Part shown: piece after piece, positions 1 to 40,843 of the stretch
Position numbering within the stretch: the first letter of the stretch is position 1
How the letters are laid out: each line of letters opens with the position of its first letter
Assembly: GCA_017882165.1 (NCBI GenBank)
Contig: JADGPZ010000008.1
Coordinates: forward strand, 1 to 40,843
DNA from: Candidatus Kapaibacterium sp.
GTDB taxonomy: Bacteria > Bacteroidota > Ignavibacteria > Palsa-1295
Length of the DNA stretch: 40,843 nt
Reading direction: 5' to 3'
Made by a program: the position numbers and the translations under genes
The notes under the pieces: model-generated
The model's database searches: none
The model's input: only the letters and a program-made list of their open reading frames with translations
Told to the model about the DNA's origin: nothing

Positions 1-1290
1 GACTTCAAGTACCGGCATACCGGCGATCGGGCTTGTCGGGTCTTCGAGTGCGGCAGGATTGACAATGTCGTTCGCGCCGATTACGAGCGCAATATCCGTG
101 GTCGGGAAATCGTGGTTCAACTCGTCCATTTCGAAGACGATGTCGTAAGGCACATTTGCTTCGGCGAGCAGCACGTTCATGTGGCCGGGCAAACGTCCCG
201 CAACAGGATGGATTCCGAACCGGACGTTGACGCCCTTATCGCGAAGGATTTTCACCATCTCGGCGAGCGTATGCTGTGCTTGCGCAACAGCGACACCATA
301 GCCGGGTACAATAATGACGCTTCGCGAGTCACTGAGCATCTCGGTAACGTCCGGAACGGTGATCGGCGTGACCTCGCCTTGCTCGGCTGCTGCTCCTGCG
401 GCCGGTGTAACACCCGATCCCGTACCGAAGCCACCCAGAATCACGCTGATGAACGAGCGGTTCATCGCGCGGCACATGATGAAGCTCAGGATCGCGCCAG
501 AGCTGCCGACGAGCGCGCCCGTTACGATCAGCAGATCGTTCGAAAGCATGAAGCCGGCTGCCGCAGCCGCCCAGCCAGAGTAGCTATTCAGCATCGAAAC
601 GACGACCGGCATGTCCGCTCCACCGATCGCCATGACGAGATGAACGCCAATCACGCAGGCGATCGCAGTCATGATGAGGAGTGCCGTGAGACCTTCATGC
701 GCGCCCTCGCCTCCAGTGTTGGCGTTCGACATAAACACGCAGCCGAGAACCACGACCGCAACGATCATTGCAAGATTCAGCCAGTGTCGCAATGGCAGCA
801 TGAGCGGCTTTCCACTGATCTTTCCATTCAGCTTGCCAAATGCGACGACGGAACCGGTGAATGTGATCGCGCCGATGAATACACCAATATAAATCTCAAG
901 ATCGTGAATCGAAAGCTCGGAGCCGGTGAGTCCGTGGGTAGGTCCGAGATAATTGCTCAGTCCGACGAGCACCGCTGCCGCGCCGACGAAGCTGTGGAGC
1001 ATCGCAACCAGCTCGGGCATCGAGGTCATCGCCACGCGTGACGCGACCGTCGCGCCGATGGTCCCGGCCAGAATCAACACCACGGCAAGTGTGCCGAGGC
1101 TGCCACCGGAGATGTCCGGCTGTGTGCTGATAATAACGATCGTAGCGATCAGAGCCAGCAGCATCCCGATGATGCCGAACATATTTCCGCGCCGGGAGGA
1201 CTCATGTTGTGAGAGCCCGCCAAGACTGAGAATAAACAGTCCGATGGCCGCGATGTAACTAACGCTTGCGAAGCTTTGAGTGAAATCCAT
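1..1290 (-). CDS. pntB: NAD(P) transhydrogenase subunit beta (partial, 3' end outside window)
   Basis: Membrane subunit of proton-translocating transhydrogenase, which transfers hydride between NADH and NADP+ using the proton gradient. Reading the minus strand from ATG at 1290 gives [19 protein letters not shown], followed by a run of hydrophobic helices (domain II). The C-terminal NADP-binding domain III is recognisable by [13 protein letters not shown] near 280-310, and the frame is still open at base 1 with [10 protein letters not shown], which in E. coli PntB lies about 30 residues before the end. About 430 codons are visible of roughly 460 expected. It starts 15 bases after the pntA stop, so the two are co-transcribed. 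No clear Shine-Dalgarno sequence precedes it, which is common in Bacteroidota. Family assignment is secure; only the end is missing. Confidence 0.96.
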
Positions 1291-1305
1291 AGAACGTGCT
1301 GGAGG

Positions 1306-2910
1306 TTATTTTCTGAACATCTTGAGCATGCGCTGGGTCACAAGAAACCCGCCTGCGATGTTGATGGTAGCAAGGAAGATGGCTGCAAAGCCGAGAACCA
1401 TCACACCCATGGGCATCGAGCCGCCGATCTGGAGTAGGCCGCCGATGATAATAATGCCGCTGATCGCGTTCGTCACGCTCATGAGCGGTGTGTGTAACGC
1501 CGGCGTGACGTTCCAGATCACCTGCCATCCTACGAAGATAGCGAGAATGAACACCGTGAAGTGCGATAGGAAGGAGGGCGGTGCACCAAGCGTCAGCCCG
1601 ATAAAAGCAACTGCGGCGAGAGCGATCGGAATCAGGGGATTGCTCTTCTTCTTTTCCTTCGCACCTGGCATTGCCGCAGCCGCCGGTTTGGGTGCTGCGG
1701 GCGGGGCGACCTTTGGTTTCGGCGGCGGCCATGTGATCGAGCCGTCGTGTACGACGAGCGCGCCACGCACGACTTCGTCTTCCAGATTCACTTTGTATTT
1801 TGCCGAGCCGCCCATATCATTGAGCAGATGGTAGAGGTTCATGCCATAAAGCTGGCTGGCCTGCGGCGCCATGCGGCTGGGGAGATCGGTGTAACCGATA
1901 ATGGAAACGCCGTTGTGTTTCGCGACTGTGCCGGGCACCGTCATCTCGCAGTTGCCTCCCATTTCGGCGGCGAGATCGACAATGACGGAGCCTTCCTTCA
2001 TGGACTCGACCATCTCGCGCGTAATGAGCTTCGGCGCGGGCCGGCCCGGAATCAGCGCGGTGGTGACAATGATGTCCACGTCCTTCGCCTGTTTTGCGAA
2101 AAGCGCCATTTCGGCAGCGATGAATTCCGGACTCATCTCCTTCGCATAGCCGCCCTCGCCCTCGCCGCTCTCGGCGAGTTTCACCTCGAGGAATTCGGCG
2201 CCCATGCTCTGAATCTGCTCCTTGACGGCGGGGCGCACATCGAAGGCGCGAACAATCGCGCCGAGTGCGCGGCCTGCACCGATCGCCGAGAGTCCCGCAA
2301 CTCCGGCGCCGATCACAAGAATCTTCGCCGGCGGAATTTTGCCGGCTGCTGTGATTTGACCGGTAAAGAAACGTGGGAAAAGATTGGCCGCCTCGATGAC
2401 TGCGCGGTATCCGGAGATGTTGGCCATCGAGGAGAGCGCATCTTCCTTCTGAGCACGGCTGATACGAGGAATCGTGTCGATCGCGATGGCGCTTGCCTTT
2501 CGCGCCGCGATCGTTTGAAGCAACTCGGCATTCTGTGCGGGAGCGAGATAGCAAATCAGCATCTGGCCTGCGGAGAGCATCGCGACTTCATCCGGCTGTG
2601 GCGCGCGGACCTTGAGGATGATCTTTGCACCGGACCAAAGATCGCGCGTGTTGCTCACGATCTTGCATCCAGCCTGCTCGTAACGAGCATCCGGGAAATC
2701 GGCAGAGGCTCCCGCACCGGACTCGACGTGCACTTCGAAGCCGAGCTTCTGAAGTTTCTGAGCGGTCTCCGGTGTGGCGGCTACGCGGCGTTCGCCGGCG
2801 AAGACCTCTTTGGGGATGCCAATGATAATCGCTGGGTTAGCAATGCTATCGCCAGCGACGGGGGATGTGAGATCACCGATGATCTCACGCGGAAGAGAAA
2901 TTTCACTCAT
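1306..2910 (-). CDS. pntA: NAD(P) transhydrogenase subunit alpha, fused PntA1+PntA2 form
   Basis: 534 residues. The N-terminal domain I binds NAD(H): [20 protein letters not shown] near residue 30, and the glycine-rich [18 protein letters not shown] followed by FDVRP near residue 200. After an Ala/Pro linker around residues 395-425 come about four hydrophobic helices (domain IIa), ending [12 protein letters not shown]. This single-chain alpha subunit is the E. coli arrangement; many bacteria split it into two genes. The protein is about 25 residues longer at the N-terminus than E. coli PntA, so translation could begin a little downstream of ATG 2910. Together with pntB it supplies NADPH or balances NAD/NADP redox in the inner membrane. 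Confidence 0.96.
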
Positions 2911-3187
2911 ACGGTCGTGGATTCCTGAACAATATGGCAGCGGAGAGACCCGGCTGTTCTATCAAGTCGCGCACAGAACGCAGGCATTGCGAAAAAGATT
3001 AGCGAAAAATCACGGAATCGCAATTCTACCTCGCAGAGTGCGTTAACGCCCATTGCCATTCTTCGGACTCTCCATGATCCGCTGCAGCATCCGGTTTGTG
3101 ACGATCACCAGGAGCTTCAACGTGGATACTTTTTGGCCCAAAATTATGTCTATTACTCAGTAATTCTTAGCAATACCTGAGGCGTCC
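2911..3187. other. Divergent intergenic region between pntA and the 3188 gene
   Basis: 277 bases separate the start of pntA (minus) from the start of the adhesin-like gene (plus), so promoters in both directions must lie here. I found no convincing consensus promoter, no strong hairpin and no credible small ORF. The last 60 bases before 3188 are AT-rich, as expected for a promoter. Nothing else can be supported. Confidence 0.4.
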
Positions 3188-6100
3188 ATGAAGTCCACGA
3201 TCCGCCACACTCTTTCGGTTCTGATCGCCCTCGCATGGGGCGGCGCTTCCAGCCTGCCCATCATGGCGCAGATCCCGCAGACGATGAGCTATCAGGGAAC
3301 GGTTACCTCGTCCGGCGCGGCGATGAACGGCCAGCATCTGTTCGCGATTGCGCTCTACGACACGATCTCGGGTGGTATCCCGCTCTATCAGGAATCTCAA
3401 GAGATCGGCGTAACGAATGGGGTTTTCAATATCATCATTGGTTCGGTGGTTCCCATTCCGAAGACGCTGGCGTTCGATCATGCATACTATCTTGGTGTCA
3501 GCATCGATGGCTCGACGGAATTGCCACGCACCGCGCTTTCGAGCGCGCCGTATGCACTCAACGCGCATCAGGCCGATCTTGCAAAAGGACTTGTGCCGGG
3601 CGCTTCGGGCGTGGTGACGAGTATCAACGAGCTTTCCGGCGCGCTGCACATCGTCGGTGATAGTACGATGACGATCACGACTAATGGTAATGTTCTCACG
3701 CTTCACTCGAACGCCATCAGTGGATCGGGCATTCAGTCTCTCGATAGTCCAGACAAAACAATTGCGATCGCAAATGCAACCGGGCCGAAGGTTTCGGTTG
3801 ACGTTGCCGATAGCGCGATCACGACGCGAAAGCTTGCCAATGGTGCCGTCACGCCTGCAAAGCTCGCGCAGGCCGGCGCCACGCAAGGGCAGATATTCAA
3901 ATGGGAGGGCTCGGGCTGGGCCATCGTCAATGACTCGGTTGATCTCGCAAGCGCATCTGGCATTTTGCCCGTAACGCATGGTGGTACCGGCACGAACTCA
4001 TTTGGTTTTGGCCAGGTACTGCTCGGCAATGGTCAGAACCCCGTATCGACCTCCGCACTCGTGGCGGGCAATGGCATTGCGATCACTCCATCTCCCGGCG
4101 CGATAACCATCTCGAATACCGCCGGGATTACTGGTTGGGCGCTGACCGGCAATGCCAACACAATTCCACCCACGAATTTTCTCGGCACGACGGACAATCA
4201 GCCATTTGAGATTCATATCTTCAATTCTGACGCTCCAACCAATGGCTCGAAGCGCGTCATGCGTTATGAGCCGAATGGCGTGAGCGCGAATCTGATCGGC
4301 GGATTCCAAGGGAATTCCGTATCGAGTGGAGTTGTCGGCGCAACGATCGCGGGCGGTGGACTTAACGGTTTCAATAATACAGTCACGGATGATTTCAGCT
4401 TTGTCGGCGGTGGATCGCTCAATGTGGCCGGCAACAGCAATGGCTCGACCATAGACGCGAATCATGCAACGGTTGTAGGCGGCGGCGGCAACACGGCAAG
4501 CGCGACATACGCGTCGGTCCTCGGTGGCGCGGGAAATATCGCAAGCGGTGTCGGCGCAAGCATCGGTGGCGGTTCGACGAATACCGCGAGCGGAGATTAT
4601 TCGGCAATAGCGGGAGGTGTTGGAGATTCGACGGCTGGGATGGGATCTTCTGTTGCGGGCGGAGGTGGCAATGTTGTCGGCGCCTCCGCGAATTTCTCCG
4701 CAATTGGTGGTGGCCTCCACAACCGCACGACTGGTTCGTTCAGCACTATTCCCGGCGGTGATTCGCTCACGCTCGGCGCAATGAGCTTCGGGGTTAATGT
4801 CCCAGGCAACGCGATTCAGTCGAGTGTTCTTGATCTCTCCTCGTCCAATCGCCTTGCTTACTTTGGCAACATGGATCTCTGGCTGGGCAACACCGATAAT
4901 ACTGCCCGAGCACTCCGCTTCTACGCGCCGAGCACAAGTCTCAATTATTCGACCCGCACTTTTTCCAGTTTCTTTGCTGGCTTCCAATCCTCTACGATCA
5001 ACTACACGCTGCCAACGGCACAGCCATCGGCTAATCAAGTTCTTACGGCGACTGGTATCTCCGGTGCGGGCCCCTATGCCGTCACGATGGGATGGACCAA
5101 CGGTAACGCCTTTGCATGGGGGTTGACAGGCAACAGTGGAACGACAGCAGGCACGAACTTCCTCGGCACGACAGATAACAGCGCGCTTCAGATTAAGACA
5201 AATTCTGTCGAGCACCTTCGCATTCTCGCTGGTGGCACTGGTGGTGTGCTGCTTCCGAGTGCCGGATCCACGGCAGAGCAACTCCAATTTCAGAACCCCG
5301 CTGCTTCGAATCTCTCCAGCGTTTCTGCGGGCACTCAGACGGTAGATATTAACTACACGCTTCCGAGTTCGCAACCTGCTGTAAATCAGTTTCTCTCGGC
5401 GACGGCCGTGTCTGGGGGCGGTCCCTATAACGTCACGCTCGGTTGGACTTCCGGCGGCGGCGTGAGCGCGTGGAGCCTCACCGGAAATAGCAGCACCGCG
5501 CCCGGGACGAACTATCTCGGCACTCAGGATAATCAACCGTTCGAGATTCATGTCTTTGATAACGATGCCGCAAGTAAAGGATCGAAGCGCGTCATGCGGT
5601 TCGAGCCGAATGTCACGAGCGCGAATATTATTAGCGGGTATCAGGGTAATTTCGTTGGCGGTGGGTTCGTCGGAGCTACCGTCAGCGGCGGTGGCAATGC
5701 GTCGGGCGCGAATGGCGTCGGCGGAAACTACGGCACGGTGGCTGGCGGATTGTATGATATTGCCGATGACTACTCCTCCGTTGGCGGAGGCAGGAATAAT
5801 TACGCGCTCTCCTCGAACGAAGCCATTCCCGGCGGCAGCAATCTCACGCTGACAGGCGTCGGCTCCTTCGGCTTCAACGGCGAGAACGGTATCGGACAGA
5901 ATCCAATCAGTGCCAGCGCGAATAAGATTGCGCTCTTTGGCAATGTCGATGTGTGGCTTGCGAACACGAATAATGCAGCCAGCCAGCTTCGCTTTTACAT
6001 GGCGCAAACGGGCGGTCCAGCGTTTCCCAGCAATTCGACTCATTATTCGAGCTTTCAGGCGAATTCTCAGAGTGCTGACATTCAATACACGCTTCCTACT

Positions 6101-7948
6101 TCCCAGCCTGCTGCGAATCAGGTACTCACTGCAAGCTCCATTACTGGCAGCGGCCCATACAACGTCGCAACCGCCTGGACGAATGGCACTGCCTTCGCCT
6201 GGGGTCTCACTGGAAACTCCGGTACCACCGATGGCACCAACTTTCTCGGCACCACCGACAACACCGCCTTTACCATCCGTGTGAACAACGCCCAGGCGTT
6301 GCGAATCCAACCGGCGACCGGAACCGCTCCTGCTAGTGCAGTCGGTGGCGGCTCGGACAACACGATTGCCTCCGGTGACACCGCTTCCTTCATCGGCTTT
6401 GGCCAGCACAATCGCATCGCCGCGAGCAACTCGACGATCCTTGGTGGCGCGTTGGACACGATCACGAGCACTGGCAGTTTCAGCGGCATCATCGCGAGTT
6501 TCAATAGCAAGGTCTCGAACCAAGTCAGTGTCATTGCAGGCGGCGAGCAGAATCTCATCGCCGGCGATAATTCCTTCATCGGTGGCGGATACACCGATAC
6601 CGTGACCTCCGGATCTTACGGCGGCATTGCTGCCGGCGGCGCGCACAATGTCGTTCGTGGCGATGATGGCGCCGTCATCGGTGGTGTCAACAATTCCGCG
6701 TACCTCAACTCCTTCGTCGGCGGAGGCATTGCTGGCCTCGCCGGTGGCACGCTCCACACCGGCGCCGCTGTCATCGGCGGATGGGATGATACCTCCTATG
6801 CCGATAACTCGGTAATCCTCGGCGGACAGTATGGCTACATCGATGTCAACTCTGCCAATGCTGCCATCATCACGGGCACCAACAATTACATCTCCGCTCA
6901 AAACTCTACCATCGCTGGCGGTGGATACCTTCGGCTCACCGGCAGCAGATCGTTCGGCTTCCACGCTGGCTCGTCTGCGACCGATAGCGCCTTTGTATCG
7001 TCGAGCAACACCGCCTTCTTCGGCAATGTGCATCTTTGGCTTGGCAATACGAATAACACAGCAAGTCAGCTTCGGCTGTACGCATCTCAAAATGGCGGCG
7101 TCAGCTTCCCGGCAGCATCCACCCATTACACCAGTTTTGCCGCCGGGTCGCAATCCAGCGACATCAACTATTCGTTACCGACTGCCGCGCCTGCGACCAC
7201 GGGTAATCTCATGCTCGCCACCAATGCAAGTCCCAGCGCGATGGCGTGGTCCACGAATCTCGTCTGGGATAACTCGAACTTGCGCCTCGGCATCAACACG
7301 AATTCGCCGGCCCATCCGCTGCATAGCATCAACTCTGGCACGACCGACGAAATCGCCGCAGTATATGGCATCGCAACTGGCTCCACTTCGAACCAAGCCA
7401 TCGGCCTTTGGGGTCGCGCCTCGAATAACTCCAGCGCAAACACTGGCACGATCGGCGTGCTGGCCACTGGTAATGGCAACGCTATCGCGGGCAACACTAA
7501 CGTTGCGTTGCAACTGAACGACGGCGAGCTGGCCATCGGACGTACAACCGAATCACCCAGCGTGGGCACCGATGTCGAAGCGGCCACTGGCGGCACGGCC
7601 TACACCCAGCAAGGACCAAGCGGCATCGTCGAGTTCACACTCGGCGCGTCCGGCAATCTCCCGACCGCCGCACCCACCGCCAACGTCGTGCAGGACCTCG
7701 GCTCGGTCACGATCAACAACCGGTACTGCCAGGTTGGCTCGATCGTGCTCGTGAGTGTCGTAGCTATGATCGATGATGGCATTGCGCCAAACCCGCAGGA
7801 TGCCGGCTTCATCGTCAATGCCGATAACGTCGCGAGTGGGTCGTTCAAGATTCGCATCAAGATGCTGCCCACGGTCACTAATGCCTCGAACTACTCCACC
7901 AACGACAAACTCCGCGTCGGCTACATGATCGTCAATAAGTCGAGGTAG
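3188..7948 (+). CDS. Large secreted YadA-head-repeat / tail-fibre-like protein
   Basis: 1586 residues with a signal peptide (MKSTIRHTLSVLIALAW... cleavage near IMAQ). After it comes a small domain starting IPQTMSYQG and ending LSSAPYALNAHQAD, a layout common in secreted proteins of this phylum. Glycine-rich repeats of the YadA/trimeric-autotransporter head type (pattern SxIGGGxxNxAxGxxS) occur at about residues 385-535, 825-890 and 1050-1255. They alternate with a longer module beginning A-W-x-LTGN (about residues 316, 642, 761 and 1004) and containing NFLGTTDN and FGNxxLWLGNTNNTA. The C-terminus (about 1500-1586) is a beta-rich tail-fibre-like region ending VGYMIVNKSR. There is no YadA membrane anchor and no T9SS sorting domain, so how it is exported or held is unclear. 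Probable role: surface adhesin or extracellular fibre (inference). Confidence 0.8.
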   Translation: MKSTIRHTLSVLIALAWGGASSLPIMAQIPQTMSYQGTVTSSGAAMNGQHLFAIALYDTISGGIPLYQESQEIGVTNGVFNIIIGSVVPIPKTLAFDHAYYLGVSIDGSTELPRTALSSAPYALNAHQADLAKGLVPGASGVVTSINELSGALHIVGDSTMTITTNGNVLTLHSNAISGSGIQSLDSPDKTIAIANATGPKVSVDVADSAITTRKLANGAVTPAKLAQAGATQGQIFKWEGSGWAIVNDSVDLASASGILPVTHGGTGTNSFGFGQVLLGNGQNPVSTSALVAGNGIAITPSPGAITISNTAGITGWALTGNANTIPPTNFLGTTDNQPFEIHIFNSDAPTNGSKRVMRYEPNGVSANLIGGFQGNSVSSGVVGATIAGGGLNGFNNTVTDDFSFVGGGSLNVAGNSNGSTIDANHATVVGGGGNTASATYASVLGGAGNIASGVGASIGGGSTNTASGDYSAIAGGVGDSTAGMGSSVAGGGGNVVGASANFSAIGGGLHNRTTGSFSTIPGGDSLTLGAMSFGVNVPGNAIQSSVLDLSSSNRLAYFGNMDLWLGNTDNTARALRFYAPSTSLNYSTRTFSSFFAGFQSSTINYTLPTAQPSANQVLTATGISGAGPYAVTMGWTNGNAFAWGLTGNSGTTAGTNFLGTTDNSALQIKTNSVEHLRILAGGTGGVLLPSAGSTAEQLQFQNPAASNLSSVSAGTQTVDINYTLPSSQPAVNQFLSATAVSGGGPYNVTLGWTSGGGVSAWSLTGNSSTAPGTNYLGTQDNQPFEIHVFDNDAASKGSKRVMRFEPNVTSANIISGYQGNFVGGGFVGATVSGGGNASGANGVGGNYGTVAGGLYDIADDYSSVGGGRNNYALSSNEAIPGGSNLTLTGVGSFGFNGENGIGQNPISASANKIALFGNVDVWLANTNNAASQLRFYMAQTGGPAFPSNSTHYSSFQANSQSADIQYTLPTSQPAANQVLTASSITGSGPYNVATAWTNGTAFAWGLTGNSGTTDGTNFLGTTDNTAFTIRVNNAQALRIQPATGTAPASAVGGGSDNTIASGDTASFIGFGQHNRIAASNSTILGGALDTITSTGSFSGIIASFNSKVSNQVSVIAGGEQNLIAGDNSFIGGGYTDTVTSGSYGGIAAGGAHNVVRGDDGAVIGGVNNSAYLNSFVGGGIAGLAGGTLHTGAAVIGGWDDTSYADNSVILGGQYGYIDVNSANAAIITGTNNYISAQNSTIAGGGYLRLTGSRSFGFHAGSSATDSAFVSSSNTAFFGNVHLWLGNTNNTASQLRLYASQNGGVSFPAASTHYTSFAAGSQSSDINYSLPTAAPATTGNLMLATNASPSAMAWSTNLVWDNSNLRLGINTNSPAHPLHSINSGTTDEIAAVYGIATGSTSNQAIGLWGRASNNSSANTGTIGVLATGNGNAIAGNTNVALQLNDGELAIGRTTESPSVGTDVEAATGGTAYTQQGPSGIVEFTLGASGNLPTAAPTANVVQDLGSVTINNRYCQVGSIVLVSVVAMIDDGIAPNPQDAGFIVNADNVASGSFKIRIKMLPTVTNASNYSTNDKLRVGYMIVNKSR

Positions 7949-7952
7949 TATT

Positions 7953-7975
7953 CCCCCTCCTAAAGAAGGAGGGGG
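7953..7975 (+). terminator. Strong hairpin after the 3188 gene
   Basis: A perfect 9-bp stem (CCCCCTCCT with AGGAGGGGG) and a five-base loop begin four bases after the stop codon of the adhesin-like gene. The 3' side continues TTAGGGGG rather than a T-run, so this is not a textbook intrinsic terminator; it could still slow or stabilise transcripts, or be a dispersed repeat. Confidence 0.45.
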
Positions 7976-8278
7976 TTAGGGGGTGGTATTCTATCCTTTT
8001 CCGCCAGTCCCAAGTTGTGCATCTGTTCTCACAGAATGCAGCCCAGTTCACCGAATCGGAATGTGAAGAGAACCCCTATATTAGTATAACATCAAAAGGA
8101 TATCAATCCATCGCACACTTTCGCTAATATATTGAATTTACAGGACTTACAGGAAAAATACAAAACCAATGCTCGTCATAGTGAAGCGAACCCCTCCCTA
8201 TAGCTTAACGCGTCTCAACCTTCCGGCTGTTCCCGCGACATCATAAAATTATATACTCAATTGAAGATTTCCGAAATA

Positions 8279-8306
8279 ATTCATATTTCACAATTCATCT
8301 TTCATG
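8279..8306. repeat. Heptanucleotide tandem tract, four degenerate units
   Basis: The bases divide into ATTCATA, TTTCACA, ATTCATC and TTTCATG, four 7-base units in perfect register. The same class of tract recurs at 19437-19464. The function is unknown. Confidence 0.6.
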
Positions 8307-8424
8307 TTTTTAGCGAAGCAGACCCCTTCCATCTATTACAACGTTGTTCGACCCTCCCGGCATCGCAACTTTTCGATTAATTCTGAAAAATTGTAGCGGC
8401 GGCATACCTGTCTAAAAGCATAGT

Positions 8425-8541
8425 AGTGGCACAGCCGTTCTCGGCTGTGGGAGCGGACTTTTAGTCCGCGAATCCCAGGACGATCCCAAAACCCAGTCGA
8501 TCTAAAAGATCGACCACTCAGCCGAGAACGGCTGTGCCACT
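8425..8541. repeat. REP-like composite palindrome with three stems
   Basis: The outer arms, 8425-8447 and 8519-8541, are perfect 23-bp inverted repeats beginning AGTGGCACAGCC. Each arm can also fold on itself (CACAGCCG, loop TTCT, CGGCTGTG). Between them are two further perfect hairpins: GCGGACT/AGTCCGC (8453-8469, loop TTT) and GTCGATCT/AGATCGAC (8496-8514, loop AAA). The architecture resembles REP/BIME elements mobilised by REP-associated tyrosine transposases; no such transposase is in the window. Confidence 0.8.
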
Positions 8542-8661
8542 TAGCTCAACTCAAATCAGCGCAGATGACATCCGAGATGAGCGGGAAGCGTGAATGTTTT
8601 TCGGACTCGGCTGTTACCTTTTGGGCATTCATTGGTCTTCTTAAGATGGAGGATTAACGTT

Positions 8662-9063
8662 ATGAGAAGTTTCATGGCTACAATCGGTCTGCTAGCGGGC
8701 ACGGTACGCGCTGCTCCGACTTTCGAGTGGAAGCAGATTGGTGCCTCTAATCGATCCCAGCCCGGCGTAACGGCTATCGCACCTCAGGGCGAGGGCTATC
8801 AGAATTATCCGAATCCGCTCGACGCCGCTTCAGGATTCAAGACGACCATTCCATTCACGACTCTGGACAAAGGAATAGCCTCGATCCGCCTCGTAAATGA
8901 CAAAGGAATTGAGGTCCTGAAAGACAATGAAGAAGTGACCTACAGTGGTACCCACTTCTTCTACTTTACGGCGCAGGCGCTTCCGGCTGGCGTCTATTAT
9001 TATCAGATCGAATTCCCACAGGGAGTTGTGATTCAGAATAAGACCCTTCTCATCGTGCGTTAG
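8662..9063 (+). CDS. Small secreted protein consisting mainly of a T9SS sorting domain
   Basis: 133 residues from ATG 8662, chosen because GGAGG (8649-8653) lies 8 bases upstream and because MRSFMATIGLLAGTVRAAP reads as a short signal peptide; the in-frame ATG at 8590 would add 24 unconvincing residues. After about 30 linker residues the rest matches a type IX sorting domain: YQNYPNPLD, then alternating strands, the turn LPAGVYYYQIEF and the terminal KTLLIVR. There is essentially no cargo domain. Product would be exported to the periplasm by Sec and across the outer membrane by T9SS. A strong terminator follows at 9074. The function of a near-bare tag protein is unknown. Confidence 0.75.
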   Translation: MRSFMATIGLLAGTVRAAPTFEWKQIGASNRSQPGVTAIAPQGEGYQNYPNPLDAASGFKTTIPFTTLDKGIASIRLVNDKGIEVLKDNEEVTYSGTHFFYFTAQALPAGVYYYQIEFPQGVVIQNKTLLIVR

Positions 9064-9073
9064 ACGTACTTAA

Positions 9074-9107
9074 GGATGGGCATGGACGCCGTGCCCATCC
9101 TTTCTTT
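9074..9107 (+). terminator. Rho-independent terminator
   Basis: A 12-bp stem (9074-9085 with 9089-9100, one G-T wobble) and a three-base loop, followed at once by TTTCTTT. It lies 10 bases past the stop at 9063. It contains ATG 9076, which makes that codon an unlikely start for the next gene. Confidence 0.88.
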
Positions 9108-9111
9108 ATCC

Positions 9112-12100
9112 ATGAAAATGATTCATCGCCTTCATATTAGTCTCGCAATTGTGCTGCTGGGAGTAGCCTCTACTTCTTGCCTATCACAGTGGCGCTATCT
9201 CGCTAAGTTGCCCGGCACGCCCACCACTTGCTTCTTCTGGGACGCGAGATCGGGATTGGTCGGGTGTACTCCGAATTGGGCCAATGCACCAGCTAATGGC
9301 CCCATTTCGCTCTACAAAACAGTTGATGGCGGGATTTCGTGGACAACGGTAACACTTCCTGCTGCAATAAGCAACTTTGTCGGCAGCATCACATCGATTC
9401 GCATGGTAGACCGGCTCAATGGCTGGATGACAATTCATGCGACGGGTATTTCTTGGAACACTTTTCCGGGACTCTATCGAACTAGCGATGGAGGCAACTC
9501 CTGGGCTGTGGTTCCTAATTCCGTTCAATGGAACAATGTTCTTCAATCTAAGAATGGCAACCTCTTTTTGAGCAATGGAGGTATTGGCGCTTTGTCTGAT
9601 TCAGTGTGCATGGTGAGTACGGGACTTCAACCGGTCAATAATGGAAAATTTGTTTCGCTTGGATGCTATTTGACGAGCAATGCGGGTACAACCTGGAAGG
9701 GGGTCGGTCTCGGTCAAGAGGCATGGGGGTTGTATTACCAAAAAACGACTGGGACTTTTTTTGTTTATGGTGAGATGCCCTTGGGCATAGGCCAAAGCAC
9801 GAGGCTGTGGTTCTCTTCGGATACTGGAAGTTCGTGGAATCCTGGACCGTCTGCGCCTGGAATCACTACGTGCTCAAATCCAATAAATACTACTGGCGAT
9901 ATTGAGGGCTCGGGTCCAGCTTTCTATATCCAAAGTATCTGCGGACCAGGCATGTACCGATGCACTGATCAAGGGCAAAGCTGGCAATTTGTTAATGGCC
10001 CCTCGAATGTGGCCGACACTCGATTCTTCGTATTGCCCACCTGTCGGGGCGGTTCAGTAATCGCCTTCGACAAAGATGGAGGAGTCTGGCTTACCACAGA
10101 TGGCGGTGATGGTGCGCTGAAGGAAGACGATACTTCAGCTATCATTGTGAACGCTATTCCTCGTGTAAAAGCATGCGATGCAAGCAAGGTTATGGCGAGA
10201 ATCTTCAGCAACGCTTGCCCGAATGGGTTGCGTGTCGATAGCATCGCGCTTGTTGGCGATACGATTCACTTCGCGCTCGACTCGGTTGCAGCACTGCCGA
10301 AGACCTTCGGCGGCGGAACAAGCGATTCGTTTTATGTTCGGTTTACACCGCTAAAGCAATCCGGCAACTTCACAACACATCTTCATGTGCGCGGGGTGAA
10401 CTTCTTGCCGGATACCTCGCTGCCGTTCGATACTCTCATAACGATCACGGCTACCGCGACGCCCGAATCGCCGAGTCTTTTATCGTCGCTCACGCAATTC
10501 AATTTCGATTCGCTCAGCACTTGCGGTGGCTTGCGCGATACGAGTGTTGTCTTTATCAATACTGGCTGCACATCGGATACGCTAACGAATGTATCTATAC
10601 TCGGCAGCGGCTTCTCGTGGCTTCGTGATTCATTGCCGATCATAATTGCAAGCGGCGATTCGGTGCGTTTGCGCTTTCGTTTTGTGCCGCCGGATTCAGG
10701 TTCGTTCTCTGGCACTGCGGCGCTCACGGTGGTTTCGATGGGCCTCACCCAAACGCCGCAACTCGGATTCTCCGGCGTGGGCGTGCGGGGAAAAGCTATT
10801 CTCAACGTTCAAAGTACCTCAATTCAGGCTGGCAGCTTTTCGATTTGCGTTGGCGATACTACATTCACCGACACGCTCCGCAACACCGGCTGTGACACGC
10901 TGACGCTCCGGAATATTCACATCATGACGGACGAACAAACGATCAACTTACTCTCGTCCGATCGCGACACGACGATTGCACCGAATGGCGAGTTGGTGTT
11001 TACACTCCACTTCCGTCCCTGGTGGACGGGGCAGCACCACGCTTGGCTCTCGTTTATGTCGTGGAGTCTCCACAGTCACGATACGATCCGGTACGACACA
11101 GTTAACATTTTCGGTCTTGGCACGCCGGGGTCGAAATATATCTCCGCGAATCTGGCGAACGCGGATTTCGGCAGCGTGTTCGTTTGCCAATCGCGGGACA
11201 CAACGATCACGCTTCACAACACGGGATGCGATGTGTTGACGGTGTTCGGAGACTCCGTACGCGGTGCGAGCGGGCCCTACCGGATTGACACGAACTTTCC
11301 AATCGTGATTGCGCCGGGCGATTCGGCAAAAGTCCGTCTGCATCTGACTGCCGATAGCGCTGGCATGAACGGAGTGCTCGTCTTCCAGAGTAATGCGGAT
11401 ACGGGGACAGTGTCAGTCCCGCTGACTGCAAGTATTATTCTTCCTGCTCGCTTGCATCTTACGCTCACATCGCCGGATAGTGCAAAGTCGGGTAGCACGG
11501 TGACGTACGATGTAATTCTGACAGGCGATGCGTCGGGGCTTTCGGGTCTGCACTTCGACATCACGCACAACGATGATTTGCTTGGCTACACGAGCGGACT
11601 TGCCCCATCAAAGACCAGCGGTCCCTCCACGGCGCAAGTGCAGCATTTCGATCTAAAGCCCATTCCAAATGGTGACACAATCGGCCTGCTCCAATTCAAC
11701 GTGTATCTCGCAGATTCGATCACGACGTCTCTGACGCTCTCGAATATCACGTTCGATAACACACTTGGTCTCGCGCCGGATTGCATTGCATCTATCGACG
11801 ACTCGGGTTCGGCATTTACATACATTACAGCGTGTGGTGACGGTCTCATCCGGCAGTATATGGCGGCGGGCGCGTTCGAGATTTTGAGCGTACAGCCCAA
11901 TCCCGCCCGCGACGAATTTACAATCAGCTTCACGAAGTCGGAGGACGTGCCGGTCCGCTACGAGATAGACGATGCGCTGGGCCGGGCGGTGGCGCGTGGC
12001 GAGACGGAGCAGAATGGATCGCCGACGATCCAGCTCACGCTCTCGGCGAGCAATCTGCCCTCTGGCGTTCTGCTGCTCCGCGTGTCCGCCGGTGGCTTCG

Positions 12101-12132
12101 TTCGGACGCAGCGGTTCGTGGTGGCGAAGTAA
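9112..12132 (+). CDS. T9SS-exported protein with BNR/Asp-box repeats, Ig-like and cohesin-like domains
   Basis: 1006 residues from ATG 9112; the upstream in-frame ATG at 9076 sits inside a terminator hairpin and was rejected. A signal peptide (MKMIHRLHISLAIVLLGVAS) is followed by Asp-box-type repeats of the photosystem-stability/sialidase propeller kind: TVDGGISW, TSDGGNSW, TSNAGTTW, SSDTGSSW, CTDQGQSW, at roughly residues 69, 125, 188, 236 and 284. Several similar Ig-like segments of the choice-of-anchor D/ASPM-Hydin type follow (cysteine-containing FVNTGC-like motifs, about 345-780). Next comes a cohesin-like beta-sandwich (about 780-900). The last about 85 residues are a T9SS sorting domain (VQPNPARDEF ... 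RTQRFVVAK). Probably a cell-surface or released protein; no enzyme activity can be claimed. Confidence 0.85.
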   Translation: MKMIHRLHISLAIVLLGVASTSCLSQWRYLAKLPGTPTTCFFWDARSGLVGCTPNWANAPANGPISLYKTVDGGISWTTVTLPAAISNFVGSITSIRMVDRLNGWMTIHATGISWNTFPGLYRTSDGGNSWAVVPNSVQWNNVLQSKNGNLFLSNGGIGALSDSVCMVSTGLQPVNNGKFVSLGCYLTSNAGTTWKGVGLGQEAWGLYYQKTTGTFFVYGEMPLGIGQSTRLWFSSDTGSSWNPGPSAPGITTCSNPINTTGDIEGSGPAFYIQSICGPGMYRCTDQGQSWQFVNGPSNVADTRFFVLPTCRGGSVIAFDKDGGVWLTTDGGDGALKEDDTSAIIVNAIPRVKACDASKVMARIFSNACPNGLRVDSIALVGDTIHFALDSVAALPKTFGGGTSDSFYVRFTPLKQSGNFTTHLHVRGVNFLPDTSLPFDTLITITATATPESPSLLSSLTQFNFDSLSTCGGLRDTSVVFINTGCTSDTLTNVSILGSGFSWLRDSLPIIIASGDSVRLRFRFVPPDSGSFSGTAALTVVSMGLTQTPQLGFSGVGVRGKAILNVQSTSIQAGSFSICVGDTTFTDTLRNTGCDTLTLRNIHIMTDEQTINLLSSDRDTTIAPNGELVFTLHFRPWWTGQHHAWLSFMSWSLHSHDTIRYDTVNIFGLGTPGSKYISANLANADFGSVFVCQSRDTTITLHNTGCDVLTVFGDSVRGASGPYRIDTNFPIVIAPGDSAKVRLHLTADSAGMNGVLVFQSNADTGTVSVPLTASIILPARLHLTLTSPDSAKSGSTVTYDVILTGDASGLSGLHFDITHNDDLLGYTSGLAPSKTSGPSTAQVQHFDLKPIPNGDTIGLLQFNVYLADSITTSLTLSNITFDNTLGLAPDCIASIDDSGSAFTYITACGDGLIRQYMAAGAFEILSVQPNPARDEFTISFTKSEDVPVRYEIDDALGRAVARGETEQNGSPTIQLTLSASNLPSGVLLLRVSAGGFVRTQRFVVAK

Positions 12133-12138
12133 ACTCTT

Positions 12139-12333
12139 CGCTCCATAGGAGCGTGATATTTGTAGCCCCCGGCGTTAGGCGGGGGTTGAGAATCATAAAC
12201 GTGCGGCAAGCTCCGTAGGAGCGGCATATTATTCCGCGGTCGTTGTGTCGCTCCTATGGAGCTCAAATATCATCTTAAAATGCGAACCCCCGGCTTACGC
12301 CGGGGGCTACAAATATGCCACCCCTAACGGGGC
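12139..12333. repeat. Composite inverted intergenic repeat between convergent genes
   Basis: Three copies of (A/C)GCTCC(G/A)TAGGAGCG occur: 12139-12153 and 12209-12223 on plus, 12249-12263 inverted. A second module, ATATTTGTAG followed by a CCCCCGGC hairpin, is found on plus at 12157-12186 and inverted at 12285-12315. The inverted module also carries the small hairpin CCCC-TAAC-GGGG at 12321-12332. The whole block is therefore a roughly 195-bp imperfect palindrome lying exactly between the stop of the BNR protein and that of glnA. The CCCCCGGC/GCCGGGGG stems may also end transcription from both sides. Confidence 0.75.
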
Positions 12334-12350
12334 TGATCCATTGATTTATC

Positions 12351-13685
12351 TCAATACACCTCCAGATACCGGTCCAGCTCCCACTGGGTGACCGACATGC
12401 GGTAGGAGTCCCACTCGGCGGTTTTGGCTTCGACGAGTTTTTCAACGCAATAGCTGCCAAGCGCTTCGCAGATCACCGGGTCCTTCTTTAGCTCTTCGAT
12501 CGCGTCCATGAGGTTCTTCGCGACTGTGGTGATTCCACGCGCGGCTGCGGTCTCGTCGGTGAACTCGAAGATATTCTCCTCGACCGGCGCAGGCGCCTGC
12601 ATCTTCTTCTCGATGCCATCCAAACCGGCGGCGAGCATGACGGCAAACGCGAGATACGGATTAGCGCTCGGATCGGGGCAGCGAAGTTCGGCGCGGACGG
12701 CCTTCTCGCGTCCCTTCGTGATGCGCGGAATGCGAATGAGCGCCGAGCGATTCCGCTGGCCCCACGCGACATAAACTGGCGCTTCGTAGCCGACGACCAA
12801 TCGCTTGTACGAATTGACCGTCGGGTTCAGGATCGCGTTCATCGCTTTGATATGCACAAGCTGGCCGGCAATGTAGCTCTTCGCGAGCGATGAAAGCAAA
12901 TACTCGCCGTTTGCATCATACATCATGTTCTTCTTCCCGTCCAGAGAAAAGAGCGACTGATGGACGTGCATGCCCGAGCCGTTGATACCGGCGATTGGCT
13001 TCGGCATGAACGTGCAGTGCAGGTCATGCTGCATCGCGATGGATTTCAGCGCGTACTTCATGATGATGACGATGTCCGCGCAGCGCAGCGCGTTGTCGTA
13101 CTTGAAGTCGATCTCGTGCTGACCGATCGCGACTTCATGGTGCAGCGCCTCGACATCGATGCCCATTTCGTAAAGCGCAAAGCTCATCTCCTTGCGGATC
13201 TCGCTCGCAATATCGGTCGTCTGATCGAAATAGCCGGCAGTGTCGTGCGGCAGCGGCGTGAGTTGATCGCCATTCTTCTTGAAGAGGAAGAACTCAAGCT
13301 CCGGACCGGTATTGAACGTATAGCCCATGTCGGTGACGCGCTTGATCTGACGTTTCAGGATACCGCGCGGGTCGCCTTCGAACGGGGTACCGTCGGGCAT
13401 ATAGACATCGGCGATGATGAGCGCCGTGACCGCGCGCGATGCCCGCGACCACGGAATCACTGTGAACGTGTCGAGATCGAGCTTGAGGTACATGTCCGAC
13501 TCCGCGATGCGCGCAAAGCCTTCGACGGACGAGCCGTCAAACCACACGTTCGACTCGATTGCGTCTTCCAGCTTCGAGACCGGGATGGTCAGTGCCTTCA
13601 TGACGCCGAGCAAATCGGTGAACATGACATTGATGAACTCGACTTTCTGTTCTTTTGCCTGCGACAAGACTTCGGATTTGGTCAT
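12351..13685 (-). CDS. glnA: Glutamine synthetase type I (alpha-like, no adenylylation motif)
   Basis: 444 residues, normal length for GSI-alpha. It makes glutamine from glutamate, ammonia and ATP in the cytoplasm. Visible family motifs include VWFDGSSVEGFARIAESDM near residue 50, the beta-grasp start, the catalytic-core GINGSGMHVHQSL, and NSYKRLVVGYEAPVYVAWGQRN. The C-terminal segment reads ENIFEFTDE where GSI-beta enzymes carry the adenylylated tyrosine in NLYDLP, so control by GlnE-type adenylylation is not expected; feedback or protein-protein control is more likely (inference from family). ATG 13685 is preceded by AAGGAAG. A regulator gene of the Lrp family lies just upstream, separated by an inverted repeat, and may or may not control it. 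Confidence 0.96.
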   Translation of the reverse strand: MTKSEVLSQAKEQKVEFINVMFTDLLGVMKALTIPVSKLEDAIESNVWFDGSSVEGFARIAESDMYLKLDLDTFTVIPWSRASRAVTALIIADVYMPDGTPFEGDPRGILKRQIKRVTDMGYTFNTGPELEFFLFKKNGDQLTPLPHDTAGYFDQTTDIASEIRKEMSFALYEMGIDVEALHHEVAIGQHEIDFKYDNALRCADIVIIMKYALKSIAMQHDLHCTFMPKPIAGINGSGMHVHQSLFSLDGKKNMMYDANGEYLLSSLAKSYIAGQLVHIKAMNAILNPTVNSYKRLVVGYEAPVYVAWGQRNRSALIRIPRITKGREKAVRAELRCPDPSANPYLAFAVMLAAGLDGIEKKMQAPAPVEENIFEFTDETAAARGITTVAKNLMDAIEELKKDPVICEALGSYCVEKLVEAKTAEWDSYRMSVTQWELDRYLEVY

Positions 13686-13696
13686 TGCTTCCTTGC

Positions 13697-13721
13697 GAGT
13701 AATGAGTGATGAGTAACGAGT
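13697..13721. repeat. Heptanucleotide tandem tract upstream of glnA
   Basis: Units GAGTAAT, GAGTGAT, GAGTAAC and a partial GAGT, in 7-base register. It begins 12 bases upstream of the glnA start codon, so it lies in the leader or promoter region. Confidence 0.6.
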
Positions 13722-13722
13722 T

Positions 13723-13826
13723 GAACCACGATTACGCGGATGATGCGGATTCTCAGGATTGAATTTATGGATTCATTTAATAAGTATCAATCCGCGGAAT
13801 CCGCATCATCCGTGTAATCGTGGTTC
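13723..13826. repeat. Long inverted repeat (GAACC-ended family), overlaps the end of the Lrp gene
   Basis: Left arm 13723-13751 and right arm 13798-13826 are 29-base inverted repeats with one mismatch, starting GAACCACGATTAC. The right arm overlaps the last codons and stop of the Lrp-family gene. A related, longer element lies at 31591-31732 and shares GATTACGCGGAT. Confidence 0.75.
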
Positions 13827-14348
13827 TGTTTCTAATTCTTCTATCGGCAGCGCCATCGTCTCTTTGTAGGTATTGAGCACGACGTTCGTCCGCGTTTGTT
13901 TGACTCCGGGCCAGGTTTGGATCTGGCCGAGCAGCCGTTCGAGTGTGGATGTGTTCCATGTTCGCGCTTTCACGAGATGCGAGCCATCACCGGTGATCGC
14001 GTGGATTTCCATGATTTCGGGATGCGCTTCGGCAGCCCGCAGAAATTCCGGGTAATTCCCAGATTGCTCGACGGTCACTGTGATGAATACCGCGACATCG
14101 AGTCCCATCCGTTTCGGATCGAGCTTGGCCGCAACGCCCTCCAGAATTCCGCGTTCCTCGAGCTTGCGCATCCGCTCGCTCACGGCTGGCAGCGAAAGCC
14201 CGACGCTCTCGGCAAGCTCGTTGCGCTTTGTCCGGCCCTGCACCTGCAACTGGCGCAGGATGGCCAAATCGGTCGCGTCGATCCCGAGCGTTTCCAGCTT
14301 TGGAATTCGGCTCCCGTTCTGCTTCTCGTTGGGCTTTGGCTTATCCAT
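13806..14348 (-). CDS. Lrp/AsnC family transcriptional regulator
   Basis: 180 residues. After a hydrophilic N-terminal tail of about 22 residues comes the winged helix-turn-helix: [15 protein letters not shown] ... [32 protein letters not shown]. It is followed by a RAM ligand-binding domain ([17 protein letters not shown] ... [17 protein letters not shown] ... [15 protein letters not shown]). Family members sense amino acids and bind DNA as oligomers. It is divergently arranged to the threonine aldolase gene, with a perfect 9-bp inverted repeat between them (14360-14381), a plausible operator. The last six residues (EPRLHG) and the stop codon are encoded by an intergenic repeat arm, so the natural C-terminus may have been altered by repeat insertion. 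Confidence 0.92.
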
Positions 14349-14359
14349 CGTAAATTTGT

Positions 14360-14381
14360 GGTGGATGAGCGATCATCCACC
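14360..14381. promoter_or_regulatory. Perfect inverted repeat in the lrp/threonine aldolase divergent promoter
   Basis: GGTGGATGA, spacer GCGA, TCATCCACC: a 9-bp perfect palindrome placed 12 bases upstream of the Lrp start codon and 70 bases before the aldolase start. Its core GGATGAGCGATCATCC recurs exactly at 37822-37837 upstream of bamD. It could be an operator (autoregulation by Lrp is typical) or a small dispersed repeat. Confidence 0.5.
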
Positions 14382-14450
14382 GTGCAAAGGTACAAACTTT
14401 CGAAAGTAAAGTCAAGTGCCCGGTTTGCTTTATTTAATAAATGTGGACAA

Positions 14451-15479
14451 GTGATTGACCTTCGATCTGATACTGTGACTAAACCCAGCCCTGCCATGCG
14501 GAAAGCTATGGCCGAGGCTGAGGTGGGCGACGATGTTTTCTCGGAAGACCCGACGGTCATCGCTTTGGAAGAGGAAGTTGCCGCGCTGCTCGGCAAAGAG
14601 GCCGCCCTCTATGTGCCAACCGGCTGCATGGCGAACCAACTCGCACTGAATATCCAGACGACCGAGGGCGATGAGGTGATCGTCGAAGCCGACTCGCATA
14701 TTTTCAACTACGAGACGACCGCCGCAAGCTTTCTCTCGCGCGTGCAACTCAATCCAGTAAAAGCTGCGGATCGCGGACGCCTCGTCGTTGACGAAGTCAA
14801 CCCGGCACTTCGCGAGAAAGCATACTACATGCCAGTCACCCGGCTTCTCGCGCTCGAGAATACGCACAATCGCGCAGGCGGGACGGTGTATTCGGTGGAC
14901 CGCGTAAGGGCACTTTCGGAATTCGCGCGTGCAAACGATGTGCGAATGCATCTGGACGGCGCGCGGCTCTGGAATGCGTGCGCGTACTCAGGTGTCGAGC
15001 CGATCGAATACGCGAAATATTTCGATACCGTCTCCGTCTGCTTCTCGAAAGGTCTTGGCGCGCCGGTCGGAAGTGCTGTTGTCGGTTCAACAGAGATGAT
15101 CACCAAGGCACGCCGCATGAGGAAGATCTGGGGTGGAGGAATGCGGCAGGCTGGGATCATCGCAGCAGGTGCGCTCTATGCACTTCGCAACAATCGTGCG
15201 CGCATCTCCGAAGATCACGCGAAGGCTCGCCGCTTTGCTGAGATCATTGCGAGCGACGCGAAGAATGTCTATATCGATATGGAGAGCGTGCAAACCAATA
15301 TTGTTCTGCTTGGCATTAATGGTCGGCCTTCAGGCGATGAGGACATTGCAATGATGGAGCAGCGTGGAGTGCGGCTTTCGCATGGTGCGCATGGGCTGCT
15401 GCGTGCGATCACGCACCTGGACGTCACGATGGCCGAGTGTGAGCAAGCTGCGCGGACGATCGTCGATATTTTCGGCTGA
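14451..15479 (+). CDS. ltaE: L-threonine aldolase (low-specificity, PLP-dependent)
   Basis: 342 residues from GTG 14451. This start is chosen because the family begins [16 protein letters not shown] directly; the open frame runs upstream across the Lrp gene but lacks homology there. It splits threonine and allo-threonine into glycine and acetaldehyde. Visible features are [12 protein letters not shown], the HLDGARLWN motif with the PLP-binding aspartate, and the Schiff-base lysine K200 in [13 protein letters not shown]. The length is normal for the family. Its stop codon overlaps the start of the next gene by one base (TGATG), so the two are translated together. The symbol follows the E. coli homologue. 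Confidence 0.93.
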
Positions 15480-17104
15480 TGAATTCTTTGGTTGTTGCCT
15501 GGGGAGATGCGGCACGTCACGAGCGCTTGGCGTTCGGATTTGTTTTGCTTGCATCACTTGTGAGCGTTCTCTTCTCGATCGCGGGTTATCCCGCAGTTGG
15601 GCACGATGCCGATGTGCATCTCAACTGGCTCGATCAATTCCCGCGCATGTGGGCGCACGGGATCGCGTATCCGCGCTGGCTTCCGATGTCCAACGGAGGC
15701 TTTGGCTCACCGACGTTTTACTTCTATCCGCCGCTCCCGTATTGGATCGCGAGTTTCCTGCAGCTCTTTCTTCCCTACGTCCCGTCGCCATTTTACAACT
15801 TGATGGCGCTGCTGGCGTCGATTGGCTCGCTCCTAACATGTTGGGTGCTCGCTCGCCAATACACGAAGCGCACGCTTGTTATTGCAACGGCCGCGCTCAT
15901 GTATAGCTTCCTTGCGTACCGCTTCGCCGATGTTTTCGTTCGCGATGCACTTGGAGAGCATTGGGCGCTAATGTTCCTGCCGCTGATCTTTCTACGGACT
16001 CGCGGCCGGATTCAATCCATCGCCGTTCTCAGTGTTGCGTGGTCCGGACTATTGCTCACGAACATTCCAATCACGGTGCTTGCAGGTGTGAGTGTTGCAA
16101 TTAAGATCGCGGTCGAGCGACGACGAGCACTCGTTGTGGAGCACGGGATTGCCATCCTAATCGCTGTTGCTGTCTCAGCCGTGTATCTCTTGCCCGCCAC
16201 ATTCCTTCGCGGTATGATCCATCCGCAGCATCTGTGGGACGTGAAAATGCAAACCACTGGCTTTGCTATGCTCGATCTGTTTCGCTTTCACGGGTGGCTC
16301 CGGTTTCTGGCGCTCGCAACGCTTGTTGCAGGAGCCGTCTATCTCATTGCCGCCCGCACGAGAGCTGGCCGGGCTAGCAGTTGGTGGTGGATTGCATTGG
16401 TTGCGGTCGTGTTACAGATACCCCTATTCTCACCGCTGTGGCACTTGCATGCTGCGTCCGTCGTACAGTTCTCGTGGCGCTGGGATGGTGTGTTATTGCT
16501 TGCAATTGCTATGGCCTTCGCTGTGCGCCCGGCGAAGATGCTATCTTTCGTGATTGTGGGCATCGCCGTCGTGACGCTGATTGGCGAAGCCCGGAATGCA
16601 AAGCTATTCATTATGCATCCGTACCTGCCGTATGATATGTATCGCATCGATGCACCGGAATATCATCCTGCATGGACTTCGGACGATCCCGAGGTTGTAA
16701 AGGCGTTTGCGCAACAACACATCGGCGATCCGCCCGCTATTTTGTTGGGACTAACTACGCCGGGCGACAGCATCGCAGCAGTCAGACGCGCGCCGGATGC
16801 GATGGCATTTGCCGTTCACCTTGCGCGAGCGACTCCTGTGCGACTCCATCTCTTCTACTGGCCCTATTGGAGGGCGACGAGGGACACAACGGTGATCGAA
16901 CTGCAACCCGATCCGAATGGCATTGCGATAGCCAATCTTCCGAGCGGAGATTACCGGCTCGAAATCACGCTTGCCAAATCGAGCGAGGAGCAGGTCGGTG
17001 AAATCATCTCACTCATTGGTAGTCTCGCGCTTTTCTCGGTGCTCGCGCTTGCCGCGTTGCGCGAACGAGGACTCAATGTGTCAGGACTACGTGCTTTGAG
17101 ATGA
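15479..17104 (+). CDS. Polytopic membrane protein, GT-C / PTPS-related (PF10131-like) family
   Basis: 541 residues with about nine or ten hydrophobic helices in the first 400 and a soluble C-terminal part, then a last helix near residue 515. After the first helix comes GHDADVHLNW, resembling the acidic loop motif of GT-C glycosyltransferases, and then GGFGSPTFYFYPPLPYW, typical of the membrane family misleadingly named after 6-pyruvoyl-tetrahydropterin synthase. Likely role: transfer of a sugar from a lipid-linked donor at the outer face of the inner membrane (inference). It is coupled to threonine aldolase by a 1-base overlap, with no obvious functional link. Its 3' end overlaps the convergent PQQ dehydrogenase gene by 32 bases. 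Confidence 0.7.
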   Translation: MNSLVVAWGDAARHERLAFGFVLLASLVSVLFSIAGYPAVGHDADVHLNWLDQFPRMWAHGIAYPRWLPMSNGGFGSPTFYFYPPLPYWIASFLQLFLPYVPSPFYNLMALLASIGSLLTCWVLARQYTKRTLVIATAALMYSFLAYRFADVFVRDALGEHWALMFLPLIFLRTRGRIQSIAVLSVAWSGLLLTNIPITVLAGVSVAIKIAVERRRALVVEHGIAILIAVAVSAVYLLPATFLRGMIHPQHLWDVKMQTTGFAMLDLFRFHGWLRFLALATLVAGAVYLIAARTRAGRASSWWWIALVAVVLQIPLFSPLWHLHAASVVQFSWRWDGVLLLAIAMAFAVRPAKMLSFVIVGIAVVTLIGEARNAKLFIMHPYLPYDMYRIDAPEYHPAWTSDDPEVVKAFAQQHIGDPPAILLGLTTPGDSIAAVRRAPDAMAFAVHLARATPVRLHLFYWPYWRATRDTTVIELQPDPNGIAIANLPSGDYRLEITLAKSSEEQVGEIISLIGSLALFSVLALAALRERGLNVSGLRALR

Positions 17105-18638
17105 CAACGTTATCCGCTGTGATGCGAACAATGTAATCGCCAGGAGAATGGCCCTTGAGGTCGAGCGATAGCGTGTGATCGCCTCCGGACATTGTTCCCG
17201 AGAAGGGAGTCGCAACAAGATTGCCCAGCACATCGAACACTTCAGCGCGGACGAATGATGGCTCGCGGAGCGTCACGGGAATTGTCGCGGCGTCGCGCAT
17301 CGGATTTGGAATGGGATTGCCAATGGATAACAACGCCTTGTTTTTAGAAGTAGAAACCGAGGCTGGCGCTCCGATCCATGCAATGCGGAAGATCGCTCCG
17401 CTGTAGGTTGGAGAGATAGAATCGGAGGATACATAGAGCGCGTCGTCAGTGCCTTCGATGACGCTTACGGGACGCGCCCAGCGTGTGCCGGTTGAGTCAG
17501 GCTGGAAGCCGTTGACGAAGTCAGTTACGCTCGCATTCTGGCCGTCAGAATCGGCCCACATCACCGTCACGCGTGGTGGCGCGGGTGGTTGACGGTCCCA
17601 CGAGCCATGATAGCATTGAAAGATCGCGTTATGGTACTTGGCAGGGAATGCTGTGCCACGATAGAAGTGGAATCCGAGTGGTGCCTCATGCGCGAGTATT
17701 TCCGCCACGGGTCCGTTGAACGTTAGTACCACGCTTGTATCAAGATTCATCATTTGCGGATTTCGCATTTGGTAGGCATAGCACCAGGGCCATCCATAGT
17801 TGGCCCCGTCGCAGACCATATAGATGGATTCGGACGGATTATCGTTGGTGCGCGGATTGCTGCTCCCAAAGACATTGTCCATGCCATTATTATTCACCCA
17901 CAACGCGCCCGAGCGAGGGTCGATGTCCATTCCCACGGCGTTCCGAACGCCGCGCGCGAAGGTTCGATAACCAGTGCCATCGACATTCATCTCGACGATC
18001 TGTGCTCGGTGAGCAATATCGGTCGTGTCAAAATTGCCGTTCGAGCCAATCTGTACATAGATTTTCTTTTTCGTGGTGTCGAATACGAAATTTCTGCTGT
18101 GATGTCCACCGCTGGCGGGAAGCGGTGCAATCGGTGTACTAAAACTCTGCGGAAGCGCAATGCGACTGAGACCATTGGTTTGTATTCGATACAACGCAGC
18201 ATTGTTCGAGACATAGAGATTGCCATTATAGAAACCAATGCCGTGCGGATCACCCAATCCTGATGCAACAACGATCGTGCTGTCCGGGTATGTCCCGTGA
18301 TGGGCTGGCAGAGCGTAAACACAGCCATTGTTGGATGTCGCATACAGCACGTTGTCCGGCGACCACGCCAGTCCGCGACATTGCGGGAGCAGCGCGAAAA
18401 CGGAAATAGTAAAGCCAGGTGGGATCGAGACCTTATGCATGAAACCGTTAACGCCGATCATGGTGTCCCGCAGATCGGTTGCTGGTAACTCCGGTGTGCG
18501 CTGTGTATGCGGAGGCATCGAAGCCATCCAGGATGTGAGTGTGCAGGCATCTTGCGCAATCGCCATCGGTGGGGAGGCAGTGTCGTGGATCAACAGTGCA
18601 ACTACGAAAAGGACGACAGGGACAAAAGATGTCTTCAT
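17073..18638 (-). CDS. PQQ-dependent sugar dehydrogenase-like protein with T9SS sorting domain
   Basis: 521 residues from ATG 18638, chosen for the GAGGTG ribosome-binding site just upstream and the signal peptide MKTSFVPVVLFVVALLIHD; an ATG at 18737 would overlap the upstream gene. The central part is a six-bladed propeller of the soluble glucose/sorbosone dehydrogenase family: DPHGIGFYNGNLYVSNN, FARGVRNAVGMDIDPRSGALWVNNNG, DGANYGWPWCY and FQCYHGSWDR. Such enzymes oxidise aldoses with PQQ. The last ~85 residues (GNPIPNPMRD ... GDYIVRITADNVVISKHVVLTH) form a T9SS sorting domain, so it should be surface-bound or released. It follows the cupredoxin lipoprotein gene by 7 bases, suggesting that this is its electron acceptor (inference). 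No PQQ biosynthesis genes are in view. Confidence 0.88.
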   Translation of the reverse strand: MKTSFVPVVLFVVALLIHDTASPPMAIAQDACTLTSWMASMPPHTQRTPELPATDLRDTMIGVNGFMHKVSIPPGFTISVFALLPQCRGLAWSPDNVLYATSNNGCVYALPAHHGTYPDSTIVVASGLGDPHGIGFYNGNLYVSNNAALYRIQTNGLSRIALPQSFSTPIAPLPASGGHHSRNFVFDTTKKKIYVQIGSNGNFDTTDIAHRAQIVEMNVDGTGYRTFARGVRNAVGMDIDPRSGALWVNNNGMDNVFGSSNPRTNDNPSESIYMVCDGANYGWPWCYAYQMRNPQMMNLDTSVVLTFNGPVAEILAHEAPLGFHFYRGTAFPAKYHNAIFQCYHGSWDRQPPAPPRVTVMWADSDGQNASVTDFVNGFQPDSTGTRWARPVSVIEGTDDALYVSSDSISPTYSGAIFRIAWIGAPASVSTSKNKALLSIGNPIPNPMRDAATIPVTLREPSFVRAEVFDVLGNLVATPFSGTMSGGDHTLSLDLKGHSPGDYIVRITADNVVISKHVVLTH

Positions 18639-18645
18639 GTTCACC

Positions 18646-19449
18646 TCATGGTAATGCGAAATCGACTGTCGCAGCCGCGTTCGGTTGCACTTCGACTTCC
18701 TTCTGATTCCGATAGTCACTTCCCCAATCGTATCCACTCACGTGTCCGGTTCTGCTACGTGGCTGATCGATCGACCAGCTATCACGCCACATTTTCAGAG
18801 TGTAGTGTCCCGGCGGGACATTCGCGAGCGTATAGCGCCCAAGCGAATCGGTGATCGCGTAATAGGGATGATCGGCGACCATCACAAAGCCGCGCATCCA
18901 GGGATGCATGTCGCACCTGACAGTATGGAGTCCTGCCTCGGGAAGTACTACGGTGCTCGCCGGAGCGCCTTCCGGTTGCGCGTCGTTCGTGACCGTTCGG
19001 ACGCCAAACCAAAAGTGAAAGTTGTGAATGACCTTGTCGCTGTTCGAGACTGTGATGCTCGCACCATTCCGGATGACCTGCACGTGCGGGACGAATTCGC
19101 AGCCCTTCTGATTGAGCGTTGTCTTCGGTATGCTACCCTCAAACGGCTTACCACTCGTGATCGTATCGAGATAGACGATCGCGCCCGCAATTGCCTCGCC
19201 CGATCCGGGATTCGCTGGATTCGGATGTGTACCGCCACACTTGTCCTGATCCTTTTCAATGATGATCGAATTCGCCGGCGGCTTCACACCGGCGTATCGG
19301 ACGGTCCCCGAAATGCTGCCGCCATTCTCAACCTGAATCTCGCGATAATTTGAAGGGGATGGCTCTTGTCTTGCGCATGACACGATGAGCAAGAGGGGAA
19401 TAGCATAACGAGCAAGACGTGCCGCTCGCCATGCCCATTCATATTTCAT
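18646..19449 (-). CDS. Cupredoxin-like (type-1 copper) lipoprotein
   Basis: 267 residues. The N-terminal hydrophobic stretch ends LLLIVSC, a lipobox with acylated C25. After GGSISGTVRYAG (carboxypeptidase-regulatory-like strand) comes a plastocyanin-type fold. Likely copper ligands are H142 in VIHNFHFW and C179, H182, M185 in CDMHPWM, the classic His...Cys-x2-His-x2-Met set. The C-terminal part (DSLGRYTLANVPPGHYTLKMW) is another carnitine/CNA-B-like beta domain. Probable role: electron carrier anchored in the outer membrane, serving the co-transcribed PQQ dehydrogenase. The start codon lies inside a heptamer tract (19437-19464), so several ATGs occur 7 bases apart; only 19449 is in frame. Confidence 0.85.
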   Translation of the reverse strand: MKYEWAWRAARLARYAIPLLLIVSCARQEPSPSNYREIQVENGGSISGTVRYAGVKPPANSIIIEKDQDKCGGTHPNPANPGSGEAIAGAIVYLDTITSGKPFEGSIPKTTLNQKGCEFVPHVQVIRNGASITVSNSDKVIHNFHFWFGVRTVTNDAQPEGAPASTVVLPEAGLHTVRCDMHPWMRGFVMVADHPYYAITDSLGRYTLANVPPGHYTLKMWRDSWSIDQPRSRTGHVSGYDWGSDYRNQKEVEVQPNAAATVDFALP

Positions 19450-19464
19450 AATTCATATTCCATA
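19437..19464. repeat. Heptanucleotide tandem tract across the cupredoxin start codon
   Basis: ATTCATA, TTTCATA, ATTCATA, TTCCATA in 7-base register. On the minus strand each unit contains TATG, giving four ATGs in changing frames around the real start. It belongs to the same sequence class as 8279-8306. Confidence 0.7.
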
Positions 19465-19475
19465 TTTTCGGCTCG

Positions 19476-19551
19476 TGGGCGCTGAGGGATTCGAACCCCC
19501 GACCTTCTCGGTGTAAACGAGACGCTCTAAACCAGCTGAGACTAAGCGCCC
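19476..19551 (-). tRNA. tRNA-Val (anticodon UAC)
   Basis: 76 nucleotides. The acceptor stem GGGCGCT/AGCGCCC, anticodon stem TCTCG/CGAGA with loop TTTACAC (anticodon TAC), and T-arm with GGTTCGAAT are all present. The D-arm carries an extra T relative to the usual AGCTCAG and pairs as CTC/GAG. The discriminator is A and CCA is not encoded. The 5' end is four bases from a heptamer tract. Confidence 0.95.
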
Positions 19552-19554
19552 TCT

Positions 19555-19589
19555 CAGTGAGCAGCGAGTAACGAGCAACGAGTAACGAG
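19555..19589. repeat. Heptanucleotide tandem tract, five units
   Basis: CAGTGAG, CAGCGAG, TAACGAG, CAACGAG, TAACGAG: five 7-base units with no gap. It fills almost the whole 43-base spacer between the porU stop codon and the 5' end of tRNA-Val. Confidence 0.8.
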
Positions 19590-19594
19590 GGTTC

Positions 19595-22500
19595 TCATCG
19601 AGAGCGGACCGCCTTCTCGGTTATCCCAGCCGAGACGTCGCTGCCATCGGGATTCTTGCCGTTCAGCGTCACGCGGTAGAGGTACGTCCCGTTGCCGACA
19701 TCGTTGCCCTTCTCGTCGCGGCCATCCCACTCGATCATATTGAGTCCAGCGCGAAGATGCGAAGGGATGAGCGTTCGGATCTTCCGACCCGCGACGGTAT
19801 AGACAATGACCTTAACATCCGCCGCCGCGTCCGAGAATAGGACGAACGTAAACAGCGTCTTGTCCTTGAACGGGTTTGGATAGTTCATCACGTGATCGAG
19901 ACCATTCGTGGCACTGATGGTGAAGCATTGGTGAACGGTATCCACATTGCCGCTCGCGTCTTTCACGGTTGCCGTGACGTTCCACTGGCCCGGCTTGAAA
20001 TGAAACCCAGACCCCGGACTAATAATAAGCTGCGCCTGCAACGGGCCGGTTAGTTGCGTAACAAAGCGAACATTGAATGCCTTCGGGCTTGCGACCCCAA
20101 CTTCCGGATAATACTCTGTGTCCCGCTGGAATGTTGCCAGAATAGAATTGGATGACGTGTCGCGGATGAAGTTCTGGCTGTAGAGATTGATCGTCGTTGT
20201 ATCGTTACTCGATACATAGCCGCATGGCGAGACATGATTATCATCGAGCAAGATCTCGGCGCGCGGCAGAAGCGTATCGGGCGTGACCGTGAAGGCGCCC
20301 GGAATCGCGTCGTTGAAGAGCAACTGCTCGTTCTGTGCCTCGTGCGGATTAACCGTCGCAATGAGCGGCACCGTGCCAAGTTGATTCGTCGTGTTGATGC
20401 TGTCGCTAAAGGAGGCATTTGAATGACCTCTCAACAGCGGAATGGTGTGCGCGATTGTGTCCGTCGTGCTGATCCGGTTACCGACAAGTGTAACGAGAAC
20501 ATTCAGGGCGGAATCACAGGTCAGCGTTTGAATGCTGTATGGCGCGGTCAGTGTGCCGCCCTGTGCAATGGAGTTCGGGGTTGTTGCGATGGAGTCGGTC
20601 GTGAATGCAAATTCGGGTGCCGCATCGTATTCGAGTTCAACTGTGTGAAGCTCAGGACTTTGCGCGGCGTTTGTCGTACGCTGAAAGTCCATTCGCAGGC
20701 CCAAACGGGCATACCTCCGGGGATCGGTCTTTGAAAGATCCAATTGTGAGCCTTGTGATGCACGCAGTGTGTCAATTCGATCGATGCCGCTGCCGTCGCG
20801 CCGGGAGCCGAGCACCGTTATGAGAATATCGCTGCCCGATGGGACCTGACCGTTCACGCGCAGCTTGCCATAGTTGCGAGCGATCGCAGTGAACGGTGTT
20901 AGCGCCAGTCCCGACGTCCCGAATGTCACGACCGTATCCGAAAGGTGCGCACCGTGACCGCCCTGCGGCGAGATGACTTCCCTTGCCATGCCGGGAAGCC
21001 AGCCGTTCCCCCCGAACAGGGCATACCCGTTGAAGTACTGGACGTTGGCAAACCCAACCAGCGAGCCAATGCTCTGCATCGCTCGGGTGACGTTCTGGTT
21101 GTTATAGGTAAAGTAGCTGAATGCGGGTTGAACATTCGTCAGCACGATTACGGCTGTACTATCGGGAAATGATTTCAATACGGAATCGAATGCATTGGCA
21201 ATCGGCAGCGTATATGCGGAGTCGCCGTTTCGCAAGTAGTCCACATCAAACTCGTAGACCGTGTCGATTCCGCCCCGATCATTGGTGAGCCGCGCGATGA
21301 GGTATCCCTGGTTGGAATACGACACGACGGGGTGATCGTTAATGAGGATCAGAGATGTTGAAAAACCAACGGAGCCGGAATCTTGCACCGCATGAGAGAT
21401 CACGTCGTACCGCACTGTGTCCTGCTTTGGCAAGTAGAGTCCATGAACGGGATCGGCGGCAAGCCCGCTCACAATCGTGGAGGCAAGCTGGTCGGCGGAG
21501 GTATAACTGAATTCCGCTCGGGCGGCGCTGGCTGTGCTGAACGTCGCATATTCCCACACCGATGTATCGCCAGCGAGCCGAATGATCCGCGTCCGCCACC
21601 AATAGACAGAAGAGGCGGGAACCAGCAGTCCTGTAAGTGAGACATCGAGCGAACCATAGAACCGCGATCCTGCGGCCGTATCGCGCGAGAGCAGGGGATG
21701 CGCGAATGTAGGCGTCGTGTCGAGTTCGAACTGGATGCGCGAAGCGATGTGTGGCGGAAGGAGGACAATGAAATGGACGTTACTTCCGGAGACATCACAC
21801 ACGTTCCGCGCGCCTTCCCACGGGTAGAACGGTGTGGCCGAAAGGCCATTGACGAGTATCTTGAGCGAGGCATCGTCATCCGTCGTATCCGTCTCGAATG
21901 GACGGAAACGCCGACCCGGATCAATCGAAACCGCAATGGTATGCTCCCCGATCGAGGCATCCGTAAGATGAAATTGAGCCGACACACGTGCCGTGTCGTC
22001 CAGCCTCGTCAGCGTATCGAAGAAATCGAACGGTGTGCCCGTTGGCGGGATGTCCTCGATGCGAACAACGAGTGGAGTCTCCGCCGCATAGCCAAAGTTG
22101 TGAATGAGCGCGGAGATAGTGAGCACGCTATCGCTCACGGTGAACGCGGTCTTTGAAATACCATCTCTCGTGGAAGCGGTTAGGTCATTGCCGTGGACGG
22201 CCAGTTCGGGCTGTGGCCGAAGTGCAAATCCGATCGCCGCATCGCCAAGCGCGGTGTATTGTAATCGAAGATTCAAACCAACATCGCCATAACCGCCGGA
22301 GTCCGACGCAACGAGCTTTGCGGCCGTGAGCATCGCGGTCAGGTTCATCAGCATGGGCTGCGTCGTATCGTGTTGCAGGCGCAGGTAATTGACGTCCTCT
22401 CGCCAATGCCGCATCAGATCGAAAAACTTGGAGGAGAGCACGCCATCATAACCAAGATCGCCAAAACCTGACGTTCCATACGCTATCACGCAGCCCGCCC

Positions 22501-25500
22501 CCGGTTGTTGGAGATACGACGAATTAACGGTTGGCTGATTAGGCTCGCCAAACGCGCCGGTGCGGCAACTCACGGTGAAGAGCAGCGGATACAGTCCTTG
22601 ATTGTGAAGCGTGACCGCATCCGGCAAAAGAATATCCGATGTGAACGTCGCGCCGTGTCCCGCAAAGTACATCAGCGCGATGCCATTCTCGATCTGGCTC
22701 TGAATCTCCGCGACGTGCGATGGATCGGGCGTCGTGTTCAGCGGATCCTTCACGAGTGTAGAGTCCCGCTCGATAATGTGGTAGCGGACGTTCGTCGGCG
22801 GGGCCGAAAGTCCGATCGCGGATGGGTCCATGAATTTGTGGATTTGGTCCACAATATCTTGGTGCTGGCTTGTGCCGGAGCCGCCAGCGAGAAACAGGAA
22901 CTGCCGGTTCCACGCGGCCGGCGCGCCGTCTTCATATTCCTGGAGCTTCTTGACATAGGCGTCCGCGCCGGCAGCTCCTGAAACAGGAATGCGCGAGATA
23001 ACCATGCGTGGCTGGATCGAATCCAGACGACCATCCTCCGCAAGCGTATAGTAGAAGTCGCTCGTAGGCCAGCCGTATGTTGGAATGAAGCTGCGCAGGG
23101 TTGTTCGCGAATCTCGTGCTTGAAATACGTTATTCAGATTGAATTTCGGATCCCATGTGCCTGCGCCAAACAGCGTGACATATCCAACCGGCAAGCCTTG
23201 CTGGCCTTGATACATGAAGTACGCATAACTCAGGAATCGGCGAATGGCATCCGGCTCGCCGGAGCCGTAATCGAATGCGTTGTAGACCTCGTCGGTCGTT
23301 ACGACCATCGAGGCAAGTCCCGCCTTTGTACGCCGAATCGCGAGCAATTGCGCATCGAGCAGGAATTCGGGATGCGTAATGATGATGTAATCGGCGTGGT
23401 TCGTGGTCTTGAGAATATTCCAAGATCCCGCGCCGCCGCTGTTCCACTTCTCGATCCGGTCGCAGGCAAGCAGGGTGGACGCAGTTGCCGCAGTATAGGA
23501 TGCTTGGGCCACCATTGGCGAGTCGATGAAGGCTCCCGCCTGAGGCAGGATGCGTGTCCCATCGCTCATGTTGTAGAGGTGGGGCGTGTCACTTGAAGTG
23601 AGCGAGATCTGAAATGCCGGCGAGGCCGGTTGAAGTCCAAAGCGCCATTGCCCCGGAGCGAATGCCGTGTCGCGGTTCGGAGCAAGTCCGCCTTCGAAGC
23701 GAACCGAATAATGGTCGAAGTAATAGAAGTCGATGGTGTCCGCACCCGCAGCCGTTGTCATCTCCAGCGTGTTTGCACCTTCATGGAGTTGAGAGAGGGG
23801 GAATACAACGCGTGATGTATCCTCGTTGAAATCGGAAATGGAGCCGTCATATACCGGTGAGCCGTTGATCTTGGCAATGACGCGGTGCTGCCCATTTACA
23901 CTCTGTGTCATCCCGCGAGCAAGGATCTGTAGCGTAGCGGCCTTGCCTTGCGTGACAGCCGGAAGTTTCGAAACAAAAAAAGTATCGACCAGCCGAAGAT
24001 GCGTCGTGTCAAACAGGGGGCTGTGGATTTCATACCACTCGAAGCGTTCGCCGGGAGTGTACGTGGAGGGATGGACGGTGATTTCGTCGCGTCCACGCGA
24101 GTCGCCGAAGTAATAGAAGTAGTCGCGCTCGTGGTGGAGTTCGATTGTGCCACTCGAGACAGAACCGGATGCCAATGCTCGATTCGGTGCCCGTGCCATG
24201 TAGCGCCGATGTGTGCCACCTTGACTGGAGTTCGTCAGCCAGTAGGCGTTCGTGTCTGTCGTGATATTGTAAAACTCCGGGAGGCCATCGTTCAGCGGGA
24301 CGCCGTGCAGATGCTCGCCGTAAAACTCGATGGCGGTGATATTACCGCTCCCATCGGTGTCGATCCAAATCGGAATCTCAACGCCGCGATTGATGCATCG
24401 AAGATTCTTTTGCGTGAAGTGTGCCGGATCGAAGCTACCGGTGCGTGCGATGATGTCGCTTGTCGTCACGCGGTAAAGCCCATCGCGGGTCACCGAGAGC
24501 TTCACGTACTCAGCACTCGGGTCGATCCAGGCAAATGCAGTCGAGTCGAGCATGGCGAGTGGCCGGATGCCGCCGCTCTGCGCCCGCTTCGTCGCGGCAA
24601 TTGCGAACGGATGCGCTCGCGCTGGCCGAAGTCGCACGCGAAATTGCGGGAGGTCCCACGCATTCGCAACGAGATGCGTGTTGAGTCCCGCGAAGAGAGC
24701 ATCGCTTACTGGCGCTGCGGCAGTTGTGCCGCTCGCCGTGAAGTTGATACCAACGCGGAATTTGGAAAGTGCTATCAGTGCGCCGCTATTCGAACTGACG
24801 AGCGGATACCGTACCGTGATCGTCCGAAGCGAGCGAAATGTCCGGGCCTTCCCAATTGTCGGTGTAAGACTCCACGACGCACTGAGCGCGCGCGGATCGA
24901 AAGCCTGATCTGATTGCTTTCCGTCACTCTGCCGCATTGCCGGCACCAGATGGATGTTGCCGAGCGGCGACGTTGCGAGTTGATCGAAGACCGGAGTGAA
25001 TGACTTGGCATTCTCTGGAATTGCAAACGTAACAGCAAGCACCGGATACTCTGCGCCGCCTTGTGTCGTTGCACGCTCGATCGTAAACCCATTCGGAGCA
25101 TTGGCGAGCGATGGCCAGTTGACATTGCTAAACTTCACGCTCGCCGGAGCATTCTTGACTTGTGCCCTAGCGCGCTCAACGAGCGGTGCGCCGATCGAAA
25201 CCGTCAGCACCACTCGGCCACTATTTTGCGTAACCGATGTCGAGTGATCCAGAATCATACTCGATGCCGAACCGGCAGTGGTCATCCGTTTGATGACAGG
25301 CCTTCGTGCAGCTTGCTTCGCCAGCATCCGAATGTGGCTCGATGCCGCTATCGGCAGGGGAGCCGAAGCTCGCTGTGCGGCCTGCGCCTGCGCGGGCGGA
25401 GCGGCGGAGACTCGTGGCACGCGAGCAACCTGCGCGCGAGCGCACAGCGCTACGCAGAGGCCGGCGGCGACACAGACTGTCGAAAGGCTACGAAAAGATC

Positions 25501-25552
25501 TGAGAGTTCTCAACACGATGAGAACGCGCCCGCCTTCGACAATGTCCCACAT
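19595..25552 (-). CDS. porU: C25 (gingipain-family) peptidase, type IX secretion sortase PorU-like (PorU2-type)
   Basis: 1985 residues, larger than P. gingivalis PorU (about 1160). The N-terminus has a Sec signal (VLRTLRSFRSLSTVCVAAGLCVALCARAQ). The C25 caspase-like domain covers about residues 730-1110: YIIITHPEFL, GDVGY-like GYVTLFGAGTWD, the catalytic histidine H966 in MYFAGHG and cysteine C996 in FTVSCRTGAF. After it come several beta domains (CARDB-like about 1140-1250, others to about 1870). The end is a FlgD-like/T9SS C-terminal domain (MNYPNPFKDKTLFTF ... GNDVGNGTYLYRVTLNG). PorU removes the sorting domain of T9SS cargo and attaches the cargo to surface glycan. It is 36 bases downstream of a PorD-like gene, which supports a T9SS role. 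PorU versus another C25 protease is not fully settled. Confidence 0.85.
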   Translation of the reverse strand: MWDIVEGGRVLIVLRTLRSFRSLSTVCVAAGLCVALCARAQVARVPRVSAAPPAQAQAAQRASAPLPIAASSHIRMLAKQAARRPVIKRMTTAGSASSMILDHSTSVTQNSGRVVLTVSIGAPLVERARAQVKNAPASVKFSNVNWPSLANAPNGFTIERATTQGGAEYPVLAVTFAIPENAKSFTPVFDQLATSPLGNIHLVPAMRQSDGKQSDQAFDPRALSASWSLTPTIGKARTFRSLRTITVRYPLVSSNSGALIALSKFRVGINFTASGTTAAAPVSDALFAGLNTHLVANAWDLPQFRVRLRPARAHPFAIAATKRAQSGGIRPLAMLDSTAFAWIDPSAEYVKLSVTRDGLYRVTTSDIIARTGSFDPAHFTQKNLRCINRGVEIPIWIDTDGSGNITAIEFYGEHLHGVPLNDGLPEFYNITTDTNAYWLTNSSQGGTHRRYMARAPNRALASGSVSSGTIELHHERDYFYYFGDSRGRDEITVHPSTYTPGERFEWYEIHSPLFDTTHLRLVDTFFVSKLPAVTQGKAATLQILARGMTQSVNGQHRVIAKINGSPVYDGSISDFNEDTSRVVFPLSQLHEGANTLEMTTAAGADTIDFYYFDHYSVRFEGGLAPNRDTAFAPGQWRFGLQPASPAFQISLTSSDTPHLYNMSDGTRILPQAGAFIDSPMVAQASYTAATASTLLACDRIEKWNSGGAGSWNILKTTNHADYIIITHPEFLLDAQLLAIRRTKAGLASMVVTTDEVYNAFDYGSGEPDAIRRFLSYAYFMYQGQQGLPVGYVTLFGAGTWDPKFNLNNVFQARDSRTTLRSFIPTYGWPTSDFYYTLAEDGRLDSIQPRMVISRIPVSGAAGADAYVKKLQEYEDGAPAAWNRQFLFLAGGSGTSQHQDIVDQIHKFMDPSAIGLSAPPTNVRYHIIERDSTLVKDPLNTTPDPSHVAEIQSQIENGIALMYFAGHGATFTSDILLPDAVTLHNQGLYPLLFTVSCRTGAFGEPNQPTVNSSYLQQPGAGCVIAYGTSGFGDLGYDGVLSSKFFDLMRHWREDVNYLRLQHDTTQPMLMNLTAMLTAAKLVASDSGGYGDVGLNLRLQYTALGDAAIGFALRPQPELAVHGNDLTASTRDGISKTAFTVSDSVLTISALIHNFGYAAETPLVVRIEDIPPTGTPFDFFDTLTRLDDTARVSAQFHLTDASIGEHTIAVSIDPGRRFRPFETDTTDDDASLKILVNGLSATPFYPWEGARNVCDVSGSNVHFIVLLPPHIASRIQFELDTTPTFAHPLLSRDTAAGSRFYGSLDVSLTGLLVPASSVYWWRTRIIRLAGDTSVWEYATFSTASAARAEFSYTSADQLASTIVSGLAADPVHGLYLPKQDTVRYDVISHAVQDSGSVGFSTSLILINDHPVVSYSNQGYLIARLTNDRGGIDTVYEFDVDYLRNGDSAYTLPIANAFDSVLKSFPDSTAVIVLTNVQPAFSYFTYNNQNVTRAMQSIGSLVGFANVQYFNGYALFGGNGWLPGMAREVISPQGGHGAHLSDTVVTFGTSGLALTPFTAIARNYGKLRVNGQVPSGSDILITVLGSRRDGSGIDRIDTLRASQGSQLDLSKTDPRRYARLGLRMDFQRTTNAAQSPELHTVELEYDAAPEFAFTTDSIATTPNSIAQGGTLTAPYSIQTLTCDSALNVLVTLVGNRISTTDTIAHTIPLLRGHSNASFSDSINTTNQLGTVPLIATVNPHEAQNEQLLFNDAIPGAFTVTPDTLLPRAEILLDDNHVSPCGYVSSNDTTTINLYSQNFIRDTSSNSILATFQRDTEYYPEVGVASPKAFNVRFVTQLTGPLQAQLIISPGSGFHFKPGQWNVTATVKDASGNVDTVHQCFTISATNGLDHVMNYPNPFKDKTLFTFVLFSDAAADVKVIVYTVAGRKIRTLIPSHLRAGLNMIEWDGRDEKGNDVGNGTYLYRVTLNGKNPDGSDVSAGITEKAVRSR

Positions 25553-25588
25553 TTACGCACGATTGGCGGTGGGCACTGATTTTTGACC

Positions 25589-26518
25589 TTAGTGCGATAG
25601 CTTCGCCTGCGCTTCCTCATAGTAATTCTGGTGCACCGGATCGAGGAAGCCGAGTTTTTGAAAATAGGCTGTGAGGTTATCCGGAAAGAGCCGCGCCAGA
25701 TCGGCAAGCTCCTGGTTCTTCGCTTCGAAAAACGCGCGCAGGAACACACTCCGTCCCGCGTCCGACGAGATCCGCCTCAGCGACACCAGCGAGTCGATCA
25801 CCGTCCCAATCGTCACCCGCGCCTGATCCGGTTTCGTCGAGAGCAGATCGAGTCCGTTGTAGTGATACGCGAAGATCAAATCGCGAAACGCACGGTTGTT
25901 CGCATTCATGGCGTCTTCAATATAACCCAGCCGAGTATAGGTGCCGATGCTGGTCACATTCGGCGCCCAGCCGTTCCCTTTCTGTGCACTGGCGATGATC
26001 GCCACCTGCTGTGCCTGCTGGAAGTATGGCGTGCCCGACTGCAACTTATACGAATCGAAATCGAGGCCAAGGATCGTATAGACATAAAAATCGACGACGC
26101 TTTCGAGCGAGCGGTAACCATTGCCGTGCTGAAGCTCTTGACCGCGATAGTACGAGAACTCGCAGCCCGCATCGAAGAAGCGCGCCATCGTCGTCACCTG
26201 ATCGCTTTTGTAGAGCGGACGGCTGCTCGTGACGAAAAGCTGCGCGGTATAATCGCCGCCGTTCGAGCTGACGATATTGAACTGGAACGAGCAGCGAATC
26301 CGCTCGCCCGAAAAATTCGTCGTCCACTCGTAGCTGTTGATGTAGCTTTCGAGATCGTGCTTGAACGCATCGAACGCGATCCGGTCCTGCGTGGTCAGCG
26401 CGCTGAGATTCAGATTCACCTGCGCGTCCAATTCCTCGGCGCGAAGTGTGGATGCGCTATCATCCATCCCACCGTGAGCCATGAGCACAAAAAGGCAGAG
26501 AAAGATCACTCTTTTCAT
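25589..26518 (-). CDS. porD: PorD-like type IX secretion protein (DUF4835)
   Basis: 309 residues from ATG 26518 (MKRVIFLCLFVLMAHGG, a signal peptide); ATG 26530 four codons earlier is possible. The family pattern is clear: EELDAQVNLNLSAL, FKHDLESYINSYEWTTNFSGERIRCSF, FVTSSRPLYKSD, and LESVVDFYVYTILGLDFDSYKLQSGTPYFQQAQQV. The remainder is alpha-helical, ending YYEEAQAKLSH. DUF4835 proteins (PorD in Flavobacterium/Porphyromonas nomenclature) are needed for T9SS function by an ill-defined periplasmic role. The porU-like gene follows in the same direction, so the two form a T9SS operon. Upstream lies a 560-base AT-rich spacer that must hold its promoter. Confidence 0.88.
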   Translation of the reverse strand: MKRVIFLCLFVLMAHGGMDDSASTLRAEELDAQVNLNLSALTTQDRIAFDAFKHDLESYINSYEWTTNFSGERIRCSFQFNIVSSNGGDYTAQLFVTSSRPLYKSDQVTTMARFFDAGCEFSYYRGQELQHGNGYRSLESVVDFYVYTILGLDFDSYKLQSGTPYFQQAQQVAIIASAQKGNGWAPNVTSIGTYTRLGYIEDAMNANNRAFRDLIFAYHYNGLDLLSTKPDQARVTIGTVIDSLVSLRRISSDAGRSVFLRAFFEAKNQELADLARLFPDNLTAYFQKLGFLDPVHQNYYEEAQAKLSH

Positions 26519-27007
26519 CGCTTCAACCAACGGGGGCCACAGGTGCTTAGTTCAATGTGTGAAATTACACCGCCATTAGTTTTCAGCAGCTCGTTCGTTC
26601 TTTCAAAGTTCATGAACTGTGCCGTTTTTGAACCGCATTCGCCATTGCGCTGTCCAAGAGACACAATTCATCGTTTCTCTCTTTTGAATTGTCATTTAAT
26701 GAACGCCCTCTCCGCGCCAATTTTTTGTCAATGAGCAAAGGTGCATCTCAATCTGTGTATTAATATAACACAATTTCAGGTGAACCCACCAAAAACCCAC
26801 CATCATTGAACAACTATTCATAGTAATATTCCGTGGATCGAGGATAGTTTTCCATTTTGTGTAGTAGTTTTGCATTTGGAAGTACACCGCCCGGACCCAT
26901 CAACGGTCCCTCCAGGCGCTCCCATGGTTCCGGGCATGTTTTGCTCGCCCGGTTTTGTCTTAATGTTCGTATCATTTGGTTGACCTATGAAACATAATTC
27001 GACCCCG

Positions 27008-27038
27008 ACTGAGTACACTCAGTCCGCCGCGGCGGACT
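27008..27038. repeat. Two adjoining palindromes upstream of the beta-helix gene
   Basis: ACTGAGT-AC-ACTCAGT (27008-27023) overlaps AGTCCGCCGCGGCGGACT (27021-27038), a perfect 18-base palindrome. The two structures share AGT and so are mutually exclusive if folded fully. They lie immediately before the heptamer tract. Confidence 0.7.
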
Positions 27039-27040
27039 CT

Positions 27041-27068
27041 CAGCACTCAGCACTCAGCACTCAGCACT
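27041..27068. repeat. Four perfect CAGCACT heptamers
   Basis: CAGCACT is repeated four times without mismatch, ending 9 bases before the ATG at 27078, in place of any ribosome-binding site. Copy-number change would alter leader length. The related 9-mer CTCAGCACT appears at 32280-32288. Confidence 0.85.
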
Positions 27069-27077
27069 CTTAGCGCG

Positions 27078-30000
27078 ATGTTACTTTCGTGCATTCTCCT
27101 CCTCCTCAGCCTCACCGGCGCGAGGGGGCAATCGAACTCGGAATACAACTTCGTAGGTTACCCCTATAACAGTCAATTAGGCGTACAAGATGGCTACGAC
27201 TACCACGGAGTATACGGAGAGGCTGACATGCCCATCCTTACGATGGATTGCCTTGCTGCGAACGGGTCAGGCCAGTGGACACTAACGACGCAGACTGGAA
27301 TTGGAAGCGAGTATGGAGTAGGCTGGTATCTGCTTGAGAATGCATTGCGAAACCCCGAGATCATAGGTACGCCGGTTCCCCCGGGAGTAGTTGCCAATGG
27401 ATCATTTAGCTCCGCTTCCCGGTATTCACCCCTCCAGCCGAAAGTGACAGCGAATCTTGATGAGTCGGTGAATTACGTTTTTCCATCGGGCGACCGGAAG
27501 TCGTTCGACATCGAGTACTTCGGGCCCAGCGATATCGACATTTCGTTGCATGGCATTCCGAATGATGGCACGGCGTTCCCTTCAGGGACACAGGTTGTCA
27601 AGGCGAGCGGCCTCGTCACCCACTCGGCGAACATCACGACGTACGATGGCACTTATTATCACGATATCACGAGCGAATCGAATTACAAAGACGATTTCGC
27701 CGTCTGTTCCGATGGATATTATGTGTACATCACATGGTGCTCGAGCGTTCACACCGGGGGAGGAAAGTACGTCTACTTTACATACTTCGATCTTGCGACG
27801 CATACGCAGTCAACGATAGTGGTCGTGGGTGCTGGAAGGAAGCCGACGATTGCTTGCGACGTGCGCAAGAACAGGACGGGATCGCCTGCGGTCTGGTACG
27901 AAATAGGGTATGTCACGACAGCAGGAGGCAGCATCATCTGGACGTATAATCATGGAGGCGCGACGGGAACGTACACGACGAACAATGTCTACATCGATCC
28001 TTCTTCTGGATCGACGGTATCGTTCTCAATCGCCGATCATGTGTGTGCGTTGGTGAGTTCCGTGGTGGGCGTCATTCAATACTCGGCGTTATATGCCATT
28101 GTCGAGAATAGCGCAGGCAAACACCTCGTGATGTACAATCCGAGCAACACGAATCTGACTTCGGGTGATGCCGCTTATGTCGATGGGAATCTTCTTGTGC
28201 CATATAGCACGACGTTACTACCTACGCCATCTTCCGGTAATGGCTGGCCCATCCTCGATGCTCCACTTGTGGCATTTGCGAACCCGTATGACAATCAATC
28301 GAGTTGGCACACCTACGATCAGTTTCACTGCCTGTATCAGCTCGATTTATCTGCCGCTTCAGGTCAGCTCACGGATGAAGTAGCGCCATTGCTCATCGTC
28401 AGAAATGCCGACAACGGCTCGAGCCATCCAACATCCCCGGACCCAGGCAGTCATGATACGCGGTTAGTCATTAATCAGACGTTGTCCGAACCCCCTCCTA
28501 CGCCTCATCCAATATTGATGACAGATCCTAATTCCGGATACACGGCCTCGGTCAACCAAATGGGGATTCACGCCCATTGGCGTAACGGTGCCGCAGGCTC
28601 AGGCACGCATTATTATTTCCGTGACTGGAACAGGACTTTTGATGAGGGGATCGATGAGAACACGCTCGTGACGGATATTTGCTTTGTGACTAACGGTTCC
28701 AGCTCAGGGACGAACCATGGTGGGACTCTCGGCGCGACGCTCACGAAGAACTATCGAATGACCATCTGGACCGATCCGAATTACGGGTTTAATAGTACAG
28801 ATGTGACAATCGGTACCTATCAGGCTAATGGCAATCAATGCACAGGTGGATTATTCTTAGGAAATGGTTCGACTGCAATGAACGGTATGCGCCTGACGGT
28901 CGGCGAAGGCACGTCGACAAGCGCCGCGACCTTTACCATGGGGACAAACAGCATGTTCGTCGAGGACGATGTCTCAACCGGCCAGGGGTTAACCGTAACA
29001 GGCAATTCCTTGTTCGACTATTACGGACTCTACTACGCCATGAATAATACAGGCCTCCCTGCCTCTGAAGTGCTTCCTTTTAATCGTGGTGCTGTTGGTG
29101 ACGCTTATGGCCGAACGTTAGGTAGCGACGGTGGCGGCGATGTGTTCCTTGATGGCACAACGTCGCTCAGTGCAAACATGAACGTTCACGGCGGCGCCAG
29201 TTTTCATCTTGCCGAGCTTTCGACTTTCGAAAGCAGCTATGGCAAAATCGATATCAAGTATGAGCCGAACATCTTTCCAATCCATGCCAGCGGCACGGCG
29301 AACAGTGATGCCTCCGGCGTAATGGAGTTCGCTTGTCCGGCGACGTTTACGCATTCGACAATCACCGCGCACTTTCCTTCGATCTCGGCGATTAACTTCA
29401 TGATCCATGTCCTCAAGGCTCCTGATGCCGGCCTTGGCGGCAGCAACCCTTTCGGGCAAATGACGTCATCCTTCACAAGTTATTCGAATTCTAATAGTAA
29501 CGGATTGGCTGTGATCCGGTTCGATAATAATACTCCGGGCGGGATAGTGAATTACGGCGCTTCCAGCTTCACGGACGATAATTTCAGCGTCGTGCAAATC
29601 ACGGCCATCGATCCGCAGACTGATTTCACCGTTCAAACCTCGACCTTCGGCGGAACCCAGCTTTACGCTGTCGATTTGGAAAGCCTGAGTCTCTCGTCAT
29701 ACGGCAGTATCCAAATCACGAACAACACGTTCAACGATGGCGGAACGAATGCTCTCGCCGATGTATATGTTTATCAGATGAACGCCGAATCGATCAGCAG
29801 CGTCGATGTAGAGAGTAACACTCTTTACGCTGGGCATCATGATACAGATTATCCTTTCACCGGTATATTCTACAACCTGTCTTATGGTCTGATCGGCTTC
29901 AATTCAATATCAGGTGGCTTCATAAGAGGCATAAGAGATTTCGGGCCGTACAGTTCCCCGTGGGATGGCACTTTGATTTGTAGCAATCCGATTACGGATC

Positions 30001-31382
30001 TCACGATCGGTTCCACAACCTATTCGCCGGGCCAAGGCATACTTACATCAGGTTATCAGGGTTATGTGAAGTTAGAGGACATCTCACATGCTGGAAGCGG
30101 GTATACACATATGACAAATGGTGGTCCGCCGCATCTGGTTTTCAGCAAGATATACAGCAATAATTACTTCGGTGTTGTAGCAGCGGCCACTCTCGATTTG
30201 AGTGGCGTTCATCACCCATTAGGCTATGGGGATCTCGCCGGCCTCAATGAGATACATGACAATGGTGATTATCAGATTGATATTACTTCGTCCAGTACTG
30301 ATCTCTGGCTAACTCGCGCTCCCGGCTCAACATGGACGGTCGATGGCGAGAATAATATCTATCAAGGAAGTAGCTCGTCGAGTGTTCTCATTCAGGGAGA
30401 TGCGAATGGAAATGCGACCCTTGATATCGGTAATAATTGGTGGGGAGGCACGGTTGACCCTTCTGGCGCTGAAGCATTTCCGAATTCGACTTACTTCCCA
30501 AGTTATAACTACACTACGTATGGTTCAAATGCATCTCAGTCCTCCATCTCTGGCATTAGCTGCTCGGGGGGATTGGTTGCGAAACCAGTCGGTCAGATTC
30601 CGCAATCGATCCAATCCGAAGACACTGGACTCTGCAATCAGGCAATCAACCTGGCCTTAATGTGGAACTCCGATGCTATGAACCCGGATTTGGCTTACGA
30701 TACGATGCACTATTATATTTTGCATTGTTACCAAATCGCGAATGCCACCCAAACGTTTGGCGCATTGGGTGGGTGCTGGGGTAGTGAAATGAACACCTTG
30801 CAGGGAAGGTTGAATGAACGTGCGTTTCTGATCAGTGCTTTGAAGCTCCGAAGCGACAATGAGTGGTTCTGTCAGGATGTTGGAGCCATGGTTTCAACAT
30901 ATGATGCTGCTCCCAAAAGACAAGATGCACGCGTTGCACTCGCCATCATTCAATTTTTGATAAATAACCCCAGATGTGCGGCGGACCGTACCGGGAATAT
31001 GTATGCATACGATGGTACCCGAGCCGGTTGGTACCAAGGCTGGCTGGACACCGCAAATGTTTATTACAAGGGCGAGGTCTTCGATTCAACGTTGCCGACG
31101 ATGCATCAACTTGGGCTTGATAGCGTTTTGATGTATGCTTCCGCCAGTGTGTATTATGAGGCTTCCGGGCCTCAAATCATAGGGGATGCACACGTAATCA
31201 CCAATCCATTCCAGGACGAAACGAGCCTATCGCTCGCGATCAACCGCGAAGCGTATGTACACATCGAGGTATTCGACCCGCTCGGCAGAAAGTTAGAGAA
31301 GGCTGGTTTCGATGGAGTCTTCGAAACAGGTTCGCGTGTCGTGCCGCTCGGCTTGTCCTCGCAGCCGCCGGGCACGTACTAA
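27078..31382 (+). CDS. Large secreted beta-helix protein with an interrupted T9SS sorting domain
   Basis: 1434 residues. Signal peptide MLLSCILLLLSLTGARGQ. The N-terminal about 500 residues are beta-rich without a recognised family. From about residue 560 to 1130 repeated short strands and turns (SIQITNNTFNDGG, VESNTLY, GFNSISGG, LDIGNNWWGGTVDPSG) indicate a right-handed parallel beta-helix. A helical cysteine-containing segment (about 1160-1350) precedes a T9SS domain starting near residue 1363 (VITNPFQDETSLSLAI). That domain stops early: PPGTY is followed by TAA (31380-31382). In the same frame 31383-31439 then reads LRISTANNEVRTIKLVKE and stop, exactly the missing end of a sorting domain. 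Either a nonsense mutation, a sequence error or programmed readthrough. Confidence 0.82.
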   Translation: MLLSCILLLLSLTGARGQSNSEYNFVGYPYNSQLGVQDGYDYHGVYGEADMPILTMDCLAANGSGQWTLTTQTGIGSEYGVGWYLLENALRNPEIIGTPVPPGVVANGSFSSASRYSPLQPKVTANLDESVNYVFPSGDRKSFDIEYFGPSDIDISLHGIPNDGTAFPSGTQVVKASGLVTHSANITTYDGTYYHDITSESNYKDDFAVCSDGYYVYITWCSSVHTGGGKYVYFTYFDLATHTQSTIVVVGAGRKPTIACDVRKNRTGSPAVWYEIGYVTTAGGSIIWTYNHGGATGTYTTNNVYIDPSSGSTVSFSIADHVCALVSSVVGVIQYSALYAIVENSAGKHLVMYNPSNTNLTSGDAAYVDGNLLVPYSTTLLPTPSSGNGWPILDAPLVAFANPYDNQSSWHTYDQFHCLYQLDLSAASGQLTDEVAPLLIVRNADNGSSHPTSPDPGSHDTRLVINQTLSEPPPTPHPILMTDPNSGYTASVNQMGIHAHWRNGAAGSGTHYYFRDWNRTFDEGIDENTLVTDICFVTNGSSSGTNHGGTLGATLTKNYRMTIWTDPNYGFNSTDVTIGTYQANGNQCTGGLFLGNGSTAMNGMRLTVGEGTSTSAATFTMGTNSMFVEDDVSTGQGLTVTGNSLFDYYGLYYAMNNTGLPASEVLPFNRGAVGDAYGRTLGSDGGGDVFLDGTTSLSANMNVHGGASFHLAELSTFESSYGKIDIKYEPNIFPIHASGTANSDASGVMEFACPATFTHSTITAHFPSISAINFMIHVLKAPDAGLGGSNPFGQMTSSFTSYSNSNSNGLAVIRFDNNTPGGIVNYGASSFTDDNFSVVQITAIDPQTDFTVQTSTFGGTQLYAVDLESLSLSSYGSIQITNNTFNDGGTNALADVYVYQMNAESISSVDVESNTLYAGHHDTDYPFTGIFYNLSYGLIGFNSISGGFIRGIRDFGPYSSPWDGTLICSNPITDLTIGSTTYSPGQGILTSGYQGYVKLEDISHAGSGYTHMTNGGPPHLVFSKIYSNNYFGVVAAATLDLSGVHHPLGYGDLAGLNEIHDNGDYQIDITSSSTDLWLTRAPGSTWTVDGENNIYQGSSSSSVLIQGDANGNATLDIGNNWWGGTVDPSGAEAFPNSTYFPSYNYTTYGSNASQSSISGISCSGGLVAKPVGQIPQSIQSEDTGLCNQAINLALMWNSDAMNPDLAYDTMHYYILHCYQIANATQTFGALGGCWGSEMNTLQGRLNERAFLISALKLRSDNEWFCQDVGAMVSTYDAAPKRQDARVALAIIQFLINNPRCAADRTGNMYAYDGTRAGWYQGWLDTANVYYKGEVFDSTLPTMHQLGLDSVLMYASASVYYEASGPQIIGDAHVITNPFQDETSLSLAINREAYVHIEVFDPLGRKLEKAGFDGVFETGSRVVPLGLSSQPPGTY

Positions 31383-31439
31383 CTCCGCATCTCAACAGCG
31401 AACAACGAAGTGCGGACGATTAAGTTAGTGAAGGAGTAA
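31383..31439 (+). pseudogene. Detached C-terminal end of the T9SS domain, in frame after TAA
   Basis: Eighteen codons, LRISTANNEVRTIKLVKE, then TAA. They complete the sorting domain of the preceding gene without any frameshift; only the TAA at 31380 separates them. There is no separate start codon. It is listed as the broken-off end of that gene rather than as an independent gene. Confidence 0.8.
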
Positions 31440-31448
31440 GCGCTAACA

Positions 31449-31475
31449 ACCCCCGCCTAACGGCGGGGGTCTTTT
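31449..31475 (+). terminator. Rho-independent terminator of the beta-helix gene
   Basis: A 9-bp perfect stem, ACCCCCGCC with GGCGGGGGT, and loop TAAC, followed by CTTTT. It starts 10 bases after the second stop (31439), which suggests the gene originally ended at 31439 rather than 31382. The stem resembles the CCCCCGGC hairpins of the 12139-12333 repeat. Confidence 0.85.
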
Positions 31476-31498
31476 ACAATCGCGAGAGGAGATGCGTG

Positions 31499-31582
31499 TG
31501 CCCGAGGCCGGACTCGAACCGGCACATTATCGCTAACGGCAGATTTTGAGTCTGCTGCGTCTACCAATTTCGCCACTCGGGC
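31499..31582 (-). tRNA. tRNA-Leu (anticodon CAA)
   Basis: 84 nucleotides. Acceptor stem GCCCGAG/CTCGGGC, D-loop AATTGGTAGA, anticodon arm GCAGA-CTCAAAA-TCTGC (anticodon CAA), a long variable arm typical of class II tRNAs, and T-arm GGTTCGAGTCC. The discriminator is A and CCA is not encoded. Confidence 0.95.
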
Positions 31583-31590
31583 TAAAACTT

Positions 31591-31732
31591 GAACCTGGAT
31601 TCCGCTGATTAAGACGGATTACGCGGATTGATTTACTGGATTGTCCATCCCGCGCTAGCGTGTCAAATTCCGAATCTCAAATCCGAAAAATCAATCCGCG
31701 TAATCCGTCTTATATCCGTGGAATCCCGGTTC
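31591..31732. repeat. Long imperfect inverted repeat (GAACC-ended family) between greA and tRNA-Leu
   Basis: Left arm 31591-31633 and right arm 31689-31732 are about 44-base inverted repeats with a few mismatches and one indel. Both begin GAACC and end GGATTACGCGGATTGATT. The right arm ends on the last base of the greA stop codon. The centre holds CGCGCTAGCG. It is related to 13723-13826. Confidence 0.75.
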
Positions 31733-32208
31733 TATCGTCCAATCGAAACAACTTTGAGGCTGAGCACTCCCGCGGGCACCTTCACCTGAATACCTTCGCC
31801 GATCTTCTTTCCCATGAGCGCCTTGCCAATTGGCGAACTCATCGAGATGCGACCAGAATCGAAATCGGCCTCCTCCTGGGAAACAACCTGATAGTCACTT
31901 TTCTTTCCCGTCTTTTCGTTCATGACCGTCACGTGGCTCATAATGCCGACCTTGTCGGTCGAGATATTTGTCTCGTCGATGATGGTCGAGCGGGCGAGCA
32001 CTTCCGCCAGCTTGCGGATGCGGAGTTCGAGCAGCCCCTGCTCTTCGCGCGCCGCGTCGTACTCGGCGTTCTCCGAAAGATCGCCTTGCGCGCGCGCTTC
32101 GGCAATGCGAGATGCAACATCACGCCGCCCGTATACTTTTAGTTTGCGGACTTCCTCCTCGATTTCGGAGAGGCGCTGCTTCGTGATGTATATCTTTCCT
32201 TGTTCCAT
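31732..32208 (-). CDS. greA: Transcription elongation factor GreA
   Basis: 158 residues, standard length. An N-terminal coiled-coil (LSEIEEEVRKLKVYGRRDVASRIAEARAQGDLSENAEYDAAREEQGLLELRIRKL) carries the acidic tip DLSENAEYDAA that enters the RNA polymerase secondary channel. The C-terminal FKBP-like domain includes ISMSSPIGKALMGKKIGEGIQVKVPAG. GreA stimulates transcript cleavage in backtracked polymerase. The stop codon abuts a long inverted repeat. Start ATG 32208 gives the canonical MEQGKIYITKQ N-terminus. Confidence 0.97.
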   Translation of the reverse strand: MEQGKIYITKQRLSEIEEEVRKLKVYGRRDVASRIAEARAQGDLSENAEYDAAREEQGLLELRIRKLAEVLARSTIIDETNISTDKVGIMSHVTVMNEKTGKKSDYQVVSQEEADFDSGRISMSSPIGKALMGKKIGEGIQVKVPAGVLSLKVVSIGR

Positions 32209-32245
32209 GTACGACGGATTCTACTGGCGACTGGCTAAGTAATAA

Positions 32246-32288
32246 AGTGCTGAGGGAGGGACGCTTCCGGGCGCCCCTGCTCAGCACT
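32246..32288. repeat. Hairpin downstream of ribBA with CAGCACT-related arms
   Basis: AGTGCTGAG (32246-32254) pairs with CTCAGCACT (32280-32288); the interior can extend with GGGACGC/GCGCCC. Read on the minus strand the stem is followed by TTATTA, so it may end ribBA transcription weakly. The arm contains the CAGCACT heptamer found four times at 27041-27068. Confidence 0.5.
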
Positions 32289-32352
32289 CAGGCACAACCG
32301 CTGGTGCGCCGCTGCCTTTAGCACTTCGCACCGCATTTCTGTTCCCGTACCG

Positions 32353-33603
32353 TCAGGACATTTTCGGCTCCGCAGCTTGCGAGGAGCCGTTCGTATGCAC
32401 CAGTCCGTGCTCTGTCAGGAGGTGACCAAGCTTGACGCGCTTCGTCTCAAGGTACGAAGCATTCCGCAGATTTGCGGGAATCTCGATCGGAACGCGCTCG
32501 ACGATTTCGAGTCCATAACTCGAAAGTCCAATCACTTTCTTCGGATTGTTCGTCATGAGGCGCATCTTCTGGACGCCGAGATCGGCCAGGATTTGGGCAC
32601 CCAAACCATAATCTCGCAAATCGGCCTTGAAGCCAAGCTCCTCGTTAGCTTCGACCGTATCCATGCCCTCTTCCTGAAGCTTGTAGGCGCGCAGCTTGTT
32701 ACTCAGCCCAATGCCTCGGCCTTCCTGCCGCATATATACAACGACTCCGCGGCCAGCATTCTCGACCATCATCATGGCTGCGTGCAACTGGTCCTGACAA
32801 TCGCAACGGAGCGAGCCGAGTGTGTCGCCGGTGAAGCACTCCGAGTGAACGCGCACCAGCACCGGCTCGCCATTGCCGACATCGCCCTTCGTCAGCGCCA
32901 TGTGTTCCTTGTGATCGACTTTGTTCTCGTAGAGGTGCAAGCGGAAATCGCCATATTCGGTCGGCAGCGTGACCTCGACCACCTTTTTCATCAGATGCTC
33001 ACCGTGCATCCGGTAGCTAATAAGATCCTGTACGCTTATGATCTTGAGATTCAGCTCCTTAGCGATCTTCTTCAACTCCGGCAGCCGTGCCATGGAGCCA
33101 TCCTCATTAATCATCTCGCAGAGAACCGCAATCGGCTTGAATCCCGCCATGCGCGCAAGATCGACGGAGGCTTCGGTATGTCCCGCACGCCGAAGCACGC
33201 CTTCGTCCACGGCACGAAGTGGAAAGATATGTCCCGGTCGAGCGAAGTCTCGTCCGGTCGCGTTGGGATCGGTCAGCGCGAGGATCGTCTTCGCTCGATC
33301 TTCTGCCGATACGCCGGTGGACGTGCCGTGCAAATAATCGATGCTGACGGTAAACGGCGTGCCATGCCGCGCGGTGTTATTCTCCACCATCATCGGAAGA
33401 TCGAGTTCGGCGGCGCGCGCCTCGGTCAGCGGGGCGCAGATGATCCCGCTCGTGCGCCGCAGCATGAACGCGATCATTTCTGGCGTTACCGCCTCGGCGG
33501 CAGCGATAAAATCGCCCTCGTTCTCACGGTCTTCATCATCCACGACGATAACTCCGCGTCCCGCGCGAATCTCGGCAATCGCTTCTTCGATCTTGTTCAG
33601 CAT
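32353..33603 (-). CDS. ribBA: Bifunctional 3,4-dihydroxy-2-butanone-4-phosphate synthase / GTP cyclohydrolase II
   Basis: 416 residues, the usual size for the fused enzyme that makes both riboflavin precursors. RibB half (1-205): [16 protein letters not shown] binds magnesium, then [24 protein letters not shown] and [10 protein letters not shown]. RibA half (210-400): [23 protein letters not shown] carries the zinc cysteines, followed by [24 protein letters not shown] and [12 protein letters not shown] short C-terminal tail follows. No FMN riboswitch is recognisable in the 53-base spacer upstream, which is instead filled with heptamer-like repeats. Confidence 0.97.
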
Positions 33604-33611
33604 ACGTTCAG

Positions 33612-33658
33612 TGGATGAGTAGTGAGTAGCTCGTTACTCATTCCCGTTACTCGTCACT
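33612..33658. repeat. Heptamer-like repeats in both orientations between yajC and ribBA
   Basis: GAGTAGT and GAGTAGC units are followed by inverted units of the GTTACTC type (two copies of GTTACTC, plus GTCACTA). The tract therefore forms an imperfect inverted repeat of the GAGTAAC heptamer class seen at 13697-13721, and fills the 53-base spacer. Confidence 0.55.
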
Positions 33659-33998
33659 ATGCGGCGTTCTTCGGCGTCACGTTCGTCACGGCCGATTTCT
33701 CAAACCGGATCTTAACGTTCTCGGCAACCTGCACGAGAATCGTACTGTCCTCGATCTGCGCGACGGTGCCGTGAATGCCGCTTGCTGTTACGACTTTGTC
33801 GCCCTTTTCGATCTTGGCGATCTGCTCTTCGCGTTGTTTCTGCTTCTTCTTCTGTGGACGAATCAGAAACATATAGAAAACAACCACGATGAGGATCAGC
33901 GGCAAGAACTGCATGATCGGGTTGGTTTCCTGCCCTGCTGCTGCCGGAGGTGAGAGCAAAAGCGAATGGATGCCGGTCAAGTGAAAGAAGTTGATCAT
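33657..33998 (-). CDS. yajC: Preprotein translocase accessory protein YajC
   Basis: 113 residues. One membrane helix (PLILIVVVFYMFLI, about residues 33-46) is followed by the family signature RPQKKKQKQREEQIAKIEKGDKVVTASGIHGTVAQI. YajC associates with SecDF at the Sec translocon in the inner membrane. ATG 33998 gives the normal length. The stop is 53 bases upstream of ribBA, so the genes may be co-transcribed, but SecD/SecF are not present here. Confidence 0.95.
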   Translation of the reverse strand: MINFFHLTGIHSLLLSPPAAAGQETNPIMQFLPLILIVVVFYMFLIRPQKKKQKQREEQIAKIEKGDKVVTASGIHGTVAQIEDSTILVQVAENVKIRFEKSAVTNVTPKNAA

Positions 33999-34109
33999 AA
34001 TGCTTGGTTATCGGGTGTCAGAGGCGCTGTTATGGCGCTATTTTTCAGAATAGAAGAAAACAAGGAGAGAAGCTGAATCATTCGTGAAGCCTGCCTCACC
34101 GGAGGCCGC

Positions 34110-34571
34110 TCACCTCAATCCGCTCTCGATCAACGCCGATTCGAATAGGTCGAGGAAGCCTTTGGGCAGGAAGATTTCGTCCGACGTTCGGATTTGGTCA
34201 ATGTTCCACCACCGAACATCGACGATTCCTTCATCCGGATCGCAGTTGGAGGCAGCCGGCTGCCCCGTGCAACGGGCGAGATAGTATTCGGCGTGCATCC
34301 GGTGGAGACTCCCGGCATAGATCAGCTCTTTCTCTAAAACATAGATTCGCCGGCCAACGTCAGTTACTTCAACGCCAGTTTCTTCGAGAACTTCTCGCGC
34401 GACTGTCTGCTCGTAGCTCTCACCCGGCTCGATGCCACCGCCCGGCAGCACCCAATACTTCAGAATATCCGGCTCTGCTGGATTCACCGGCTCCGTGTCT
34501 TCGTATTTGACGAGCACCACCTGGCCCGCATCATTGAGGACGAATCCGCGGGCTTGATTACGGGTTGTCAT
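34110..34571 (-). CDS. Nudix hydrolase
   Basis: 153 residues from ATG 34571. This start is preferred because the Nudix fold begins MTTRNQARGFVLNDAGQVVLVKY; the frame is open further upstream but overlaps tgt there. The Nudix box is complete at residues 45-67 (G, five residues, E, seven residues, REVLEETGV). Family members hydrolyse nucleoside diphosphates linked to another moiety; the substrate cannot be told. Its start lies 14 bases inside the end of tgt, so it is translated as the last gene of the bamD-thioesterase-ABC-tgt run. Confidence 0.9.
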   Translation of the reverse strand: MTTRNQARGFVLNDAGQVVLVKYEDTEPVNPAEPDILKYWVLPGGGIEPGESYEQTVAREVLEETGVEVTDVGRRIYVLEKELIYAGSLHRMHAEYYLARCTGQPAASNCDPDEGIVDVRWWNIDQIRTSDEIFLPKGFLDLFESALIESGLR

Positions 34572-35694
34572 CGCTTGCGGAATACTGATTCCGGAACGCC
34601 GGAAGCCATTCATTGAACGACCCATCCAGGATTCTCTCCCTCGCCTCTCGCACAAGCTGCTCGTAGAATGCAACATTGTGCATCGTTGCGAGCATGAGTC
34701 CAAGTATCTCGTTGGTGTTGAAGAGATGGGCGAGATAGGCCTTCGAGAAATTCCGTGATGCGTAGCTATCGGTCTCTTCGTCGATGGGGGAGAAGTCCTG
34801 TTTCCACTTCGAGTTACGCATGTTGAGTTTACCCCGTCGCGTAAAGAGCTGCCCGTTCCGCGCGTTGCGCGTGGGCAGTACGCAATCGAACATATCGACA
34901 CCGCGCTCGATGGATTCGAGCAAGTCGAGCGGCGTGCCAACGCCCATCAGGTAGCGTGGCTTCTCTACTGGCAGAATATCCGTCATCCAATCGGTGACTT
35001 CATACATCGTCTCATTCGGTTCACCGACGGCGAGTCCGCCTATGGCGTAGCCGTCGGCACTTAGCTCGATCAGTTTGCTCGCGCACGCTTCGCGCATGGT
35101 GCGGTCCGTGCCGCCTTGCACGATCGGGAAGAGGGATTGTGGATAACCATGATCGCAGTTCGTCTTCGCAAGATGCTCCATGCTCCGCTGCGCCCACGCG
35201 ATGGTGCGGCGCACGGCTTGGGCGATGATCTCCGGCTCGGCCTTTGAGGGCGGACACTCGTCGAGCGGCATGATAATATCCGCGCCAATCGCCCGTTCGA
35301 TCTCGATCACTTTCTCCGCAGTGAAGTAATGCGCCGATCCATCGAGGTGGCTTTTGAAGTGGACACCATCGTAGGTCGTCTTCCGAAGATCGGCGAGTGA
35401 ATAGACCTGATAGCCGCCTGAGTCCGTGAGAACGCTTCCATTCCAATTCGCGAAGCGGTGAATGCCACCAGCTTTGGCAATGACTTCCGTGCCAGGACGA
35501 AGGTAAAGATGATACGCATTTGCGAGGACCATCCGTGCGCCGGTTTCCCATACGTCGCGCGCAGTGAGTGCCTTGACGGTGCCCAACGTTCCGACAGGCA
35601 TGAACGCTGGCGTCAGCACTTCACCATGCGCAGTCTGGATGCGTCCGGCTCGCGCTTTGGACTTCGTGTCGCTCTGTTCGAGTGTAAACTGCAC
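34558..35694 (-). CDS. tgt: Queuine / preQ1 tRNA-guanine transglycosylase
   Basis: 378 residues from GTG 35694. It exchanges guanine 34 of GUN-anticodon tRNAs for preQ1. Family motifs: TPAFMPVGTLGTVK, LTDSGGYQVYSL, FPIVQGGTDRTMREACASKL, GGLAVGEPNETMYE, YLMGVGTPLDLLE and MFDCVLPTRNARNGQLF with the catalytic aspartate. In the zinc site the usual C-x-C-x2-C is replaced: T308, S310 and S313 stand where cysteines are expected, while the fourth ligand H339 is kept. The gene begins 3 bases after the ABC ATPase stop and overlaps the Nudix gene by 14 bases. Function is likely retained but the zinc site is not standard. Confidence 0.94.
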   Translation of the reverse strand: MQFTLEQSDTKSKARAGRIQTAHGEVLTPAFMPVGTLGTVKALTARDVWETGARMVLANAYHLYLRPGTEVIAKAGGIHRFANWNGSVLTDSGGYQVYSLADLRKTTYDGVHFKSHLDGSAHYFTAEKVIEIERAIGADIIMPLDECPPSKAEPEIIAQAVRRTIAWAQRSMEHLAKTNCDHGYPQSLFPIVQGGTDRTMREACASKLIELSADGYAIGGLAVGEPNETMYEVTDWMTDILPVEKPRYLMGVGTPLDLLESIERGVDMFDCVLPTRNARNGQLFTRRGKLNMRNSKWKQDFSPIDEETDSYASRNFSKAYLAHLFNTNEILGLMLATMHNVAFYEQLVREARERILDGSFNEWLPAFRNQYSASDDNP

Positions 35695-35697
35695 AGC

Positions 35698-36465
35698 TTA
35701 AACTGCTTCGAGCCGGATTTCTCGGTGGGCAATCTCCCGCTCGCGAGAATCATTCGTTGCAAGGAAGACGATCGCTCCGGCATTGGATACGGAATGAATT
35801 TCGCCGAGGACGTTCTTCGTCCCTTCGTCATCGAGATTCGAGGTGATTTCATCGAGGAGAAAAACCTCCGGCGTACACGCAAACCCGATTGCACAACGGA
35901 CCCGCTGCTTCATGCCAGAGCTGTAGGCCGAGAGCGGCCGATCGCTCTTGGCAATCTCAGGGGCAAGACCAAATCTCAGTAGCAGATCCAGGGGCTCTCC
36001 CTTCCCCATGTGAAATCCTTTCAGGTCGGCGACGAGTTCAACATGCTCGATCGCTGTTAACTCGCCGTACAACTCAAGATAAGGCGCAGCGAACCCCTGA
36101 ATCTTGCGGATGCCATCATGATCGAGCACTATGTTATCGCGCATCTCGTGAACCCGATCGTCGCCAGTGCTCTGGCTGATCGACCCATTCGCATTGCGCC
36201 CACTGGCCGGTTCCTTCCGCATTGGTAGAACGGTCTTACGCTTGACCATGACCATGTGGTCGAGGTGCCTTCTCCACTCGCACGATCCCTTCGTTGGGGA
36301 AAGAACTCCGGCGATGATCTTGAGCAGCGTTGACTTGCCCGCGCCGTTCGCTCCCGTGATTGCGATAATCTCTCCGGCGTGTGCTTCGAACGAGACCGGC
36401 TTCATGACCGGGCGTGCTGTGTATCGCTTCACAACGCCGGAGGCGACAATGCGAAGGTTATTCAC
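35698..36465 (-). CDS. ABC transporter ATP-binding protein without a linked permease
   Basis: 255 residues from GTG 36465, which overlaps the end of the thioesterase gene by 8 bases; the frame stays open to 36636 but that part lies inside the thioesterase. Walker A GANGAGKST is at residues 38-46, signature YSSGMKQR and Walker B VFLLDE follow, with D-loop SNLD. Between Walker A and the Q-loop region (FAAPYLELYGELTAIEHV) there is an extra charged stretch of about 45 residues. The switch histidine is replaced by asparagine in FLATNDSRE. No membrane partner is nearby, so its transport substrate is unknown; a CcmA- or LptB-like role is possible but unsupported. Confidence 0.85.
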   Translation of the reverse strand: MNNLRIVASGVVKRYTARPVMKPVSFEAHAGEIIAITGANGAGKSTLLKIIAGVLSPTKGSCEWRRHLDHMVMVKRKTVLPMRKEPASGRNANGSISQSTGDDRVHEMRDNIVLDHDGIRKIQGFAAPYLELYGELTAIEHVELVADLKGFHMGKGEPLDLLLRFGLAPEIAKSDRPLSAYSSGMKQRVRCAIGFACTPEVFLLDEITSNLDDEGTKNVLGEIHSVSNAGAIVFLATNDSREREIAHREIRLEAV

Positions 36466-37009
36466 CAGCGTGCTCGGATTCGTGTTCACGCCGCTCGCGC
36501 TCCACGAGCTTCTTGCGCGTATCCAACCGCTTCTCACGGCGGTCCTGCGCATCCGCGAAGCGGCGCTTCTCCTGGTCGGTTTCGGGTGCGACCGGAGGCA
36601 CCGGAACGCTGTGGCCAATTTCGTCGATCGCAACAAAAGTCAGATACGCCGAGCTGACGTGCCGCGTGTCCCCGGTGCGAAAATCTTCGACGATGACATG
36701 GACGCCGACTTCCATCGAAGTGCGGAATGCCCGATTCACACTCGCGCGCAACCGGACGACCTGGCCAAGCTTGACCGGTCCCAGAAAACTCATCTCATCG
36801 ATGCTGGCCGTAACACAAATGCGACCGCTGTGCCGCTGGGCGCTGAGCGCGGCCGCAATATCGACCCAGTGCATCAGCCGACCGCCGAGCAGGTTGCCAA
36901 GTTGGTTGGTATCGTTCGGCAGGACGACCTCTGTCATCTCGAGGTGAGAAGCTGTGGGTGCCTTAGCCGCTAATGGCGATTTGGGCGTCATGGATTGAGA
37001 GCGGCTCAT
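36458..37009 (-). CDS. Acyl-CoA thioesterase, hotdog fold (YciA/ACOT family)
   Basis: 183 residues. One hotdog domain, recognised by NQLGNLLGGRLMHWVDIAAALSA with the catalytic aspartate, VTASIDEMSFLGPVKLGQVVRL, and SMEVGVHVIVEDFRTGD, ending with SSAYLTFVAID. The C-terminal about 50 residues are highly charged and helical (EKRRFADAQDRREKR...). It hydrolyses acyl-CoA to free acid and CoA in the cytoplasm. The start codon overlaps the bamD stop (ATGA), so the genes are coupled. Confidence 0.93.
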   Translation of the reverse strand: MSRSQSMTPKSPLAAKAPTASHLEMTEVVLPNDTNQLGNLLGGRLMHWVDIAAALSAQRHSGRICVTASIDEMSFLGPVKLGQVVRLRASVNRAFRTSMEVGVHVIVEDFRTGDTRHVSSAYLTFVAIDEIGHSVPVPPVAPETDQEKRRFADAQDRREKRLDTRKKLVERERREHESEHAGE

Positions 37010-37800
37010 GGGTTCGGCAGTTTGGATCTCAGGTGGAGTGCGCGCTGGCGCTCATCGGTGGTGGCATCCTTCAAGTACTTTGCGTCGAATGCATCGAGCG
37101 CTTGCCGCGCGTCATTCATTTTCTTTCGATCGAATTGGAGCTCCGCAACACGCAATTCCGATTCCGGCGCCAAGGGGGTATCGTAGTAGGAGTCGAGCAC
37201 GCGGTTGTAATAGACGAGCGCGGACTTCGGATCTTCGAGTTTGTCGTAGAGCTGCCCGGAAAGAAAAAACTTTTCGGCAAGCTTGGTGCGGATTTCGACG
37301 ATGCGCTTTTGCGCGCTGTCCAGCAGGGCGGGCGCGGCGTTGGTGTAATCGCGGAGAAAAATCTGAAATTCGCTGAGCGCAAGCGTTGTGTAAGCCTGAT
37401 CCAACTCTGGTCGCGGCGAAATCTGATAATAACTCTCGCCGGCCATGTATTGCGCGCGCGAAGCGAACGGTGAGTTCGGATAGTTGCGCCGGACGGCATG
37501 GAAGTCGAGCGCCGCACTGCTGAACATGTCCGAGCTGAATCGGGCCATCGCTTCGAGATAGGTCGCTTCCGCAGCGATCGTCGAGGCGGGGGACTGGACT
37601 CGGACCTCCTCGAAGAGTCGAATCGCCTCAAGCCAGTCCTGCTTCGCGTAGGCCGCTTTGCCATCGGCGAAGAGCTTTTCCGCGTTGCCGAGTGGCGTTG
37701 TTTTCGCCATTTGGTCGCTGCTCGATCCGCAGCCCCATGCGGCCAGGACGAGCAGACCGGCGGCAAGAATAGAAAGAGGTAGATTGCGCGTATATTTCAA
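37006..37800 (-). CDS. bamD: Outer membrane assembly lipoprotein BamD
   Basis: 264 residues. A signal peptide ends LVLAAWGCGSS; the cysteine would be acylated although the lipobox is imperfect (A-A-W-G-C). TPR-like helices follow: AEKLFADGKAAYAKQDWLEAIRLFEEV, EATYLEAMARFSSDMFSSAALDFHAVRRNYPNSPFASRAQYMAGESYY, then LSEFQIFLRDYTNAAP and KLEDPKSALVYYNRVLDSYYDTPLAPES. The YPNSP-A-A-Y-M-GES pattern is characteristic of BamD/ComL. It takes part in beta-barrel insertion with BamA. First gene of a tight five-gene run. Confidence 0.92.
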   Translation of the reverse strand: MKYTRNLPLSILAAGLLVLAAWGCGSSSDQMAKTTPLGNAEKLFADGKAAYAKQDWLEAIRLFEEVRVQSPASTIAAEATYLEAMARFSSDMFSSAALDFHAVRRNYPNSPFASRAQYMAGESYYQISPRPELDQAYTTLALSEFQIFLRDYTNAAPALLDSAQKRIVEIRTKLAEKFFLSGQLYDKLEDPKSALVYYNRVLDSYYDTPLAPESELRVAELQFDRKKMNDARQALDAFDAKYLKDATTDERQRALHLRSKLPNP

Positions 37801-37820
37801 AGGCTTTTAATAGAGTGGCT

Positions 37821-37838
37821 CGGATGAGCGATCATCCG
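37821..37838. promoter_or_regulatory. Palindrome upstream of bamD, identical core to the lrp site
   Basis: CGGATGA-GCGA-TCATCCG, a 7-bp perfect palindrome in the 38-base spacer between the stop of the 37839 gene and the bamD start. The 16-base core GGATGAGCGATCATCC is identical to that at 14363-14378. It could be an operator or a small repeat. Confidence 0.5.
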
Positions 37839-38357
37839 CTAACCCCGGACCAGAAAGAAGAGTGCAACGATTACGGCTGCGCCAATGACGACGAGCGCAG
37901 GCTCCAGTGTTCGCGACCAGAAGGTCTGTTTCGTTTCCTCCAGAGCGTGTACGAAAGGATCGTGATTGGATTCAATTGCGTTCAATTCTGCCGACGAAAG
38001 GGTAAGGTCGAAGCTGCCCCACAGCGATCTCCAAAGCGCGACGGAGCTGCCGGATCGAATCAGATTCCCTTGCACAGTAACGCTCAGGTTCGTCGAAGCA
38101 GTATGTCCCGGAATCGTAGCAGTCATCTTCTCGATGTGGAAGATCGCTGGAGAATTTCCAACAGGTTTTGGCACGGCTTCAAGCAGTGGCCGAAGGCTGG
38201 AGTCACCGGCGAGCATCACTTGCCCGTTGTCCACCGGCTGTATGAGCGTCGCGAGCGCCCGTGCCAAAACACTATCAGCATGACTTAGCTGTGACGAAGC
38301 CGCCTGTGGCCAGGCGGCTTCGAACAACAAAACAATGATGATCGCAGCGATTCGCAA
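37839..38357 (-). CDS. Unknown exported protein with C-terminal membrane anchor
   Basis: 172 residues if translated from TTG 38357, four bases after the gdhA stop; an ATG at 38414 would overlap gdhA by 53 bases. The N-terminus RIAAIIIVLLFEAAWPQAASSQ is a likely signal peptide. The middle contains beta-type sequence (IFHIEKMTATIPGHTASTNLSVTVQGNLIRSG) and a short helical part, and the last 20 residues (LEPALVVIGAAVIVALFFLVRG) form one membrane helix. I do not recognise a family. Position between gdhA and bamD in the same direction suggests co-transcription but not a function. Confidence 0.65.
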   Translation of the reverse strand: MRIAAIIIVLLFEAAWPQAASSQLSHADSVLARALATLIQPVDNGQVMLAGDSSLRPLLEAVPKPVGNSPAIFHIEKMTATIPGHTASTNLSVTVQGNLIRSGSSVALWRSLWGSFDLTLSSAELNAIESNHDPFVHALEETKQTFWSRTLEPALVVIGAAVIVALFFLVRG

Positions 38358-38361
38358 ACGA

Positions 38362-39723
38362 TTACCCGTAGATGCCGCGAAGGCGCAGCGTCTTTGCCAC
38401 CTTGTCAATGGCAAGGATATACGATGCGAGCCTTAGCGAGACCTTGTACTGCAACGAGGCCGCATAGACCCGATCGAAGGCAGAGTTCATCGCCGTCGCG
38501 AGACGTTCGTTGACCACGTCGAGTGTCCAATGGTATCCGCCGCGGTTCTGAACCCACTCGAAATAGCTGACGGTCACGCCGCCGGCATTCGCGAGAATAT
38601 CCGGTACGACGAGAATGCCCTTCGATTCGAGAATTGGATCGGCACCGGCCGTCGTTGGGCCGTTCGCGCCTTCGACGATGAGCTTCGCCTGAATGTTGTG
38701 TGCGTTGCGCTTCGTAATGCGGTCCTCACGCGCCGCCGGAACGAGCACGTCGCAATCGAGCGTCAGAAGCTGCTCGTTCGTGATCCGCTCTGCATCGGGG
38801 AAGCCTTCGAGCAGGTGCCCGTGGCTCTCGACCCACGCGATCGCCTTCTGGATATCGATGCCGCCATCGTTATGATAAGCGCCACTGATATCGGAAATGC
38901 CAACGATCTTCGCGCCTTGCTCGGCGAGCAGTTCGGCGGAGATCGAGCCGACATTGCCAAATCCTTCGACCGCGACCGTCGCTTGCTTCGGATTGATGCC
39001 AATCTTTTCCATCGCGCGCAGTGCAGAGTGCATCACGCCACGTCCAGTTGCCTCGCGGCGTCCGAGGCTGCCACCGAGCACGATCGGCTTGCCCGTTACC
39101 ACACCGGGCTCCGTGCGCTTCACGTGCATGGAATACGTGTCGAGGATCCACGCCATGATCTGCTCGTTCGTGTTCACGTCCGGCGCGGGGATGTCCCGGT
39201 CGGGTCCGAACACATCGAGCATGTTGGCTGTGTAGCGGCGGGTGATCTTCTCGATCTGCGCCATCGTGAGCGTGCGCGGATCGCAGCACACGCCGCCCTT
39301 TGCGCCGCCAAACGGAATATCGACGACCGCGCACTTCCACGTCATCCACGCGGCGAGCGCCTTGACTTCATCTAAGTTCACATCGGGCGCATAGCGAATG
39401 CCGCCCTTGCTCGGTCCGAGAATGTCATTGTGAATGACGCGGTAGCCTTCGAAGACCTGCACGGAGCCATCGTCCATCTGGATCGGGATCGAGACGATCA
39501 CCGATTTGACCGGGGTCTTGAGGTACTGGTAAATACCCGGCTCGAGCTTCAGGATTTCCGCAGCGCGGTCGAATCGCTGCATCATGCTTTCGAGCGGATT
39601 GTCTCTATCGACGATCGGGGCCGGCTCCTTATACACGGAAGGAATGCTATTGGGCCGGTCGGCACCGTTCGTGTGCTGCCCGTTCGTGCTGGTTTTCGAG
39701 GGTGTGTCTGTTACTGTTGCCAT
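38362..39723 (-). CDS. gdhA: Glutamate dehydrogenase (Glu/Leu/Phe/Val family)
   Basis: 453 residues. It interconverts glutamate with 2-oxoglutarate and ammonia. After a low-complexity N-terminal tail of about 35 residues come YQYLKTPVKSVIVSIPIQMDDG, GPSKGGIRYAPDVNLDEVKALAAWMTWKCAVVDIPFGGAKGGVCCDP with the catalytic lysine, and the Rossmann part VAVEGFGNVGSISAELLAEQGAKIVGISD. The C-terminus (PDILANAGGVTVSYFEWVQNR) is typical. The family includes hexameric NAD- and NADP-linked enzymes; cofactor cannot be assigned safely, though the acidic residue in GISDISG after the second strand fits NAD. It lies upstream of the unknown 37839 gene by 4 bases. Confidence 0.95.
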   Translation of the reverse strand: MATVTDTPSKTSTNGQHTNGADRPNSIPSVYKEPAPIVDRDNPLESMMQRFDRAAEILKLEPGIYQYLKTPVKSVIVSIPIQMDDGSVQVFEGYRVIHNDILGPSKGGIRYAPDVNLDEVKALAAWMTWKCAVVDIPFGGAKGGVCCDPRTLTMAQIEKITRRYTANMLDVFGPDRDIPAPDVNTNEQIMAWILDTYSMHVKRTEPGVVTGKPIVLGGSLGRREATGRGVMHSALRAMEKIGINPKQATVAVEGFGNVGSISAELLAEQGAKIVGISDISGAYHNDGGIDIQKAIAWVESHGHLLEGFPDAERITNEQLLTLDCDVLVPAAREDRITKRNAHNIQAKLIVEGANGPTTAGADPILESKGILVVPDILANAGGVTVSYFEWVQNRGGYHWTLDVVNERLATAMNSAFDRVYAASLQYKVSLRLASYILAIDKVAKTLRLRGIYG

Positions 39724-39803
39724 GAGATCAGCTTCGTTAAGTCTTCCCCACCGTATTTAGGAGGCCGGGGGGCATTGTTTCGGGCGCGTTAACAACGATC
39801 GTT

Positions 39804-40715
39804 CTACTTTCTTTCCATAAGTTTTTCGATTAAATGCCTGCTCAGGAGCGGGCTGTCGTCGAGGAAATGACGCGATAATTGCCTTGATTGCCGAACTTGC
39901 TCCGGATCGATCTGGCAAACGACGAAGTCTTCCTCGAAGAATTTCGCCCGCGCGATCGTCTCGCCGCTCGGCGCAACCACTTCCGAACCGCCCCAAAAAT
40001 TCACGCCATCCTCGACACCAACGCGGTTCACGAAGACGACGAAAATGCTGAAAAGCCGAGCATACGCCGCGTGGTGCTCGCGATTGATCGTGTAGTTCTC
40101 CGGCTCTTTCGTGGCTTGTGCTGCTTCGCCGGTATCGAGTCGTGTCGGGCTGGCAGCGATTGCGATGATAAGCTGCGCGTCGTCGAGCGCTTCGACATAC
40201 GGCAGCGCCGGATGCCAGAGGTCTTCGCAGACGAGCAGACCGATGCGACCCAAACGTGTGGAATCGAATCCCACGGCCTCGACACCACTCCGGAAATACC
40301 GGCCTTCCTCGAACATGCCGTACGTCGGCGGATAGACCTTCCGGTGCGTGTGCCGCACCTCGCCATTCTCGATCAGTAGCGCCGAGTTATAGACCGCCCC
40401 TCGCTCATCTTCCTCGACCGCCCCGCAGATAATCGTTATCTGCTTCGATAGCTCCAGCAACGGACCCAGCACCGCGTGCTGTGCGCCCGCGTGGTGGGCG
40501 CCAACTCTGGCGCCCACACCCAAATTCAAAGCCAGATCGAAGTTCAGATCCCGAACGGTGTATCCCGAAAGCGATAGCTCCGGAAAAATAATCGCGTCCG
40601 CCTTCTCGCCGATCGCGCGCTGGCAAAGCTCCACGTGCCGGGCGACATTCTTCCCGACATCCCCGAGAACGGAGGAGGTCTGTGCGAGCACAATCTTCGA
40701 AGGTTTAAGAAGCAC
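39804..40715 (-). CDS. Carbon-nitrogen hydrolase (nitrilase superfamily)
   Basis: 303 residues from GTG 40715, where family homology begins (LLKPSKIVLAQTSSVLGDVGKN); an ATG at 40814 would add 33 unlike residues. The catalytic triad is visible: E46 in FPELSLSGY, K126 in HRKVYPPTYG and C163 in LLVCEDLWHP. The motifs resemble the glutaminase domain of NAD synthetase and N-carbamoylputrescine/beta-ureidopropionase-type amidases; the substrate is open. Residues 67-74 (VGARVGAH) are encoded by a perfect 10-bp stem hairpin, suggesting insertion of a small repeat in frame. Separated from gdhA by 80 bases. Confidence 0.88.
   Translation of the reverse strand: MLLKPSKIVLAQTSSVLGDVGKNVARHVELCQRAIGEKADAIIFPELSLSGYTVRDLNFDLALNLGVGARVGAHHAGAQHAVLGPLLELSKQITIICGAVEEDERGAVYNSALLIENGEVRHTHRKVYPPTYGMFEEGRYFRSGVEAVGFDSTRLGRIGLLVCEDLWHPALPYVEALDDAQLIIAIAASPTRLDTGEAAQATKEPENYTINREHHAAYARLFSIFVVFVNRVGVEDGVNFWGGSEVVAPSGETIARAKFFEEDFVVCQIDPEQVRQSRQLSRHFLDDSPLLSRHLIEKLMERK
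40494..40517. repeat. REP-like hairpin inside the nitrilase gene
   Basis: GTGGGCGCCA, loop ACTC, TGGCGCCCAC: a 10-bp perfect stem of 24 bases (eight codons) inside the coding frame, giving residues 67-74. Its form resembles dispersed intergenic REP units. Confidence 0.7.
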
Positions 40716-40843
40716 GCGTGCAAAACAGATTGCTGGAAAAAACGTGCTCGCGGAGTGCAGATGCGTTTGTGCTTCATGAACTATCTCGATTCCAGCCGGT
40801 ATTCGCCACTTCATTTAGACAGCGCAAAGCATTTTGATTTTCG

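What the first reader, a model, noticed from the sequence alone, without database searches (positions are those of the whole stretch)
31360..31445. In-frame TAA splits a T9SS sorting domain exactly before its last strands
The 1434-residue cargo ends PPGTY-TAA, but the next 18 codons in the same frame read LRISTANNEVRTIKLVKE and then TAA, the normal end of a sorting domain. The terminator sits 10 bases after the second stop, not the first. Without these strands T9SS recognition should fail, because the last residues of the domain are known to be required. Possibilities: recent nonsense mutation, assembly error, or stop readthrough giving secreted and retained forms.
Basis: partly seen in the sequence, partly recalled or inferred. 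Interest (0 to 1): 0.72.

Follow-up and report, generated by a model that had tools for sequence, protein, structure and literature searches.

The report
Nonsense-truncated secretion tag, single gene
One accessory secreted-protein gene in an uncultured bacterium (Ignavibacteria/Bacteroidota lineage) carries a single stop codon where every intact relative has tyrosine or another amino acid, cutting off the end of its export tag; this looks like an ordinary recent inactivating mutation (or one wrong consensus base), not a new mechanism.

Summary
The 1434-codon frame 27078-31382 ends PPGTY-TAA and the next 18 codons, LRISTANNEVRTIKLVKE-TAA (31383-31439), are the normal end of a type A T9SS sorting domain. 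The nearest homologue (another genome of the genus) ends PPGTY-Y-LRISTANNEVRTIKLVKE: the tail is 18/18 identical, with 7 DNA differences, all synonymous. In about 55 intact homologues from 13 genomes of the family the interrupted codon is Tyr, less often Phe, once Ile, never a stop. TIGR04183 recognises the window protein only when read through. In the model of the homologue the stop falls inside strand 6 of 7 and strand 7 is lost, so T9SS export should fail. Readthrough is not supported: the stop is not conserved, TAA is the least leaky stop, no suppressor tRNA was found, and none of the genome's 150 best-scoring sorting domains carries an internal stop. The gene belongs to a large paralogous family and is absent from the equivalent tRNA-Leu-flanked site in the nearest relative. 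Best explanation: a recent one-base nonsense mutation (or strain variant) in an accessory cargo gene; a consensus error in the draft assembly cannot be excluded without reads. Ordinary; low interest.

The parts
27078..31382 (+). 1434-codon ORF: signal peptide plus large secreted-type cargo, truncated in its C-terminal sorting domain
   Evidence: ORF; homologues over the whole length at about 39% identity in other genomes of the genus
31200..31379 (+). Remaining part of the T9SS type A sorting domain (strands 1-5 and first residues of strand 6)
   Evidence: alignment with intact homologues; model of homologue
31380..31382 (+). In-frame TAA in place of a tyrosine codon
   Evidence: TAC in the nearest homologue; TAC/TAT (Tyr) or TTC/TTT (Phe) in nearly all others, ATT (Ile) in one
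31383..31436 (+). 18 codons LRISTANNEVRTIKLVKE: the rest of the sorting domain, now downstream of the stop
   Evidence: 18/18 identical to the nearest homologue, 7 synonymous and 0 nonsynonymous differences; 1 TAA read through in a profile match of 125.7 bits
31437..31439 (+). Ancestral stop codon TAA
   Evidence: same place as the stop of homologues
31449..31475 (+). Probable intrinsic terminator (9-bp stem, 4-base loop, then TCTTTT)
   Evidence: fold; not called by the strict scan
31498..31582 (-). tRNA-Leu (CAA) flanking the cargo gene, conserved beside greA in relatives

Best explanation
A large T9SS cargo gene, one of an expanded paralogous family at a variable site next to tRNA-Leu, has suffered a recent single-base nonsense change (Tyr codon to TAA) inside the sixth of seven strands of its C-terminal sorting domain. 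Translation stops there; the product would still reach the periplasm through its signal peptide but lacks the conserved final strand, so it should not be exported by the T9SS and would be retained or degraded. It is a newly inactivated (or strain-polymorphic) accessory gene. Shown: stop, intact relatives, unchanged tail, loss of domain recognition. Inferred: failure of export, recency, population status.
For: Stop and tail read directly. About 55 homologues from 13 family genomes have an amino acid (mostly Tyr, then Phe, one Ile) at this codon and continue to the normal end; none stops there. Nearest homologue G005:C1 has TAC there and an identical 18-residue tail with 7 third-position, all-synonymous differences (a random substitution in the tail is synonymous with chance 0.25, so 7 of 7 has P of about 6e-5 without constraint), so the tail was constrained until recently; with about 41 nonsynonymous sites unchanged, the neutral time since the stop is below about 0.07 substitutions per site. 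The 150 best TIGR04183 places in the own genome and the 150 best PF18962 places have no internal stop, so this is an isolated event. Accessory status: at the equivalent site of G005, between greA/tRNA-Leu and porD, there are other genes and no such cargo. Another family genome has an unrelated TGA in a different sorting domain, so sporadic nonsense does occur. Published work: removing two C-terminal residues of RgpB abolishes secretion and retains it in the periplasm; the last 22 residues of HBP35 carry the signal (cited in PMC11285876).
Against: No reads, so a wrong consensus base or a mixture of strains cannot be separated from a fixed mutation. The other 1433 codons are free of stops and frameshifts, as expected for a very young lesion but also for an error. 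Export failure is extrapolated from Porphyromonas gingivalis.
Confidence: 0.66

Rival explanations
1. Consensus error or minority-strain base in the draft assembly; the real gene is intact.
For: The genome is a 249-contig draft; the tail is perfectly preserved and the lesion is one base; no other lesion in the gene.
Against: It is a substitution, not a homopolymer indel; the long genes of the same contig are intact and no internal stop occurs in the 150 best sorting domains of the genome, so the error rate is low. No second near-identical copy of the locus exists in the assembly.
Confidence: 0.27
2. Programmed or leaky readthrough of the TAA gives a major retained form and a minor secreted form of the protein.
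For: Tail conserved in sense and followed by the terminator; the +4 base is C, which is less favourable to termination than U (PMC5289835).
Against: The stop is absent from every homologue, so it is not a conserved device; UAA is the least read-through stop (PMC5289835); no tRNA with a stop-reading anticodon among the assembled tRNAs; TAA, TAG and TGA all serve as normal ends of the homologues.
Confidence: 0.05
3. Selected loss: the truncated form is kept because the non-exported protein is useful, or the site toggles as phase variation.
For: The lesion removes only the export signal and leaves the rest intact.
Against: No repeat tract is visible at the site in the sequence; a single base change does not toggle at high rate; nothing shows selection for the truncated form.
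Confidence: 0.02

Closest known systems
T9SS type A C-terminal sorting domain (TIGR04183 / PF18962)
   Same: Same domain, same final motifs (PxGxY..R...K.VK), seven-strand topology in the model of the nearest homologue; final strand present in frame after the stop.
   Different: The frame is closed by TAA within strand 6, so the encoded protein lacks the end of the domain.
Experimentally truncated T9SS cargo domains (RgpB, PPAD in P. gingivalis; PMC11285876)
   Same: Loss of the C-terminal end of the signal domain; there it stopped secretion.
   Different: Here a natural or apparent nonsense codon removes 19 residues; untested in the cell.
Recent nonsense pseudogenes in paralogous surface-protein families
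   Same: Single in-frame stop, otherwise intact frame, intact relatives, accessory gene.
   Different: No difference found.

Membership tests
T9SS type A sorting domain (TIGR04183) | Profile match over the curated cut-off (23 bits) | tested here: not met
   Annotated 1434-aa product: no match; read-through frame: 27.4-29 bits. Pfam PF18962 reaches only 15.6-17.6 of 27 bits even when read through.
T9SS type A sorting domain (TIGR04183) | Seven-strand fold with intact C-terminal strand | tested here: not met
   Stop at domain residue 92 in strand 89-97; strand 102-109 lost (model of homologue L070).
T9SS type A sorting domain (TIGR04183) | Homology of the region, including the codons after the stop, to sorting domains of relatives | tested here: met
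   Profile of 46 homologues matches 31107-31436 with 125.7 bits, one TAA read through.
Nonsense pseudogene (recent) | Premature stop in a reading frame that is intact in relatives | tested here: met
Nonsense pseudogene (recent) | Lesion present in the organism rather than in the assembly | not testable with these tools
   No reads; one genome per species is held, and no close orthologue was found in the genus.
Programmed stop-codon readthrough | Stop codon conserved in homologues with conserved downstream frame | tested here: not met
   No homologue has the stop.
Programmed stop-codon readthrough | Decoding agent (suppressor tRNA or reassigned TAA) | tested here: inconclusive
   No suppressor anticodon among assembled tRNAs; tRNA-Tyr, Thr(GGT) and Ser(TGA) are missing from the draft, so the set is incomplete.

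The most novel reading that the evidence does not exclude
Low-level decoding of the UAA lets a small share of this cargo keep its export signal, so that one gene gives a retained and a secreted form in this one species.
Probability: 0.04. Interest if true: 0.6.

Novelty: new member of a known kind. Interest (0 to 1): 0.12.

Why it matters
It matters little beyond annotation: a pipeline would list this protein as lacking a T9SS signal although its gene descends from a T9SS cargo. If the mutation is real, it is a natural counterpart of laboratory truncations of the sorting domain, and strains with and without it could be compared.

Tried and rejected
A natural earlier end of the domain: rejected, all intact homologues continue. 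Reassigned genetic code: rejected, TAA, TAG and TGA all end homologous genes and none of the 150 best sorting domains in the genome has an internal stop. Suppressor tRNA: none in the draft. Recurrent stop at this column in other cargo genes: not found; the only other internal stop in the listed family-wide profile matches is a TGA at a different column in G009:C210. A second strain copy of the locus in the own genome: none. A genome-contig scan with the full protein found no relative; a narrower alignment found relatives named as Ignavibacteriae/Bacteroidetes MAGs, apparently including genomes already seen, no closer orthologue. Plasmids: no match. Papers on premature stops in T9SS signals: none in the held library. 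The fold search of the model gives mostly generic Ig-like matches; a T9SS RemA-CTD complex is among them at rank 18.

Full report
What was claimed and what is there. The window frame 27078-31382 encodes 1434 residues and ends PPGTY-TAA; the same frame goes on for 18 codons, LRISTANNEVRTIKLVKE, to a second TAA at 31437-31439. A strong G+C-rich hairpin with a T-rich tail starts about 10 bases after the second stop (-20.5 kcal/mol, z = -4.8), though a strict consensus scan does not call it.

Is the downstream frame really the end of the domain? Yes. tblastn of the C-terminal region against homologous loci from the 13 genomes held for the family shows that intact homologues continue through this point and end about 18-20 residues later. 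The codon that is TAA here is Tyr in most, Phe in several and Ile in one. The nearest homologue, G005:C1 (L070/L012), ends PPGTYYLRISTANNEVRTIKLVKE: identical to the window but for the stop. In DNA, the 54 bases after the stop differ at 7 positions, all third positions and all synonymous; about 25% of random changes would be synonymous. The tail was therefore under protein-level constraint until recently. If the tail became neutral when the stop arose, the absence of nonsynonymous change bounds the age at roughly 0.07 substitutions per site. This is weak evidence since only 18 codons are involved, and paralogues in the genome share similar tail DNA (77-84% over 68-83 bases), so exchange between paralogues may contribute.

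What the stop does to the domain. NCBIfam TIGR04183 scores 27.4-29 bits (cut-off 23) on the read-through frame and nothing on the annotated product; Pfam PF18962 is sub-threshold even when read through (15.6-17.6 bits against 27). A profile of 46 intact homologues matches 31107-31436 at 125.7 bits with one TAA inside, within the range of intact members. An AlphaFold model of the homologous domain (L070, mean pLDDT 84.9) has seven strands; the stop position lies inside strand 6 (89-97), and strand 7 (102-109) is lost. According to work cited in PMC11285876, loss of two C-terminal residues abolishes RgpB export with periplasmic retention, loss of two residues is tolerated by PPAD but loss of four is not, and the last 22 residues of HBP35 hold the signal. 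Loss of 19 residues here should abolish T9SS export (inference).

How exceptional is it? The own genome has at least 150 type A sorting-domain matches; the 150 best by each of two models have no internal stop. In the listed family-wide profile matches only two have one: this TAA and a TGA at a different column in G009:C210. This is the pattern of isolated lesions, not of a device.

Readthrough. A conserved readthrough device would show the same stop in relatives; none has it. UAA is the least read-through stop in bacteria (PMC5289835), although the following C is less favourable to termination than U. None of the 43 tRNAs found in the draft reads a stop codon; the draft lacks tRNA-Tyr, Thr(GGT) and Ser(TGA), so the set is incomplete. 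Readthrough is given about 5%.

Genomic setting. The cargo lies between a porD gene (NF052317, 205 bits) and a tRNA-Leu(CAA)-greA-ribBA-type block. greA, the ribBA-type gene and tRNA-Leu are neighbours in several relatives, and in G005 the stretch between this block and porD holds other genes with no match to the cargo. The cargo gene is thus accessory, with no close orthologue in the genus (best about 39% over its whole length) and many paralogues. Loss of one such gene is probably tolerated (inference). Named relatives are uncultured Ignavibacteriae/Bacteroidetes MAGs.

Verdict. Most likely a recent single-base nonsense mutation, or strain variant, in an accessory T9SS cargo (0.66); a wrong consensus base is the main rival (0.27) and only reads can decide. 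Either way it is ordinary.

Noticed in passing
window 19595-26530 (-): A C25-family sortase-like gene related to PorU/PorU2 (below the equivalog cut-offs) next to a porD gene, directly beside the interrupted cargo gene.
   Followed up: partly
L138 (G009:C210:6329-6601): A homologous sorting domain in another genome of the family with an in-frame TGA at a different position, otherwise intact to its end.
   Followed up: partly
own genome, e.g. G000:C167:8235-8302, C214:17881-17948, C171:3592-3674: The last 68-83 bases of sorting domains of different paralogues are 77-84% identical in DNA to the window's; possible gene conversion or shared codon constraint at the 3' ends.
   Followed up: no
own genome, all contigs: tRNA-Tyr(GTA), tRNA-Thr(GGT) and tRNA-Ser(TGA) were not found among 43 tRNAs; probably an assembly gap.
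   Followed up: no
L141 (G005:C16 45.9-59 kb) against window 26530-31498: The stretch between tRNA-Leu(CAA) and porD holds different large genes in the two genomes, a variable site.
   Followed up: partly
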